DNA from: Candidatus Hydrogenedentota bacterium
Lineage (GTDB): Bacteria; Hydrogenedentota; Hydrogenedentia; Hydrogenedentales; SLHB01
Direction of reading: 5' to 3'
Assembly: GCA_019695095.1 (NCBI GenBank)
Contig: JAIBAQ010000004.1
Span: 1-64,000, forward strand
DNA: 64,000 nucleotides
The stretch's first letter is position 1. Each line of letters opens with the position of its first letter. The translations under genes were made by a program, and so were the position numbers. Below the pieces are notes generated by a model. The model saw nothing but the letters and a program-made list of their open reading frames with translations. It searched no databases and had not been told where the DNA came from. Positions 1 to 64,000 of this stretch are shown piece after piece.

Positions 1-271
1 TCGCCCACGACAACTCCGCATCGCCCTGAACACTCGCGATCCCCCAGTGGATGAACAAACCCAACCCCGCCTCCGGATACCACTGCGCGTCCGCATGCGT
101 TGTCCGGTGAAAACTGTCTTGGGCGGCGTTCGTATCCTGAACCCCAATGACCTTGTGCTGCTCTTGCGCCGCGTCTTCCTGTGCAATGGTGACAGGCGAA
201 AAGGCTAGACCAATAGCAGTCGCCACAATGAAGAGAAGAGAGGGGGGGTGAAAGCAAACCCGGTTATTCAT
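1..271 (-). CDS. Alpha-L-fucosidase (GH29), N-terminal part, runs off window
   Basis: Only the first 90 codons lie in the window. The ATG at 271-269 opens a protein with a signal peptide (start MNNRV, hydrophobic core LLFIVATAIGLAF, likely cleavage near TIAQ). A mature N-terminus follows that contains WYPEAGLGLFIHWGIASVQG (about residues 66-85). This W(Y/F)..A.xGLFIHWG pattern is the N-terminal hallmark of GH29 alpha-L-fucosidases, retaining enzymes that release terminal L-fucose from glycans. The catalytic Asp and acid/base residues would lie beyond the window edge and cannot be checked. Export fits the other secreted glycan-degrading enzymes nearby, including a sulfatase at 3354-4811. The family call rests on one motif plus the signal peptide. 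Confidence 0.8.
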   Translation of the reverse strand, partial: MNNRVCFHPPSLLFIVATAIGLAFSPVTIAQEDAAQEQHKVIGVQDTNAAQDSFHRTTHADAQWYPEAGLGLFIHWGIASVQGDAELSWA

Positions 272-448
272 TTTGCGCACTCCGTTTTATGCAGAACAAT
301 GAACCGCGCAATCGCGGGCATCGGTGGCAGCAATATTGGTCAACTTAACGGCCATCATTCGACATCGGGTAACATGCCAACTGTTCAATCACTCACACGC
401 TCAGCCTTTCCGCTTAGCCCTTCCGCTCCGCTTCACCGGTCCGCTTCT

Positions 449-573
449 CCGGAGCGCTGCAAGCGCGAAATACTCTAGCCTGGGGTGAGATTCGCGTTTC
501 AGACGCGAATCGAAACCCCAGGTATCGACCCCCACCCAATATGAGCCCTGAAAGGGCGAAAGCAACTTACACG
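449..573 (-). repeat. Structured dispersed repeat, copy A
   Basis: This element of roughly 110-125 bp, read on the minus strand, matches copy B at 21338-21457 almost base for base over its central 95 bp. It can form three hairpins. Two 5-nt arms (545-549 and 553-557, GCCCT/AGGGC) flank a 3-nt loop. A large 44-nt palindrome (479-522) has an 8-bp outer stem, a small internal loop, a 9-bp inner stem and a 5-nt loop. A short GCGC/GCGC stem (454-457 and 463-466) closes the element. It is the only structure I see in the gene-free stretch 272-719 between the fucosidase and hydrolase starts. No transposase or coding potential is visible in it. Confidence 0.8.
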
Positions 574-719
574 CCCTGTCTAACGGCAGCCCTCAGAATA
601 AGCGAGGCGACTGAGTGGTACAAGTGGGAGTCTGCATTGCGTACAGGCAGGTGCTCTCAACCCCGCGACCCGTGTATAGTCGTGGGATGCGAACACTGGG
701 TTCGGGTTTAGGGGGAGAC

Positions 720-1544
720 ATGAAAACTAGAGTGTACGGCGCTGTAGTTGCCTTCGCGACAATATCCGTATTGGCTTTTGCGGCCGACGCGCCGTTTCCG
801 GGCGCGAAGAGCGACTGGAACGGATACGACAAATACGATTTCGAGTGTGCCGAACGTCCTGCCATGGTTGTGGTACCCAAGGAAGCGGCACCAGGAAAGC
901 CGTGGATTTGGCGGGCGCTCTTCTGGGCGCACGAGCCGCAGGTAGACACCGCCCTTCTCGCGAAGGGGTTTCATGTCGTCTATCTCGAAACATCCGACAT
1001 GTACAGCAGCCCAAAGTCCATGCAGGAATGGGACGCCTTCTACGATTTCCTGACGAAAGAGAAAGGGCTGTCGAAGAAGGTCGCTCTGGAAGGACTGAGC
1101 CGCGCCGGACTTATTTGCTACAACTGGACCGCGCTTCATCCCGAGCGAGTCTCGTGCATCTACGCCGATGCTCCGGTGTGCGACATCCGGAGTTGGCCTT
1201 CGGGAAAACTCACCAGCCCGGGTAATCCTTCCGCGTGGCAGGATTTGCTAAAGGCCTACGGCTATACCGAGGAACAGGCCTTTGCCCAGTTCAAGAATCC
1301 CATTGATGTGCTTGATCCGATTGCTAAGGCGAAGATCCCGGTGTTGCACGTGGTCGGCGATGCCGATACGGACGTTCCCGTTTCGGAGAACACCGCCATC
1401 CTGGAAGAACGCTACAAGAAACTAGGCGGCGATATCGCTGTGATTCACAAGCCGGGCGTGGCGCATCATCCCCACAGTCTTGTCGACCCGACGCCGATTG
1501 TCGATTTCATACTGAAGCACACTGAGAGCTTTGGAACAAAGTAG
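720..1544 (+). CDS. Secreted alpha/beta hydrolase (prolyl-oligopeptidase-like fold)
   Basis: This 274-residue exported hydrolase starts at ATG 720, which has a GGGGGAGA ribosome site just upstream and gives a clean signal peptide (MKTRVYGAVVAFATISVLAFA); the in-frame ATG at 615 would bury it. The nucleophile elbow is GLSRAG (Ser about 127). The likely acid is in VGDADTDVPV, and the catalytic His is in the GVAHHPHSL segment near the C-terminus, so the triad order is intact. The substrate is unknown. Related secreted esterases deacylate glycans, and the neighbouring fucosidase and sulfatase make a carbohydrate-ester role plausible, though this is inference. It converges with the nitrilase gene, only 4 bp away. 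Confidence 0.75.
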   Translation: MKTRVYGAVVAFATISVLAFAADAPFPGAKSDWNGYDKYDFECAERPAMVVVPKEAAPGKPWIWRALFWAHEPQVDTALLAKGFHVVYLETSDMYSSPKSMQEWDAFYDFLTKEKGLSKKVALEGLSRAGLICYNWTALHPERVSCIYADAPVCDIRSWPSGKLTSPGNPSAWQDLLKAYGYTEEQAFAQFKNPIDVLDPIAKAKIPVLHVVGDADTDVPVSENTAILEERYKKLGGDIAVIHKPGVAHHPHSLVDPTPIVDFILKHTESFGTK

Positions 1545-1548
1545 ACGA

Positions 1549-3264
1549 TCAGGGCTTATCGCCAAACCGCACATTGGGGTCCGCGATGATGCCGTAGAGT
1601 TCCGGGCGCCTGTCACGAAGGTGATTGTCGTCGGTGGACGCGTTGAGGTCCACGTCGCACAGAAGCACGCCAGGATTGTCAAAGCGTTTCGCGGCGAGTC
1701 CGCCTCGCGGATCGGTAACGAGTCCCACGCTGGGGTGCGCAAACGCGATGAAGCATTGGTTTTCGTACGACTTGGTGCGCATCCAGTATTCGTTGGTCAG
1801 GTGATGCATGCCATACGTCGGGTTCAAAATCAGCCGCGCCCCTTGAAGCCGCAACGTTCGCGCGGTCTCGGGCCACCGCCGGTCCGCGCAGATCATGATG
1901 CCTACCGTTCCCCAACGCGTCTGCCAGACAGGTAGCGATTCCCCCTGTGCGAACTGAAGGTCGTGCGTTTGTAGATGGGTCTTGTGGTATACGCCGATCA
2001 GCTTGCCTGCGTCATCCCAAAGCCCGGCGGAGTTGTAGATCTTCCCGTTCTCGAGTGACGTGAACCCAAAACAGATGTACGTCTTCCGTTTGCGCGCTTC
2101 TTCGGCGACGCGCTGAAGGTAGGTGCTTGACGACAGGTCCTGCGCGACAGTTCGCAGGCGTTCCGGTGAAGACGCCGGGTCCGCCGCCGCATAACCATCC
2201 AGCCAGCACTCCGGCGTGATGAAGATATCCGCGTCTTTCGCCTCGTCCAGCTGTTTAAGGAAGGTTCCGAAGTTCGATTCCAAGTCCCATTTCACGGGCA
2301 TGGATTGCATCAGTGCCAGCCTCACGTGTCCCTCTTCGGAAGACTTCGGCTGTGCGAAGGCAGCGTGTGCGGCATCCCATGCTTTGAGCTGATCCTGCGC
2401 GGCCTTCCACCACTCCTGCAGGGCCTTGCCGCTCAGTCCCTCCAGCGCGTTCGAGCGTTTTGCGTCTCCGGGCCGCACGTCCACGACCAACATCCGATCA
2501 CGCAATTGCGGCGCCTTGGCCACAACCGTTCCACGGGGATCGACGATCACGCTGTTTCCCAAGCTCAAAGACTTGCCATGCTTCGGTCCAATTCCATTGC
2601 TTTGGATATACCAGATGTTGTTCTCGACCGCCCGTGCGATGGACTGCGCCCGGTATCCTTCCTTCTTTCGTAGCGCGCCTTCACGTCCATTGATTTCGTA
2701 GCTGATATAAAAGCAAATTTGCGCCCCCGCGATCGTCGGCACGCGCACAAGTTCCGGGAAACGGCTATCGTGACAGATGATCAACGTGCACGGAATCCCG
2801 TCGATGGAAAAGAGCGCCATGTGATCGCCGGGTTGAAACCACGATTCAGGGAAGTTCTTGTGATACCGCGTAACCTCTTCACCATCTGGTCCGATGACGA
2901 ATGCGGTGTTGTACGGCTTGTCGGAAGTGGAACGGGATGCCGCACCGAAGATCACGTACATCTCAGTGTCCCGTGCCCTTTGCCGAATACGCTCGATGGC
3001 CTGATCCAGCCGCTCCCAGTCCAGCGATTCAATGGCTTCCTTGGAAAGGCCCGTTAATGCAGTCTCGGGAAAGACCACAACGCGCGCACCCTCGGCCTTT
3101 GCTTTGGAGATGCCCTTCTCTATCCGAAGGAGGTTCGCGTTCATGTCATTGGTCACGGCCATCTGCACCGACGCAATTCGAATCGATTCGGGCGGTGTAG
3201 CCTCCGAGACTTCGTTAGCTGTGGTCGCGTGCAACAGCACTCCAAGGAGCATCAGGACAGCCAT
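1549..3264 (-). CDS. Exported protein with two tandem nitrilase (carbon-nitrogen hydrolase) domains
   Basis: This 571-residue protein carries two complete nitrilase-superfamily domains, about residues 28-290 and 330-565. Each keeps a full Glu-Lys-Cys triad: FPETAL (E67), YHKNFPE and CHDSRFPE in the first; TPECWLDG, YHKTHLQ and CADRRWPE in the second. The family hydrolyses nitriles, amides or N-acyl groups; the substrate here is unknown. I chose ATG 3264 because it is preceded by a GCGAGGAGA ribosome site and yields a hydrophobic signal-like N-terminus (MAVLMLLGVLLHATTA). An upstream in-frame ATG at 3420 would overlap the sulfatase end. The gene lies 89 bp downstream of the sulfatase on the same strand, so the two are probably cotranscribed. 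Single-domain nitrilases are the norm, so the duplication is notable. Confidence 0.85.
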   Translation of the reverse strand: MAVLMLLGVLLHATTANEVSEATPPESIRIASVQMAVTNDMNANLLRIEKGISKAKAEGARVVVFPETALTGLSKEAIESLDWERLDQAIERIRQRARDTEMYVIFGAASRSTSDKPYNTAFVIGPDGEEVTRYHKNFPESWFQPGDHMALFSIDGIPCTLIICHDSRFPELVRVPTIAGAQICFYISYEINGREGALRKKEGYRAQSIARAVENNIWYIQSNGIGPKHGKSLSLGNSVIVDPRGTVVAKAPQLRDRMLVVDVRPGDAKRSNALEGLSGKALQEWWKAAQDQLKAWDAAHAAFAQPKSSEEGHVRLALMQSMPVKWDLESNFGTFLKQLDEAKDADIFITPECWLDGYAAADPASSPERLRTVAQDLSSSTYLQRVAEEARKRKTYICFGFTSLENGKIYNSAGLWDDAGKLIGVYHKTHLQTHDLQFAQGESLPVWQTRWGTVGIMICADRRWPETARTLRLQGARLILNPTYGMHHLTNEYWMRTKSYENQCFIAFAHPSVGLVTDPRGGLAAKRFDNPGVLLCDVDLNASTDDNHLRDRRPELYGIIADPNVRFGDKP

Positions 3265-3353
3265 AGAACATTCTCCTCGCAATATGGGAACACCCGGCTG
3301 CATGATACAGAATCGCCGGAAACGAATGAGCGTCGCGGTACTTGGGCCCAGGC

Positions 3354-4811
3354 TTATCGAGTTGGCGGCACGTATTTGGGGTTGGGCGTCGGCATGTTCG
3401 CATCCACGCGATCGCGCCATGCTCGCAACATTTCGAGAAGTTGCGCCGCGCGAGCGGGTTCAACTTCTGCCAAGTTCTTGGCCTCGCCGATGTCGTCTTT
3501 CAGGTTGTACAGTTCCAGCTTCCCATACTCGTAGTTCTCGATAAGCTTCCAGTCACCTGCACGTACTGCGCCTCCAGGCCGGCCCCCCTGATTGGAGAAG
3601 TGGGGATAATGCCAATACAACGCATCCCTGCGAAGCGTCGCGCGAGGATTTCGCAGCAATCCGGATAGGTCGACACCATCCACATCGCGCGCCCCAGCAG
3701 ACCGAAAGTCCACGCCCGCCAGTGCGCAGACCGTCGGCATGAAGTCAATGCTGCAAACCGGAGTCTCGCACACGCTTCCTGCCGCGATGGCCGCGGGCCA
3801 CGACACAATCATAGGCTCGCGGATACCGCCTTCGTGAAGGTAACCCTTGCCATCTCGCAGCGGAGCATTCGTTGTCGCCGGCGTGTGCGCGCCCTCCTCG
3901 ACGGATAGACCACCGTTGTCGGAGAAAAACACCACCACCGTGTTTTCTGCAATCCCACAACGCTCCAAAGTCTCCATTACACGGCCGACGCTGTCGTCGA
4001 CCGATTCCACCATCGCCGCGTATCGCGGATTGTTTTGTTCGCCGGGATTGGCCGGATGCTGCTTCAGCTTCTCTTCGTACTTCGCCAACTTGTCTGGCTT
4101 CGCTTCTATCGGCACATGGACCGAGTAGTGGCAAAAGTTGAGGTAGAAGGGACGGTCCTTATTCGCCTCAATAAACCGGCAGGCCTCGTCGGTCAACCTG
4201 TCCGCGAGATACTGGCCTTCCGACTCACCCTCGATTGGCGGATTGCCCTTCCAGGCAGGCCAGAAGTAACTCTTTGGCATACCGCTGTAGCAGCCTCCGA
4301 AGTTGAAATCGAATCCCTGGTCTTCGGGCCAGAATCCACGCTTGCCCAGATGCCACTTCCCGACATGTCCCGTGGCATACCCCGCCGTCCGAAGAGCTTC
4401 CGCAACGGTGATCTCCTCCAGCGGCAACTCATCCAGGTAAGGCGCGGGTGATAGGGGAGAATCTTCCGGGCTCCGCTTGCCCTTGAGATAGTCCGTGAGC
4501 TTCAGGCGTGCGGGGTACTTGCCCGTCATGATGCTGGCGCGAGTGGGGGAGCAGACCGGGCACGCGGCGTAGGCTTGTGTGAAGCGTTCTCCGCCCGCAG
4601 CCAACCGGTCGATATTTGGCGTTTCATGAAACGTACTGCCGAAGCACCCAACGTCCGCGTATCCAAGGTCGTCAATCAGGATGAACACGAAATTAGGAGG
4701 TCGGGTCGGCTGCTTTTCGTGTCGGGCCCAAGTCGCGCAACCGGCCGCGGAAAGCGATGCGGCAGACGCCAAAGTCAGGAAGTCTCTGCGATTAATTGGG
4801 CCGTGCATCAT
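3354..4811 (-). CDS. Formylglycine-dependent sulfatase, Tat-exported lipoprotein
   Basis: This type I sulfatase of 485 residues hydrolyses sulfate esters, probably on glycans. The N-terminus carries a twin-arginine signal (INRRDFLTLASAASL) ending in AAGC, which looks like a lipobox, so it is probably exported folded and lipid-anchored. FVFILIDDLG (about 41-50) supplies the metal-binding Asp pair. CSPTR (Cys 87) is the C-x-P-x-R signature whose Cys is oxidised to formylglycine. DNGGLS is a further family motif. No maturase gene is in the window, so activation would depend on one elsewhere. It leads a two-gene unit with the tandem nitrilase. Confidence 0.93.
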   Translation of the reverse strand: MMHGPINRRDFLTLASAASLSAAGCATWARHEKQPTRPPNFVFILIDDLGYADVGCFGSTFHETPNIDRLAAGGERFTQAYAACPVCSPTRASIMTGKYPARLKLTDYLKGKRSPEDSPLSPAPYLDELPLEEITVAEALRTAGYATGHVGKWHLGKRGFWPEDQGFDFNFGGCYSGMPKSYFWPAWKGNPPIEGESEGQYLADRLTDEACRFIEANKDRPFYLNFCHYSVHVPIEAKPDKLAKYEEKLKQHPANPGEQNNPRYAAMVESVDDSVGRVMETLERCGIAENTVVVFFSDNGGLSVEEGAHTPATTNAPLRDGKGYLHEGGIREPMIVSWPAAIAAGSVCETPVCSIDFMPTVCALAGVDFRSAGARDVDGVDLSGLLRNPRATLRRDALYWHYPHFSNQGGRPGGAVRAGDWKLIENYEYGKLELYNLKDDIGEAKNLAEVEPARAAQLLEMLRAWRDRVDANMPTPNPKYVPPTR

Positions 4812-4944
4812 GTCAAAGCCTTCTCATTTCGCTTGCGTAGTGCTATTCTCGCTCGGAAGAATAGCGCGACGAAGTGCCGGGAGCAAGGGTTTCCCGATTG
4901 TGAGGCAATCGTGTATCGAATTACATCCGTCTCTTTAAACAAAA

Positions 4945-4959
4945 GCCATATTTTATGGC
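4945..4959. promoter_or_regulatory. Perfect 6-bp inverted repeat in a divergent intergenic region
   Basis: GCCATA and TATGGC are separated by TTT within the A+T-rich spacer between the sulfatase (minus) and the unknown secreted gene (plus). The position suits an operator for divergent promoters, but no convincing -10/-35 pair could be fixed around it, so this is only a candidate. Confidence 0.25.
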
Positions 4960-5023
4960 ATCTACTTTTGTGGGAAATTTGCATTTGACGTATTATTTCG
5001 GCACAATGACGTTGGAGCGCCAC

Positions 5024-5881
5024 ATGGTTCAGAGAGCGGTAGCTATGCTCTTGTTTCTGGTCGCGGCAGTGAGCGGGACAGGGGCCGAACCGGACCTCAT
5101 CGTTTTGGATAACGGCGCCATCCGTGTAGAATTCGACCCCGGAGTGTTTGCCGTGCGATTTGTGGGGGTTCCGGGAGGCGAAAATGCCATCGCTCCGCTT
5201 CCGATTCCCAAGGAATCGGAGAGAGAGCACGACTGGGTGGACGCGGGCGGACTCCAGACCGACTTGTTGCCGTTTACGGGGTTGGATCCGGCGATCCGCC
5301 GTGGACCGGGCAAAGTGCTGGAAGTAAGGTCCGATTATTTCGCGGTGCTTGGTCCTGTTTCATCGGTATCGGGAATGCAGGTGAAGAAGGAGGTCCAATT
5401 GGTGGGGCGCGAGGGGAAAGCACGTTTTCGGGTGACAGCGTTCCGCGCGGGACCCGAACCGGGGCCGTGCGCAATTCGCAACACGGCGCGCCTTCAAGCT
5501 GGGTCTTCGGTGCGGTTGGAACGAAAAGAGGGAGAAGTTCGCATGCTCTCCGGCGGCGCGCAGCTTGTGCCGTTTGTAGTACGATCGCTCAAGTATTGGC
5601 TCATCCCTGTTCCGCCGACGGCGCGCGCCGAGAAAGTCGTTTTGGGGGCATTTGCCTCGGGTTGCGCCACGGAGAATAAGTCGGGATTTTGGACGCGTAA
5701 GCTCTCGGATAAACCGTCTAAGCCCGAGGGCGTGTCTAATGGTTGTACGTTCCTGTGCTTGCTGGATGACGCCACAAAGACGTACGGAGTGGCCCTACAA
5801 AGCGAAACGAAAACTCTGGCGACAGGAGCATCCATGTCGCTGGAAGAAGAATGGAAAGTGGAACGGCGAGGCCGCAAGTAG
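5024..5881 (+). CDS. Secreted protein of unknown function, beta-rich
   Basis: The protein has about 285 residues with a signal peptide (MVQRAVAMLLFLVAAVSGTGA). ATG 5024 has GGAG about 8 bases upstream; ATG 5006 is an in-frame alternative that adds six residues. The mature part alternates short hydrophobic strands with many Gly and Pro. It begins with LIVLDNGAIRVEFDPG, a pattern seen at the start of galactose-mutarotase-like or DUF4380-type sugar-binding domains, but I cannot confirm that. There are no recognised catalytic residues. It may be a periplasmic carbohydrate-binding protein. It stands 33 bp upstream of the next gene on the same strand and may be cotranscribed with it. Confidence 0.6.
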   Translation: MVQRAVAMLLFLVAAVSGTGAEPDLIVLDNGAIRVEFDPGVFAVRFVGVPGGENAIAPLPIPKESEREHDWVDAGGLQTDLLPFTGLDPAIRRGPGKVLEVRSDYFAVLGPVSSVSGMQVKKEVQLVGREGKARFRVTAFRAGPEPGPCAIRNTARLQAGSSVRLERKEGEVRMLSGGAQLVPFVVRSLKYWLIPVPPTARAEKVVLGAFASGCATENKSGFWTRKLSDKPSKPEGVSNGCTFLCLLDDATKTYGVALQSETKTLATGASMSLEEEWKVERRGRK

Positions 5882-5914
5882 ATTTGCGGTTCTTGTAAGA
5901 AGGGAGACCCTCTG

Positions 5915-6586
5915 ATGAGTCAACCTCAGTACAGTGCCCCAATGGCAATGCCGCAGAAAAGCAAGGGATTTCCCTGGTTGTTATTCGGTTGCGGATGTCT
6001 GTTCGCAATCGTCGCGTTGGTGGTCGTTCTATCCATTACCGCATACGTGCTCGTGAAGGACGTGGTTGAGACGTATTCGGAGCCTGCCCCGAAAGATATT
6101 CCCGTGAGCACCGCCACACCCGAGGAGTTCCAAGCGGTTGACGCGCGCATCAAGACCTTTGTCGCTGCGGTCAAGCAGGGCACGCCCGTGGGTCCCCTGG
6201 TATTGACGGGCGATGACATCAATGCGGTCATTGCCAATGATCCGGAATGGGCTCCAATGAAGGGTCGGCTTCACGTGACTATTGAGGGAGACAAAATGAC
6301 GGCGGAGACCAGCATCCCGCTGGACGCGATTGGATTTTCAGGCCGGTATTTCAATGGCGCGGTCACGCTTTCTTCGCGAATGGAGAACGGGAAGCTCCAT
6401 ATCCATATCGAGTCGGCGGAGATGAATGGGAAGGCCGCGCCCGAACAGGTCATGGGGGCATGGCGGGCGCAGAACCTCGCAGACGAGATGAATAACAATC
6501 CGGATATTCGTCCCGCGCTGGAAGCCATGGAGAGTATAGAAGTGAAGGACAGTACCGTTATCTTCACTCCGAAGAAGAAACTGTAG
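5915..6586 (+). CDS. Single-pass membrane protein of unknown function
   Basis: This 223-residue protein has a short Gln/Pro/Met-rich cytoplasmic start (about 1-18), one strong transmembrane helix (about 20-48, LLFGCGCLFAIVALVVVLSI), and an extracytoplasmic domain of about 170 residues. The outer domain has the periodicity of an alpha+beta fold, and its middle (about 80-150) looks like a lipid-binding-type sandwich, but no family is recognised. An AGAAGGGAGA ribosome site precedes ATG 5915. Proteins of this layout occur in several planctomycete-like genomes as hypotheticals. No functional claim is justified. Confidence 0.65.
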   Translation: MSQPQYSAPMAMPQKSKGFPWLLFGCGCLFAIVALVVVLSITAYVLVKDVVETYSEPAPKDIPVSTATPEEFQAVDARIKTFVAAVKQGTPVGPLVLTGDDINAVIANDPEWAPMKGRLHVTIEGDKMTAETSIPLDAIGFSGRYFNGAVTLSSRMENGKLHIHIESAEMNGKAAPEQVMGAWRAQNLADEMNNNPDIRPALEAMESIEVKDSTVIFTPKKKL

Positions 6587-6727
6587 CCCGGGTTGCTCAC
6601 AAATAGAAGTAGATCTATCTCGCTATCGTCGACTTTGCGAGACGTACACCCAAGAATGGGCAATTCTCCGTGGATGGGGCAATTCGCGGGGTAGAGGCGG
6701 TAGAAGAACGTACAGGAAGCGTCATTG

Positions 6728-7765
6728 ATGACAAGCAGATTGAGGGGAGTTCTGCGCCAGAATTGGGTGCGGCCGTTTGGAACACTGTTGTTTGTGATAA
6801 TCCTCGCGACGGTATTCTCACCCTATCGGCAAGTGGATCCTGCCAGCGCGTCTGGGTGGGACTACGCGGTGAGCAAGGTGTTCGCATTTTCTCACAACGG
6901 TATCCCCATATTCTTAGGCGGGGCGAACCTCGCGAATATTCTGCAACAGATTGCGGTCATCGCCGTGATTGCGACGGGGATGACATTGGTTATCATCTCC
7001 GGTGGAATCGATCTGTCGGTGGGTTCGCTGCTGGCGCTGTCGGGAACGATATTCGCACACACGCTTTCCGCCAAACAGTGGCCTTTGCCTTTCGCCATTG
7101 CCGCTGCCTTGCTGGCTGCTTCGCTTTTCGGGCTCGCGAGCGGCGTGCTCATTTCCGGTCTTCGAATGCAGCCATTCATCGTCACCTTGGCGGCCATGAT
7201 CGGGAGTCGAGGTTTCTCGCGGTGGCTGGTCGACAATGCCAATATCGATATCGGCTTTGGCGAAGGCTCCGTGACGCGGGTTGTCGAATTCGTTGCCCAG
7301 AAGATGTTCTTGATTCCGGCGTTTCTCATTGTCGCGGCCATCGGCCACATTCTGCTTCGCATGACACGATTCGGCAGGTATCTCTATGCAGTTGGCGGGA
7401 GCGAGACGGCGGCGCGACTGACCGGCATCAATGTCAATTGGGTCAAAATTCGAGTCTATACGCTGTGCGGATTCCTGGCTGGCGTGGCCGGCATCATGCA
7501 TTGCTGCGAAAACTATCAAGGGAACCCCAACGCGGGCGTCGCCTATGAGTTGGATGCCATCGCGGCAGCCGTCATCGGCGGGACAAGCCTTGCGGGCGGC
7601 AAAGGCAGCATCTTTGGAACCATGGTGGGCGCGCTTGCGCTCGGCATCCTCTCCAACCTGCTTGGGCTCAACAACGTCGATGAAAATATTCAGTTCATGT
7701 TGAAGGCAGTGATTATCGTCATTGCAGTATGGTTGCAGTTGGTGGGCACGAAAAGAGACACTTAA
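6728..7765 (+). CDS. Sugar ABC transporter permease, RbsC type
   Basis: This 345-residue polytopic inner-membrane permease of the branched-chain/ribose type has about 8-10 hydrophobic segments. The RbsC-family signature GGIDLSVGSLLALSG (about 95-109) and the later region AVIGGTSLAGGKGSIFGT, which is thought to contact the ATPase, are both present. ATG 6728 has AGGAAG 8 bases upstream; an in-frame TTG at 6725 is a less likely start. A matching substrate-binding lipoprotein follows 69 bp downstream. The cognate RbsA-type ATPase is absent from both sides, so the transporter must borrow one or be encoded in split loci. Confidence 0.92.
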   Translation: MTSRLRGVLRQNWVRPFGTLLFVIILATVFSPYRQVDPASASGWDYAVSKVFAFSHNGIPIFLGGANLANILQQIAVIAVIATGMTLVIISGGIDLSVGSLLALSGTIFAHTLSAKQWPLPFAIAAALLAASLFGLASGVLISGLRMQPFIVTLAAMIGSRGFSRWLVDNANIDIGFGEGSVTRVVEFVAQKMFLIPAFLIVAAIGHILLRMTRFGRYLYAVGGSETAARLTGINVNWVKIRVYTLCGFLAGVAGIMHCCENYQGNPNAGVAYELDAIAAAVIGGTSLAGGKGSIFGTMVGALALGILSNLLGLNNVDENIQFMLKAVIIVIAVWLQLVGTKRDT

Positions 7766-7834
7766 TCGCACGGTATACGAATCGTTTGGGCGGGCATACC
7801 AGTGTTGTGTTTGACGACGGGGAGGGTGAATCCA

Positions 7835-8851
7835 GTGAAACGGTTTGGCTTTGGCGTGTTGGCGGTGGCGATGTGCGTGGCGATGCTGGGATGCGGACAG
7901 CAGTCAACTCCAACAAACGGTCCTACGGAAGGCGCGGGCGGTCAGACGCCTGCGGCAGGCGCGCAGAAGAAGTTGGTGATCGGGTTCTCCCAATGCAACA
8001 GCGCCGAACCCTACCGTACGGCACAGAACAACATTTTTCAATCGAAGATCAAGGAGTACGGAGACAAGTACGAGTTGGTCATTCACGATGCGCAACAGGA
8101 CAATTCGCGCCAACGCGCCCAGATTGAAACCCTGATCACCCAAAAGGTGGATCTGTTGATTGTCGCGCCCAACGAAGCGACGCCCCTGACTCCAGTCGTG
8201 AAGAAAGCCCACGATGCGGGTATTAAGGTCATCTGCCTTGAACGCGATCTCGCGGAACCGGTCTACGATGTTTTCGTGGGTGCGGATAACGTCGTGATTG
8301 GCGAGATGGCCGGTCAGTATGTCAAGGAATACTGCGAAGGAAAAGGCCTGCAGAACCCGGTCATCGTCGAAATGAAGGGCTACCTGGGGACCAAGCCTCA
8401 GGAAGAACGTCACAACGGCGCGCGAAAGAGTATCGATACCATCGCGGGCGTAAAGGTAATCGAAGAAGTCGCGAACTGGCTGCAAGACGAGGCGAAGAAG
8501 CGGATGCAGACCATCTTGCAGGCCAATCCGAAAATCGACGTGGTCTATGCGCACAACGATCCAATGGCAATTGGCTGCTACCTTGCTGCGCAAGAAGCCG
8601 GTCGCGAAAAGGAAATGATTTTCGTCGGTGTCGACGGATTGGGTGGAGAAGCCGGCGGTATCAAGAAAGTCATGGATGGTGTGCTGGCCTGCACCTTTAT
8701 CTATCCGCCGTGCGCCTCGGAAGCCCTGGATGTCGCCATCAAAATGCTCAATGGGGAGCCGGTTGAGCCTCGCTTAATCCTGCAACCCACGAAAGTGACG
8801 CCGGAGAATGCCAAAGAACTCTACGAGAAGGCCACGGTTGCGGCGCCGTAG
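7835..8851 (+). CDS. Periplasmic sugar-binding lipoprotein, RbsB type
   Basis: This 338-residue member of the type I periplasmic-binding fold delivers a monosaccharide to the permease encoded just upstream. GTG 7835 is favoured because GGGGAGG ends 9 bases before it and it gives a compact lipoprotein signal with lipobox AMLGC (Cys 20). Earlier in-frame GTGs at 7802 and 7826 fit worse. After a Gly/Ala/Pro linker, the fold starts with KLVIGFSQCN. DLLIVAPNEATPLTPVV and VYAHNDPMAIG are typical of the ribose/galactose cluster. The exact sugar cannot be read from sequence. Confidence 0.92.
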   Translation: MKRFGFGVLAVAMCVAMLGCGQQSTPTNGPTEGAGGQTPAAGAQKKLVIGFSQCNSAEPYRTAQNNIFQSKIKEYGDKYELVIHDAQQDNSRQRAQIETLITQKVDLLIVAPNEATPLTPVVKKAHDAGIKVICLERDLAEPVYDVFVGADNVVIGEMAGQYVKEYCEGKGLQNPVIVEMKGYLGTKPQEERHNGARKSIDTIAGVKVIEEVANWLQDEAKKRMQTILQANPKIDVVYAHNDPMAIGCYLAAQEAGREKEMIFVGVDGLGGEAGGIKKVMDGVLACTFIYPPCASEALDVAIKMLNGEPVEPRLILQPTKVTPENAKELYEKATVAAP

Positions 8852-9431
8852 CGAACTGGCAGTTGCCCAGACCGCTCGCTCAACCGGCTTTCTCATCCGA
8901 TTTGCCCGCTGCGCGATGCTTTTTCTAGTGAGCCTCGCGGTGACGGGTTGCGCAGATTCAATTCATGATCGTGCCGCGGCGGGGGACATCTCCGCCGTGG
9001 CACGTTTGTTGGAGCAGGACTCCGCGCTCCTAAGTGCCCGAAACGAACGCGGCAAGACGCCCTTGCACATGGCCGTCACCAGTGGAAGCACGCCGATGGT
9101 TCAATGGCTGCTTGAGCACGGGTCTGAGGTGAATGCCCAGGACTCAACTGGTCTCACGCCCCTGCATCTGGCGGCGTGGTGGACGGTGACGGAGCGAGCA
9201 AAAGTCCTGCTGGATTCTGGAGCGAATCTTGAGGCACGAGATGCCTTTGGTGATACGCCACTGCATATGGCGGCCATGCACGGGCGCAATGCAATGGTCC
9301 GGCTTCTGATCGATAGGGGGGCAGACGCATCGGTGCGGAACAAGGACGGGCGTACCCCGGCCGAGTTGGCGCGCACGAAGCGTCATGAATTCACGGCGCA
9401 ATATATCGAAGGCCGCATAGCCGTTCGATAG
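8838..9431 (+). CDS. Ankyrin-repeat lipoprotein
   Basis: This protein of about 197 residues has an arginine-rich start, a hydrophobic core and the lipobox-like AVTGC, followed by about four ankyrin repeats with the usual GxTPLHxA core (GKTPLHMAV, GLTPLHLAA, GDTPLHMAA, GRTPAELA). Ankyrin repeats mediate protein-protein contacts, so it is probably a periplasmic or outer-membrane adaptor. The start is uncertain. TTG 8838 has AGAAGG at good spacing and overlaps the binding-protein gene by 14 bp. ATG 8808 overlaps more and has no spaced ribosome site. ATG 8916 leaves too short a signal. The overlap suggests coupling to the transporter genes. Confidence 0.8.
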   Translation: MRRRSELAVAQTARSTGFLIRFARCAMLFLVSLAVTGCADSIHDRAAAGDISAVARLLEQDSALLSARNERGKTPLHMAVTSGSTPMVQWLLEHGSEVNAQDSTGLTPLHLAAWWTVTERAKVLLDSGANLEARDAFGDTPLHMAAMHGRNAMVRLLIDRGADASVRNKDGRTPAELARTKRHEFTAQYIEGRIAVR

Positions 9432-9460
9432 GCGACTGCCGTCATGCACGGAGTAACACG

Positions 9461-11239
9461 ATGAGAGCAGCATATTCTTGTTTTGTCCTTGTGGCGATAG
9501 TGGGGCTGTTGTCCGCCGCGGGCCACGCGCAGAATACCGTCACGGAGGCGGGGGAGCTTCGGGCTCGCATCGACCTGGTGACGTCTCGGATGCTCGAAGG
9601 CGGGGAGCCTCGCTTTACACCCGACTTCGTCCTGGCGGATGTGGAACTGCGCCCTGACTATCCACGGCGCTTTTCCAACTACAGCGGCGATCTGTCGGGA
9701 CGGGTCATCGGTGCCTTCTCCGAGGTGCCTTTGGAAAAGAGTAGCCCCTATGTGGATGGACTCGTCTCCGAAGCCCTCAAGCATCAAAAGACAGATGGAC
9801 GGTTCGGCGCGGAATCGCTACCGTTCGAACCCAGTGCCATTGGCAGTGAGCATATGGCGCTCTTGTGGGGCAACGGACGGCTGCTTGTCGGGTTCATGGA
9901 GTACTACGCACACAAATCCGATCCCTCCGTGTTGGTTGCATCTAAGCGATTGGGCGACTTCCTGCTGGCGGCCGTTGCCGCGTGTTCGAACGAGGAAGTG
10001 AAGAATCGTGTGCTCGGCCTTGGAGCCTCCGGGATGATCTGTTTCAGCCAGCTCAACGAAGGGCTGGTAATGCTGGCTAACACCACCGGCGACTCGCGCT
10101 ACCTGGACGCATGCAAAAGCATTCAGACATGGTTTCCCGCGGAACGCGGAAAACAACATTCGCACGGCTACCTCACGACACTGCGCGGCCTTGTCATGCA
10201 GTATGAGGCTTCGCGCGACTCGGCATTGCTTGAGACGGTGGAGAAGCTCTATGAATCACTTGTCACGTCACCGGAGTTGATGGTCTATGGCGGCGTTAAA
10301 GAATTCTTTGGCGACCCCAATTACGAATGCGATGAAGGTTGTTCGGAAGCCGACTTCCTGAGGCTTGGTCTTCAGCTTTGGCGGATTACCGGAAAGGCCG
10401 GCTACCTGAATCGCGCCGAACATATTCTCTACAACCAGTTCTACGCGAACCAGTACGCGACCGGAGATTTTGGACATCACTTCTACTCCGCCAAGGGAAT
10501 CACGCGAAAGGGCGGTCACGGCCGCGCGTGGTGGTGCTGCACGATGCATGGCATGCGCGCCTTCCGCGACGTGCTGGACGCCGTTGTCACGTGCGACTCG
10601 AATCGCGTTCGCGTCAACCTCATCGATTCCGTGCAATGGACGAATGACGAGTTCGGAATCACGACTACCGCAGACCGCTCCTCGAAAAACGGCGTCCTGC
10701 GCATACGCGTGGACAAGGCCCCTGAGAAGGGAGTGCCCATCTCCATACGCGTTCCGGACTGGATGCTCGGCGAATCCGTTGCTTCCGGCGGCCAACCCCT
10801 CAAGTCCGGCAAAGAAGACGGCTACTTGGTCCTGGATAAATCACTTCGCGCGGGGGAGACTGCAGAACTGAGTTTCGAATATAAACTGCAGTTCTTGATG
10901 CGCGATGGAACTGTCGCAGATGTCTCTCAACTTACGGCGGAACCCACCGAAGCGATGGTGCAATACGGGCCTTGGCTTTTGGGGATTGATGAGCACTTCA
11001 ATCCGCTCTTCTACAGCGAACCGATGAGCGACAATGTCGTGACAATTCCTGCAGCCCCCAGACTTGACGAGAGCCGCATCGGGTCCGCGCTTGCAGTCAA
11101 TGCCGCTCACCTGCAATGCAATTACGTGCACGGCGGCTACCCGGACGTGCAGCAAGTTACTTTGCGCCCTGTCTCGGAACGTACGCTGCACGCGCCACAG
11201 GAATTCATGACGTGGCTGCGGATCCGTGCGGAACGATAA
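9461..11239 (+). CDS. Secreted GH127-like glycosidase (DUF1680 type)
   Basis: The protein has 592 residues with a signal peptide ending near GHAQ. The body has the alternating helices of an (alpha/alpha)6 barrel, and the C-terminal part is beta-rich. Two regions support the beta-L-arabinofuranosidase-like family: YECDEGCSEADFLRLGL (about 288-304), equivalent to the family's Glu/Cys segment, and WWCCTMHG (about 358-365), equivalent to the Cys-Cys pair that helps bind zinc in characterised GH127 enzymes. If so, it removes terminal beta-linked L-arabinofuranose or a related sugar. The overall divergence is large, so the substrate is uncertain. Confidence 0.75.
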   Translation: MRAAYSCFVLVAIVGLLSAAGHAQNTVTEAGELRARIDLVTSRMLEGGEPRFTPDFVLADVELRPDYPRRFSNYSGDLSGRVIGAFSEVPLEKSSPYVDGLVSEALKHQKTDGRFGAESLPFEPSAIGSEHMALLWGNGRLLVGFMEYYAHKSDPSVLVASKRLGDFLLAAVAACSNEEVKNRVLGLGASGMICFSQLNEGLVMLANTTGDSRYLDACKSIQTWFPAERGKQHSHGYLTTLRGLVMQYEASRDSALLETVEKLYESLVTSPELMVYGGVKEFFGDPNYECDEGCSEADFLRLGLQLWRITGKAGYLNRAEHILYNQFYANQYATGDFGHHFYSAKGITRKGGHGRAWWCCTMHGMRAFRDVLDAVVTCDSNRVRVNLIDSVQWTNDEFGITTTADRSSKNGVLRIRVDKAPEKGVPISIRVPDWMLGESVASGGQPLKSGKEDGYLVLDKSLRAGETAELSFEYKLQFLMRDGTVADVSQLTAEPTEAMVQYGPWLLGIDEHFNPLFYSEPMSDNVVTIPAAPRLDESRIGSALAVNAAHLQCNYVHGGYPDVQQVTLRPVSERTLHAPQEFMTWLRIRAER

Positions 11240-11269
11240 CTTCCAGCATTTCCCAGGAAAGCGCCAAGC

Positions 11270-12181
11270 GTGTCAAAGTCGAAAACAGGCAGCCGGATTC
11301 AACTGCTACTTGCCGTAGTGATTTGGAGTACGGCCGAGGTTGTCACGCGCACGATCGTCGGCAAGATTACCCCGGTTCAGCTTTCCTGTCTGCGCTTCGG
11401 AGTAGGCGCGATCCCGTTGCTCCTCATCTTGCCATTCGACTTGCGCGGCAAGGGCCTGCGCCTTACCCCGCGCATACTCTTGCACGTAGCTTGGGTAGCG
11501 CCAATCGGTGTGGTTCTTGCCAATATCACCTATCAGTACAGCCTCGTATACGCAGGAGCCAGTGTCGTGGCGACTGCCTTCGGCACCAGCCCTCTGCTCA
11601 CCATGTTCTTCTCCACGCTGGTCATGCGCGAACCGATGCGAATCCGGCGCGTAGCGGGAGTCGTCCTGGGTTTTGCAGGCATCGCCGTCCTGGCGATGAG
11701 CGATGAGTCTCCAACGTATTCATTCTGGGGCATGACCTTTGCCCTCATTAGCGCGCTGTCAATTGCCATTTTTACCGTTGGCGTCAAGCAAGTTGCCGGA
11801 CCGTATTCCGGTCTGCCCGTAACCGCCCTCTGTGCGGGTTGTGGCGCCCTCTATTTCATCCCGATGGTGGTGTGGGAAGGACGTTGGGAGACCGTCGCTT
11901 CACTCGGGAGCATCTGGCCTCAGTTGGCCTATCTTTCCATTGTGGTCACCGGTCTCGCGTATCTCCTGTATTTCCGTGGCCTTGAAGGTGTCGACGCTAC
12001 GCAAGCCGCAAGCAGCCTGTTCCTGAAACCTCCATTGGCCACGGCCCTTGCGGCATGGGTCCTTGGCGAGCCGGTGACGTGGAAGCTGGGCGTTGCGCTG
12101 GTAGCCGTACTTGGCGGTCTCTATCTCGTCATTGTCGCCGGCGCATCGCCGGTCGCGGCTGAAAGCGGGGCAAGTCCCTGA
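11270..12181 (+). CDS. EamA/DMT-family transporter
   Basis: This 303-residue protein has about ten transmembrane helices in two EamA halves (about 8-140 and 155-290), the classic drug/metabolite transporter layout. The GTG start at 11270 follows an AGGAAAG site. Motifs include [16 protein letters not shown] in the first half and a C-terminal [21 protein letters not shown], the repeated E-P-hydrophobic pattern of the family. Members export or import metabolites such as amino acids or nucleosides. Nothing here fixes the substrate. It lies 30 bp downstream of the GH127-like gene and could be cotranscribed with it. Confidence 0.88.
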
Positions 12182-12290
12182 CAAGAGTTGCTATACTTCT
12201 TCCCACACCCAAACGGGGTCGTGAGAGTGGCGCTCGTCAAGCGCGGGCGTCTCAAAACAGCACCCTTTCAGGAGTTGTTATCATTACGAT

Positions 12291-12743
12291 ATGAGTGCAG
12301 CGTTGGTTGAGATTTTCACAGACGGAGGATGTCGTCCCAATCCGGGCGTGGGCGGATGGGCCGCCATCCTTCAGTACGGCGAAAAAATACGCGAGCTATC
12401 CGGTGGAGAGTCCAATACCACGAACAACCGTATGGAACTCACCGCGGCGGTGCGCGCGCTTGAAGCACTGAAACGGCCGTGCCGCGTCGTCCTCCACACC
12501 GATTCCGAGTACGTGAAACGCGGCATTACCGAATGGATGCCCCAATGGAAGCGAAGCGGCTGGAAGCGCCGCGAAGGCGAATTGAAGAACAAAGACCTGT
12601 GGCAGAAACTGGATAGCCTGACGCAGAGTCATACGATAGACTGGAGATGGGTGAAAGGACATGCCGGGCACCCCATGAACGAACGCTGTGATGAACTGGC
12701 AACTCTGGAAATCGAGAAGCGCGCCCCGGCATATGGCGATTGA
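12291..12743 (+). CDS. rnhA: Ribonuclease HI
   Basis: This 150-residue RNase H cleaves the RNA strand of RNA-DNA hybrids, removing primers and R-loops. The four catalytic acids are in place: D11 (FTDGG), E49 (RMELTA), D71 (HTDSEYV) and D134 (NERCDELA). The catalytic-loop His is in [10 protein letters not shown], and the basic handle region ([15 protein letters not shown]) of the proteobacterial-type enzyme is present. The length matches E. coli RnhA closely. The hybrid kinase starts 18 bp downstream on the same strand, so the two may share a transcript. Confidence 0.97.
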
Positions 12744-12761
12744 GAAAGGACGTTCACGCAA

Positions 12762-15545
12762 ATGAGTGCAACTCGCCAGCGTCTGCGCTTGCCGCTGTAC
12801 ATGATTCCCATCGTATTGGGTCTGTGCGGCGTGCGGTTTGCGCGCGAGGTCAGCGCCCCGGAAATCCGTTTCACTGTCATCCTGATTTCCGTTGCAGGCC
12901 CATCCTTCGCTCTGGGCATCCTCCTAAACCGCGGCCGGCAGGCGGGATATCAACGGTTTGTACTCGTTACTGGCGTCATTATGTTGTTCGTCGGCGCTAT
13001 GGTCACCGTGGCAAATCTCTCCAATACGGTCACCGGTACGAGCCCCGTACCCGAGAACATCGAGGAGTTGTCCCGATGGATCGGCTTGGTCAGCCTCGTG
13101 GTTGGCCTGGCCGCCATTCTCTTCATCATTGCCCGCAGAGAACAACAGATTGAGGAAATGGGTGAACGCTTTGCGCATTTGGCGGAGCACTTGAACGAAG
13201 GGTTCATTCTCACCGGCGCAGACGGAACGATCACCCTCGCCAACAACGCCCTCCTCGAGATCATGGGATTGAAGCGCGAGGACATCGTAGGCAAGAACAG
13301 CCAGGCATTGGCGGAAGAGTTGGATCTGAAACCGATGCTTACGCCTTTCTCGGGACGTTCCAAAGGCGGGGCATCCGAATACGGTGTGACTTGGCGCGTC
13401 AACGGTGAAGAACGTCAGCTCTGGTTCAATGCCACGTCTCTCTTCAACTGGCGGGGCAATTTTGCGGGAGCACTGGCCACCGTCCGCGACGTAACCGAAC
13501 AGCATCGTCTCTCGAAGCGCCTCGAACGCTATGCGGAAGAGCTGCAACGCGTTGTGGACGAACGCACGCACCGCCTGCAGCAGAGCGAGCAGCGCTACCG
13601 CGAACTGCTTGTTCACATGAACGAAGGCTTCGTTACGGTCGACGCCTCATACAGGGTGCGGTTCGCAAACGCCCGCATGTGCGAAATGCTCCTGGTCGAT
13701 CCCGAAGATATCATCGGCCACGATATGTTCGACTTCGTGGAAGCCGCAAGCAAGGGAAGGCTGCTGGAATTGTTCGAGGTGGCACGTTCCTCATATGCCG
13801 ATCGCATGCAGCAGGACTTAAGTCTCATTCGAACGGGGGGGGCGAGCGTCCAGGTTATGGCAGCTATTTCGCCCATCGAAGAGTCCCCGGGCCAGGAAGC
13901 CCGGTTCTCGCTCGTGATGACCGACGTAACCGACCTGATGCGCATGCAAAGCGAACTGGAACAACGCGCGCACGAGTTGGAAGAAGCCAACGTCGAATTG
14001 CGTATGTTGGACCGCGCCAAAGACAGTTTCCTCGCGAGCGTTTCGCACGAATTGAGGACTCCCTTGAGCACGGTGCGCGGCTATGCGGAAATGCTCGAGT
14101 CCGGAAACCTGGGCACATTGGCCTCCGCACAGCAAGGCGCGCTGCGCGTATTAATGCGCAACGTGGAGCGGTTGGGAACCCTCATCGACGAGATGATCGA
14201 GTTCAGCCGCATGGAAGTGCGTGGAGTCCGCCTGCATCACACGATCTTCTCAATGGGACAGTTGCTTCGTGAATGCGCGGCCTCGATCAAGCCTCAAGCT
14301 TTGGCCCGCGAATTGGAGGTGTCGGCGGAAGGTCCGCAAGAAGATGTACTGATGTGGGGCGACCGAAAGCGCATCGCGCAGGTCCTCGCCATCTTCCTCT
14401 CGAACGCAGTCAAATTCTCGTCGAAAGGCAACACAATCACGATCACGGGCACGTTGCGCGAAGACGGAGTAGTCGCGCTGGCCGTTGCCGACACGGGTAT
14501 CGGCATTCCTCTCAATCTGCACAAGCGGGTCTTCGACAAGTTCTTTCAGGCCGACAACACTCTCGCCCGCAAATACGAGGGGGCCGGCATAGGCCTTTCC
14601 ATCGCCAAGAGCATTTCGGAAGCCCATGGAGGGACCATCGAACTCGTAAGCGAACCCAACAAGGGGAGCATCTTCACGTTGGTTCTGCCTGGATGTGCAT
14701 TCGATCACGCCAGCGTGCCCTTCACCGAACCCACGGGACCCAAACTCAACGTTCTGTGCGTAGCCAGCGACCGTGTATATGCGCAGGCGCTCGCCGATGT
14801 CCTGGGGAGGGATGGATACGATGTTCACACCACCGTCAAGGGACATGAAGCCATTCGCGAGTGGAAGGAACGGAAATACGATCTCCTGGTTGTTGATGAG
14901 ATCATGGAAGACCTGAGCGGAGCCGCTATGCTGAGCCGCGTAACCCAGGATTGGTCGGAGCTGGATTGCACGGTCCTGCTGCTGGTTGGTGAGGAGGGGC
15001 TTCGCCGCGAAGACAGTCACCATGTGCCTGTGGCCGTCCCTGTTCTTGCGAAACCTTTTGCACCGGCACGTCTGCTCGCCATGATTAAACATGTTTTGGG
15101 ACAGTCCGAACTCTCGGATGACACGGCTGACCTCGCCTGGCGCAACTCGACACATGCCGACAAAGGCATGGTGTTGGCGATTAGTCATGATGGGGATTTG
15201 CTTGATTGGCTCTCCACGGCGTTGTCGCGGCGCAAGTTCGTCTGCGTGGGCGTGACCGATCTCGATCGTGCGCGTGATCGTCTCAAGGAGCGTCTGCCGG
15301 ATTTGATTCTCGCCGATTTGGACGGTACCGATGGATCGGAAGGATCGTTCCTTGGAATGGTTCGCCAGCTTGGCCGTGACTGCGGAGCTAAGGTTTGTGT
15401 CATGACCGGTTTGCCCTCGGAGTATTCAGGTCTTGACGTCGAGGATGAGCTTCCGCTTCTGCAAAAGCCATTCAGTGTCAAGGAACTCAGCGAGGTAGTG
15501 GGAGCCGCAATGGTTGGCTCTGTGCGATCAAGCATGATAAAGTGA
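12762..15545 (+). CDS. Hybrid sensor histidine kinase: 4TM-PAS-PAS-HisKA-HATPase-REC-REC
   Basis: The protein has 927 residues. Four transmembrane helices lie in about 13-125 and form a membrane sensor with little periplasmic loop. Two PAS domains follow (about 135-250 and 275-395), each opening with HxNEGF. The dimerisation helix has SVSHELRTPLS with the phospho-acceptor at H429. N-, G1- and G2-box elements are visible (LSNAVKFS, DTGIGIP, GAGIGLSIA). Two receiver domains follow, with candidate phospho-Asp in LLVVDEIM and LILADLDG; the first has a weak acidic pocket. There is no DNA-binding output domain, and no partner regulator or phosphotransfer gene lies beside it, so the target is elsewhere. 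Confidence 0.92.
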   Translation: MSATRQRLRLPLYMIPIVLGLCGVRFAREVSAPEIRFTVILISVAGPSFALGILLNRGRQAGYQRFVLVTGVIMLFVGAMVTVANLSNTVTGTSPVPENIEELSRWIGLVSLVVGLAAILFIIARREQQIEEMGERFAHLAEHLNEGFILTGADGTITLANNALLEIMGLKREDIVGKNSQALAEELDLKPMLTPFSGRSKGGASEYGVTWRVNGEERQLWFNATSLFNWRGNFAGALATVRDVTEQHRLSKRLERYAEELQRVVDERTHRLQQSEQRYRELLVHMNEGFVTVDASYRVRFANARMCEMLLVDPEDIIGHDMFDFVEAASKGRLLELFEVARSSYADRMQQDLSLIRTGGASVQVMAAISPIEESPGQEARFSLVMTDVTDLMRMQSELEQRAHELEEANVELRMLDRAKDSFLASVSHELRTPLSTVRGYAEMLESGNLGTLASAQQGALRVLMRNVERLGTLIDEMIEFSRMEVRGVRLHHTIFSMGQLLRECAASIKPQALARELEVSAEGPQEDVLMWGDRKRIAQVLAIFLSNAVKFSSKGNTITITGTLREDGVVALAVADTGIGIPLNLHKRVFDKFFQADNTLARKYEGAGIGLSIAKSISEAHGGTIELVSEPNKGSIFTLVLPGCAFDHASVPFTEPTGPKLNVLCVASDRVYAQALADVLGRDGYDVHTTVKGHEAIREWKERKYDLLVVDEIMEDLSGAAMLSRVTQDWSELDCTVLLLVGEEGLRREDSHHVPVAVPVLAKPFAPARLLAMIKHVLGQSELSDDTADLAWRNSTHADKGMVLAISHDGDLLDWLSTALSRRKFVCVGVTDLDRARDRLKERLPDLILADLDGTDGSEGSFLGMVRQLGRDCGAKVCVMTGLPSEYSGLDVEDELPLLQKPFSVKELSEVVGAAMVGSVRSSMIK

Positions 15546-15586
15546 GGCAGGGATGCCGTACGGCTTGAAGAAGGGAGTCTAAAGAC

Positions 15587-16759
15587 GTGAGAGAGTACGC
15601 AAAACGGCTGTCTTGGGTTTTCATACTTGCACTGACGATAGGTGTCGCGGGCGCTTGGAGCGCGGAAGACGCGCTTCCTTGCACGAATTACATCATGATG
15701 GTCGCGGACACCGGTCTCGTTGTCGACGAATACAATGCGGACGAGCCCCATGCCCCCGCCAGCATGGTCAAGCTTATGCTCATGCTGCTCGTCACGGAGG
15801 GTCTTGAGTCCAACAAATGGACGCTGGAGACCCCGATTAAGATCAGCACCGATGCCGCCAACGTGGGCGGTACTCAGGTCGAGTTGCGCCCCAATGAAAC
15901 GTGGTCCCTCGATCAATTGATGACTGCCGTTGCTGTCGCTTCGGCGAACAACGCGGCCACAGCCGTAGCGGAGGGGCTCTGGGGCAGCATCGACAAATAC
16001 CTTGAGGCGGCCAACGCGCGCGCCAAAGAGCTGGGAATGAACTCCACGGAATACCACTCGGTGCACGGGCTGCCTCCAGATAAGGGTCAATTATCCGACT
16101 TGACCACCGCCCGCGATATGGCCCACTTGGCGGAGGCATGCATTACGAAGGCCCAGATTATGACTTGGGTTGGCGTAAAGGAATTCTCGTTGCGCCCCGA
16201 AGAAGCGCCGAAACCCAATACAAACAAGCTCCTATTCAGTCTGGAAGGTTGCGATGGATTGAAAACGGGCTACACGCGCGCTGCCGGCTTTTGTCTGACG
16301 GCCACGGCGGTGCGAAATGGAGTCCGCTTGATCACCGTCGTCATGGGATGCCCCGTTTTGAGTCAGCGCTTCGAAGTGGCTCGCGTTCTCCTCGACCAGG
16401 GTTTTTCCACGGTTCGCCGGGAACGCATCATTGCCAAGGGCGACCTCATTGAGCCGGCCGTTCCCGTGGGCAACGCCAAAATCGATAGCCTCCAGCTTGC
16501 GGCAGGCGAAGACGTTTGGGTCATTGCCAAGGAAACCGACCTGAAGCAGGTCAAATTGGTTGCGGAGCATCCCGAGCGATTGGTAGCGCCGCTGGATGCC
16601 GGGGCGGTTGCAGGCACGGTTAAGGTAGAACTGGCCGGCAAACCGATTGGCGAATCGCCGCTGCTTGTTCCAAGCACGGTCGAAGAACCCGGTTGGCGTT
16701 GGAAGCTCACGCACAGCGTCTTGGGCAGGTCGCGTCAGACTCAACAACAGGGCGGATAA
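15587..16759 (+). CDS. D-alanyl-D-alanine carboxypeptidase (peptidase S11, DacA-like)
   Basis: This 390-residue penicillin-binding protein of low molecular mass trims the terminal D-Ala from peptidoglycan stem peptides. A signal peptide ends near WSAED. All three active-site motifs are present: S-x-x-K in ASMVKL (Ser 59, Lys 62), S-x-N in ASANNAA, and KTG in GLKTGYT. The C-terminal third (about 275-375) is beta-rich, like the stem domain of PBP5. The end (SVLGRSRQTQQQ) is basic and could be an amphipathic membrane tether, but it is short. The GTG start at 15587 lies 41 bp after the kinase gene; a GAAGGGAG site precedes it. Confidence 0.93.
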   Translation: MREYAKRLSWVFILALTIGVAGAWSAEDALPCTNYIMMVADTGLVVDEYNADEPHAPASMVKLMLMLLVTEGLESNKWTLETPIKISTDAANVGGTQVELRPNETWSLDQLMTAVAVASANNAATAVAEGLWGSIDKYLEAANARAKELGMNSTEYHSVHGLPPDKGQLSDLTTARDMAHLAEACITKAQIMTWVGVKEFSLRPEEAPKPNTNKLLFSLEGCDGLKTGYTRAAGFCLTATAVRNGVRLITVVMGCPVLSQRFEVARVLLDQGFSTVRRERIIAKGDLIEPAVPVGNAKIDSLQLAAGEDVWVIAKETDLKQVKLVAEHPERLVAPLDAGAVAGTVKVELAGKPIGESPLLVPSTVEEPGWRWKLTHSVLGRSRQTQQQGG

Positions 16760-16786
16760 AAGACGCGCCTCAAGCAAGGCCCGGAA

Positions 16787-17446
16787 CTACGATGAATACT
16801 CCGGAGCGGCTGCCTTTAGCGAATCGATGGCTTCGAGCCGAGAGGGGTGCTTGTACACGTACGAGCCCGCCACCAAAACGTTCGCTCCCGCTTGAATGAC
16901 GACCGGCGCCGTGGTTTGGTCAATACCGCCGTCCACCTGTACGTCCCGTTCGCCCATCATGGCGCGGACGTATTGAATCTTGCGCACCATCTCCGGGATG
17001 AACTTCTGCCCGCCAAATCCAGGATTCACGGTCATGATGAGAACCATGTCGAGATTCTCGGCGAGGAACTCGATTTCTTCTTGGGACGTTCCCGGATTCA
17101 GCGCGATACCGGCCTTGCAGCCGCAGTCTTTGATCTTGTTGATGATTCGATGAGGATGATTCACCGCTTCAACGTGAAACGAGATGATATCCGCGCCTGC
17201 ATTGGCAAAGTCTTCAATGTACGCGGCAGGGTCTGTGATCATCAAGTGGACATCCAAGGGCACCGAGCAGTGTTCGCGCAAGCAGGCGACCACCGGCGGC
17301 CCAATCGTGATGTTTGGCGTGAAATGGCCATCCATCACGTCCACGTGAATCCAGTCAGCGCCGGCTTCAATCACGGACCGGATTTCATCACCCAGCTTGC
17401 TGAAATCGCTTGAGAGTATCGATGGCGCTATGCGTACGGGGGGCAC
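16787..17446 (-). CDS. rpe: Ribulose-phosphate 3-epimerase
   Basis: This TIM-barrel enzyme of about 219 residues interconverts ribulose-5-phosphate and xylulose-5-phosphate in the pentose phosphate pathway. Family motifs are clear: RIAPSILSSDFSKLG at the N-terminus, HVDVMDGHFTPN with the metal-binding His and Asp, MTVNPGFGGQKF for phosphate binding, and VDGGID. The GTG at 17446 lies one base after the stop of the PASTA gene and has GGAGGA ten bases upstream. An in-frame ATG at 17476 would add ten non-conserved residues and overlap the upstream gene. It is the last gene of the ybaB-fmt-rsmB-PASTA-rpe operon. Confidence 0.95.
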   Translation of the reverse strand: MPPVRIAPSILSSDFSKLGDEIRSVIEAGADWIHVDVMDGHFTPNITIGPPVVACLREHCSVPLDVHLMITDPAAYIEDFANAGADIISFHVEAVNHPHRIINKIKDCGCKAGIALNPGTSQEEIEFLAENLDMVLIMTVNPGFGGQKFIPEMVRKIQYVRAMMGERDVQVDGGIDQTTAPVVIQAGANVLVAGSYVYKHPSRLEAIDSLKAAAPEYSS

Positions 17447-17447
17447 T

Positions 17448-18602
17448 TCAGGTATTTCCTCCGGAGGTATCTTCAAAATCCACTATCTCTGGCTCTGCGT
17501 CGCCCACATAATGATACGAGCGCGCCTTGACTCCATCCAAGAATACTTCGACCATGATTTCATCACGGAAACGAATCTTCTGATTCACTTTGCTTCCGGG
17601 ATCGAGGACCGGAGGCTTCCCGTCGACGTACTGCGCTTGCGGCGGGAAAATAGTCTGCCGTGCGCCATCTTTCGTAATGACGTCGATCCGGACTTCGCGC
17701 TGCATCCACGATTGCGGCACCGTGTACGATACCGTAACGTCACGCCATGCTCCCTCGATGGGGGTATCGCTGCGAATATCGAAGTAAACCCGTGTGCCGG
17801 GCGTAATGAGTGTTCCCGTGCCAGGCCTCTGATCGATTACGACATTCGCGGGGGCGTCGGGCCGATCGACTTGCACCGGAATCGCTTCGACCCCCAGCGG
17901 TTTCAGCGTCTTGATGGCATCCTGGCTCGTCATGCCGATGAGATTGGGCATGTAGAGCTGTTGCCCTTGGCCGGGGCCGCTGCTGACCAGCAAGTTGATC
18001 TTGCTGTTCTCGGGGACAGGTTGCCCGGGTGGGGGGTCCTGCGAAATCACCGTATTGGCGGGCGCTTGATCCGCTACACGCGAAATCTGGCCCTGCTGAT
18101 ACTGCGAACGGTCCAATTCGGCAATGGCCTCTTGAAGCGTCTTACCATGCAGGTCCGGTGCCGAAGCGAACTCCGTTCGGCTGACAGTGGGATAGACCTT
18201 TCTTCCCGAGCGAACGACCTTGCCCGCCGCGGGTGTCTGGTACATGACATAGTCCGGCTGCCACTTGTCGCTCGCACGCGCAGTCTGTGTACCCATCTCC
18301 AGACCGTTGGCGGTCAGTACCCGGGCCGCTTCCTGGACCGGCATGTTCGTGATGTCAGGGACGGTCACGCAGTTTGCGCCTTGAACCGCCTCGCTGAACA
18401 CGTAGTATCCCGATCCCGCCATGATTCCGATAAAGAACAAACCGGCAAAGAACCAACGCAAACACCACCAGACGAAGCCAAGACCGAACAGCGACGAGCT
18501 CAAGACGCCTTGCGCAACCGCATCAAGAAGAATCCGTCCATATTGCCGGCGTGGGGGAGGGTTCGATATGTTCCGGGACTTATTTTCCAAGGGTTGAGCC
18601 AT
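17448..18602 (-). CDS. Membrane-anchored PASTA-repeat protein without a kinase domain
   Basis: The protein has up to 384 residues: a short basic cytoplasmic start, one long hydrophobic helix (about 36-70), then three or more PASTA-like repeats. Each repeat has a P-(D/N)-(L/I) opening and an SQDPPPGQPVPENSKINLLVS-like close (for example VPDITNMPVQEA, APDLHGKTLQEA, MPNLIGMTSQDA). A beta-rich C-terminal domain covers about 285-380. PASTA repeats bind muropeptides or the cell wall. In Firmicutes they sit on PknB/PrkC-type kinases encoded beside rsmB and rpe, but here no kinase domain exists. ATG 18602 overlaps rsmB by 103 bp; a TTG at 18503 overlapping the rsmB stop by 4 bp (TTGA) is the alternative start. 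Confidence 0.85.
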   Translation of the reverse strand: MAQPLENKSRNISNPPPRRQYGRILLDAVAQGVLSSSLFGLGFVWWCLRWFFAGLFFIGIMAGSGYYVFSEAVQGANCVTVPDITNMPVQEAARVLTANGLEMGTQTARASDKWQPDYVMYQTPAAGKVVRSGRKVYPTVSRTEFASAPDLHGKTLQEAIAELDRSQYQQGQISRVADQAPANTVISQDPPPGQPVPENSKINLLVSSGPGQGQQLYMPNLIGMTSQDAIKTLKPLGVEAIPVQVDRPDAPANVVIDQRPGTGTLITPGTRVYFDIRSDTPIEGAWRDVTVSYTVPQSWMQREVRIDVITKDGARQTIFPPQAQYVDGKPPVLDPGSKVNQKIRFRDEIMVEVFLDGVKARSYHYVGDAEPEIVDFEDTSGGNT

Positions 18603-19831
18603 TTAGGTCCGTCTTCCAAAACCACGGGTAACGAAGATTCGGCAAACGCGCGAACATCCACTGTTTCGTCGCGGGTAAACGTGCACACGGAATACACAAT
18701 ACGGCCGCCATTTTCGCAGAGATCGACGGCAGCGCGCAATAATTCGCGCTGAACCGCGCCCATTCGCGCCGCGTCCTCCGGCTGTGCGCGCCACTTCAAA
18801 TCCGGATGCCTCCGCAGCGTGCCATACCCCGTGCATGGCGCGTCCAACAGGATTGCGTCGAATTTCCGTGCAAACGGCGCCATTCGGCCGTCGGCGGCGA
18901 TGGGGTGAATTCCGCGCAGCCCCAGCCGCTCCATGTTCTCGCGCACGAGGGCAAGCCGCTCCGCGTTGGCATCTGCCGCGACAATATTCAATTGCGAATC
19001 CGCGAGTTGGGCCAGGTGGGTGGTTTTGCCTCCAGGCGCCGAACACACATCCAATACCCATTGCCCCGGTAACGGTTGCATCAGGTGCGCCGCAAGCATT
19101 GAAGCCGGGTCTTGCAGCATGTATTGGCCCTGCTGAAAATGCTTCGATTTGAGCGGCGATCCCTTGATAACGGTCAGCTCCTCGGGAACGGCGGTACGCT
19201 TCTCCACCAGGAATTCGGCGTGAGTGAGATAGCGAGTGAGCTGTTCGGGCGTACACTTTGTCGTATTGACGCGCAGGGTCGTCGGGGCCTGCTCGTTACA
19301 CGCCGCGCACAACTTCTCCGCGGTTTCCTCTCCGAATTCCTCAATCCACTGCTCCACCATCCAGCGCGGCAACGAATACCGAAATCCCAAATGGCGGGCA
19401 AGCCCTTTCTCGCGCGGCGGAAGCTTGATGTCCTCAAGCGATCGCGGCGCGCGCCGAAGCACGGCGTTGACCAGTCGGGCTGTGCCCGCATGACCCCGTT
19501 TCCGCGCCACGCTGACGCTCGTGTGAACCATGGCCGGGAACGTCACGTTGTCGCAGAACAACGCCTGAAAGACCCCCATCCGCATCACCGCCAGAATGGG
19601 ACGCGGGAGTTTGTCCATTGGCTGATCCAGAATGCGCGAAAGGGCCAGATCGCAGAGCGCCTTGTGACGAACCGTGCCATACACCAACTGAGTCAAAAAG
19701 CGCCGCCCGCGTTCCGAGATGGTGGACTTCCGGAGCATTTGATCGAGCGCGTCGCTCAGAAACGCGCCTTCCTCAAACACGCGAAGAAGCACGTCGACGG
19801 CGGCAAGGCGTACAGGATCGGCCGGCGTCAT
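18500..19831 (-). CDS. rsmB: 16S rRNA m5C967 methyltransferase RsmB
   Basis: This 443-residue SAM-dependent RNA methyltransferase modifies C967 of 16S rRNA in characterised homologues. An N-terminal NusB-like RNA-binding domain (about 1-140) precedes the Rossmann methyltransferase domain. The SAM loop is DVCSAPGGKTTHLAQL; DAPCTGYGTLRRHPDLKW and YSVCTFTRDE carry the two conserved cysteines used in catalysis and product release. The C-terminus NMDGFFLMRLRK matches the family ending, so the gene really extends to 18500. Its ATG overlaps the fmt stop by 4 bp (ATGA), indicating translational coupling. Confidence 0.95.
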   Translation of the reverse strand: MTPADPVRLAAVDVLLRVFEEGAFLSDALDQMLRKSTISERGRRFLTQLVYGTVRHKALCDLALSRILDQPMDKLPRPILAVMRMGVFQALFCDNVTFPAMVHTSVSVARKRGHAGTARLVNAVLRRAPRSLEDIKLPPREKGLARHLGFRYSLPRWMVEQWIEEFGEETAEKLCAACNEQAPTTLRVNTTKCTPEQLTRYLTHAEFLVEKRTAVPEELTVIKGSPLKSKHFQQGQYMLQDPASMLAAHLMQPLPGQWVLDVCSAPGGKTTHLAQLADSQLNIVAADANAERLALVRENMERLGLRGIHPIAADGRMAPFARKFDAILLDAPCTGYGTLRRHPDLKWRAQPEDAARMGAVQRELLRAAVDLCENGGRIVYSVCTFTRDETVDVRAFAESSLPVVLEDGPKWLNPWKISPGTYRTLPHAGNMDGFFLMRLRKAS

Positions 19832-20763
19832 GGGATCGACTCGAATCGTTCGCCTACGTCAATCGCGTGGCCCCGAAGGTAATCTTGCATCGGCAGGGCG
19901 CGTTTGCCCGGCGCTTGAAAGACCAGAACAGCCAATCCGCCTTCTCCCGTCGCGACGACTGCCCGGTCCTTCTCGACCTGCACGACGGTCCCTGGAGCAG
20001 CCGCCGTATCGCAACGTACCGGAAGCGACTGATGTATCCGGCAGACTTCGCCGCGAAAAAGGCATTGCGCACCGGGCCACGGATTCGCCGCCCGCACCAG
20101 ATTATGGAGTGCGGCTGCGGGCTTGGCCCAGTCGATTCGCCCGTCACGCTTCTCGAACAACCTGCAATAGGTGGCGCGCGCGTGGTCTTGAGGCGTGAAG
20201 ATGGCTTGGCCTCCTTCGACGAGACTCACACCTTCCGCGAGCATTTCGCCGCCCAGTTCGGCGAGGCGGTCCGTTAAACTCTCCGAATTGTCTTCAGGGA
20301 GAATGGAGACACGCTCCTGCGAGAGAATATCCCCGGAGTCCATTTCGAGGGTGATCCGCATAATCGTGACCCCCGTCTCTGTATCGCCGTTGAGAATGGC
20401 CGACTGAATCGGCGAAGGCCCGCGATACAGCGGCAACAAGCTGGGGTGCATATTCAGGAAACCGTGAGGCGGTACGTCCAGGATAGCCTGCTTCAGCATG
20501 CGTCCATACGCCGCCAGAACGCATAGTCCGGGGTTCTGCGCACGCAGCCACGCCTCGAATTCGCCGTCATTCAATTTCGATGGCTGCACCACCGGAATAC
20601 CATGCTCCTCGGCCCACACCTTCGTGGGCGGGGGAACAGGTTTGCCGCTGCGGCCCTGCGGGCGGTCGGGTTGACAGACAACTGCGGCCACCTCGTGACG
20701 GCGTGCCACCGCCGCCAACGATGGCACTGCGAGTTGCGGAGTGCCGAAGAAGACTGTCCGCAT
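19828..20763 (-). CDS. fmt: Methionyl-tRNA formyltransferase
   Basis: This 311-residue enzyme formylates initiator Met-tRNA using 10-formyl-tetrahydrofolate. The catalytic Asn and His are in LNMHPSLLPLYRGPSPIQ, and the catalytic Asp in MDSGDILSQ. The N-terminus MRTVFFGTPQLAVPSL is typical. The C-terminal OB-fold domain (about 205-311) that grips the tRNA is present. A def gene usually precedes fmt; here ybaB does, and no deformylase is in the window. It is cotranscribed with rsmB through a 4-bp overlap. Confidence 0.97.
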   Translation of the reverse strand: MRTVFFGTPQLAVPSLAAVARRHEVAAVVCQPDRPQGRSGKPVPPPTKVWAEEHGIPVVQPSKLNDGEFEAWLRAQNPGLCVLAAYGRMLKQAILDVPPHGFLNMHPSLLPLYRGPSPIQSAILNGDTETGVTIMRITLEMDSGDILSQERVSILPEDNSESLTDRLAELGGEMLAEGVSLVEGGQAIFTPQDHARATYCRLFEKRDGRIDWAKPAAALHNLVRAANPWPGAQCLFRGEVCRIHQSLPVRCDTAAAPGTVVQVEKDRAVVATGEGGLAVLVFQAPGKRALPMQDYLRGHAIDVGERFESIP

Positions 20764-20806
20764 GGCGGGTTGGATACTCCTACCGTGTAATTCGAGGTCT
20801 GGCGGA

Positions 20807-21142
20807 CTACGTGAGACCGGGGATGTTCAGACCGCCGGTGATTTCGGACATGCGGCTTTTTACGTGCTCCTGCATGCGGTCAACGGCTTCATTCACCGCC
20901 GCGCGCACCAAGGTTTCAAGCACGTCGATTCCGTCCTTGTCGACGACTTCCGGCTCAATGCGGATGGACACGACCTTGAATTTGCCGTTGACTACTACGG
21001 TCACCATGCCGCCGCCCGCTGAAGCCTCTATGGTCTCTGCCTCGAGCGAGTCACGCAATTGCTCTACTTTTGCCTTCATCTCCATGGCCTTCTTCATCAT
21101 CCCGGCCATGTCGCCCAAGCCGCCAAGTCCTTTCGGTAACAC
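20807..21142 (-). CDS. ybaB: YbaB/EbfC-family nucleoid-associated protein
   Basis: This 111-residue DNA-binding protein starts at GTG 21142, with AAAGGAGAGA five bases upstream. It begins LPKGLGGLGDMAGMMKKAMEMKAKVEQL, followed by the conserved ASAGGGMVTVVVNGKFKVVSIRIEPE core, which is diagnostic of YbaB. The protein forms dimers that bind DNA and affect nucleoid structure. It usually sits between dnaX and recR. Here it heads the fmt-rsmB-PASTA-rpe unit, with a 43-bp gap to fmt. The in-frame extension up to 21457 is low-complexity read-through into a repeat and is not coding. Confidence 0.93.
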   Translation of the reverse strand: MLPKGLGGLGDMAGMMKKAMEMKAKVEQLRDSLEAETIEASAGGGMVTVVVNGKFKVVSIRIEPEVVDKDGIDVLETLVRAAVNEAVDRMQEHVKSRMSEITGGLNIPGLT

Positions 21143-21337
21143 AGTCTCTCCTTTAACGGGCTCGCGCCCACGTTGTTCACGATGCCGGGAGTATACCCGT
21201 GCATTGGGCATAGGCGCAATGGACGTATCGAGAGCGGTCAAGTCGCAAACGGTTGAAGACCAATTTGGCAACGAGCGCCGCTTTGTTTTGAAGCCAGAGC
21301 CTTCGTCCGCCGGAGGCGGCCTCCTAAGAAACGGACC

Positions 21338-21457
21338 GTGTAAGGTTGCTTTCGCCCTTACAGGGCTCACGTTGGGTAAGGGCTGGTACCTGGGGTTTCG
21401 ATTCGCGTCGGTGACGCGAATCTCACCCCAGGCTGGAGTCTGCCGTGCCTGCGGCAC
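21338..21457 (+). repeat. Structured dispersed repeat, copy B
   Basis: This is the second copy of the element at 449-573, in opposite orientation. Hairpin 1 is GCCCT (21354-21358) with AGGGC (21362-21366). Hairpin 2 is the 44-nt palindrome 21389-21432, whose stems are identical to copy A and whose 5-nt loop differs (CGGTG against CTGAA). Hairpin 3 is GTGC (21445-21448) with GCAC (21454-21457). In copy A the same arms read GCGC and GCGC, so a C-G pair has become a U-A pair with pairing kept. That pattern suggests selection for, or transfer through, a folded form. Confidence 0.8.
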
Positions 21458-21683
21458 TTAAGAGTAAAGGCCGTCCGCTTGGCTTCTGTTTCTACCACGG
21501 AAACCCGCGCTCCCGCGGTCCCCCGCACAGGATGACAAGTAACGCGATCTCTCACGAACTGTCATTCTGAGTCCGCCTCCGGCGGATGAAGAATCTGGCA
21601 CAGGCTATTCGCGGGGGATCTTTGTTGTGGCGTGGTCTCCTGACCGCGCCACAGCGAGGAGATTTGAAATTCAGAGCGGGGAA

Positions 21684-21750
21684 TGTGTGGCAGGCATCTT
21701 GCCTGCCTCTTCGTGCTCGGACCAATCGGCAGGCAGGATCCTGTCACACA
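21684..21750. repeat. Long imperfect palindrome (REP/MITE-like)
   Basis: Arms 21684-21707 and 21728-21750 pair almost completely around a 20-nt loop, differing by one mismatch, one bulge and one T/C change. The left arm contains an inner palindrome of its own (GGCAGGCA-tct-TGCCTGCC). The TGGCAGGCATCTTGCCTGCC wording resembles palindromic repeats common in planctomycete-type genomes. No gene lies inside. It could act as a terminator-like structure or be a non-autonomous mobile repeat. Confidence 0.7.
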
Positions 21751-21857
21751 CCCAGGGGCAACTGCGTATGAAGACGCCTGCCACATGGCGTGCGTCGAAT
21801 TTGCTATACTCCCGCCTTCGTATACCCAATTCATGAATACCCCGTTGGAGGTTTTAT

Positions 21858-24383
21858 ATGTCGGGAAGTGCGTATGATTTTGTGGCCATCGAGAAGAAGT
21901 GGCAGGACTATTGGCTGAAGAATAAGACGTTCAAGACGGAATTGGACCGCAGTAAGCCGAAGTATTATGTGCTCGATATGTTCCCGTATCCCAGCGGCGA
22001 CGGGTTGCACGTGGGGCATCCGGAAGGGTACACGGCGACGGATATCGTCTCGCGGTATAAGCGTATGAATGGCTTCAACGTGCTGCATCCGATGGGATGG
22101 GACGCGTTTGGATTGCCCGCGGAACGGCATGCGGTGCGCACGGGTGAGCATCCCGCCATCATCACGAACAAGAATTGCGAAACCTTCAAGCGCCAGATCC
22201 AAGCCCTGGGTCTTTCCTACGATTGGGACCGCGAAGTCAACACGACCGACCCCAATTACTACAAGTGGACCCAGTGGATCTTCCAAGTACTGTATGAACG
22301 CGGCTTGGCCTATCAGACGGAAGCCCCGGTCAATTGGTGCCCCGCGCTCGGGACGGTGCTCGCCAACGAAGAAGTCAAGGATGGCAAGTACGTGGAGACG
22401 GGCGATCCGGTCGAGAAGCGGATGATGAAGCAGTGGATGCTGCGTATCACCGTATATGCGGAGCGCCTGTTGGAGGACCTCGAAGGCCTCGATTGGCCGG
22501 AGAGCACGAAAGTGATGCAGCGGGAGTGGATCGGCAAGAGCGAAGGCGCCGATGTCATCTTTACTGTCGCGGACTCGGGAGAACAGTTCACCATCTTCAC
22601 CACGCGCCCCGATACGTTGTTTGGAGCAACGTACTGCGTGTTGGCGCCGGAACATCCCCTGACCCTGCAAATCGCGTCGGCTGAGCAACGGGCCGCCGTG
22701 CAGGATTACGTTACGTCGGCGTCGCGCAAGAGCGCTCAAGACCGCATGCGCGACGAGCGGGAGAAGACGGGTGTGTTCACGGGCGCGTATGCCATCAACC
22801 CCGTGAATGGCCAGAAGGTGCCGATCTGGACGGCGGACTATGTCCTTGCGGAGTACGGTTACGGCGCGATCATGGCGGTGCCCGCACACGACACGCGCGA
22901 TTACGAATTCGCGACGAAGTTCGGTCTGCCGATCATTGAGGTCATCAGCGGTGGCGACATCAGCAAGGAAGCGCACACCGGCGACGGCATTTTGGTGAAT
23001 TCGCCGTTAATCGATGGACTGAACGTGGCCGACGCGAAGCGCAAGATATCGAAGTGGCTGGAAGAGAAGGGGCTCGGCAAAGCGACGGTTAACTACCGCC
23101 TTCGCGATTGGTTGTTTTCGCGGCAGCGGTATTGGGGAGAACCGTTCCCCTTGATGACCTTGGAAGACGGCACCGTGCGCCTGGTTCCAATTAAAGACCT
23201 GCCCGTGATTCTTCCCGAACTGACTGACTACAAGCCGACGGCGGATGGTCAGCCTCCGGTTGCGCGCGCCGCCGAGTGGGTTGAAACCACCTGTCCAGAG
23301 ACGGGCAAGCCCGCGAAACGCGAGACGAATACGATGCCCCAATGGGCCGGTTCGTGTTGGTATTTCCTGCGCTTTGTCGATCCGCGCAACGAGCGTGAAG
23401 CTTGGTCGAAGGAAGCCGAGAACTACTGGATGCCCGTGGACTTGTATGTGGGTGGCGCGGAGCACGCCGTGTTGCACCTGCTGTACGCGCGGTTCTGGCA
23501 CAAGGTGCTCTATGACGCGGGCTATGTCTCCACCAAGGAGCCCTTCACGAAGCTCTTTCACCAGGGCATGATCCTTGCCTATTCCTACCAGGACGAGAAA
23601 GGGAAATACTACTTCCCGCACCAAGTCGAAAAACGCGGCGAGGAGTGGTGCGTGAAGGAGTCTGGCGCGCGCGTGCATGTGCAGATCGAGAAGATGAGCA
23701 AATCGCGCTACAACGTCGTGAATCCCGACGATGTGGTGCATCAGTATGGGGCAGATTCCATGCGCCTCTACGAGATGTTCATGGGCCCGCTCGATCGCGA
23801 GAAACCGTGGTCGGACGAGGGCGTTCAAGGCGTGCACCGTTTCCTGAAACGGGTGTGGGCGCTATTCGTCGGTGAGGACGGCGGCTTGAGTCCCAAGATT
23901 GTGGACGAAGGCGGGGACGCGAGCGTTGAGAAGGTCCTTCATAAGACCATCAAGGCCGTCGGAGCGGACATAGAGCATCTGCAATTCAATACGGCGATTG
24001 CCCGGTTGATGGAGTTCGTCAACGCGGCCACGAAGGCAGATAAGCTGAATCGCGCGTGGATGGAGAAGTTCGTCCTTGTCGTATCTGCGTTTGCTCCTCA
24101 CATCGGTGAGGAACTGTGGGAACGATTGGGCCACTCGAAAACGCTTGCCTACGAACCGTGGCCGGCCTACGATGAAAGCCTTCTGGTTGAAGATTCCATC
24201 GAGATTCCTGTACAGATCAATGGCAAGCTGCGGTCGGTGGTCACGGTGGCAGTCGATGCCACGAAAGAAACGGTCATCGCAGCGGCAAAAGCCGATGCAA
24301 AGGTGCATGCCAATATCGAAGGCAAGCAACTGATAAAGGAGGTTTTTGTACCAGGAAAACTGGTCAATTTTGTCGTGAAGTGA
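21858..24383 (+). CDS. leuS: Leucyl-tRNA synthetase
   Basis: This 841-residue class I aminoacyl-tRNA synthetase charges tRNA-Leu. The HIGH motif is HVGH (51-54), within [19 protein letters not shown], and the KMSKS loop is KMSKSRYN (612-616). The CP1 editing domain (about 220-420) is present, with [15 protein letters not shown] and [13 protein letters not shown] carrying the Thr-rich and Asp editing residues. The anticodon-binding helix bundle and the C-terminal domain follow. A GGAGG ribosome site precedes ATG 21858. The length matches the bacterial family. Confidence 0.98.
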
Positions 24384-24425
24384 TGTGTCGGGGGGCACGG
24401 TGCTTCAAAAAAGGGGAGAGAAGAG

Positions 24426-25781
24426 ATGCGAGCAGCACTGTTGTCCTTGATGATGATGGGTCTAGTTTTGACCGCGGTGGCGCAGGATACGGCCCCTCCG
24501 CCGCCCGCGCCCGCAGAGATGATCTTGCCACAGCCCGCGACTCCCGGCGCCGGGCAATTCAACGTCATGGATTATGGCGTGAAAGGCGACGGAAAGACCG
24601 ACGATACGGCGGCGTTTCAAAAGGCGCTGGATACGGCGGGTGATGCCGGCGGCGGCATCCTCCAAGTGCCGGTTGGCGCCTATGCCATCCACGGCCACTT
24701 GAGAGTGCCCGACAAAGTTACTCTGCAGGGTGTGTGGACGCGTCCGCTGTGGAGCAAGCCGATCGATTTCAAGGGATTGAGCGTCCTCCTTGCCTACGAA
24801 GGGAAAGGGAAGATGGAGGGTGATCCGTTCATCCTTTTGCAGAATTCCTCTACGTTGCAGGGGATATCGGTGTTCTATCCCGAACAAATCAACTCCCTTG
24901 AGCCGCATCCGTATCCTTGGACCGTTGCAGGAAAGGGCGACAACTGCACCATCGTGAACTGCACGTTGTTCAACCCATATCAAGCGGTCGATTTTGGCAG
25001 CTTGGGCGGAGGGCGTCATTACGTCAACGGACTGTATGGTCAGCCACTGTTCTTGGGGCTCTACATCGACTCCTGTTTCGACGTGGGCCGTGTAGAAGAC
25101 GTTCACTTCTGGCCGTTCTGGAGCGGCACCGACCTGAAGGAACCCGTATGCACGTTCATGCGCGAAAAGGGGACGGCCTTCCTCATTGCGCAGACGGACG
25201 GTCAGATGTTCTTCAACTGTTTCTGCATCTACTATCGCTACGGTTTCAAGTTCATCGACACACTCGGCAAGAAACCCGACGGCTCGCCGCGCAGAGGACA
25301 AGGGTCTGGTGTCTACACAAATTGCTATCCCGACATCTGCAAGACATCGATCTATGTCGAAGAAGTCCAGCCTAATTCGGGCATATCCTTTATCAACGGA
25401 ATGATCATGGGTGGCGTGGAAGTTGCCGAGACGAACAAGGGGCAGGTCAAGTTCACGGCATGCGGCTTCTGGGCCAATCGCGATCAGGAGACCCATGCGA
25501 AACTCTTGGGAAGAGGAATCGCTATCTTTGAAGGATGCCACTTCACCAATTGGGACCGCGTGAACCAAGGGTTGCCTTGCATCGACGCCAACAACAAGAG
25601 CCTGATCGTTACCGGCTGCGAGTTCTCGGCGGATAACCCGGACACGAAATTGAAGGTCAAGCTCGGCGCAAACATCGAATCCGCGATTATCACGTCGAAC
25701 CGCATGGTAAACGGCGTGGAAATCAAGAAAGAGTGCCCGCCCGAATCGGACATTCAAATCGGATTGAATACGGCCAAATGA
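24426..25781 (+). CDS. Secreted right-handed beta-helix protein (pectate-lyase superfamily type)
   Basis: The 451-residue product has a signal peptide (ending near AVAQDT) and a Pro-rich linker. The mature part opens with FNVMDYGVKGDGKTDDTAAFQKAL, the N-terminal signature of Pectate_lyase_3/GH28-like beta-helix proteins. GGILQVPVGAYAIHGHLRVPDKVTLQG continues that pattern. Later coils repeat short strands with Asn and Gly turns (NCTIVNCTLFNPY, FTACGFWAN). No clear GH28 catalytic Asp trio or pectate-lyase Arg could be assigned, so the activity, if any, is unknown. Glycan binding or cleavage outside the cell is likely. GGGGAGAGAAGAG precedes the ATG. Confidence 0.8.
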   Translation: MRAALLSLMMMGLVLTAVAQDTAPPPPAPAEMILPQPATPGAGQFNVMDYGVKGDGKTDDTAAFQKALDTAGDAGGGILQVPVGAYAIHGHLRVPDKVTLQGVWTRPLWSKPIDFKGLSVLLAYEGKGKMEGDPFILLQNSSTLQGISVFYPEQINSLEPHPYPWTVAGKGDNCTIVNCTLFNPYQAVDFGSLGGGRHYVNGLYGQPLFLGLYIDSCFDVGRVEDVHFWPFWSGTDLKEPVCTFMREKGTAFLIAQTDGQMFFNCFCIYYRYGFKFIDTLGKKPDGSPRRGQGSGVYTNCYPDICKTSIYVEEVQPNSGISFINGMIMGGVEVAETNKGQVKFTACGFWANRDQETHAKLLGRGIAIFEGCHFTNWDRVNQGLPCIDANNKSLIVTGCEFSADNPDTKLKVKLGANIESAIITSNRMVNGVEIKKECPPESDIQIGLNTAK

Positions 25782-25819
25782 CTTGGGGCAAGTCACGCCT
25801 GTTTCTTAGTTACGCGTAG

Positions 25820-25848
25820 GGATAACCCCGGCATGGCCGGGGTTATCC
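25820..25848. terminator. Perfect 13-bp hairpin, rho-independent-like terminator
   Basis: GGATAACCCCGGC (25820-25832) pairs perfectly with GCCGGGGTTATCC (25836-25848) around an ATG loop, followed by ATTTTA. It lies 38 bp after the beta-helix gene and 18 bp before the sialidase-like gene on the same strand, so it should separate their transcription or attenuate the second gene. The T tract is short. Confidence 0.75.
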
Positions 25849-25866
25849 ATTTTAGGGGGGAGTTGT

Positions 25867-27744
25867 ATGAAGCGGTGGAAAACGTCGTGCGTCGTGCTAT
25901 GCGTATTGAATGCGAGCGCAATGGCCCAATCGGTGGTCTTTCAGGAGACATTTGACGGAGCGGATCTCAAGCAGGGTCAATCAGTCAAACAGCCGCCATT
26001 GAGCTGGACCCTTTTGAGTCCGAACGACCCCGCAAAGAACCTCGTCGGTGATCTGCTGATCGGAAAAGGGCCCTCGGGTTTGACGGGGAATTGTTTAGAA
26101 GGTTCGACCGCCGCCGCGCCGGATGCGGAGAATTCGTTCCAGAAGACGTTCGCGCCGCTGGTCTGCGGGAAGGCCGTACTAACGTTCAAGGCACTTGCTG
26201 CGGGGGAAACGTCTGCGGGGTCTTCTGTAGGGATGAGCGCGATGCAGGCGAAGTACAGCAACCGTGGCGGTGGTTGGATTAGCACGCCAACGGGATGGAC
26301 CTTCTGGACCGGTCACGTGGACTCCAGCACGTATCCCCTGGGCGATCAGAAGTTCGGTCCGTACGAGATCCTCCAAGATGCAATGAGCGGCGCACACGAT
26401 GTCCCGGTGAATTTCACGATGACTGTCGACCTTGATCGAAGCAAAGCGTGGGGCGAGGCGCGATGGTTGGATGCGCAAGGGAAAGAGCAGTCTTTTAAAT
26501 CGCGGGAACTCGATTGGGATACCGCCGCCGGCGACATCTCCAGCGTGATCGTCACTATCGACAAGCGCAGCGGGCACACGGGCATTCTCGTTGACGATAT
26601 CGAAGTGAGCGGACAACCGGCTTCTCTTCACGCGAGTCCTTTCGAGAAAACGGAGCATCTTGTTCGACACATGGATGGCGACGCGGAGGCTTCGTCCGCT
26701 CCGGCCGAATTGCACTGGATCAGCCGGGAATGGGGAGGCGAAAACGCACAGATTCCTTATCTCGCGTACGCACCTGAGAAGAACCGCGTACTGATGTTGG
26801 TGGCCTGTGGCTCTCCAATCCACTCGGCGATCATCGAGAGCGAGAACGGCGGCGCAACGTGGAGCGAGCGCCGTTGGCTGAGCGTGGATGACGCGGGTCA
26901 ACCGAATGCCACAGCATTGGGACTAACCCAGATCGGCTCCGAAACACTATTGGCATATCCCGAGTCCCTCGGCACGTTCTGGATCAGCACTGACTATGGG
27001 AGAACATGGAGCAAGCGTGAGTCGCAAGCGCCGGCCGGGGAACGTTACGCCTGGGACCCATTGCTTGTGCTGGACGCGACTCGCCTCGCACAGGCGTGGT
27101 GGAAGCCGACGGGAATCCCTTGGGGGTCGGCGGAAGCGCCGTATTCGCAGGCGTATATCCGCTTCAGTAACGACGCGGGCCTCACGTGGAGCGAAGACTC
27201 CAAAGTACCGCAGTGGCTAGGTGTCAACGAGGTTTGCATGATTCGCGCGTCGAATGGCAACTGGATTGCCGCGTGCAGGACGGATAGTCCGAAGCGGTTT
27301 GCCCACTGGGCTTTCGATCACTACTCGGGCTTGGGCGTAAGCATCTCCAGCGATGAGGGAAAGACGTGGTCCTACCTGAATGTGCTGTACGAATGGGGCC
27401 GCCATCATCCGAGCATGGTGCTCTTGCCCGATGGACGGATCCTGATGACCTACGCGGTGAGACTCGGCTATCCCAACACGCCAGACGGTTTCGAGCAATT
27501 TGGCGTGGAAGCGGTGATCAGCAATGACAACGGCCAGACTTGGGATTTGGCACACCGCTATATCCTTGCGAAGTGGACGGGCAATATCAAAGGTGAGAAC
27601 GCGTGGTTTTGCAGCGTTCAGTCGTCGTCGACCGTGATGCTTGAGGATGGCACATTGCTGACGGCGTTTGGCACGGGGTTCCGGAACAAACCCGGAGACT
27701 CCACGTGCGTTATGAGTGTCGCTTTGGTCCGGTGGCGCTTGTAG
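25867..27744 (+). CDS. Secreted sialidase-like BNR-repeat protein with N-terminal lectin-like domain
   Basis: The protein has 625 residues with a signal peptide (ending ASAMAQ). The first ~235 residues form a beta-rich laminin-G/concanavalin-like domain. The rest is a six-bladed sialidase-type propeller with five Asp-box repeats, S-x-D-x-G-x-T-W: ENGGATWSE (about 325), STDYGRTWS (371), SNDAGLTWS (435), SSDEGKTWS (495) and SNDNGQTWD (553). Exo-alpha-sialidases release terminal sialic acids, but this fold also serves other glycan hydrolases, and the Arg triad was not verified. The ribosome site AGGGGGGAG precedes the ATG. It is convergent with the helicase gene, 8 bp away. Confidence 0.85.
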   Translation: MKRWKTSCVVLCVLNASAMAQSVVFQETFDGADLKQGQSVKQPPLSWTLLSPNDPAKNLVGDLLIGKGPSGLTGNCLEGSTAAAPDAENSFQKTFAPLVCGKAVLTFKALAAGETSAGSSVGMSAMQAKYSNRGGGWISTPTGWTFWTGHVDSSTYPLGDQKFGPYEILQDAMSGAHDVPVNFTMTVDLDRSKAWGEARWLDAQGKEQSFKSRELDWDTAAGDISSVIVTIDKRSGHTGILVDDIEVSGQPASLHASPFEKTEHLVRHMDGDAEASSAPAELHWISREWGGENAQIPYLAYAPEKNRVLMLVACGSPIHSAIIESENGGATWSERRWLSVDDAGQPNATALGLTQIGSETLLAYPESLGTFWISTDYGRTWSKRESQAPAGERYAWDPLLVLDATRLAQAWWKPTGIPWGSAEAPYSQAYIRFSNDAGLTWSEDSKVPQWLGVNEVCMIRASNGNWIAACRTDSPKRFAHWAFDHYSGLGVSISSDEGKTWSYLNVLYEWGRHHPSMVLLPDGRILMTYAVRLGYPNTPDGFEQFGVEAVISNDNGQTWDLAHRYILAKWTGNIKGENAWFCSVQSSSTVMLEDGTLLTAFGTGFRNKPGDSTCVMSVALVRWRL

Positions 27745-27752
27745 ACCTGGCA

Positions 27753-30026
27753 CTATTGGTTGAGTGCGAGTTTTGCCAAACGTAGCGCGCCGGGCTTCGC
27801 GTGCTTGCCGGTCTCTATTTTGGGGCCCACGCAGCTCGGACAGCCCTCTTTGCAGGAGCAGCCGCTGATCAACGAAATCGCCGCTTCGAGCAGCCGACGG
27901 TGATGCGTGAAGATCTTCTCGCTTATTCCCACACCGCCGGGATAGGTTTCGTAGAGATAGACCGTGGGCTTGTCGGAGAATGGGGCCCGCAGCATGGCAA
28001 ATGCGCGAATATCCGTGGGGTCGCACAGAATCTGTACGGGGGCAACCTGTCGGAGCGTGTTTGCCAGTCCGTGTAGCGCTTCCGAAAGTTCGGTCTCTTT
28101 CAGGTCGAGGCGCTTTGCCAATTCGGCGTCGAACTCGATCCAATACGACGACGTATGCATCGTCGACTCGGGAAGACTGATCTCACCCCAGCCGACGTTT
28201 TCGTGCGTGCCGAACTTGATCTTCTTGTAGATGCTCGGCAGCCAGGTCACGCTGACTTCGCCGCAGAATTTGACGGCTTCGCCTTCCGGTTCTTCGCGGA
28301 AGCGATCCAGGACTTTCATGTCGACTTTGATTTGCGCGTCGGTGTAGTAATCGACATCGACGGGCCGCGCGTACGCTTTGCGATCTTCGAGATCCAGCCG
28401 CTCGATGGTGTATTGCGCGCTTTGGTGGATGTAGATGGCGTTTTGATATACCTCAACGGGCGCGGAAAACAGATCCACCTCGCCGATCACGCGCCCATTC
28501 TGCGATGTGTCGAGAATCACGACATTACCCGGCGCAGCCGTGCGCAGGCTGATGTCTTCGGCGGGATAGGTATCCGCGCTCCAGTGCCACTTGTCGCGCA
28601 CATGACGCAGGATTCGCTGGTCCGCGAGGTACTGCAGGATTTCCTGGGTTGAAGCGGGGTCAAGCCCAAACGCCTCGTTATCTTTGAAGGGAATCTCAAA
28701 CGCGGCGCATTTCAAATGGCTCGTCACGATAATGAGGTTGTTGGGATCGACCGTCGCGTTTTCCGGAGACTGCTCAAAGAAGTACTCGGGGTGATTGATG
28801 ATGTACTGATCGAGCGGGGCGCTCGACGCGACGAGGATGACGAGTGAAACTCCGGAGCGGCGTCCTGCGCGCCCTGCTTGCTGCCACGTGCTGGCGATAC
28901 TCCCGGAGTATCCAACCATGACGCAGACGTCGAGCGAGCCGATGTCGATTCCCAATTCGAGCGCGTTCGTGCTGACGACAGCCATGATTTCGCCGTCGCG
29001 GAGTCCACGTTCGATGGTTCGGCGTTCCGTGGGCAGATAACCTCCGCGATACCCGCGCACGAGATTGTGGTCCTTGCCCAATCGGCGGACAGCGTCCTTC
29101 AAGTAGGTGGTCAGGATTTCCACGCGTAGCCGGCTGCGCGCAAACACGATGGTCTGGATGTTTCTGGAGAGGACCTGCGTGGCGATTCGCGCGGCTTCCT
29201 TGATTGAAGATTGGCGAATGCCTAATTGCGTGTTCACCACCGGCGGGTTGTAGAAGAGAAAATGGCGTTCGCCTGTTGGAGCGCCATTGTTGTCGATGAG
29301 GCGCACGGGTCTCTCGATAATACGTTCAGCCATCTCTTTGGGATTGTTGATGGTGGCGCTACAACAGATGAATCGCGGGTTAGAACCGTAGAATTCGCAA
29401 ATGCGCTTGAGCCTCCGCAGTACATTTGAGAGGTGGCTCCCGAAGACTCCGCGGTAATGATGCAATTCGTCAATCACCACGTATTGAAGATTTTCGAACA
29501 ATTTCATCCAAATGGTGTGATGGGGAAGAATGCCGGTGTGGAGCATGTCGGGATTGGTGACTACGATGTGCCCGGCATTCCGAATGGCTTTGCGCGCCGA
29601 CGCCGGGGTGTCACCGTCGAAGGTGTAGGTGCCGATCTGCACCTTGAGGCCTTCAATCAGCGTTTGCAGTTCGTGCACCTGATCCTGCGAGAGCGCCTTC
29701 GTGGGAAAGAGGTAGAGGGCGCGCGCATCGGAATTTGAGAGGAGCGTATTCAGGACCGGCAAGTTGTAGCAGAGCGTTTTGCCGGAGGCCGTGGGCGTGA
29801 CGACACAGACGTGACCACCCGCCAGGACGGCATCAACCGATTCGCGTTGGTGCGTGTAAAGGTTTTCGATTCCCCTGTTCTTCAGGGCGGTTACGAGTCT
29901 GGGATCGAGCGCATCCGGGAAGCCTGCATACTGCGGCGGCTTCGCGGGGACAGTGCGCCATGCGGTCAGATTGTGCCGGAATGACGTGTCGGCCTTAAGG
30001 CGGTCAATGATTTGCGCGACGTTCAT
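27753..30026 (-). CDS. MrfA/Hrq1-type superfamily 2 DNA helicase
   Basis: This 757-residue helicase belongs to the YprA/MrfA and Hrq1 group, known from Bacillus and yeast for repair of mitomycin-type and crosslink damage. Motif I is TPTASGKT (about 76-83), motif II IDELHH, motif III CSATI, and motif VI QQAGRAGRR. The C-terminal DUF1998-type region ends with four cysteines (723, 725, 729, 732; CSCKEGCPSC) that likely hold zinc. The N-terminal ~60 residues form the usual leader. No MrfB-type exonuclease lies beside it. It is divergent from the FHA-GAF kinase with a 244-bp spacer containing a GGAAGG/CCTTCC stem near 30199-30217. Confidence 0.9.
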   Translation of the reverse strand: MNVAQIIDRLKADTSFRHNLTAWRTVPAKPPQYAGFPDALDPRLVTALKNRGIENLYTHQRESVDAVLAGGHVCVVTPTASGKTLCYNLPVLNTLLSNSDARALYLFPTKALSQDQVHELQTLIEGLKVQIGTYTFDGDTPASARKAIRNAGHIVVTNPDMLHTGILPHHTIWMKLFENLQYVVIDELHHYRGVFGSHLSNVLRRLKRICEFYGSNPRFICCSATINNPKEMAERIIERPVRLIDNNGAPTGERHFLFYNPPVVNTQLGIRQSSIKEAARIATQVLSRNIQTIVFARSRLRVEILTTYLKDAVRRLGKDHNLVRGYRGGYLPTERRTIERGLRDGEIMAVVSTNALELGIDIGSLDVCVMVGYSGSIASTWQQAGRAGRRSGVSLVILVASSAPLDQYIINHPEYFFEQSPENATVDPNNLIIVTSHLKCAAFEIPFKDNEAFGLDPASTQEILQYLADQRILRHVRDKWHWSADTYPAEDISLRTAAPGNVVILDTSQNGRVIGEVDLFSAPVEVYQNAIYIHQSAQYTIERLDLEDRKAYARPVDVDYYTDAQIKVDMKVLDRFREEPEGEAVKFCGEVSVTWLPSIYKKIKFGTHENVGWGEISLPESTMHTSSYWIEFDAELAKRLDLKETELSEALHGLANTLRQVAPVQILCDPTDIRAFAMLRAPFSDKPTVYLYETYPGGVGISEKIFTHHRRLLEAAISLISGCSCKEGCPSCVGPKIETGKHAKPGALRLAKLALNQ

Positions 30027-30270
30027 ATACCGAGGTTACCCGAAGTTGCGAGTTGGCTGAATATATCATCAGTGACGATGTTGGTCAACCAACCGGCTCC
30101 GCATGATATTCGAAACGCCCGATCATGGTACACTTCAGGGTGTGGCCGCGGACATTAGCGTCAAGGCACGGTCCCAGTCTCAAAAATCCTTGCCACGGGG
30201 AAGGTATGTTTCCTTCCGTCAGAAGGTGGCGGCGAGATTCCGGTGGGTGATTGCGGTAGTAGGGTGAAGC

Positions 30271-31821
30271 ATGGCTCAGTTTGAATTGGTTCTGCTTAAG
30301 GGCGAGTCGAGTATCAGTTCCTTTCCAGTCGGCGCAGATGGACTCATAATTGGCCGAGCCTCCGAATGTGACGTGGTCCTGCCTGATTCGATGGTTTCGC
30401 GCCGCCATGCGCGGGTCTACGTCGATGGGGATATGCTGAAGGTCGAGGACCTTGGCGCCCGAAACGGGATCATAGTCAACGGAGAGCGCGTCTCTCGCCT
30501 TCGAATCGAGGAAGGTGACGAGTTGACGGTGGGCACGCATACTTTCCAGGTCTCGCGTCTCACCAAACCCAAAGCTCTCTCGGATACGGGGGCCTTGATC
30601 ACCTTCGAGAAGGCCGGTGACATGTACCAGAAGATGGTGCGTGTGCCAGGCGGCGAATTGCCGATTCTCTACAAAGCCGCGCAGCTGCTGGGGACGGTGT
30701 TCGATCTCGACGATCTTCTCCGGAACATCTTGCAGCTTATCTTTGAGGCAATTCCCGCCAAGCGAGGCTACATCCTCACGATGGACAATGAGACGGCCGA
30801 GCCGGTGATTCGCGCCAGCCTGCCGGAAGAATCCAAGCGATCCAACCCGACGCTGAGCAAGACGCTGATTGACCACGCCGTTACGTTGAAGAACGCAGTA
30901 CTTACCCTCAACGCACAGGAAGACTATTCCGCATCCGACAGTGTTGTTGAGTACGGTATACAATCTGCCATGTGCGTGCCGCTGTGTGGAAGGGAAGCGG
31001 TGGTGGGTGCAGTCTACATCGATTCGGGCGAGTCGGATGTCATCTTCCGAAACGACCACCTTAAGCTGTTGACGGCGATTGGCCGCGTTGCCGGTGTGGC
31101 CGTTGAGAACGCACGCTTGCACCAAGACGCGATTGAGCGCGAACGGCTCGTTGCTATCGGCAAAGCCACGGCGGGTTTGGGCCATAGCATCAAGAACATT
31201 CTTGTCGGCATTAAAGGCGGAGCCGAGTTCATTGACTTGGCGATTGAGACGGGGGAGTGGAAGTATCTGCAAAAGGGATGGCCGCTCATTTGCCGTTCAG
31301 CGGCGCGCATCGAAGATGTTGTCCTCAATCTTTTGGCGTTCTCGCGCGATCGTGAGCCGGAACGCGTTCCAACGGATTTGAATAAAGTGGTAGGCGAGGT
31401 AATCGAAGGTACCTGGTCGTTGGCGGAACGCTCCAAAGTGAAGGTGGATTTCAAGCAAGGCGAGATGACTCCGCTGCAATTAGACAGCCACGGAATTTAT
31501 CTGGCACTGCTTAATCTCATTACAAACGCGATTGAGGCGTGCGAGGAGAACGGCGGCACAGTCACCGTTAAGACCTTGATCGACGACCGAGGCCGAGCGG
31601 TTGTCGAAATCAAGGACAATGGCGTCGGCATCGCCTACGACGCCTTCCCGCGCATCTTCGAAGCCTTCTACAGTACTAAGGGAAGCCGGGGAACGGGTCT
31701 GGGATTGGCGTGCTGCAAGAAGATCATCCAGGAGCACGGAGGCACCGTCTCCTTTGACAGCAGGCCCGGCAAAGGCGCCAGGTTCATGGTAACGTTGCCC
31801 ATCCAGACGCAAGTTGGATAA
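30271..31821 (+). CDS. Cytoplasmic FHA-GAF sensor histidine kinase
   Basis: This 516-residue soluble kinase begins with an FHA domain (about 20-90; IGRASECDVVLPDSMVSRRH has the Arg, Ser and His that contact phospho-Thr). It continues with a GAF domain (about 135-285), a dimerisation helix with GLGHSIKN (H305) and a HATPase_c domain (NLITNAIEA, DNGVGI, GTGLGLACCKKI). No transmembrane segment is seen. The FHA domain implies that it docks on Ser/Thr-phosphorylated partners, a bridge between two kinds of phospho-signalling. No response regulator or Ser/Thr kinase lies in the window. It ends 4 bp before the convergent nucleotidyltransferase gene. Confidence 0.93.
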   Translation: MAQFELVLLKGESSISSFPVGADGLIIGRASECDVVLPDSMVSRRHARVYVDGDMLKVEDLGARNGIIVNGERVSRLRIEEGDELTVGTHTFQVSRLTKPKALSDTGALITFEKAGDMYQKMVRVPGGELPILYKAAQLLGTVFDLDDLLRNILQLIFEAIPAKRGYILTMDNETAEPVIRASLPEESKRSNPTLSKTLIDHAVTLKNAVLTLNAQEDYSASDSVVEYGIQSAMCVPLCGREAVVGAVYIDSGESDVIFRNDHLKLLTAIGRVAGVAVENARLHQDAIERERLVAIGKATAGLGHSIKNILVGIKGGAEFIDLAIETGEWKYLQKGWPLICRSAARIEDVVLNLLAFSRDREPERVPTDLNKVVGEVIEGTWSLAERSKVKVDFKQGEMTPLQLDSHGIYLALLNLITNAIEACEENGGTVTVKTLIDDRGRAVVEIKDNGVGIAYDAFPRIFEAFYSTKGSRGTGLGLACCKKIIQEHGGTVSFDSRPGKGARFMVTLPIQTQVG

Positions 31822-31825
31822 GGGG

Positions 31826-33145
31826 CTAGTTGGCGGCCGATTGGGGCCAGGAACGGAGCACGAAAGCGCGGGCTTCGTCCGGTGAGTGGATTGTCCCTTC
31901 AAGCTGGGCATCTTCCACAGAACTGAGTATCGCCTTAAAGTCCGGACCCGGCTCGTACCCAAGAGCTATCAGGTCGTGGCCCGTAATCAGCGGCGCAGGA
32001 CGGCACTCCTCGGGCTTTAGGTTATTGCAGTACTCTTCAATCCACGCGATAGTGCTCAGGTCGCCGTGGCTTGCCAGGCAATCCAACTTCCCGAGTTCGA
32101 TAAGCTCTTGAAAGCCATCCTCGCGTACGAAGCGCTTGCGTTTGCTTTCGCGCATGCCCGGCGTGTGCGCCAATCGCATGTGTTGTTCAACCAGCCAGGA
32201 TACGCGCTCGGTTTCATGGTTGGACATGCGCAGCCTTCTGCAGATGGCCTCCGCCATGGTTGCGCCTACTTTGTCGTGGTAATTGAAACGTATCCGGTCC
32301 TCTTCCGTGAACGTCTCCGGCTTGCCCACATCGTGGAGCAGGGCGCCCAGTGCGAGTGTGGGCGTGGGATTCTTGAGCAAATCGAGAAGGATCATGGTGT
32401 GGATATACACGTCGCCTTCGGGATGGAATTCCTCGGGCTGTCGAACGCCCTTCATTCGCGACACTTCCGGCAGCACATGCTCTAGAAGTCCGGTATCGTC
32501 CATAAGTTCGAAAGCGCGCCGCGCTCCGCCTTCGGTGAGAATCTTGATAAGTTCGTCTCGAACGCGCTCGGCGCTGGTGTGGCGGATCTGTGCGGCCATC
32601 TCTCGAATTGCCTGAAACGTGTCAGGCTCAATCGAATAACCCAATCGTGCCGCAAATCGTATTCCCCGCATCAGGCGCAGATAGTCTTCGGAGAAGCGCT
32701 CTCTTGGATTGCCCACGGTACGGATAACGCGCGACGATAGGTCGTCCTGTCCGCCGACGTAGTCAATCAGTTTCTCGCTCAGAGGGTCATAGAACAGGGC
32801 ATTGACGGTGAAGTCGCGCCTGAGCGCGTCTTCTTTCTCGTCCGAGAATGTCACGCATGAAGGGTGCCTTCCATCGAGATAGGGCCCGTCCTTGCGAAAC
32901 GTGGTCACTTCATATTGCGCCTGAGGCAGCACGACGAGCTGAACGCCAAAGGCCGCCCCAACCGGGACAGTGCGAGCGAAGAGTCCTGCGACTTCCTCCG
33001 GGCGTGCGTTTGTTGCAATGTCGTAATCCTTGGGAGAGACTCCGAGGAGCATGTCGCGGACGCAGCCGCCGGCAAACAAGGCCCGGTACCCTGCGCGGAC
33101 AAGGGTGTCGCAAATGGCGACCGCGCCCTCACGGATGCTATCCAT
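31826..33145 (-). CDS. CCA-adding/poly(A) polymerase-type tRNA nucleotidyltransferase with HD domain
   Basis: The protein has 439 residues. The class II nucleotidyltransferase head has FAGGCVRDMLLG and DYDIAT, whose Asp pair binds metal. The RRDFTVNAL and DYLRLMRGIRFAARLG segments match the neck region, and ERVRDELIK the following helix. An HD phosphohydrolase domain follows (LLHDVGK, about 265). It probably repairs or builds the 3'-CCA end of tRNA; poly(A) polymerase or A-only adding activity cannot be separated by eye. Its ATG overlaps the upstream membrane-protein gene by 8 bp, so it is the last gene of a three-gene unit. Confidence 0.9.
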   Translation of the reverse strand: MDSIREGAVAICDTLVRAGYRALFAGGCVRDMLLGVSPKDYDIATNARPEEVAGLFARTVPVGAAFGVQLVVLPQAQYEVTTFRKDGPYLDGRHPSCVTFSDEKEDALRRDFTVNALFYDPLSEKLIDYVGGQDDLSSRVIRTVGNPRERFSEDYLRLMRGIRFAARLGYSIEPDTFQAIREMAAQIRHTSAERVRDELIKILTEGGARRAFELMDDTGLLEHVLPEVSRMKGVRQPEEFHPEGDVYIHTMILLDLLKNPTPTLALGALLHDVGKPETFTEEDRIRFNYHDKVGATMAEAICRRLRMSNHETERVSWLVEQHMRLAHTPGMRESKRKRFVREDGFQELIELGKLDCLASHGDLSTIAWIEEYCNNLKPEECRPAPLITGHDLIALGYEPGPDFKAILSSVEDAQLEGTIHSPDEARAFVLRSWPQSAAN

Positions 33146-35330
33146 GACTGGAGGAACTGCGCACGGCAGGCGGGGGCGGGGGAGCGTTGCGAGAGCGCTT
33201 CTCGCGCAAGGTCACGCCCCAGGATATGACCAGCAATATGACCACCACGACAACGCCGCCAAATAGAATCGCGTTTTGAGGATGGCTTTGGCGAAATACG
33301 ACCCAAATCGTTGCGAGGAGAACCAGCAGAGCGACCCAGCGGTACCGGCTTTCGGCAAATAGGGTTCCGAGTATGGCGGCGGTTGCAGCGATTGCGAGCC
33401 AGGCCAGCGGCTGCTGTGACTCCGGGACTTCCGTGACCACTGTAGCGAACGGGACCGTCGCCGCCGCAAACGCGAGCAAGGTGCGGGCTTGCCGTCCCAG
33501 GGGCGAGAGTCCTCGCAATTGGGACGTGGTCAAGTACATCAAACGCTCTGAGACAGCCAAGATGAGCGTGATGCCAAGTGCATAGGCCCAAATCCATGGA
33601 TTATCGGTGATCTCGAAGTGACGCGTGAGGATGCCGTGGACGAATGAGTAGGTGCCCAGTCCAAGGGCAACCAGTGCCGCGCTTTTCAGCGACGTGTATC
33701 GGAGCAGAGCGCCCAGCGCCATCAGCGCGAATCCCAGCCCGCAGTGTCCCAGACTCGCGGAAGGAAGAATATAGATGCGGTTCTGAAGCGTTGCGAGCAT
33801 GACAGTCGCCGCGACATAGGGGATGGATGCGCTGAGGTAATGTTCCGCGGCGCTTACGGCACGGAAACGTTCTGTGAAACGTTCCCAGCGAAACGCGGCG
33901 AAGTATGTGTACAGCGCAACGGCGATGGTGTACTCGGCGAAACGAGGCTGATCGGCGAAGCCGGGCTTGTTTACCGATAAGAAGAAGTAGTAGCCGACGT
34001 GTCCGGCAATGACCAGCAAGACCGCGCCAATCTCTATTTGAGGTGTGCGGAAAACGGCGCCGATAACAGTAAGACCGACTCCGAACATAACAAGAAGATA
34101 CGGCAGCGTGGGAGAGTCGCCGTAGTCGGTGATCGTAAGCGCGAGAATGATGAGCGAAGCGGCCGCCGCATGAAGTAGAGACACGACGGCGCGAGGAATG
34201 TCCCACAAGGTATCTGCCAGAAACCAGTGTCCGCTTACGACGCGTTGTCTGGGGCGCATCCCGTGCACGCGCCTTTCGTAGTACCAGGAGATTGCCAGGA
34301 AAAGGAAGGCCACACCTGCCGCAAGAATCCAGTTTGTGCGGAAATTGACGTCATCGATGGTGAGATCTTGATGTGTCTTAACCGCGTCAATACACATGAT
34401 TGTCGCAATGACCAAGAGAATAATGTCGAGGACTTTTAGAACGACAAAGCCGGACCAATAGTATCCAATCGCCAACAGGAGGCACTCGAAGGCTAGTGCG
34501 ATTAGCAACCATTCGCCCGCAAGAACAAACTGAAGAGCAACATTGAGAAGAATGACCGCTTTCGCTATGAAGAGCCTGACGAGGTAGTTGCGGTGCGCAC
34601 CCAGTGTTTCGGCCCGCCATGCGAACAGCACGGCCAAAACCGCGAATCCGCCATAGACCGCAGCCGTATACGACGAGAACTCGCGATTAACGACTTGCGC
34701 CAGGAAAACGTAGAACGCGGCGGCATTGAGAATGGCGAGCAACGCATGACGCCTCTTACCTCTACCGAAACGGCGCGAGTCCCGAATGCACAGGTCATTG
34801 AATAGCCAGTAACACAACGTGAGCAACGTCAACGACAGTATTGCCCACGTTGTATCGCTCAGTACCACGTCCACCGGCCGTCTCTCGAAGAACCACCCAA
34901 ACGTGCTGTAGATAGTTGTAAGGGCAAGAAGCATAAACATGCTCCATTTGCCCATCAGATACGCAAAGATGGCGAGCGCGGCAAGACACGCGCAGGCGAG
35001 CAGCGGGATGTTGAGGTTCATCACGGCCAAATCTCTGAACGGAGAATCGGAACCCAGAAGGGTGGTCGATTCCTCGCGCAACGACAAGGCCACGGCGCAG
35101 CCGACCATCAGGGTCATGATGACGAGGATAATGCGCGCCATGACGAAGCGCCCTTTCACGGGCATATATACCGGGGGCGGATCGTTGGCGCGGCGGCCAC
35201 GCGTTGACTGGGCTTCCCGGTCGGCTCGCAGTTGCTCCACCTGAAGCGTCAGGTTCTTTACCTGAGACTCCAGTTCGCGTATCCGCTCTTGCGGCTTTGA
35301 TTGGCCTTCTTCTGGCATGCCCTCACTCAT
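33138..35330 (-). CDS. Large polytopic membrane protein (DUF2339-like)
   Basis: The protein has 730 residues. The N-terminal ~45 residues form a likely coiled coil (ERIRELESQVKNLTLQVEQL), then an Arg-rich linker, then roughly 20 hydrophobic helices to the C-terminus, which ends in a short basic/Pro/Ser tail. This coiled-coil-plus-many-helices design matches DUF2339-type proteins of unknown function. ATG 35330 overlaps the stop of the upstream secreted-protein gene (ATGA), so translation is coupled; an in-frame ATG at 35363 would overlap it more. No transport or enzyme motif is seen. Confidence 0.75.
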   Translation of the reverse strand: MSEGMPEEGQSKPQERIRELESQVKNLTLQVEQLRADREAQSTRGRRANDPPPVYMPVKGRFVMARIILVIMTLMVGCAVALSLREESTTLLGSDSPFRDLAVMNLNIPLLACACLAALAIFAYLMGKWSMFMLLALTTIYSTFGWFFERRPVDVVLSDTTWAILSLTLLTLCYWLFNDLCIRDSRRFGRGKRRHALLAILNAAAFYVFLAQVVNREFSSYTAAVYGGFAVLAVLFAWRAETLGAHRNYLVRLFIAKAVILLNVALQFVLAGEWLLIALAFECLLLAIGYYWSGFVVLKVLDIILLVIATIMCIDAVKTHQDLTIDDVNFRTNWILAAGVAFLFLAISWYYERRVHGMRPRQRVVSGHWFLADTLWDIPRAVVSLLHAAAASLIILALTITDYGDSPTLPYLLVMFGVGLTVIGAVFRTPQIEIGAVLLVIAGHVGYYFFLSVNKPGFADQPRFAEYTIAVALYTYFAAFRWERFTERFRAVSAAEHYLSASIPYVAATVMLATLQNRIYILPSASLGHCGLGFALMALGALLRYTSLKSAALVALGLGTYSFVHGILTRHFEITDNPWIWAYALGITLILAVSERLMYLTTSQLRGLSPLGRQARTLLAFAAATVPFATVVTEVPESQQPLAWLAIAATAAILGTLFAESRYRWVALLVLLATIWVVFRQSHPQNAILFGGVVVVVILLVISWGVTLREKRSRNAPPPPPAVRSSSSHG

Positions 35331-37819
35331 TGTGAAACGGCGCTTTCCGGTTTTCCCTGACACTGGAAGAGCGTTGTGCCCTCAAGAGGCGAACACGTTA
35401 GGTCCGAGAATTTCACCGGGCTGACGAAATTCATAGGCCCGCCCACTATCGTAACAAATCCGTTCCGCTGTGTGATGCTCTTCGCTTCGGGAACCGCTGT
35501 CACCACGTAGTGGTGCGTCTGCCCGGGGCGGACCTTGACCACAAATACGAATCCCACTTTGCCGTCTTGATCCACGTAGGATTGGTACCAATCGTTGCCA
35601 TAGATCTGCTGGTCGTGAAAGAGCCATTTGCCTCCGCGCTCTTCCCACAGCATGGGACCCCGGTGACTGGAAAACCCTTCCACCAGTATAGGCGTCCAAT
35701 TGTCTCCGTTTTTGAGAGTGAACTCGGCGAAGCCGCGCGAATCCGCTTTCAATCGCCTTGGGAATCCCGGTACGGCCGTTCCGTGCGTGACTTCAATGGT
35801 GGCAAGGTTGTTGCCGTAGAGTTCGCGCTGCTTCTCAGCCGGTTTGTAGTCCGTATCGGCATTTCCATACGGCATGACAAAGAAGTGCGCCTCGATGTGG
35901 TCACCCTTTTCCAGGCGCGTTAGCGAACCGGGAGCCGTGAGGAAAAGTTCCGTCCATTCCTTGCCGCCGTAGCTACTGAGGCCGAAGGAACTGACCTGCT
36001 TGCCGCCCAGCACACCTTCAAAGCGGTTCACGAAGAAGGCGATGTTGCCGTTCTTGTGCGAATAGGCAGCTGCAAAGGGCCATTGGGGACCCAACGGCAC
36101 TCCTTCCAAAGCCCAAGTCTCGTTGGCGGGGACATCCACGGTAGTCGTTTCGCCTTCCGCGTTCGTGTACGCAACGTGCGGCCAGACGGTCTTGACGATG
36201 TAAGCGCCCGCATTCACAAAACGCAGGTTGTGGGCACTGGTCTCGTCGATATCCACCGGTTCAAGGACATCCAGAACCATCTTGATGAAACTGCGCGCTT
36301 CGTCGTCCTGCGGCGCTTCGACGATTTCCAGGGTGGTCTTGATCTTCTTGTCCTCGGTCAGATAGTCGAGGGCAAAGTTGGCGAGGTTGGGCGAGGTTAG
36401 ATAGATTCGCGTGTCTTGCAGAAGGTTGTTGATCCATTTCCCGCCACTCTTGTAACGCAAGCCGCCAATCACCGACACATGATCGTGTTGCGGCTGTTCT
36501 GCCCACATCGTGTTCGACAGGCCGCGCACGTCGGCCAGGATATAGTTGCGGTCATCGTCACGCGGGTACTCGAAGGGGACATAGCAGAAGGTCTCCGTGG
36601 GCCCGAGCGATGCGTGGAAATAGTGGTGATAGAAGCGGATCGACGAAATCTGTTTGAGAGGATGCGTGCCCCAATTCCCGAAAAGGTGATAGACTCTTCC
36701 CTCGAACGGCTTATCGTTGGTTATCGTCAACGGTACGTACGCTTCGCCGTAGGTCTTGTCTCCCTCTTCCTTGCCTTCTTCAAACTCGCTCCCGAAGTTC
36801 TTGCACACCTGAACCTGGACGGGCAGAGGATAGCCGTCCTTGTCGGTTACGACTGCTGCTTCAAGTGTCCCGTACGAGTTATGAACGTTGCAGATAATAT
36901 CGACCGGAGCCTGCCATTCCGGAATGGAAGCCGCCTTGGATGCAGTCAAGTCGACGCGGATACGCTGATTGGGGTTGACACACGCATCTTCGAATTCTTG
37001 AGGGCCACGAAACATCGTGGTCACGTCGTAGAACCCTTTTCGGTGGGCGTATCCGTTGAAGACTCCTCCTTTGGCTTCAATGTTTATCGCCTGCGCATAC
37101 ATTTCGTTGCGAACGAGGTGGAGCAGGTCGTCAAAGGACTCGCCCGCCAGGAATATCATGGTGTCTGTCCAATGGGTGTCCGGCGCGGATGTGCGTTTGT
37201 GTCCTGTCTGCAGGATGAGCCCCGGTCGTTGGTGAATGGTGTTGGGGATCTTCTTGCCCGTAACGTCTTGCGGGGAAACGACGATCGCCAAAGCCGGGGG
37301 CGTCTCGCCCTTAAAGCTCTCCAGTTGTACGCGAAGTTGTTCTTCGTTTGGGGGCATGACGAGAGCGAACTTCGCACCGCCTACCCACCCCAATTCGAAT
37401 TCCCCTTTCGCTTCTTTGGGATGCACAACCACGTTTACGTACACGCGCTTGGCATAGCAGTAGAGCACGATCTCCATGTCTGCCTTGAGATCCGGGTGGT
37501 ACAGGTCACGCAAATGCACTTCGTACATTTGCGTTCCGAAGGAATAGATGTTGAACCGTCCTGGACCCTGGATGCTGCCCTTGTTCAAGGTCGGCGTGAG
37601 GGTATACTGATTGAAGAGCTCGAAGTTGCCGACGGTGAAGGTCTTGAGAAACGCTCGATTATCGAGACGGAGAACGTACGTCTGGCCTTCGACAACCAAC
37701 TCGTTGCGTTCGGGGGATTCGAACCGTACAGATACCGCCGCCTGATCGTTGGTCGCGGCGAATCCCCATGCCGATACCGAAATGATTGGCGCGAAAAGAA
37801 GAACTATCCAATGCCGCAT
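35327..37819 (-). CDS. Large secreted protein of unknown function
   Basis: This 830-residue protein has a signal peptide (MRHWIVLLFAPIISVSAWGFAA). The mature protein is rich in short beta strands with many aromatic residues and several acidic loops, with no transmembrane segment afterwards. I recognise no family. It could be a carbohydrate-active or substrate-presenting protein: repeated Trp/Tyr/His clusters (YHHYFHASLG, GNDWYQSY) would suit glycan binding, but this is inference. It is the first gene of a tightly overlapping unit with the 730-residue membrane protein and the tRNA nucleotidyltransferase. Confidence 0.75.
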   Translation of the reverse strand: MRHWIVLLFAPIISVSAWGFAATNDQAAVSVRFESPERNELVVEGQTYVLRLDNRAFLKTFTVGNFELFNQYTLTPTLNKGSIQGPGRFNIYSFGTQMYEVHLRDLYHPDLKADMEIVLYCYAKRVYVNVVVHPKEAKGEFELGWVGGAKFALVMPPNEEQLRVQLESFKGETPPALAIVVSPQDVTGKKIPNTIHQRPGLILQTGHKRTSAPDTHWTDTMIFLAGESFDDLLHLVRNEMYAQAINIEAKGGVFNGYAHRKGFYDVTTMFRGPQEFEDACVNPNQRIRVDLTASKAASIPEWQAPVDIICNVHNSYGTLEAAVVTDKDGYPLPVQVQVCKNFGSEFEEGKEEGDKTYGEAYVPLTITNDKPFEGRVYHLFGNWGTHPLKQISSIRFYHHYFHASLGPTETFCYVPFEYPRDDDRNYILADVRGLSNTMWAEQPQHDHVSVIGGLRYKSGGKWINNLLQDTRIYLTSPNLANFALDYLTEDKKIKTTLEIVEAPQDDEARSFIKMVLDVLEPVDIDETSAHNLRFVNAGAYIVKTVWPHVAYTNAEGETTTVDVPANETWALEGVPLGPQWPFAAAYSHKNGNIAFFVNRFEGVLGGKQVSSFGLSSYGGKEWTELFLTAPGSLTRLEKGDHIEAHFFVMPYGNADTDYKPAEKQRELYGNNLATIEVTHGTAVPGFPRRLKADSRGFAEFTLKNGDNWTPILVEGFSSHRGPMLWEERGGKWLFHDQQIYGNDWYQSYVDQDGKVGFVFVVKVRPGQTHHYVVTAVPEAKSITQRNGFVTIVGGPMNFVSPVKFSDLTCSPLEGTTLFQCQGKPESAVSQ

Positions 37820-37973
37820 ACATATGATTCCAATGTGCCCTGTTGCTCGAACGGATTCTATCGTTCACAGCGATTCTTTTCCACACCGCGCGACGGTTAT
37901 TGGGGGAGATGCCGGGAGGCAAGTAACGCCGGAATTGATCTGAGCGCGATCTGCCGATAGACTTTGGCGCGCT

Positions 37974-39503
37974 ATGGCAAACCCAACCCGAAAACCGACA
38001 AGACTGGCCGCGTTGCGTCTGAAGTATCGAGGACGTTTCGACGCGGTGATGATGATTGTGTATCTGCTCATCGTCAACGTGTGGGCGCTGTGGGCCTATC
38101 CGCTCGGAAGGGACTATGCCATTCTTGCCGATCCCAGGGGCGAGGCGCCGGGCGTTTGCGGAGCCGTGATTGCGTATCTGGCAGACGCATTCGGAGCGTG
38201 GATTGCCGGATATCACCTCTTTAACTTTGCGCTCCTTTATGCCTGCATGCTCTGCATCTATCGCATTGTGAATTGCGCAATCGGCGGGCCGTGGTGGCTG
38301 GGTACGCTCGCAGCGACGCTTTTCATGGCAAACCCGGTCCACACGGAATCCGTACTCAACCTGACAGGCTCCGCGGACTTGCTGCCTGCTTTGGCCGTTC
38401 TGTTATTCATGGCTGCTTATACGAGCACTATCGCTAAACCGGCGGTCTTCCGTTTGATTCTGTCCCTCGTGCTCTTCGTCGTGGCCGTGGCACTCTTTCC
38501 ACAGAATTGTGCCTTGGTAATCGTAGTCCTGCTTTATGAATGGTTGATCGTACCCGCCGAACGGCGAAACCTGGCGCGCACCTTTGCATTCGTGCTTGTC
38601 GGCATGGCAGGGATTGCCATGCACGCGAACGCCCTGCTGCAGTCTCTGCCTGAGTTCCCGGAGAGGCTCGCATCCCTTTATTTCCTTTTCTATCCAATCG
38701 GATACTTGCCACGGACAGTCGCTTTCTTTCAGGCAAATCCGTGGGCAGACTGGCTCGTTGCTCTGATTGCCGTGTTTCTTGTTGCGCTTGTGTGTCGTGG
38801 CGCGAGGCGTCCAGCGATACTATTTGGAGTTCTGGCGATGGTGGCAGTCCGCATTGCCCCCGGTTCTGGTCCGCTGGATCCGGTACACCTCATTGGCGGT
38901 GGGCAATTGCTGACGGCTAACGCATTCTATGCCCTTGCTCTGGTTGCTCTTTTCTTCCGAATCATGGGACATCCCAAGTGGCGGTTCCCGATGGTCACGC
39001 TGACTACCGGATTTGCAGCGGTCTTCTTGATTCTCCAATTCTCGGCCAATCTCGACTGGACGAGAGCGGGCAAAAAGGTTAAGGAGTTTCAGCAGGAAGT
39101 CGCTACCCGTACCGCGGAGGAGCCAGGCACAATTGTTGGCGTGGCGCCCGATTGGCAGAGTGTGGGGTGGGCGCCTATGAATCTGTCGGATTCGATTCAG
39201 TTTTCAACGCCTTTCAGCCAACCCGCGACGCATGTTTCTCTGCTGAAGCTCTCCGCCCCGGACAGGAAGGCGTATCAAGTCGAGTCGGATACGGATACTC
39301 CTGCAGTCGCCCGATTCAAGTTTGGCACCGAGCACAAGGAAGGTTTTTCTCACATGGGCGCGCTTGAGACCTCGGAGGGGTATCGTTTGACGCAGTCCGA
39401 GAGCCTGGAAAAGGCAGTCAGAGGCGTGTCTGCGCGGACTCTGATTGTTGAGATTGTCCCGGAGGGTAGAGAGCTGCCTCGCATAATTCTGCCCGGCAAT
39501 TAG
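37974..39503 (+). CDS. GT-C-type polytopic membrane protein, TMTC-like, no TPR domain
   Basis: This 509-residue protein has about ten transmembrane helices, then a soluble C-terminal domain (about 360-509). The segment NPVHTESVLNLTGSADLL in the second luminal-type loop region matches the HPIHTEAVA...GRADLL hallmark of TMTC/PMT-like O-mannosyltransferases, members of the GT-C superfamily that use lipid-linked sugars. The TPR array found in TMTC proteins is missing and is replaced by a beta-rich tail. ATG 37974 has no strong ribosome site. It overlaps the convergent downstream gene by 4 bp. Confidence 0.7.
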   Translation: MANPTRKPTRLAALRLKYRGRFDAVMMIVYLLIVNVWALWAYPLGRDYAILADPRGEAPGVCGAVIAYLADAFGAWIAGYHLFNFALLYACMLCIYRIVNCAIGGPWWLGTLAATLFMANPVHTESVLNLTGSADLLPALAVLLFMAAYTSTIAKPAVFRLILSLVLFVVAVALFPQNCALVIVVLLYEWLIVPAERRNLARTFAFVLVGMAGIAMHANALLQSLPEFPERLASLYFLFYPIGYLPRTVAFFQANPWADWLVALIAVFLVALVCRGARRPAILFGVLAMVAVRIAPGSGPLDPVHLIGGGQLLTANAFYALALVALFFRIMGHPKWRFPMVTLTTGFAAVFLILQFSANLDWTRAGKKVKEFQQEVATRTAEEPGTIVGVAPDWQSVGWAPMNLSDSIQFSTPFSQPATHVSLLKLSAPDRKAYQVESDTDTPAVARFKFGTEHKEGFSHMGALETSEGYRLTQSESLEKAVRGVSARTLIVEIVPEGRELPRIILPGN

Positions 39504-40174
39504 CGCGGGAAGAATCCAGTGGCAAGACCAAGACCAATACTTGCCAGCAGTAGAGTTGTTGCCCACACCAGCGTTGTGGAGGCCAGCCGCCAGTTTCTCA
39601 GGAGGGGAAGCACCGAGTATCCAGCGGCGTAGGCCACGGGCACAAACGCGGGAACCGAGAACCAATCGGAAGTTGACTCGTGATAGCGCCACATACCCGC
39701 CCACACGAAGAGGTTCTCCCCAAGGATTCCCAGCAAGAGCGCCGTGAGCGCAGTGTTTGCCACGGCCCACTTCATTTCAAATCCAAATTCGAGCGTACGG
39801 CGCCCCACGTAGAAGATGTGTGTCGATGAGAGCCAACCGATAAGCATGCAGTAGACTGGGGTTTTCCAAACCTGCGGTCCTAAAGCGACATATTCTCCCC
39901 ACCAGCCCACGGTTTGCGTCACGAAACCTTCACCAATGGGCCACGCGAGGGCAACCATAGCCCCAAACTGCACTGCGGGGCGGAGAGAGCTGGGGATGCG
40001 GAGGGACCAAAGCGTCTGCAGGAGAATCGGGACTGCTGACAACACGTAGCATAGTGCCGTGGAATGCCACCAACAGTTGGCAATAAAGCCGATGCAGGCC
40101 AGCGAGTTGCTCGCCAGAATCAGAGTGTCGGTCGTTGTCCACTGTGAGCGTATCTTTTTCCATATTTCTTTCAT
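39500..40174 (-). CDS. Polytopic membrane protein of unknown function
   Basis: The product has 224 residues and about seven hydrophobic helices. The start at ATG 40174 (MKEIWKKIRSQW) gives a basic leader before the first helix; longer in-frame extensions cross the promoter and the 89-residue gene on the other strand and are not credible. Several Trp, His and Glu residues (GENLFVWAGMWRYHE) lie inside or near helices, which could indicate a membrane enzyme. No family is recognised. Confidence 0.65.
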   Translation of the reverse strand: MKEIWKKIRSQWTTTDTLILASNSLACIGFIANCWWHSTALCYVLSAVPILLQTLWSLRIPSSLRPAVQFGAMVALAWPIGEGFVTQTVGWWGEYVALGPQVWKTPVYCMLIGWLSSTHIFYVGRRTLEFGFEMKWAVANTALTALLLGILGENLFVWAGMWRYHESTSDWFSVPAFVPVAYAAGYSVLPLLRNWRLASTTLVWATTLLLASIGLGLATGFFPR

Positions 40175-40242
40175 AATTATCTGTAGAATACCCGTAATAT
40201 TAATGAAGTTCCATGCGTAATTGTGCAGAATTCCAAGTTTTG

Positions 40243-40271
40243 TTGACGCAGTACACTCCCGGTTGTATAAT
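40243..40271 (+). promoter_or_regulatory. Near-consensus sigma-70 promoter
   Basis: TTGACG (40243-40248) and TATAAT (40266-40271) are separated by exactly 17 bp. Transcription would start near 40278 and leave about a 90-nt leader before ATG 40367 of the small Lys/Ala-tailed protein. It is the strongest promoter I can read in the window, suggesting high expression of that gene. Confidence 0.8.
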
Positions 40272-40366
40272 TCGCTCAACGGTCCGGATTCCATGCGGAA
40301 GACCCGGAAAGTGAAGGAATTTAGGGGAGCAATCATTAACGGTACCGGGTAATGGAGAACTGACCA

Positions 40367-40636
40367 ATGCCAACCGCTGCGAACCCCATTAAGTCTGTAG
40401 TCGATCTTTGCACGAAATTCATCGAGGCCAAGAAGGGCTCCTGGGATCACGATGCCTGGGAAGGACTTCTCGCGCAAGTTGCTAAGACCGGAATCGAGAT
40501 TACGGACGAGGTCAAGATAAACCTCGGCAACATGCTTGAGGCCGGTAAGTACTTCTATAAATTGGCCCCGGCCGCAGCTCCCAAGAAGGCAGCCGCCAAG
40601 CCCAAAGCCAAGCCGAAGGCCAAATCCAAGGGCTAA
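40367..40636 (+). CDS. Small protein with histone-H1-like Lys/Ala/Pro tail
   Basis: This 89-residue protein has a folded-looking N-terminal part (about 1-63, helical, ending NMLEAGKYFYKL) and a repetitive basic tail (KKAAAKPKAKPKAKSKG). Similar tails occur on bacterial histone-H1-like proteins and on nucleoid or RNA-binding proteins, so binding to nucleic acid is plausible but unproven. The strong promoter at 40243-40271 and the good coding pattern support a real, well-expressed gene. The leader has GGAGAA upstream of the ATG. No homologue is recognised for the N-terminal part. Confidence 0.8.
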   Translation: MPTAANPIKSVVDLCTKFIEAKKGSWDHDAWEGLLAQVAKTGIEITDEVKINLGNMLEAGKYFYKLAPAAAPKKAAAKPKAKPKAKSKG

Positions 40637-40759
40637 AGTTCTTCGCTTGATCCGCTCACAACCTACTCCCGCGCGATTGGTCTGCTCGGCAGTGAAAACC
40701 TGTCTGGTAGCGTGTAGCACGTGAGGTGTGTCTAGTCTTAGCCTGGTACGGAGGGGGAT

Positions 40760-41644
40760 ATGTTCCGCTTAGGGATAATCGGGTCCGACAACAGCCACGC
40801 TGAGGCGTTCAGCAAGTTGACCAATCTCGATGAGGGCTATAACGGCCTCAAGATCGAAGATGCCCGAGTGACTCATATCTACGGAACCGACCCGGTCCGG
40901 ACGAAAGAAGTCGCCGAGAAAGGCAAGATTCCCAATATCGTCACGCGTCTGGAGGATATGCTGGCGGGCGTCGACGGCGTATTGTGTGTTTGGCGTCATG
41001 GCAGCAAGCACCTTCGCGATACACTTCCCTTTCTGAAGGCGGGTATTCCGGCATTTGTGGACAAGCCCTTGGCAAGCAGCGTTGCAGACGCGCGGCAACT
41101 CATCGAAACGGCCCAGCAAGCCAAGGTGGGTTTCACGTCCTTTTCCACACTTTATTTTGCGCAAAGCACAGTAGCTTACATTGAGGAACTCAAGAAGACT
41201 GCGGGCACGTTGACAGCGGGGTGCAGTTCAGGTCCCGCCAAGCTGGACGATGAATACGATGGGATCTTTTTCTACGGAATTCACGCTGTTCAGATGATGA
41301 ACGCGGTCTGGGGATACGGGTGTGAGAGTGTGCAGGCAGTGGCGCACAACAACAACTGTGTGGCCGTCTGCAAGTTTGCGGGAGGCGCCCTGGTCACGCT
41401 CAACTTGATGGGTAACGCGAAATACGCTTTCCACACCGTCGCCTTCGGCACTGAGGGGTGGAAAGAGATGACGGGTGAGGCGTCAACTTCCTATTACGAC
41501 GGCATGAAGATAATCCTGGATGTGATGCGCACCGGCAAGTGGGTGCTTACGCCTGAGCAGATGCTTGAGCCGATCCAGATCCTGGCGGCGATTCAGAAGA
41601 GTGTCGCGGAAGGGCGCGAAGTGAAGCTGGCGGAAGTGTCATAG
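40760..41644 (+). CDS. Gfo/Idh/MocA-family oxidoreductase (cytoplasmic)
   Basis: This 294-residue NAD(P)-dependent sugar oxidoreductase begins with FRLGIIGSDNSHAEAF, a Rossmann opening that replaces the usual GxGxxG with GSDNSH. VDKPLASSVADA corresponds to the EKP motif (here DKP), whose Lys is catalytic. The C-terminal half has the open beta-sheet substrate domain; the His in GIHAVQMM is a likely catalytic residue. An excellent GGAGGGGG ribosome site precedes ATG 40760. It is the first gene of the 40760-46154 sugar-oxidation cluster. Confidence 0.88.
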   Translation: MFRLGIIGSDNSHAEAFSKLTNLDEGYNGLKIEDARVTHIYGTDPVRTKEVAEKGKIPNIVTRLEDMLAGVDGVLCVWRHGSKHLRDTLPFLKAGIPAFVDKPLASSVADARQLIETAQQAKVGFTSFSTLYFAQSTVAYIEELKKTAGTLTAGCSSGPAKLDDEYDGIFFYGIHAVQMMNAVWGYGCESVQAVAHNNNCVAVCKFAGGALVTLNLMGNAKYAFHTVAFGTEGWKEMTGEASTSYYDGMKIILDVMRTGKWVLTPEQMLEPIQILAAIQKSVAEGREVKLAEVS

Positions 41645-41668
41645 AGTTTGCCCATCACGTATACTCCC

Positions 41669-42853
41669 ATGACCATGACTATCGACCAAATCATTCACAC
41701 CGAGGCAGTCCGCCGAAAAGAGTTTCCTGTTGTCGCCGAGCGTATCTTTCTGGCACACGCTGGCGTGGCGCCCTTGCCTCGTGTCGCGGCGGACGCTATG
41801 CGCGAGTTTTGCGATCACGGCGTGGTCAACGCGCAGGAGAATCCGTGGTCGTGGGGAAAGGTGTTGTCGGCGCGAGCATCCGCGGCGGCGCTGATCAGTT
41901 GTACGCCCGAGGAAATCGCCCTGCTGGGACCCACCTCGCTGGGTGTGAGTCTGGTTGCCAATGGAATCCCTTGGGACGCCGGCGACCAAGTGCTCTACTA
42001 CCGGGACGATTATCCCGCCAACGTTTACCCCTGGACCAACCTGGTCGAGCGGGGTGTGGAACCCGTTTCGCTGACCCCCCGGCACCACGGTGTAATCACG
42101 TGGGACCTCATTGAAGCCGCCTTGACGCCGCGCACCCGGCTAGTCGCTCTGGCTTCCTGCAATTTCCTGACAGGGTATCGTATCGACGTCGATACCATTG
42201 GCAAGAATCTGCGCAGCCGGGGGATCTTGTTCTCGCTGGATGCCATCCAGACGCTCGGGGCGTTTCCCGTGTCGGTAGAGCATGTCGACTTCCTCAGTGC
42301 CGATTCGCATAAGTGGCTGCTTGGTCCGGCGGCGGCAGGTATCTTTTACGTGAAACGCAGCCGTTTTGAAGAGTTGAGACCTTCTCTTCTTGGAAGCTGG
42401 AACGTAGTCTCCCCGCAATTTGTCGCGCAGGACAACATCCAATTCGAAGACACGGCTCGCCGATATGAACCCGGTATGCTCAATCTACCGGGGATAATCG
42501 GCATGGGTGCGTCGATGGACTTGCTCAGAAAGTTAAATATATCTGACATAGCGAAGCGTCTTATCTTGCTTCATGATGCTTTGCTGGAAATTCTTAAGAA
42601 AATTGGGTTTAGGCCGTATACAGACGAGGATCAGCTTTGTGATTTGCCAGATGCGGTCTGGAAATCAGGTATTGTAACGGTGACTCATCCAAAGGCGGAT
42701 ATAAAGGAGTTGGCTCGGACCCTCGACTCGAAGGGTGTGGTCGTCTCCTATCGCCAAGACCGGGCAGGAACCCCTGTCATCCGCTTTTCTCCCCATTTCT
42801 ACAATACGGAAGAAGAATTCGAGCGAGTTGCCGCCATATTGGCGAATGTATAA
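41669..42853 (+). CDS. Class V aminotransferase / cysteine-desulfurase-fold PLP enzyme
   Basis: This PLP enzyme has about 394 residues. The cofactor Lys is in SADSHKWLLGP, and the pyridine-N Asp in FSLDAIQTLGAFP. LTGYRIDVDTIG and the N-terminal LAHAGVAPLPR fit the family. Desulfurases have a catalytic Cys on a C-terminal loop; none is obvious here, so an aminotransferase, lyase or epimerase role is more likely. ATG 41669 or 41675 is the start; the TTG at 41648 is less likely. The stretch 42520-42700 is A+T-richer than its surroundings. It lies in the oxidoreductase cluster. Confidence 0.82.
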   Translation: MTMTIDQIIHTEAVRRKEFPVVAERIFLAHAGVAPLPRVAADAMREFCDHGVVNAQENPWSWGKVLSARASAAALISCTPEEIALLGPTSLGVSLVANGIPWDAGDQVLYYRDDYPANVYPWTNLVERGVEPVSLTPRHHGVITWDLIEAALTPRTRLVALASCNFLTGYRIDVDTIGKNLRSRGILFSLDAIQTLGAFPVSVEHVDFLSADSHKWLLGPAAAGIFYVKRSRFEELRPSLLGSWNVVSPQFVAQDNIQFEDTARRYEPGMLNLPGIIGMGASMDLLRKLNISDIAKRLILLHDALLEILKKIGFRPYTDEDQLCDLPDAVWKSGIVTVTHPKADIKELARTLDSKGVVVSYRQDRAGTPVIRFSPHFYNTEEEFERVAAILANV

Positions 42854-42898
42854 CGTCGTTTACTTCGGTTTGCCCCTGCAAGGCTGAGGATTACTGCT

Positions 42899-43753
42899 GT
42901 GCCGGATCTCCAAGGGCGTACTGTTTTCATCACGGGAGTGACGTCTGGAATTGGTGAGGCCTGCGCCATACGCCTACGCCGTGCAGGGTGGCGTGTTTTG
43001 GGGACTGGCCTGACGGAGCAAGCCTGCGCAGCATCTTCTGAGGAACAGGGGGATGTCGTTGTCCAAATGGACTTGCGCGACTCGAACAGCATTCTGCGGG
43101 CGGTCGAATGGCTCAAGGGGAAAGTGGGGGACGCGGGGCTGCAGGGCTTGGTGAATAATGCGGCCGTCGATATTCCCGGACCCTTGGAGTTTCTGCCGCT
43201 GGAATCGTTGCGGGAGCAGTTCGAGGTTAACGTGTTCGGCCAGCTTGCCGTGATCCAATCGACGATGCCGCTTATCCGGCAGGGCAACGGCAGAATTGTC
43301 AATATCGGCTCGATTGACGGCCGCGCGGTCACCCCATTTCAAGGCGGATACGGCGCAACCAAGCACGCCATTGAAGCACTGACCGATGTCCTTCGAATGG
43401 AACTCAGCCCCTGGAGGATCCCCGTCAGCGTGGTTGAGCCGGGAGACATCGCCACGCCGATTTGGGAGAAGTCGCTGTCTACCGCCGATCGGATGCTCGA
43501 ACGTCTCCCCGACCGCTGCCAAGAGTTGTACGGCCCGCTGATGAAGGCGGCCCGCGCGACGGCCGTGTCTATGTCCAAGAAAGCGAAGTCGCCTGACATC
43601 GTGGCGCGGGCCGTACAGCACGCCCTTACGTCATCCCGGCCGAGGCCGCGGTACCTCGTCGGAGGCGACGCGCATTTGAGGTTGGCGCTGGAGGTGCTTC
43701 CCGCGCGGTGGGTGGACAAGTTGATTATGGGTTTTATCGCGCGTGGCGCTTGA
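42899..43753 (+). CDS. Short-chain dehydrogenase/reductase (SDR)
   Basis: This 284-residue NAD(P)-dependent classical SDR has TGVTSGIG for cofactor binding (about 13-20), NNAA, the catalytic Ser in NIGSIDGRA, and the Tyr-x-x-x-Lys pair in GGYGATKHA. EPGDIATPIW follows the usual PG motif. The C-terminal extension (about 230-284) is basic. The substrate is unknown; many relatives act on steroids, retinoids or sugars. It starts at GTG 42899 after CTGAGGA and continues the cluster of oxidoreductases. Confidence 0.9.
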   Translation: MPDLQGRTVFITGVTSGIGEACAIRLRRAGWRVLGTGLTEQACAASSEEQGDVVVQMDLRDSNSILRAVEWLKGKVGDAGLQGLVNNAAVDIPGPLEFLPLESLREQFEVNVFGQLAVIQSTMPLIRQGNGRIVNIGSIDGRAVTPFQGGYGATKHAIEALTDVLRMELSPWRIPVSVVEPGDIATPIWEKSLSTADRMLERLPDRCQELYGPLMKAARATAVSMSKKAKSPDIVARAVQHALTSSRPRPRYLVGGDAHLRLALEVLPARWVDKLIMGFIARGA

Positions 43754-43828
43754 TTTGGCTTGCCGCGGAATTGCGTTGATCGTATGCTAAAGTCTGGCAC
43801 TGGCCACATCCATCAGGGGGACGATGCA

Positions 43829-45148
43829 ATGAACGCCAACCGTTCGTTTACGCGAAGAAGTTTTCTAAAGTCCAGTCTTGCCGCGGGTGCTGTCGTTGCG
43901 ACTGCCTCGTGCGCCACGTCCGCAAAGAAACGGGTCAGCGCAAATGAGCGAATTGCGATAGGGTGCATTGGGGTTGGCGACCGGGGTAGCTATGTGATGG
44001 GTTCGGCGCTGGGATTGCCCGAAGCACACGTTGTCGCGGTGTGCGATGTGAAACGCGACCGGCGCGAAAAGGCCAAGGCAGGGGTTGACGAGGTCAACGG
44101 AAACAGCGATTGCGCGGCCTACAACAACTTCGAAGATCTGGTCGCGCGCAACGATATCGATGCCTGCATCATTGCATCGTGCGATCATTGGCACGTTCCT
44201 CTCGCGCTCGCGGCCATCCGCGCAGGGAAAGATGTGTACCTGGAGAAGCCGATGGGCCTTAGCGTTGAACAGGATGCGACGCTGCGCAAGGAAGTTCACA
44301 GGAAGAAGGCCATTTTTCAATTCGGGACGCAGCAGCGCTCCGATGCAAAGTTCCGGAAGGCGTGCGAACTGGTGCAGAACGGAAGCATTGGAAAGCTCAA
44401 GACCATTCACGTCTGGTCGGCTGCAAGTTCTTCGGGCGGACCGACCGAACTCGCGCCGGTTCCCGATACCTTGGACTATGATCGCTGGCTGGGACCGGCA
44501 CCTAAAGTGCCGTACACGCTGGAGCGCGATTCTAACAAGTGGTGGTGGTTTATTTCCGATTATGCCTTGGGTTTCATTGCGGGATGGGGAATCCATCCGG
44601 TTGATATCGCGGTGTGGGGCGGAGGCGACCTGCTCAAGACCAACGTGCGGGTCGAGGGTTCCGGTGTGTTCCCAACCGAAGGCGTGTGCAATACCGCGAC
44701 GGCTTGGGATGTCACGCTGGCGTACGATAGCGGCGTCACGATGCGGTTCTACTCGCAGCCGGCCCCCGAGGAATTGAAGGCGCGTTACGGGAAGATCATC
44801 GATCACGGGACTGCCTTTGAAGGATCCGACGGGTGGGTGTGCGTGGATCGGCAACGTATTCAAGCTTCTTCAGACGCCATACTCAAGGCTGAGATTCCCG
44901 GGAACGGAGTCCACTTGCTTGAGAGCAATCACCACGTGAAGAATTTCCTTGAAGGTGTGCGCACACGACAGTCAACGGTGTCATCGATTGACGAAGCCGT
45001 GCAGGGCGATACGGTCTGCCAGATAAGCGATATTGCCATTCGGTTGAAACGTCCGTTGCGGTGGGATTACGCGAAAGAGCAATTCCTTGATGACAAGGAG
45101 GCGAATGGCCGCCTCACGCGGGCCATGCGTGAACCGTGGCATTTATAG
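43829..45148 (+). CDS. Tat-exported Gfo/Idh/MocA-family oxidoreductase
   Basis: This 439-residue exported oxidoreductase has the twin-arginine signal FTRRSFLKSSLAAGAVVATASC, ending in a possible lipobox. The Rossmann opening is IAIGCIGVGDRG and the catalytic-Lys motif is YLEKPMGLS (EKP). IHPVDIAVWGGG fits the substrate domain. Export by Tat implies it carries a folded nucleotide cofactor, as shown for other periplasmic members. I chose ATG 43829 (AGGGGG ribosome site) over the upstream in-frame ATG at 43760. Together with the DUF1080 protein it suggests oxidation at C3 of extracellular saccharides. Confidence 0.93.
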   Translation: MNANRSFTRRSFLKSSLAAGAVVATASCATSAKKRVSANERIAIGCIGVGDRGSYVMGSALGLPEAHVVAVCDVKRDRREKAKAGVDEVNGNSDCAAYNNFEDLVARNDIDACIIASCDHWHVPLALAAIRAGKDVYLEKPMGLSVEQDATLRKEVHRKKAIFQFGTQQRSDAKFRKACELVQNGSIGKLKTIHVWSAASSSGGPTELAPVPDTLDYDRWLGPAPKVPYTLERDSNKWWWFISDYALGFIAGWGIHPVDIAVWGGGDLLKTNVRVEGSGVFPTEGVCNTATAWDVTLAYDSGVTMRFYSQPAPEELKARYGKIIDHGTAFEGSDGWVCVDRQRIQASSDAILKAEIPGNGVHLLESNHHVKNFLEGVRTRQSTVSSIDEAVQGDTVCQISDIAIRLKRPLRWDYAKEQFLDDKEANGRLTRAMREPWHL

Positions 45149-45177
45149 GCGCGGTAGAGTGCGCAGTGTAGGATCCG

Positions 45178-45210
45178 GCGGAAAACAAGTCCCTGTTTTC
45201 CTCCGCTTTT
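45178..45210 (+). terminator. Stem-loop followed by T tract after the oxidoreductase
   Basis: GCGGAAAACA (45178-45187) pairs with TGTTTTCCTCCGC (45194-45206) with a 3-nt bulge, followed by TTTT. It lies 30 bp after the Gfo/Idh/MocA stop and is a likely intrinsic terminator. It is one of two structures in the 349-bp gene-free gap 45149-45497. Confidence 0.7.
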
Positions 45211-45267
45211 GACTATTGCTTGGATCTTCCAGATAGTTGCCCCAATTACGATTCGCCACACTAGCCC

Positions 45268-45325
45268 GGATTTCTCACGAACACACTTGAACCTCTCTCG
45301 TGACCAGTGTGTTCGCGAGAAATCC
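45268..45325. repeat. 19-bp inverted repeat with 20-nt loop
   Basis: Arms 45268-45286 (GGATTTCTCACGAACACAC) and 45307-45325 pair completely except for one G-U-type position. The loop is CTTTCTCG-like and open. This second palindrome sits between the terminator and the DUF1080 gene. It has no T tract of terminator type (TTATG follows). It could be a regulatory hairpin or a small repeat; no second copy was found in the window. Confidence 0.6.
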
Positions 45326-45497
45326 TTATGGCATAACCTCAAAGTTTTGCACGTGAGCAATTTGCGCCGGCGCTCAATCGCGCCTGTGCAACTTGCGGAC
45401 TAGCGGGTGCCATTTGTTTCACGTATTCCACGGCGGCTATTATTCGCCGGTGCTGCACCCAATCTCTGTTCCCATTTCACGTCAAGGAGACATAGCG

Positions 45498-46154
45498 ATG
45501 AAGAGGCTTGTCATTTCCGGCAGTGTGCTTGCCCTGATAGTCACGACTACGTTTGTCGGTGCAGTACACGGGGCTGAAAAATCGCCTTGGATCGAGTTGT
45601 TCGATGGCACTTCGTTGAACGGATGGCACATCAGTCAGACAAATGGTCACGGAAACACGACTGGCTGGACAGTGGTTGACGGCTCGATTGATGGTACGCA
45701 GGACAAGAAGGGCAACGGTGGAATCCTTCTCACCGATCGGGAGTTCGGGGACTTTGTTCTTGAGCTGGAGCTGAATCCAGATTGGGGTTTGGACAGTGGT
45801 CTTTTCTTGCGTAGCACCGAGTCTGGGCAGTGTTACCAGATGATGGTTGATTACTACGAAGGTGGGAATGTGGGCGGTATCTACGGCGAAGGAATCGGAG
45901 GCTTCCATTTCCCTGCAAGCACCTATGACAAGCACTACAAGAAAGGCGAGTGGAACAAAGTCGTTATCGTGTGCACGGGCAATCCGCCTGCCATTGACGT
46001 TTGGCTGAATGGAGAGCACATCACCAGCTACCAAGGCGATAGTCCGGACCTGCTTCCAGCCAAGGGCCGCATCGCGCTTCAGGTTCACGCTGGAGACGGT
46101 TTCTTCGGAAAGCACACGCGCTTCAGAAACATCCGAATTCGCCCGCTGGACTAG
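45498..46154 (+). CDS. DUF1080 / 3-keto-disaccharide hydrolase domain protein
   Basis: The product has 218 residues with a signal peptide (MKRLVISGSVLALIVTTTFVGAVHGA). The jelly-roll domain has the family features: WIELFDGTSLNGW near the start, GWTVVDGSIDG, FGDFVLELELNPDWGLDSGLFLRS and the close RFRNIRIRPLD. The family is annotated as 3-keto-disaccharide hydrolases in some Bacteroidetes; others only bind sugars. ATG 45498 has AAGGAG upstream. Its place after two oxidoreductases fits a 3-keto sugar route, but catalytic residues were not verified. Confidence 0.92.
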   Translation: MKRLVISGSVLALIVTTTFVGAVHGAEKSPWIELFDGTSLNGWHISQTNGHGNTTGWTVVDGSIDGTQDKKGNGGILLTDREFGDFVLELELNPDWGLDSGLFLRSTESGQCYQMMVDYYEGGNVGGIYGEGIGGFHFPASTYDKHYKKGEWNKVVIVCTGNPPAIDVWLNGEHITSYQGDSPDLLPAKGRIALQVHAGDGFFGKHTRFRNIRIRPLD

Positions 46155-46250
46155 GCTGCATGAAGTCGTGAAGCAGGAATGTCGAAAACCAGAGGACGTG
46201 GCCCTGATTCTATCGCCAAGTTGGCGTAATCAAATAGGTGCGCGTGCCAC

Positions 46251-47978
46251 GTGAAAAAGTTGATCGCATTTCTGCTAATAGGCGCGATACCTATCGCAGG
46301 GATCATCATCTCTTATCTGCACCATTCTGAGTATGGAGTCGATGACGCGTACATCACGTACCGGTATGCCCTCAATCTGGTGAATGGACACGGCCTGAAC
46401 TTCAACACGGACGGTACACGCGTTGAAGGTTACTCGAATCTGCTGTATGTATTGATGATGGCGGTGGGCCTGCTCATCGTGCCTCCTGCGTCAATCTATT
46501 ACTTCTCGTTGTGCTTGAACGCTGTCTTCCTTACGGTCTGCGCATACGTGTTCTACTGGTTTGCTCAGCGGGAGACGGGAGAGCGTTGGGCCTGCGCCGC
46601 GGCATTTCTTTTCTGTCTGTTTACACCGCTGTGGTATTCGGCGGTATTGGGCATGGAGACCCCTCTGGTCCTTTTGGCTCAGCTTGGGATTTGGACGACG
46701 GTAACGTACGTCGCAAGAAGAGAGCAAAGTACTTCCAGATTCGTGTTCTGGCTTTGCGTGTCTAGTGTCGCGAGCGTACTGGTCAGAATTGACGGATTCC
46801 TAATGCCGGCTGCCGCGGCACTGTATTTGATTCTGCGCGGGAGGTATCGTCCAGCACTTTTGTTGGCAGGGCTTGTCGCTTTGGTCGTGGCGGTTCATTT
46901 CTCCTTTCGTTATCACTACTACGGATATTGGTTGCCGAACACGTTCTACGTCAAGGTGGATGGTCCACTCTTCGAGCGGGTAACCAGTGGAATACGCTCG
47001 TTCTTCCTCATCGTGCTGATGGCGGACAACTACTTGGTCTTCGCGCTGTCCATCGCGGCAGCACTTGTCATCTCAATGCGCAGAGTCATCAAAGAGAGAG
47101 TCGCCTTGTTTGAGGCCGTTTCATTCGGGGGCTTCTTCGCGCTGCTTTGGCAGGGATATTGGGTCTATATTGGCGGAGACTGGATGGGGTCCCGCTTTAT
47201 GACAATCCTCTGTCCAATAGGGATACTCTCACTTCTTCAACTTCTTGACAAATATCCGCGAGCAACTTTTCTCGGAGTGACCGGAGCTTGCATATTCTCC
47301 TTCAGTCATCATTACTATACAGTCGTCACGTTCTTCAAGAGACCCGACTTGGCTCATGAATACTGCTTCAGAGTCATTGTTGTTCTGGCGGTGTCCTCCG
47401 CAGTCCTGTATGGCGCTTCCAGGGCGAAAATCCTGCCAGGGCAGAAGTCAATACTAGGTGCACTGGCGGCGGTTGTCGCACTGACCTGCAGCATTCCGGC
47501 GAGTTTTGCGTCGGCACCATTTGGGGAGCCAAAGCGCGACATGTGGTATGAGTTGGGGCATTTCCTGGGCAAGGAGTATCCTCACAAGACAATCGCGGTC
47601 GATGCTGCAGGCAAGATTCCGTACTTTAGCGGACTACATGCAATTGACATGCTAGGGCTAAACGATACTCATATCGCGCATACGCGAGTTGAGAATTTTG
47701 TGGCTGGTCACAGCAAGCATGACGCAGAATATGTTCTGAAGCAGTCACCGGATATTATTACGTGTTGGATCGACACGCAACTGAATATGTCGTATGGACT
47801 GACACGGTCACGCTACATTGAGGGCGGATATGAGGTCAGCTACGTTTTGACCGACCTTCCCGACAAGCCGATTATGCTGGATGTTCAAAATGAACCAGCG
47901 GACAAGATCAAATCGCTCATAGGGTATGGAGGGTATAGGTATGCCGTCTTGACCAAAGGGGAACTTCGCTTGCGGTAA
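46251..47978 (+). CDS. GT-C-fold membrane glycosyltransferase (DDAYIT type)
   Basis: This 575-residue protein has about 11 transmembrane helices. The first outer loop has YGVDDAYITYRYALNLVNG and GTRVEGYSNLLYV. This DDAYIT...GYSN pattern marks bacterial GT-C enzymes related to mycobacterial arabinofuranosyltransferases and other polyprenyl-phosphate-sugar transferases, and the Asp pair is the expected catalytic site. The GTG start at 46251 gives MKKLIAFLLI. Base composition is lower in G+C than most neighbours, as often seen for surface-glycan genes. An acyltransferase gene and a GH51 gene follow. Confidence 0.88.
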   Translation: MKKLIAFLLIGAIPIAGIIISYLHHSEYGVDDAYITYRYALNLVNGHGLNFNTDGTRVEGYSNLLYVLMMAVGLLIVPPASIYYFSLCLNAVFLTVCAYVFYWFAQRETGERWACAAAFLFCLFTPLWYSAVLGMETPLVLLAQLGIWTTVTYVARREQSTSRFVFWLCVSSVASVLVRIDGFLMPAAAALYLILRGRYRPALLLAGLVALVVAVHFSFRYHYYGYWLPNTFYVKVDGPLFERVTSGIRSFFLIVLMADNYLVFALSIAAALVISMRRVIKERVALFEAVSFGGFFALLWQGYWVYIGGDWMGSRFMTILCPIGILSLLQLLDKYPRATFLGVTGACIFSFSHHYYTVVTFFKRPDLAHEYCFRVIVVLAVSSAVLYGASRAKILPGQKSILGALAAVVALTCSIPASFASAPFGEPKRDMWYELGHFLGKEYPHKTIAVDAAGKIPYFSGLHAIDMLGLNDTHIAHTRVENFVAGHSKHDAEYVLKQSPDIITCWIDTQLNMSYGLTRSRYIEGGYEVSYVLTDLPDKPIMLDVQNEPADKIKSLIGYGGYRYAVLTKGELRLR

Positions 47979-48175
47979 TCAGCTTCAGTCCATCCCGCAT
48001 TTCAGTGGATTTGGTCTCACCGTGTGACGGAAACGCCCACTGATTGCGACTTGGGCCTTGTGTCCGGAAGATGAATGCGGCAGTATGGAGTATCGCCCGT
48101 CTTATCTGTGCAAGACAGGCATGTCGATGCGGAATCTCATACGCAAATACCAGGAGAGAGGATTCTATTCCGTTC

Positions 48176-48778
48176 ATGAATACATTCGTAAGGCGGTATC
48201 GTTATTGGAAGAATTCCCGGAAGTTTACGAAGGTGGGGAAGAAGTGCCGGTTTTATGGCGCTGATATTGAAGTCGAGGGAAACGTGGAAGTGGGTGACTA
48301 CGTCCACATGCGCGAGCACATCATCCTCCGTACTCGCTACGACGGCAAGATCGTCTTAAAGGACCGGAGCATGGTCTCCTGGTATTGCATTATCGAGTCA
48401 GGAGGATACGTTGAAATCGGCGAGAATACGGCACTGGCCGAGCATGTCATCATTCGCGATGGAACGCATCTTATCTACGGCACCAAGGAGCATTGGCGGT
48501 TTACACCGCACATTATCAAGCCGGTAATCATTGGGCCAAACGCGTGGATCGGCAGCCGCTCTTACATCAACTACGGCGTAACCATTGGCGAAGGGGCAGT
48601 GATTGGCGTGGGCAGTATCGTGACGAAAAACGTGGGTCCCTACGAGGTCTGGGCGGGCGCGCCCGCGCGCTACGTTGCTCATCGCACGGATGACGTGCCG
48701 CCGCAAAAGCTGGCTGAAGCTCAGGAATTACTCGCAAAGCACGGTGTGCGGCCCGATAGGAGAATGGAGGACTTGTAG
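48176..48778 (+). CDS. Left-handed beta-helix acyltransferase (hexapeptide repeats)
   Basis: This 200-residue acyltransferase of the maltose/galactoside O-acetyltransferase and WbbJ-like group has hexapeptide repeats from about 30 to 175: DIEVEGNVEVGDYVHM, YVEIGENTALAEHVIIRDGTH, and KPVIIGPNAWIGSRSYINYGVTIGEG. The His in HVIIRDGTH is a plausible catalytic base. The C-terminus GAPARYVAHR closes the domain. It probably acetylates a surface glycan made with the upstream GT-C enzyme. ATG 48176 is the first credible start; upstream residues are not repeat-like. The 197-bp gap after 47978 shows nothing else. Confidence 0.88.
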   Translation: MNTFVRRYRYWKNSRKFTKVGKKCRFYGADIEVEGNVEVGDYVHMREHIILRTRYDGKIVLKDRSMVSWYCIIESGGYVEIGENTALAEHVIIRDGTHLIYGTKEHWRFTPHIIKPVIIGPNAWIGSRSYINYGVTIGEGAVIGVGSIVTKNVGPYEVWAGAPARYVAHRTDDVPPQKLAEAQELLAKHGVRPDRRMEDL

Positions 48779-48824
48779 TTCCGGTCCTATCGTGTATGTG
48801 TTCAAAGAAGGGGAGTCGCTGCCC

Positions 48825-51212
48825 ATGAAAGCCTCCGTTGCATTGTCCCTTTTGTGCGTCATGAGCCAAACCGCGTTCGCACAGACAATCAGCGTGAACC
48901 CCAACAAGCACGTTGGGCGTGTTGATCCCCTTCTGTACGGTCAGTTCCTGGAGCACATCTACAAATCGGTCGTCGACGGTCTTTGGGGACAATTGGTTCG
49001 TGGCCCGAGCTTCGAAGAAGCACCCATGACCTTGGGCAAAGAATGGAACACTCCGAGCGGGAATTGGCGATTCGACGGCGCGGAATTGCTGTGCGAAGGC
49101 AGCGGCCCCGATGCGCAAATAACAACCGGCGATCCAGCGTGGACCGATTATGATTTCTCGGTGGATGCGCGCAAGGAAGGCGGAGCGGAAGGATTCCTCA
49201 TTCTGTTTCGCGCCAAGGACGCAGACAATTTCTATTGGTGGAACCTCGGCGGGTGGGGCAACACGTACTCCGCCGTGGAGCATGAAGTTGGCGGCAGCCG
49301 CTCCTTAGTTGAAGGCACGCGCACAGATACGCGTATCGAAAGCAACCGCTGGTATCGCATTAATGTTTCGGTGAAGGGGGCGCGCGTAACCTGCTCGCTG
49401 GATGGACAAGTGCTGACGTCGTTCGATACGACTACAAATCCGGCAGGCTTTATTGGACTCGGTAGTTGGTCAACGGATGTGCGCTATCGCAACGCCAAGG
49501 TCGTTGCAGGCGATCGCACGTTGTTTGAGATGAAAGGTGTTGCACCTGAGACGAACACCTTGTGCCGTATGTGGCGCGTCGAACCTGCGGACAGTTCCGC
49601 GCGTGTGACGTGGTCGGACCAGGAGCCGCTGAACAGTGCGCGGTGTCAGCGTATTGTTGCCGATGGCAAAGGCGGAGGAATTGCCCAGGACGGTCTCTGT
49701 GTTGAAGCGGGCGTGAAATACATCGGATCGCTTTGGTTGCGCGGGAACGGTGAAGTAACCGTGAGTTTGCAGACCGGCGATGACGTACAGGAACAGCACT
49801 TCACGATCAACGGAGACGAATGGACGGAGCAGCCGCTCACATTCGTACCGGACATTTCGTCGGATGCGGCAACTCTGTCTATTAGGCTCGATACATCCGG
49901 TGATATTACGGTCGACCAGTGTACGCTCCATCGTTCAGGCACTCCCTACCGTCAGTCAATCTTTGAAGCCGTTGAAGGGATTCGTCCCACGTTTATTCGG
50001 TGGCCGGGGGGCTGCTTTGCTGAACGATATCGATGGAAGGACGGTATTGGGGCTCCATCTCAGCGTGTGACGAAACCAAACTACGCGTGGGGAAATCTGG
50101 ACCCGAACAGTTTTGGCACGCTGGAGTTCCTCGAGATGTGCGAGGAACTCGATAGCGAGCCTGTACTCGTTCTCAATATCGGCCAACATGAGAGTCCCGA
50201 CAGAACTCAGGACTACGTCAAAGAGGCGCTGGAGTGGTTCGACTACTGCAACGGAGACGTCTCCACCGAATTTGGCGCGCTGCGTGCGGCGCATGGACAT
50301 CCGGAGCCCTTTAAGGTCAGATACTGGGAGATAGGAAACGAGACGTGGGGACTAGGACCGCAAGGTTATGTTGAGCGTCTTAAGCCCTTTGCTGAAGCGC
50401 TTCGCGCGCGCGATGCCAACGTGAAGATTCTGGTCTGCGGCAGTGGAGGCCACGATCTGAACTGGAATAAGACCATTATCGAGTCGGCTGCTGACTACGC
50501 GGACTTCATTTCTGTGCATCAATATATGGAGGGACCGTTTGACGCAGAGATGCGAGACGGTGTCGTGTATCCTGAGTTTTTAGGCAAGACAGCCGCGCTC
50601 ATCGCTACGAGCAAGAACCCTTCCATGAAGATTGCGGTAACGGAATGGAATCAACAATCTATCCGTCTTCGCACGGGGCTCTATGCGGGCCTCGTTTTGA
50701 ATGGATTCGAGCGGCTCGGCGACGTCGTAACCATGAGTTGCCCGGCCCTATTTATACGCAATGTCGATGCACCCTCATGGAACAATGCTTTCATTAATCA
50801 CGACGGGTGCAAGGCTTTTGTGGCGCCGAACTATCTCGTAATGAAGATGTACCGAGACAATTTCGCGAGCGTTCGCGTCGAATGCGAGGCCCCGGAATCG
50901 CTCAATGCCATTGCAACCTGGGACAGCGAAACCGACGACGTAATCCTGAAGGTTGTCAATCCTTCGCCGACTGATGATGTGACCGCGACAATTTCCATCA
51001 AAGGCCGCAACACCCTTCAATTCAGGAAGTGGACAGTGTGGTCTCCAACTATCGATGACGAGAATAGTCTTGAACTGCCTGACAAGATCAAGATTGAAAT
51101 GTCGTTTAGTACCCCGGCAGTCCGTTTCCCGGCGCACTCGGTGGTTGTGTTGCGCTCGGTGACTGGGTGGGAAGGAAAGACGATCGAGGAGATTACCGAA
51201 GACGTCCTATAA
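48825..51212 (+). CDS. Secreted alpha-L-arabinofuranosidase (GH51) with inserted lectin-like domain
   Basis: This 795-residue protein has a signal peptide ([20 protein letters not shown]). The catalytic region matches GH51: [17 protein letters not shown], then an inserted ~250-residue beta-rich domain (about 70-330, two concanavalin-like segments such as [18 protein letters not shown]), then [20 protein letters not shown]. The acid/base is E506 in WEIGNETWG and the nucleophile E607 in AVTEWNQ. It releases L-arabinofuranose from arabinans or arabinoxylans. The insertion resembles LamG/DUF1080-like modules and may be a carbohydrate-binding region. ATG 48825 follows GGGGAG. Confidence 0.93.
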
Positions 51213-51423
51213 GGTAGAGGACTGCCGACAGAATTATGCTAATCAAGATTGAGGTGCCCAGGGGGAAGTAGAACTTGAAATTCTCCCTCTCGATGCGAAT
51301 GTCGCCTGGCAGGCGCCCAAGTCCGAAGTAGTTCACTTTACCTCCGAAATACAGGAGGACACCCGCCACCGTTACGAGCACGCCGACAACAATCAGTAGT
51401 TTCGCAAAATCCTGGATCTGCAT
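51193..51423 (-). CDS. DUF2905 small membrane protein
   Basis: This 76-residue inner-membrane protein has two transmembrane helices (about 5-27 and 52-73) and the conserved middle [29 protein letters not shown], which defines DUF2905. Its function is unknown. It overlaps the end of the GH51 gene on the other strand by 20 bp. The start at ATG 51423 has GATTTTGC-type weak spacing, but the family length is matched. Confidence 0.92.
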
Positions 51424-51545
51424 GAGTATTTCCTTTCCACGATTCTACGTCGCGCCTATCGGATTCGCAAAGCAGAAGGAAGCGTGCAGTCTGATGCGAA
51501 GAAGCGCTATAACATGGACGGTCTTTTCTGATTGCGAGGTCCATC

Positions 51546-52772
51546 ATGTCCGAGGCGTACAGTCCCACATCGTCGACCGCCCTGTTCGTCGATTTCATGT
51601 ACTTGCTCCGCGACTACGGTATACCCGTTAGTCCGCAGGACCTGCTTGATCTGAATCGAGGTCTCGACCGGGGAATTGTTCATACTCTCGATGACTTGTT
51701 TGTATTTGCGCGATTGACGTTCGTCCGGCGCAAGGAGCATATGGATGCGTTTGAGCGTGCATTTGCCCACTATTTCTTTGGCATTGACCTCCCTCAGGTC
51801 GCCGAAGGAGACCCTGAGTTGCTCCGGACTAAGGCCTTCAAGGAGTGGCTCGCGCGGCAAATCGCCGAAGGAAAACTACCCGAGCGCGCGGTCTATTTGA
51901 TGAGCGCAGAAGAATTGATGGCTCGATTTTGGGAGACCCTTCGCGAGCAAATGGAGGCCCACGAAGGCGGCAGTAAGTGGATAGGTCAAAAGGGGAACTC
52001 GCCATTTGGGCATTCCGGCAACGCGGAGCGCGGCGTGCGCGTGGAGGGACGCTCGCGCAATCGATCTGCGCTTCAGGTCATTGCCAACCGCCGCTATGTC
52101 GCTTACTCGGACTCGAATGTCTTGAGGTCGGAGAACTTGCGGCAGGCACTCGAAACCATGAAACACATGAAAGATGCCGGGCCCAGGAACCTTCTGAATC
52201 TCAATGAGACCATTCGGCGCACGGCGCGAAACGGGGGAGAAATTGACCTCGTATTCGAGCGCGAACTGCGCGACCGGATCAGTGTCGTGTTATTCGTCGA
52301 CAATGGTGGTTACTCCATGGATCCTCATATCGATGTCACGCGCACGCTTTTCGGCAAGATGCACGAACGCTTTGAAGACCTTACAACGTTCTACTTCCAC
52401 AATTCGATCTACCAGCACGTATGGTCGGACTATCGCCGGACCAAGAAGGTCTCGACAGAATCCATACTGCTGCGCAATCCAGACACGCGCATTGTGTTTG
52501 TCGGCGATGCGACCATGGCCCCTGAAGAGCTTGAATCGCCCTATGGCTCTCTCTATGCATATGCGCAGGACCCGAACCCAAGTATCTACTGGCTAATGCG
52601 CGTGGCGGATCGATTCAGGCACACGGTTTGGCTCAATCCCATTCCACGCGATGCCTGGGGCCGGATCTATGGAAGTTACACGTTGAACCGTGTACGCGAG
52701 TTTATTCATATGGAAGACATGACCTTGGGAGGAATCAAGGGGATGGTCGAATATCTAAGCGAAGGGGCTTGA
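51546..52772 (+). CDS. CoxE-like von Willebrand factor A domain protein
   Basis: This 408-residue cytoplasmic protein has an N-terminal helical half (about 1-150; FVDFMYLLRDYGIPVSP) and a C-terminal VWA domain (about 235-408). The metal site reads VVLFVDNGGYSMDP, a variant of the DxSxS motif common in the CoxE/YehP-type group, followed by the RIVFVGDATMAP and SLYAYAQDPNPS regions. Such proteins work with MoxR AAA+ ATPases as chaperones for metal-cofactor enzymes. No MoxR gene lies in the window. A spacer of 122 bp separates it from DUF2905. Confidence 0.88.
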   Translation: MSEAYSPTSSTALFVDFMYLLRDYGIPVSPQDLLDLNRGLDRGIVHTLDDLFVFARLTFVRRKEHMDAFERAFAHYFFGIDLPQVAEGDPELLRTKAFKEWLARQIAEGKLPERAVYLMSAEELMARFWETLREQMEAHEGGSKWIGQKGNSPFGHSGNAERGVRVEGRSRNRSALQVIANRRYVAYSDSNVLRSENLRQALETMKHMKDAGPRNLLNLNETIRRTARNGGEIDLVFERELRDRISVVLFVDNGGYSMDPHIDVTRTLFGKMHERFEDLTTFYFHNSIYQHVWSDYRRTKKVSTESILLRNPDTRIVFVGDATMAPEELESPYGSLYAYAQDPNPSIYWLMRVADRFRHTVWLNPIPRDAWGRIYGSYTLNRVREFIHMEDMTLGGIKGMVEYLSEGA

Positions 52773-52777
52773 GATGG

Positions 52778-53080
52778 TCAGTCTTCAAATTCAATACGCC
52801 GCTTATCTGGGTCTTCATTTTGACGGTATAGAATCGCGATATTACCGATGATCCCGGCGATAGCGCTGTCAGATCGCGAAGCGAGTTCTTCCGTGAGTTC
52901 CTTCTTCTCGTCCTTACGGTCGACAAAACGCACCTTGATTAATTCGTGGGCGGCAAGTGCTTCGGCTACCGACTGAACGACCGGGTCGGTGATACCCTGC
53001 TTGCCAACATAGACGCTGGGTTCCAAGTGGTGGGCCAGACTTCGCAAGTAGCGGCGTTGTTGGCTGTTGAGCTGAGTCAT
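52778..53080 (-). CDS. yhbY: YhbY/CRM-domain RNA-binding protein
   Basis: This 100-residue CRM-domain protein associates with pre-50S ribosomes in characterised homologues. MTQLNSQQRRYLRSLAHHLEP is the typical start and VGKQGIT contains the conserved GxxG RNA-binding loop. SDSAIAGIIGNIAILYRQNED closes the domain. ATG 53080 is preceded by AGGAACGA; an in-frame ATG 20 codons upstream adds non-conserved residues. It is convergent with the VWA gene, 5 bp apart, and its 5' side is an A+T-rich gap (53081-53439). Confidence 0.93.
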   Translation of the reverse strand: MTQLNSQQRRYLRSLAHHLEPSVYVGKQGITDPVVQSVAEALAAHELIKVRFVDRKDEKKELTEELASRSDSAIAGIIGNIAILYRQNEDPDKRRIEFED

Positions 53081-53183
53081 TGTCAATCGTTCCTTAAACC
53101 TGGTGTCGGGCGAATTGTCGAAATGACAAATTTTCGTCAATCTATGAAGCTATCACACAATAGAGATTCCAAAGGGAGGTCCC

Positions 53184-53222
53184 TGTTTACATATTGTATC
53201 CCTTACAATGCTGGTGTTTACA
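53184..53222. promoter_or_regulatory. Direct repeats TGTTTACA flanking an ATTGTA/TACAAT palindrome
   Basis: In the A+T-rich 359-bp gap 53081-53439, TGTTTACA occurs at 53184-53191 and again at 53215-53222, 31 bp apart (about three helical turns). An ATTGTA (53193-53198) / TACAAT (53204-53209) inverted repeat lies between them. This resembles an operator for a dimeric regulator upstream of the gspF-like gene or yhbY. No known regulator site is matched. Confidence 0.35.
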
Positions 53223-53380
53223 GCGAAAAATGGTTAATTCATGAGAGTGGTCGCTCCTTGGCGCGTAATATGCTTTATATTTGGTGGGACCGGACGTGCT
53301 CGGTGGTGTTATGCGAAGTAGTAGGAAAGGCGAGACAACCCACCCAGACTGATCTACTAGCCCATGCTGTAGAAAGGGGC

Positions 53381-53408
53381 TAGCCAATCACACAAGATAT
53401 GGTATACT
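53381..53408 (+). promoter_or_regulatory. Possible promoter of the gspF-like gene
   Basis: TAGCCA (53381-53386) and TATACT (53403-53408) with 16 bp between them stand 31 bp before ATG 53440. The -10 is good and the -35 matches four of six bases. A GGGAGAG ribosome site follows. Confidence 0.4.
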
Positions 53409-53439
53409 GTACACTGTTGTGGAATCGGGAGAGTAACAT

Positions 53440-54645
53440 ATGCCAGCCTTTACTTATGTAGCTCGGGCGCGGGATGGCAGTCGACGTCGGGGGACCATTA
53501 CGGCAGATAACCGGCAGGCCGTGATGCGCAATCTTCAGAATCAAGGTCTCTTACCGGAGACGGTTCAGGAGAAGGGGAAGAGTTCAGGCCCACGACGCGA
53601 CGCGCGCGTAAAGCCCGCGGAAATCCTAGTCTTCACCAGACAGTTGTCGACGATTGTTAATGCAGGTCTGCCGCTGCTTCAAGGGTTGGAGATTCTCGCG
53701 GAGCAGACTGAAGACGTTCGGTTTGCCGGCGTTCTGCGAGAGATCGGTGCGGATGTGGAGGGCGGTGAATCTTTCTCAGACGCTCTGCGCAAACATCCAC
53801 GCGTGTTCGCGGATCTCTACGTGAGCATGGTGCGAGCAGGTGAAGCTTCAGGTAACTTGGACAATGTGCTGTTGCAGTTGGCCGACTACTTGGAATCGAT
53901 GGAAGAATTGAAGCGGCGCATTCGCGCGGCCATGACGTACCCGGTCGTTGCATTCTCAATGATTCTGTTGATTGCGGCCGGTTTGATTATCTGGGTTGTC
54001 CCGCAGTTCGCTGAGATCTTTTCGAGCTTCGACCGCGCGTTGCCTGCACCGACGCAATTGCTGATTACGATCAGCGAAATCCTTCGAAGCTGGAAGGTAT
54101 TTGTTGTCATTGCCCTTGCGATAGCTGCCGTGATTGGTATTCGTGCGTATGGAGCAACACCCGTAGGCCGATACAATCTGGACGCGATTAAACTGCGCTT
54201 GCCGGTGTTCGGAAAGATGTTGCGCAAAGTCGCCATCAGCCGTTTTGCCCGCACGTTGAGCACTCTGACTCGAAGCGGCGTCGCCATACTTGCGGCGCTC
54301 GAGATTGTGGAGCGGACGGCCGGCAACGAGGTTTTTGCGCGCGCGGTGCGTAAAGCAGGCGACAGTGTTCGAGGCGGTGAGACCCTGGCAGAACCTCTGG
54401 CGCGTAGCGGAGAATTCCCCGCGATGGTCACGCGTATGATTGGCGTGGGTGAGAAGACAGGCGCGCTCGAGCAGATGCTTTCGAAGATTTCCGATTTCTA
54501 CGATTCTGAAGTGAAAGCCGCTGTTGATGCCCTCACCAGCCTGATTGAGCCTTTGCTTATCCTCATGATGGGTATTGTCGTGGGTGGTATCGTTATCGCG
54601 TTGTTCATGCCGATTCTCCAACTCTCCAGCTTGGTCCAGACGTAG
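53440..54645 (+). CDS. Type II secretion / type IV pilus inner-membrane platform protein (GspF/PilC)
   Basis: This 401-residue platform protein starts with the usual MPAFTYVARARDGSRRRGTI and has two T2SSF domains (about 65-190 and 265-390), each followed by membrane helices (about 166-190, 215-235, 372-394). Conserved patterns include FTRQLSTIVNAGLPLLQGLEIL and FARTLSTLTRSGVAILAALEI. It would assemble pseudopilin or pilin fibres with an ATPase and a GspE/PilB partner. None of those genes is in the window, so it is an orphan here. A clear terminator follows at 54670-54707. Confidence 0.96.
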   Translation: MPAFTYVARARDGSRRRGTITADNRQAVMRNLQNQGLLPETVQEKGKSSGPRRDARVKPAEILVFTRQLSTIVNAGLPLLQGLEILAEQTEDVRFAGVLREIGADVEGGESFSDALRKHPRVFADLYVSMVRAGEASGNLDNVLLQLADYLESMEELKRRIRAAMTYPVVAFSMILLIAAGLIIWVVPQFAEIFSSFDRALPAPTQLLITISEILRSWKVFVVIALAIAAVIGIRAYGATPVGRYNLDAIKLRLPVFGKMLRKVAISRFARTLSTLTRSGVAILAALEIVERTAGNEVFARAVRKAGDSVRGGETLAEPLARSGEFPAMVTRMIGVGEKTGALEQMLSKISDFYDSEVKAAVDALTSLIEPLLILMMGIVVGGIVIALFMPILQLSSLVQT

Positions 54646-54669
54646 ACCAGAGCCTTAGGGCGACTTCAC

Positions 54670-54707
54670 CCGGGACGCTGCGACGTGCGGCGTCCCGGTT
54701 TTTCTTT
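54670..54707 (+). terminator. Rho-independent terminator after the gspF-like gene
   Basis: CCGGGACGC (54670-54678) pairs with GCGTCCCGG (54690-54698) and is followed directly by a T tract (TTTTTCTTT). It lies 24 bp after the stop codon, a textbook intrinsic terminator. Confidence 0.92.
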
Positions 54708-54916
54708 GGAGACGCTGACTACGCAGCGGAATGTGAATCCGCGCGCGAGTGTTCTCTCCTACGATGTCTTCACCCGTGGAAGTGTCAGGAACGGGTGCAT
54801 TGCAAGGCAAGGCTCGGGCGACCGATAAGCTTGGTGACGATTCAGGCTTTGACTACCGGCGCGCGCTGGCAGTCCGGAGGGCAGGCCCGCCAACCACACG
54901 AACGAGGAAGGAAATC

Positions 54917-55663
54917 ATGGAGAATTCGCGGAGAGACTTTCTGAAGACGGCGAGTGGCATTGCGGCGGCGGCGACGTTGGCCGGGGCGCCGGTGGCGGCC
55001 GCGGCGGAGGGGGCGGCAAAGGAAGAAGCGGCCGGTTTGGGCAAAGTCACGGAGCACACGTTACCTCCACTGCCGTATCCGTACGAAGCTCTCGAACCGT
55101 ATATCGACGTCAAGACGATGCAACTCCACCATGACAAGCACCACGCTGCATACGTGAAAGGACTGAACACCGCCGAGGCCGCATTGGCAAAGGCGCGGGC
55201 CGCGAACGATTTCGCGATGATTCAGTATTGGTCGAAGTCGGCAGCATTCAACGGCGGCGGTCACGCGCTGCATTCGTTGTTCTGGACGATCATGGCGCCC
55301 AATGGAAAGGGCGGCGGCGGAGAACCTTCGGGCGCGCTCGGTGACAAAATCAAGGAAGATTTCGGCAGTTTCGATGCTTTCAAGGCACATTTCGCCGCGG
55401 CAGCGAAGGGTGTCGAAGGCGCGGGCTGGGGCTTACTCCATTACCGCCACTCGGACAGCCGTTTGATCGTGTTGCAGGCAGAGAATCAGCACAAGCTCTC
55501 TCAGTGGGACACGACACCTCTGATGGGTATCGATGTGTGGGAGCATGCCTATTATTTGAAGTACCAGAATGACCGCGCCGCGTACGTGGATGCGTGGTGG
55601 AACGTGGTCAATTGGCCTCAGGTCGCTAAGAACTTCGATGCGGCGGCAGCAAAGAAGGCCTAA
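54917..55663 (+). CDS. Tat-exported Mn/Fe superoxide dismutase
   Basis: This 248-residue superoxide dismutase carries a twin-arginine signal (MENSRRDFLKTASGIAAAATLAGAPVAAAA), unusual for this cytoplasmic family. Metal ligands are H71 (QLHHDKHH), H119 (GGGHALHSLFW), D206 and H210 (GIDVWEHAYYLKYQN). GGGHALHS and the Gln of AENQHKLS resemble Mn-type enzymes, but metal choice cannot be settled by eye. ATG 54917 has AGGAAGGA upstream; the in-frame region before it (from 54749) lacks family residues. It probably detoxifies superoxide in the periplasm. Confidence 0.95.
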   Translation: MENSRRDFLKTASGIAAAATLAGAPVAAAAEGAAKEEAAGLGKVTEHTLPPLPYPYEALEPYIDVKTMQLHHDKHHAAYVKGLNTAEAALAKARAANDFAMIQYWSKSAAFNGGGHALHSLFWTIMAPNGKGGGGEPSGALGDKIKEDFGSFDAFKAHFAAAAKGVEGAGWGLLHYRHSDSRLIVLQAENQHKLSQWDTTPLMGIDVWEHAYYLKYQNDRAAYVDAWWNVVNWPQVAKNFDAAAAKKA

Positions 55664-55694
55664 CGTCTATAGCTGAATGGAAAAATGTGGAATA

Positions 55695-55725
55695 AGAGGG
55701 CGTGGGCGTCGGTCTCGCGCCCTCT
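55695..55725. terminator. Hairpin between convergent genes, likely bidirectional terminator
   Basis: AGAGGGCG (55695-55702) pairs with CGCCCTCT (55718-55725) followed by TTGACTT on the plus strand and by TTATTCC on the minus strand. It sits between the superoxide dismutase and acyl-CoA ligase ends. Confidence 0.7.
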
Positions 55726-55733
55726 TTGACTTA

Positions 55734-57341
55734 TCAGCTGCCCTTCTGGTCTTTACTCATTGAGGCAAGCTCTTCGCGAAGCGCGAGTTTGTTCACCTTC
55801 CCGTTGGGTAACAGCGGCAACATCGGGCGAACCTCAATCTTCTTTGGAACTTTGAAGTTGGCCAAATGCTGTGTGCAGTATTCGTGAATTGTCTCTGACT
55901 CAACGGTCCGCCCTGGGTAGGGCATGACAAAGGCGTGGCCTACTTCCTGATAGACTTTGTGCGGTACACCGATGACCGCCGCCATTAGTACATTGGGAAT
56001 GGACTCGATGACATCCTCGATTTCTCGCGGGTAGATGTTTTCGCCTCCGGACTTGAACATTTCCGATTTGCGCCCGGTAACGTGAAGATTGCGGTTTTCG
56101 TCAAGCCAACCCAGGTCGCCCGAGTAGTACCATCCTGCTTCGTCGACGACTTCTTTGGTGAGGTCCGGCCGGTTGAAATACCCTTTCATCAAGAATGGAC
56201 CGCGGACAGCAATTTCACCTACGCGCCCTTGGGGCACCTCGACGCGTTGATCGTCGACAATGCGGAGTTCGAAACCTTCCGCTATCTTGCCTGCCGTGTG
56301 AGCCAGCGTGTTGAGATCGTCGCCCGGACTTGAATAGCTGACGAACCCGCCCATTTCCGTGGAGCCGTACCCTGTCTTCATCTTCGCGCCGGTTTCGCTG
56401 CTAATGTGATGAAGCACATCCAGGACCAGAGCTGGCGCCGCCGACCCCGACCACGCAAAAGCCTCTACGCTTGACCAGTCGGTCTCGGGGAACTTAGGAG
56501 TACCAAATTCGAGCAAGAACATGGCTGGAACTTGGCCAAACAGGGTGATGCGCTCGCGCTCGACGGTTTCTAGGGTAGCCGTGGGATCGAATCGATCCAT
56601 GAGTACGCAGGTCCCTCCGCCGTAGACAGTCCCGAACCCGATCTCGATATCCGCGGCAACGTGGTTTATTGGAAAGTGCAGCAGGCTTCGAAGGGGAGAC
56701 TTCATGGCCATAAGGCGTTGTACCTGTACGCTCACGTTTCCAAGGATACTTGCATGGCTATGCACAACTCCCTTGGGCTTGCCCGTGGAGCCGGAGGTAT
56801 ACATGAGAAGGGCGTTATCGTCTCGATTGACTGCTGCCGCTCGCGCTTCGAGCGTGGCGTCGAGATCGGCTCGCTCCTGCACCGTCTCTTCATCGTACGA
56901 GGCGGCTTCCTCGAATACATCGCCGATGACCAGCAACTTCTTGATGCATGGGTACTCGGATTTAAGCGTCGCGAGGTCAGAGGCAAGGTCCTTACCCGCG
57001 AATTGCCGCACCGCAATCAGGACTGTCGGTTGGCTGTCTCCAATGATGTAACGGTGCTCGTCGAGCGAGAACTTGGGTGACATGCCGAGCCACATGGCAC
57101 CGACTTTGTTGGCGGCCATGAATGTGACAAGGAACTCGGGCCGCGCCATGGAAAGCATTGCGACGCGATCCCCGTGGTTGACTCCGGCGGCAAGAAACGC
57201 CTTGGCGGTCCGATTCATTTTGCATTCGAAATCGGCGTAGGTGATTCGCTCGTTTCCGAATACAAGTGCCTCGGCGTCGGGTTTCTGCTTTGCCCACTTT
57301 TCAACGTAGCGCCACGTGAAGCCGAGGTCCGGCTGCTGCAT
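55734..57341 (-). CDS. AMP-forming acyl-CoA synthetase (FadD-like)
   Basis: This 535-residue adenylate-forming enzyme activates a carboxylic acid as acyl-AMP, then acyl-CoA. The ATP loop is LLMYTSGSTGKPKGVVHSH (about 175-193). Further motifs are GYGSTEMGGFVSY, YYSGDLGWLDENRNLHVTGR and FKSGGENIYPREIEDVI, and the catalytic Lys is in FKVPKKIEVRPMLPLLPNGKVNK. I chose ATG 57341 (MQQPDLGFTWRY), preceded by GAAAGGAG. The acid is unknown; the upstream MaoC-type gene points to a fatty- or aryl-acid route. Confidence 0.95.
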   Translation of the reverse strand: MQQPDLGFTWRYVEKWAKQKPDAEALVFGNERITYADFECKMNRTAKAFLAAGVNHGDRVAMLSMARPEFLVTFMAANKVGAMWLGMSPKFSLDEHRYIIGDSQPTVLIAVRQFAGKDLASDLATLKSEYPCIKKLLVIGDVFEEAASYDEETVQERADLDATLEARAAAVNRDDNALLMYTSGSTGKPKGVVHSHASILGNVSVQVQRLMAMKSPLRSLLHFPINHVAADIEIGFGTVYGGGTCVLMDRFDPTATLETVERERITLFGQVPAMFLLEFGTPKFPETDWSSVEAFAWSGSAAPALVLDVLHHISSETGAKMKTGYGSTEMGGFVSYSSPGDDLNTLAHTAGKIAEGFELRIVDDQRVEVPQGRVGEIAVRGPFLMKGYFNRPDLTKEVVDEAGWYYSGDLGWLDENRNLHVTGRKSEMFKSGGENIYPREIEDVIESIPNVLMAAVIGVPHKVYQEVGHAFVMPYPGRTVESETIHEYCTQHLANFKVPKKIEVRPMLPLLPNGKVNKLALREELASMSKDQKGS

Positions 57342-57393
57342 TAGAAAGGACTCCTCATGGTGTGAAGCACGCCGAGCGGCGTGCGGGGGAGAT

Positions 57394-58272
57394 TCATTTG
57401 GCGATGACCACGAAACCATCGCTGATGGCCCGCTTCCCATCTTGATTGCGGACCTCAAAGAAGTTCGTGATCGTATCCTCCTGCTCGGTCTTGCCGAGAA
57501 GGCGTATGGTTACGTCCGACCCTGGAAATACCATGCCGGTAAAGCGGCATCCCAGCCGCTTCAGACGCGTCGGGTCGGCGTTTGCTTCCGCGTTGATAAC
57601 GTCGCGAATGGCCCAGGATAACGTGCAGGTACCGCAAATGATGCTATCCGGCAAGCCGACCCATTTGGCGAATTGCCGCGAGGTGTGAATGGGGTTATAG
57701 ATATCCGCACACCCATCGTAGATGTGCGCGGCAAGCGGACTCACGTGTTGGTGATTCTCCCAGATTGGACCGCCGTCCGGGTGAAAGCGCGGAGTAGGGG
57801 GAAGCGCGTCCTGGCCTGCACCCTTGTCGAGCAGTTTAACGCCTCTCAGGATGGCGCCCGCGTATTCGGTGAAGACTGGCTCCTGAGCTTGATTGAACGC
57901 CCGAAACTTGATGACGAAATAGGTGCCACCGCGATGCGGTTGGATGGTTGCCACTTCGGCGTTGATCGTGATAGCGTCGCCCGGCTTCATCGTTCGATGA
58001 AACTCGATCTGCTCGGTGTAATGGACCTGGTGAACAAGCAGATGAAGCGGAAACTCATCTGGCGACCAGAAATCTTCGGCCTTTTCGCCGAACGGCCACG
58101 TCAAGGCGACACTCAGCATAGGCGGGACAATGATCCCGTCTTCCCTGACGTCGTCAAGATACATGGGGTTGGCGTCACCGGTTGCCGCGGCAAAATTCAT
58201 CGAATGCCGCCAGGTAATCTCTTTAGTAAGTGGTTTGGCGACTGCACCAACAGAATCAGAAGTAGCTTCCAT
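57394..58272 (-). CDS. MaoC-like double-hotdog dehydratase
   Basis: This 292-residue protein has two hotdog halves (about 15-140 and 160-290). The first half has ITWRHSMNFAAATGDANPMYLDDV, the usual N-terminal dehydratase pattern. The second has DGCADIYNPIHTSRQFAKWVGLPDSIICG, the MaoC hydratase signature with its Asp/Asn and His catalytic pair. The probable reaction is reversible hydration of an enoyl-CoA. ATG 58272 is chosen; upstream in-frame codons are non-conserved. It lies 52 bp upstream of the acyl-CoA synthetase on the same strand, a likely two-gene unit. Confidence 0.9.
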   Translation of the reverse strand: MEATSDSVGAVAKPLTKEITWRHSMNFAAATGDANPMYLDDVREDGIIVPPMLSVALTWPFGEKAEDFWSPDEFPLHLLVHQVHYTEQIEFHRTMKPGDAITINAEVATIQPHRGGTYFVIKFRAFNQAQEPVFTEYAGAILRGVKLLDKGAGQDALPPTPRFHPDGGPIWENHQHVSPLAAHIYDGCADIYNPIHTSRQFAKWVGLPDSIICGTCTLSWAIRDVINAEANADPTRLKRLGCRFTGMVFPGSDVTIRLLGKTEQEDTITNFFEVRNQDGKRAISDGFVVIAK

Positions 58273-58421
58273 GGAATCCCTTTTGAGATGCTTGCCCAAC
58301 AAGGACTCTGGACAAGACGGACAATCAACGCATACGTTCGTAAACGGTAGCATTTTTTGGTAGGAAAAGTGAAGGATCATTCCCATGCCGAAATTGGCGT
58401 ATCCTGGGGACTGAAACGAGG

Positions 58422-59312
58422 ATGGGTTCATTGATGGTTGGGTCAACTTCCTCATGCGGCCTTTCGCCAAGGCGCGGAGGATATTCGAGGCTCCGTGAGC
58501 ACCTTGAGGCGCTCTATTCGCAGTACAATCGCCCGGAGTTCATTCATCCCGATCCCCTGGAATGCGTGTATCGCTTCGCCGACGCGAGCGATCGGGAAAT
58601 CGTGGGGCTCATTGCGTCGAGTTTGGCATTTGGCGGCGTCAAGCAGATTGTCGCCAGCATAGGTGTCGTTCTGACGCGATTGGAGAACACGCCCTCATCG
58701 ATTTCCCGCCTTTCCGAGACCGAATTGCGGCGCGTATGTGCCGGTTTTAAGCATCGTTACGCCACGGGTGAGGACCTGTTCCAGCTTCTGAAGGGGGTCA
58801 AAAATGCTGTGGCGGAGTTTGGGTCCCTGAATGCTTGCTTTATGGTCGGCTACATTCGGGGCAACGACACCGTGATTCCAGCCCTGACGGCGTTTGTATC
58901 GCGTTTAAGGGAGCGCGACCCGCGTCCGCGAAATTTCCTGTTGCCTATTCCATCTGATGGGAGCGCCTGCAAGCGCCTGCACATGTACCTGCGGTGGATG
59001 GTCCGCCGCGACGCCGTTGATCCAGGGGTCTGGGAGGGGATATCGCCGAGCCAGCTCATAGTTCCGGTGGATACGCACATGTTCCGCATGGCCAAGTTAC
59101 TTGGCTTCACCTCACGATCCCAGGGAGACCTCAGGGCTGCTCAGGAGATTACCGCCGCCTTTGCCCAAATCACCCCGCAAGACCCCGTTCGCTACGACTT
59201 TGCCTTGACAAGGCTCGGTATCCGATCCGATACTACGGGGTATAAATCCTTGGCAACGTATCGGGCTCTTTCGCAAGGCGAGAGTGCGGTAAAGGCGAGG
59301 TCTGCGGAATAG
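58422..59312 (+). CDS. TIGR02757 / DUF2400 family protein
   Basis: This 296-residue protein has the conserved segments HPDPLECVYRFADASDREIVGLIASSLAFGG, FKHRYATGEDLFQLLKG, MYLRWMVRRDAVDPGVW and LIVPVDTHMFRMAKLLGFTSR, all diagnostic of the family. It is mainly helical, and the closing DPVRYDFALTRLGI is typical. The function is unknown; a distant relation to helix-hairpin-helix DNA glycosylases has been suggested from the DTH region, which I cannot confirm. ATG 58422 or the in-frame 58434 are both possible starts. Confidence 0.92.
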   Translation: MGSLMVGSTSSCGLSPRRGGYSRLREHLEALYSQYNRPEFIHPDPLECVYRFADASDREIVGLIASSLAFGGVKQIVASIGVVLTRLENTPSSISRLSETELRRVCAGFKHRYATGEDLFQLLKGVKNAVAEFGSLNACFMVGYIRGNDTVIPALTAFVSRLRERDPRPRNFLLPIPSDGSACKRLHMYLRWMVRRDAVDPGVWEGISPSQLIVPVDTHMFRMAKLLGFTSRSQGDLRAAQEITAAFAQITPQDPVRYDFALTRLGIRSDTTGYKSLATYRALSQGESAVKARSAE

Positions 59313-59475
59313 GTGACGCCCATCCGTGCGTTTCTCCTACGATTGCCTGGGGGTAGTCTCTCTGGAAACGAACCCGATTAACCAAGCAAATGCTGTCATG
59401 CAGTATCCATCGCGGATTCGGTGCAGGTGCTGCACAGTGGGAATAGCAGAACGAAGTAGTAAGGAGGAATGACCT

Positions 59476-60066
59476 ATGTCGACCCTGGTGACTCAGCCCG
59501 CGCCGGAATTCAAGGCGCAAACCGTGATGCCCGACAATTCGTTTGCGGAGAAGACCTTGTCGGAACTGCGCGGCAACAAGTATGCGGTAGTCTTCTTTTA
59601 CCCGCTCGATTTCACCTTCGTGTGCCCGTCTGAAATCATCGCCTTCGACAAGAAGATCGATGATTTCAAGAAGCGCGATTGTGAAGTAATCGGCATCTCC
59701 GTGGACTCACATTTCACGCACTTGGCGTGGAAGAATACGGAACGCGACAAGGGCGGAATTGGCCAAGTGAAGTTCCCGCTGGTGGCAGACCTTACGAAGC
59801 AGATTTCCGAGTCGTACGGCGTGCTTGTCAATGGCGCGGTTGCACTTCGTGGGCTGTTCCTCATCGACAAATCGGGCGTTGTACGTCATGCGCTTATCAA
59901 CGATCTTCCGCTTGGACGTAACGTGGACGAAGCCCTGCGTATTCTTGACGCGCTTCAGTTCACCGAGAAGTACGGGGAAGTCTGTCCGGCAAACTGGCGC
60001 CAAGGCGAAGATGGAATGAAGCCGACTGCGGAAGGCGTTGCGAGTTACCTCGCCAAGCACAAGTAA
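59476..60066 (+). CDS. Typical 2-Cys peroxiredoxin (AhpC/Prx1 class)
   Basis: This 196-residue peroxidase reduces H2O2 and organic peroxides. The peroxidatic Cys is C50 in DFTFVCPSE and the resolving Cys is C170 in GEVCPANW. GGIGQ (about 93-97) and the C-terminal YLAKHK helix are the features that make eukaryotic-type enzymes sensitive to over-oxidation. An AAGGAGGAA site precedes ATG 59476. The 163-bp spacer before it shows no clear promoter boxes. It may pair functionally with the exported superoxide dismutase at 54917-55663. Confidence 0.97.
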   Translation: MSTLVTQPAPEFKAQTVMPDNSFAEKTLSELRGNKYAVVFFYPLDFTFVCPSEIIAFDKKIDDFKKRDCEVIGISVDSHFTHLAWKNTERDKGGIGQVKFPLVADLTKQISESYGVLVNGAVALRGLFLIDKSGVVRHALINDLPLGRNVDEALRILDALQFTEKYGEVCPANWRQGEDGMKPTAEGVASYLAKHK

Positions 60067-60093
60067 ACCGTCCACAAATTCCGAATGTTCCAA

Positions 60094-60124
60094 GTGACCG
60101 CTCCGCACGGGGCGGTCGCTTCTC
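60094..60124 (+). terminator. Rho-independent terminator after the peroxiredoxin
   Basis: Arms 60094-60104 and 60109-60119 form an 11-bp stem (two G-U pairs) around GCAC, followed by TTCTCTTT. It lies 27 bp after the stop and 3 bp before the convergent gene ends. Confidence 0.85.
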
Positions 60125-60126
60125 TT

Positions 60127-61206
60127 TCAGGCTTCCTCAGGCGCGGCGTCTTCGGCTTGAACGCTTTCTCTGCTTAACTCGAAGAAGCTGAGGCCCTCAA
60201 GATGCAAGCAGACAATCCCGAGAATGATGATGGGAAGAAGGTTGCAGACATAGGCGACTAGGGCCAACGCCGTCGCGTCGGCCAAGGTGACATTGGGTAC
60301 GACCACCAATAGCGAGGCAACAATGGGGTAAGAGAAATTCACCAGCATCCCTATCCCTGGCGCGGCAGGTACACTCACGCCAAACGCCAGAAAGGCCTGA
60401 ATCACAAACGGCGCGTACCAGGGCGCGTCCAGACCGAATGCTTTGAGGTAGCCTGCAAGTGCCACGACGAAACACCCCCACGTAATCAGTGAATATGTCG
60501 TCGATTTCAGCATGTCCGAAGCGGAGCGGAAAACGTGAAGTCCTTCGGCGAATTGCTCCATCACCGAGCACAGCCAATCGGAAAGGCGTTTCGACACCCG
60601 GCCAACGGTTGCGCGGGTGATTCCGAACACCAAACCCTGGTTGAGATAGAGCGCGACAAGTATGACTAGAATCGCGGAAAGCCCGATGGCGGCCGTAATA
60701 CCTGCAGTTTGAACGGCTGTAGCTGGAATGGGGGGGAGTTGCTCAATACCGAAGGTTCCTGGTGGTACGACGATATCACCTGTCGGGCGGAACGCGAAGG
60801 CCGCGACGATCATCACAACGAGCAATCCAATGAGGTCGGAAACGCGATCCAAGGTTGCTAGGGCAAGACTCTTGGCAAACGTAACACGGGATAACCGCGA
60901 CAAGACGATTGCCCGAACGAATTCTCCGAGTCGAAGACCAATGATGAAGTTGACCAGGAATCCCAACTGGGTCGCGCTGAACATGCTTCGGAAGGTAGCA
61001 GGGTGGACTGCCCTGACAATGTATTTCCAGCGCAAGATACGGAGCCAGAAACTGGCCCAAACTGGAATCTGCAAGAGCAAGAGCCAGAATAGGTCCACTT
61101 TTCGGATGGAAGCGTAGAGTTCCGACCAGCGGACGCCACGAAACAATACCCACGCAAGCACGCCCGCGAGTACGAGGCTGACTACAATCTGAATAGTGCG
61201 CTTCAT
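60127..61206 (-). CDS. AglD/MprF-type lysylphosphatidylglycerol-synthase transmembrane domain protein (UPF0104)
   Basis: This 359-residue protein has about eight transmembrane helices. Conserved features of this flippase-like family are NFIIGLRLGEFVRAIVL (about 91-107), LATLDRVSDLIGLLVV, and the C-terminal FGVSVPAAPGIGMLVNFSYPI. Members move lipids across the membrane, or serve as membrane parts of glycosyl or aminoacyl-lipid enzymes. No catalytic MprF domain is attached. The C-terminal tail is acidic (QAEDAAPEEA). It lies 98 bp after the SGNH-CocE fusion gene on the same strand. Confidence 0.93.
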   Translation of the reverse strand: MKRTIQIVVSLVLAGVLAWVLFRGVRWSELYASIRKVDLFWLLLLQIPVWASFWLRILRWKYIVRAVHPATFRSMFSATQLGFLVNFIIGLRLGEFVRAIVLSRLSRVTFAKSLALATLDRVSDLIGLLVVMIVAAFAFRPTGDIVVPPGTFGIEQLPPIPATAVQTAGITAAIGLSAILVILVALYLNQGLVFGITRATVGRVSKRLSDWLCSVMEQFAEGLHVFRSASDMLKSTTYSLITWGCFVVALAGYLKAFGLDAPWYAPFVIQAFLAFGVSVPAAPGIGMLVNFSYPIVASLLVVVPNVTLADATALALVAYVCNLLPIIILGIVCLHLEGLSFFELSRESVQAEDAAPEEA

Positions 61207-61304
61207 TCGGTCATAAATTCGGTTGCGGCAAACGCGCTACTATAGCATAGCCTCACGCAAATACACACAGTGGAGAAGGGCCGGGAGTCGCGTTATCACG
61301 CCTT

Positions 61305-64000
61305 TCAGAGACCTGCTTTGGCGACCCCGAGTCTGAACTTGCGGAGTTGCAGGATGATTCCGAATCCGATACTCGCAAATAGGAGAACTAGACTTAGAAT
61401 GACCTTGTGCCGGTCGACTGCCACCGGGATGTTCTCAAGTGGATTCTTGTCCGTCAAGAAAGCGGCGAGATCGGTTTCTCCGTTCCCATCGTAATCCGAT
61501 GTCCCATCGACTGCACTGAGGTTACCGAAGTACCGGTATTCCCATTCGTCGCCGATTCCGTCGCTGTCGCTGTCCGAGGCTCCTCTTGGATTCAAGGGAA
61601 ATGTGTCGGAACCATCCTGCGTACCGTCAGCATCCGTGTCAGCTCGCGACGGATCGGTCCCGAGATTGTTCTCTTGCGATTCGCTTAAACCGTCACCATC
61701 TTGATCGAAGCTGGACGGGATCGGCAGTTCGAGCGCGCTCAGGTGAGCACCTCCGACATATACCGTGTTGTTGGCTATAACCAGCGGTGCTTTCGCAGGG
61801 TCTGGAAGATCCTGTCCGTTATTGGGATTGACCTCAAACCTCGGAAAGTTGCTGCTTGATACGTGAATTCCAATGCGATGCCCCGTGTTGAAGACCAGGC
61901 TGGTGTACCACAGGTCGATGGTCAAATCGTCGGACGTGCCTGGAGTCAGAAGTGAGGGTGTCTCGAACGAATCGCGGTATTTGACCCGTTGAATACCGTC
62001 CAAGAAGAGCATTTCTCTTCCGTCGGGGTAGACATCGACAAGCTTCGCCGTAAAGTCGGTGTCTACCGCGGTGGAAGAAATTTGCAGTCGAAGAAGCACA
62101 TGCCCCGTCACTTCCAGGGGAGCGGCAAGCGGCTCTGTGTAGAATTTGAGGATGTCATTTCGTGCGCCAATTGCCCGTTGGTCCATAGGCCCAGCAGGCA
62201 AGGCAAGGTTAGCTCCTCCCAAGGTTGGCACCGGGTTCGCGGGATCAAACGCAAATGTATACGAGCCTGTGGGAAGCGTTTGCTCGCCGCTCGCGAGCCT
62301 TTCACTTGTGCCCAGCCGGTAAACGCGAGCCGTTGTCGGAAAGGGCGGCCAATCGTTGGCAGTCCGCCATTCGTTGCCGGGCGCTCCTGCCTCGTCCGAT
62401 GCGCCCATGATGTAATACTTCACCGTAAAGCCGAGACCCGCTCCGGTGTTCTTCATGTAGTAGTTTTGAAAAGTGCGTCGTGCAGCCGTCCTGCCGCCGG
62501 GTAAGTCGCTTGATGGAAAGGTCAACTGTCCCATGCCGCCTGCGTGAGTTCGGGGATCGATTACAAGATGTTGTTTGCCTGTCGCGCCGGCAGCGCCGCT
62601 GTGCTGTCGGGCCATAAATCCCTCAATGGCCCCCTTCTGAAACATGTCGAACCATCCGGTGAGCAGGAAGCCCGACGATGTTGTCTCTGGTGCGTGCGCG
62701 ACGCCGTCGTAGGCATTCCAGTACGTATCCTTGGATGGATGACTTCGCCACGTCCCCGTATTGTCCCATGGGAGGGACATGACATCGGACTTTCTGAACA
62801 CTCCACCTTGGTACACAAAGTCGGAGTAGAAGTCGCAGCAGGCGTTTTCGATGATTTGCGATGAAAGGTCAGGACAAGCGCTTGCGGCCAGCATGCTCGT
62901 AACGCCTGGGGCGGAGAATCCGACCGTACCAACCTTTCCGTTGCACCAGGGCTGAGCAAGAATCCACTGTACCGTCGCATCTGCGTCGCGTTTTTCGCCC
63001 CATCCATCCGACTCGAAAAGTTGAGCGCCAGTCCCCGTACTCCCGTTGGTTCCACGAATATCCTGGGCGACGAAGGCATAACCGTCCTGCAACCACTTTC
63101 GCGCCTCACCGCTGCTTGCGTTGCCCAACGTTGCCTTTCCGTAGGGCGTTCGCGCAAGTATGACGGGATAGGTCCCAGCGCCGGGGAGATAGTAGTCCGT
63201 GGCGAGGACAGCCCCATCCACATCCACTCCTGAAACACTGGTTTTGAGCCAGCCCTTGTAGAACTTGTTGATGGCATTTTCGAGCAGCTTCTTGTGCGCT
63301 GCATCGTTGGGATGTATGCCGTCGGGCGAAATCCCAGCGGGCATCGGCGAGTTGATGTCTCCTCCCGGAAGCGTTACGGACTTGGCCGGGGCGCCAAACC
63401 AGTACTGAAGAACGCCCCAATTGTTGAGATACTCGCAGCGGTCCGTCGCATCTGCTATCTCTTTCTTCTTGTTGCCCAGCTCAACGAACCATTGGTTGAG
63501 TTGTGTGACAGTGGCCCCATGAAAATCGAAGTGCCAGAATTTGGCTGCCGCAACAGGGTCCAGATAATCGTAATCGGCAATCACAACACGTATCGTGTTG
63601 CGCACGGCCAGGCACGTATCCACAATCTTCTTCACGTTCGCCTTGATTCCGTCCCATACCGCGGCACGCTCTTCGGGAGTCTTCGTAATGAATGCGGGAT
63701 CCTGGACAGCCGTGAGGAAGTCGTTTCCGCCAATGATGAGATGGACGATGTCAATGCTTGGATACGCGGTCAATTCCTGAGTGATTAACGCCAGGTTCTC
63801 CGGCTTTGCCCATTGGGATGCCTTGCGTCCGCCCCAAGCTGTAACTTTACCCTGAGTCTCAACATCAGCTAGCCCATTCTCTGCAAGGGTCTGGTCGAAT
63901 ACGTCACTTGCAGGGAAGCCGTCGTGGTTTTCCGCCGAGAGGGACATCGCCCAGCTATCGCCTACGATGAGGATGCGTTTGGTTTTTGCGTGCGCGGCTG
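61305..64000 (-). CDS. SGNH hydrolase - CocE/NonD hydrolase fusion with thrombospondin-type-3 repeats and C-terminal anchor (5' end missing)
   Basis: This gene runs off the right edge; 898 codons are visible. The first domain (visible 1-250) is an SGNH/GDSL hydrolase: ILIVGDSWAMSLS has block I (GDS), IIGGNDFL block III, and GIHPND the Asp/His block. Next is a CocE/NonD alpha/beta hydrolase (about 265-510; VGFSAPGVTSML has the nucleophile Ser) and its jelly-roll PepX_C-type domain (about 560-770). Then follow Asp-rich DQDGDGLSESQENNLGTDPS-type thrombospondin 3 calcium repeats and a C-terminal hydrophobic helix with basic tail (KVILSLVLLFASIGFGII, LRKFR). It is a surface-anchored esterase/acylase. 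The upstream signal peptide lies outside the window. Confidence 0.9.
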   Translation of the reverse strand, partial: AAHAKTKRILIVGDSWAMSLSAENHDGFPASDVFDQTLAENGLADVETQGKVTAWGGRKASQWAKPENLALITQELTAYPSIDIVHLIIGGNDFLTAVQDPAFITKTPEERAAVWDGIKANVKKIVDTCLAVRNTIRVVIADYDYLDPVAAAKFWHFDFHGATVTQLNQWFVELGNKKKEIADATDRCEYLNNWGVLQYWFGAPAKSVTLPGGDINSPMPAGISPDGIHPNDAAHKKLLENAINKFYKGWLKTSVSGVDVDGAVLATDYYLPGAGTYPVILARTPYGKATLGNASSGEARKWLQDGYAFVAQDIRGTNGSTGTGAQLFESDGWGEKRDADATVQWILAQPWCNGKVGTVGFSAPGVTSMLAASACPDLSSQIIENACCDFYSDFVYQGGVFRKSDVMSLPWDNTGTWRSHPSKDTYWNAYDGVAHAPETTSSGFLLTGWFDMFQKGAIEGFMARQHSGAAGATGKQHLVIDPRTHAGGMGQLTFPSSDLPGGRTAARRTFQNYYMKNTGAGLGFTVKYYIMGASDEAGAPGNEWRTANDWPPFPTTARVYRLGTSERLASGEQTLPTGSYTFAFDPANPVPTLGGANLALPAGPMDQRAIGARNDILKFYTEPLAAPLEVTGHVLLRLQISSTAVDTDFTAKLVDVYPDGREMLFLDGIQRVKYRDSFETPSLLTPGTSDDLTIDLWYTSLVFNTGHRIGIHVSSSNFPRFEVNPNNGQDLPDPAKAPLVIANNTVYVGGAHLSALELPIPSSFDQDGDGLSESQENNLGTDPSRADTDADGTQDGSDTFPLNPRGASDSDSDGIGDEWEYRYFGNLSAVDGTSDYDGNGETDLAAFLTDKNPLENIPVAVDRHKVILSLVLLFASIGFGIILQLRKFRLGVAKAGL

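Follow-up and report, generated by a model that had tools for sequence, protein, structure and literature searches.

The window analysed here, a stretch of 64,000 nucleotides from a Candidatus Hydrogenedentota bacterium, contains two copies of a dispersed repeat element, A and B, both of which apparently lie between divergent genes in the sequence as read. Each copy is made up of three hairpins, as listed below.

447-573, forward strand: copy A, over the extent of homology among the copies of this genome
about 453-563, forward strand: unit of copy A conserved across phyla, the conserved core of the cross-phylum copies
454-466, forward strand: copy A hairpin 1, GCGCT gca AGCGC
467-472, forward strand: copy A hairpin 1 tail, GAAATA
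475-478, forward strand: copy A hairpin 2 foot, CTAG, of which the conserved form is YAG
479-522, forward strand: copy A hairpin 2, lower stem CCTGGGGT/ACCCCAGG, upper stem GATTCGCGTT/GACGCGAATC
545-557, forward strand: copy A hairpin 3, GCCCT gaa AGGGC
558-563, forward strand: copy A hairpin 3 tail, GAAAGC
21338-21464, reverse strand: copy B, over the extent of homology among the copies of this genome
about 21348-21458, reverse strand: unit of copy B conserved across phyla
21445-21457, reverse strand: copy B hairpin 1, GTGCC gca GGCAC, with two compensatory pairs relative to copy A
21389-21432, reverse strand: copy B hairpin 2
21354-21366, reverse strand: copy B hairpin 3, GCCCT gta AGGGC

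The lower and upper stems of hairpin 2 in copy A are separated by an internal loop of the GA/GAA type. Copies A and B align over their entire length in inverted orientation, with the arms 453-566 and 21345-21458 being 83% complementary over 114 nt, and the three hairpins that an earlier note on this DNA had described as common to both copies are all found in each. That note also reported one compensatory change in the third hairpin, which is hairpin 1 here and comes third when copy B is read on the forward strand. A C-G pair of copy A does correspond to T-A in copy B, but the change is not single, as a T-A pair of copy A also corresponds to C-G. Similarly, the large stem, said to be unchanged, is identical except for its loop-closing pair, which is T-G in copy A and C-G in copy B, and its loop differs as claimed, with the triloop TCA in copy A and ACC in copy B.

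Copy B is bracketed by an 87% inverted repeat, GCCAGAGCCTTCGTCCGCCGGAGGCGGCCTC, at window positions 21293-21323 and 21569-21599. This repeat is part of another dispersed palindrome, GTCAT(C/T)CTGAG...GAAG(A/G)ATCTGG, which was seen close to 11 out of 30 copies of the element from this genome, and the element often adjoins half of the palindrome. At two other loci (L006 and L020), compared with the window copies, the 5' strand of hairpin 2, TTTCGATTCGCG, perfectly complements the opposing 3' strand, as though one arm had been recopied from its partner.

The element family and its fold

The covariance-model search proposed in the earlier note detected members of the family all over this genome and outside it as well. 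Searched by nucleotide sequence, the window's own genome (6.77 Mb in 405 contigs) gave 53 matches; a covariance model (R1) based on 30 copies recovered at least 57 copies of full length. Related elements that fold in the same way occur across the order and across phyla, and the element is present in 53 of the 68 genomes of the host phylum, a set that falls entirely within one order. The element is about 100 to 127 nt in length. In copies from many genera, hairpin 1 has 5 bp and a GAA-like triloop and is followed by the tail GnnATA; hairpin 2 stands on a [C/T]AG foot and has 8 bp or more, frequently with an internal loop; and hairpin 3 has 5 bp and a GAA loop and is followed by a second GnnATA tail. 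Hairpins 2 and 3 are separated by about 22 unpaired bases. The foot of hairpin 2 contains AG in about nine-tenths of copies and reads GTAG in 8 of 150. Conservation ends directly 5' of hairpin 1 and directly 3' of the second tail.

The earlier suggestion that the folded form matters is borne out by stems that covary both within the genome and across phyla, with compensatory pairs in hairpins 1 and 3 already seen among the copies of the window's own genome. In alignments fitted to the model, which makes the pair counts and the G-T excess given below lean towards it although not to an extent that could account for the pair counts, pairing holds in 98.8% of cells among 81 copies, with both-sided changes at 26 of 28 pairs; among 150 copies drawn from named genomes across many phyla, the corresponding figures are 98.9% and 17 of 18. 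The covariation of the 81 copies was matched by none of 500 shuffles; for the 150 copies, the both-side count was reached by 3 of 500 shuffles and the other measures by none. The pairing signal is lost when partners are slid. The fold is under selection. The likeness of copies A and B is not due to chance, because the genome has at least 57 copies of full length and covariation of the stems is seen both inside it and across phyla; a repeat limited to two copies without covariation, which the earlier note had named as the outcome that would speak against it, is not what was found.

The G-T pairs mark one strand as the folding one. Read in element orientation in the fitted alignments, G-T or T-G pairs number 69 and A-C or C-A pairs 9; the counts are 24 G-T to 1 A-C with one copy per locus, and 10 to 0 when loop-closing pairs are left out. 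A cruciform in double-stranded DNA would be expected to be symmetric in this respect, and the asymmetry therefore indicates that the folding molecule is a single strand, RNA or else single-stranded DNA. Hairpins 1 and 3 also have similar tails, which match at 3.61 of 6 positions within a copy as compared with 2.24 (sd 0.13) across copies, where the maximum in 5000 shuffles was 2.77. This contrast is not created by kinship, since relatedness between loci would weaken it. We read hairpin 1 with its tail and hairpin 3 with its tail as probable copies of one recognition module. Tandem arrays in which the hairpin 1 part stands alone or is fused to another spacer were seen in the window's own genome at C109:18337-18640 (L017) and C22:18995-19084 (L088), which suggests that sub-modules are also duplicated.

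A Y1 transposase gene flanked by the element

A nearby transposase, which the earlier note had recommended looking for, is present in the form of tnpA, a Y1 transposase gene (PF01797) that is bracketed by copies of the element here and in most genomes checked. The window's own genome has two tnpA copies, one of which (L088) lies on contig C22 in the following arrangement.

18269-18392, forward strand: element
18404-18850: tnpA, with one internal TGA stop and DYVH for DHVH
18856-18984, reverse strand: element

Because of these two defects, the C22 gene is probably inactive; the elements that flank it are among the better matches. The second tnpA, on contig C43 (L087), is intact, with an element 5' of it. 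The proteins encoded by the flanked genes have in common Y---Q--HH (75 of 80 named loci), DH[VI]H, WQ, and a C-terminal block ending in ...YDERYxWD, and motif, length, and C-terminal block place them, as judged from sequence, in subclass 1.2 of the Y1 HUH transposases. In NCBIfam they go under the name of IS200/IS605 transposases, and among relatives of solved structure IS608 TnpA and ISDra2 TnpA are nearest to them. Subclass 1.2 was described by Quentin et al. 2018 as being without IS properties, and Table 1 of that paper gives "no" under REP for this subclass (PMC6006769). At three loci (L104, L110, and L116), open frames extend upstream from tnpA through the element, giving peptides such as ALKGRNK, so that automatic gene calls may give tnpA false N-terminal extensions.

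The characteristic unit is convergent, with a forward element, tnpA, and a reverse element, and the gap from the element to the start or stop codon of tnpA clusters around zero. Within the host phylum, 23 of 24 subclass 1.2 loci have the element, 16 on both sides and 7 on one. Among 80 named loci, which are the best 80 of more than 581 matches and hence a non-random sample, 73 have it (53 on both sides and 20 on one), and the remaining 7 have none in the expected place. According to their record titles, these loci come from Bacteroidetes, Planctomycetes, Verrucomicrobia, Acidobacteria, Hydrogenedentes, Sumerlaeota, Calditrichota, Armatimonadetes, Fibrobacteres, and others. The element was beside none of the 28 other Y1 transposase loci of the host phylum that served as controls, made up of 20 longer PF01797 genes (by length and profile match), 1 NP-type gene of the window's own genome, and 7 IS200-type genes. 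Across the 68 genomes of the phylum, the element occurs in 43 of 43 with this tnpA and in 10 of 25 without it (two IS200-type matches being excluded from the count), and the resulting p=7e-9 is optimistic because of shared ancestry among genomes. The ten genomes that have elements and no detected tnpA may reflect loss of the gene or incomplete assembly. They would also fit a scenario in which the spread of the element is due to a different enzyme or to recombination, with tnpA recruited to its side either by chance or for expression control, but an association that is oriented, within a few nucleotides, common to many phyla, and confined to one subclass would be hard to obtain through recruitment, and we consider this scenario extremely unlikely.

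The element and the gene behave differently within genomes. Elements form convergent pairs in which hairpin 3 faces hairpin 3, and at a Calditrichota locus (L128) they are arrayed in regular alternation, spaced about 53 and 120 nt apart. tnpA is usually present as 1 to 6 diverged copies per genome, and sister species have it at orthologous loci. The elements next to it vary in number: on one side of the gene there is a single copy in G061, against three in that orientation plus one opposite in its sister G060, and one syntenic gap measures 249 bp with an element in G009 and 35 bp in G021. No clean empty site with exact ends was found in the sister pairs G009/G021 and G060/G061, in which divergence has blurred the ends. 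The gene is on 2 of 72,556 plasmids, none was found in phage records, and viral contigs gave one partial gene. This gene, a subclass 1.2 tnpA reduced to its C-terminal half, is at positions 1-234, at the edge of an IMG/VR contig (L199) that may be a misassigned chromosomal fragment. By analogy, a resident gene with spreading short repeats is the habit of a RAYT.

It could be argued that the flanking hairpins are instead the ends of an ordinary IS200-like insertion sequence and that the dispersed copies are its MITEs. The NCBIfam name would agree with this, as would the resemblance of hairpins 1 and 3 to paired end modules, and IS200/IS605 elements (TnpA subclass 1.1) have in common with the present system a homologous HUH transposase and the recognition of small hairpins on one strand, which for the element is assumed by analogy. 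The ends of IS200/IS605, however, are single hairpins on one strand, whereas the flanks here are whole three-hairpin elements that are mutually inverted, and clean IS boundaries were not found. In addition, tnpA does not appear to be multiplied, keeps its synteny between sister species, and hardly occurs on plasmids or in phages, and the 7 IS200-type genes of the same phylum are without the element. We consider an IS200-like origin of the flanks and of the dispersed copies very unlikely.

By rough gene calls, 16 copies of the element lie in codirectional gaps, 11 in convergent gaps, and 6 in divergent ones. A role as a terminator is not favoured, given this spread over all three kinds of gap and the apparent position of the window copies between divergent genes.

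Acido-Lenti-1 and the RNA alternative

Acido-Lenti-1 is an uncharacterised predicted sRNA of Acidobacteria and Lentisphaerae (RF01687; Weinberg et al. 2010, PMC2864571). The family came up in a permissive Rfam scan of relatives of the element; the whole window gave nothing against Rfam at the gathering level. Copy A matches RF01687 in antisense with 24.6 bits, where the gathering cut-off is 37 bits, and copy B also scores under the cut-off, while many relatives score above it. In the scanned loci there are 51 places that match at the gathering level, at least 3 of them counted twice in overlapping loci, and all overlap elements (one of them partially), always antisense to them and with coverage confined to hairpins 2 and 1. 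Matches are found in 42 of the 68 genomes of the phylum, with up to 72 per genome, and in 0 of 14 control genomes. The 46-nt Acido-Lenti-1 model corresponds to the reverse complement of the element's hairpin 1, tail, foot, and hairpin 2, and so differs from the element in strand, in having half the length, and in being annotated as an sRNA gene. Acido-Lenti-1 looks like half of a REP-like element read antisense.

The alternative to be weighed against this is that the element is a structured ncRNA family, namely Acido-Lenti-1, or a cis-acting RNA, in which the transcript is selected and the link to tnpA is secondary. Such a role would suit the strand-specific fold and the Rfam sRNA entry that covers part of the element, and a 2026 paper suggests that Acido-Lenti-1 copies may regulate nearby genes, proteases in the case of Tannerella. 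The Rfam model, however, is limited to hairpins 2 and 1 and lies on the strand opposite to that marked by G-T pairs. The element is also present in tens of copies per genome, sits in codirectional, convergent, and divergent gaps (rough gene calls), and flanks one transposase subclass tightly, in a fixed orientation, and on two sides over many phyla. We give the RNA alternative very little credence. The evidence favours a mobile-element reading of Acido-Lenti-1 copies over regulatory RNA, although single copies may have acquired a regulatory role. The earlier note had proposed either a small non-coding RNA or a REP-like repeat; the latter is supported, and a small RNA is not needed, RF01687 being the antisense of half of the element.

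A proposed REP-like element and its cognate enzyme

We consider it likely that the repeat is a non-autonomous, REP-like, three-hairpin DNA element that is mobilised in trans by its cognate enzyme, the Y1 HUH TnpA of subclass 1.2. A copy of the element would become single-stranded, for example on the lagging-strand template, and TnpA would bind the hairpin-plus-tail modules and the YAG-footed central hairpin of the folded strand. Action on a folded single strand is expected because the enzyme is homologous to TnpA-IS200 and TnpA-REP, and, like these, it would cut and rejoin the element strand. The elements would in this way be copied or moved in trans and multiply, while the tnpA gene would mostly stay put, as RAYT genes do. 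It is possible, if not quite probable, that the unit of about 100 nt is a complete minimal single-strand mobile element in a cross-phylum REP class whose enzyme is TnpA subclass 1.2, formerly an orphan, and that Acido-Lenti-1 is its antisense half-read and not an RNA gene. Hairpin 1 and its tail would then be the left end and hairpin 3 and its tail the right end; a TnpA dimer would bind both, and the YAG hairpin would lie in between.

The closest parallel is with REPtrons, in which REP, BIME, or REPIN repeats are paired with TnpA-REP (RAYT) (PMC6006769, PMC3733652, PMC8266576). Both systems have dispersed palindromes with a strand-specific hairpin, inverted copies flanking tnpA, pairs and alternating BIME-like arrays, and a low-copy, vertically kept Y1 HUH gene, and hairpin 2, standing on [C/T]AG, is similar to a REP with a GTAG foot. 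However, a REP has 20-40 nt and one hairpin on a GT[AG]G foot, while the element has about 100-127 nt, three hairpins, a YAG-type foot that only infrequently reads GTAG (8/150), and two matched hairpin-plus-tail modules, which the REP lacks. The REPtron transposase also belongs to class 2, with Y---NP, in contrast to subclass 1.2 with Y---Q--HH. The TnpA-Y1 of subclass 1.2 as published (PMC6006769) agrees with the flanked proteins in Y---Q--HH, DH[VI]H, a length of about 150 aa, the C-terminal block, low copy number, and the presence of Bacteroidetes among its hosts. It differs in having no REP partner, where here an element flanks most loci, and in its hosts, which were mainly Cyanobacteria and Bacteroidetes as against the many more phyla seen here. 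A search of the literature other than subscription papers and preprints returned no prior description of the repeat sequence or of triple-hairpin REPs and no follow-up on subclass 1.2 that describes the element.

The element is a likely substrate for a transposase subclass that was reported without one, and it would add to the REPs a class with three hairpins and paired recognition modules. It also suggests what lies behind an Rfam family of unknown function, lately read as a possible regulatory RNA, and care must be taken that such copies are not annotated as sRNA genes. Cultured hosts that carry the element include Terriglobus albidus and Kaistella haifensis, making the question directly testable.
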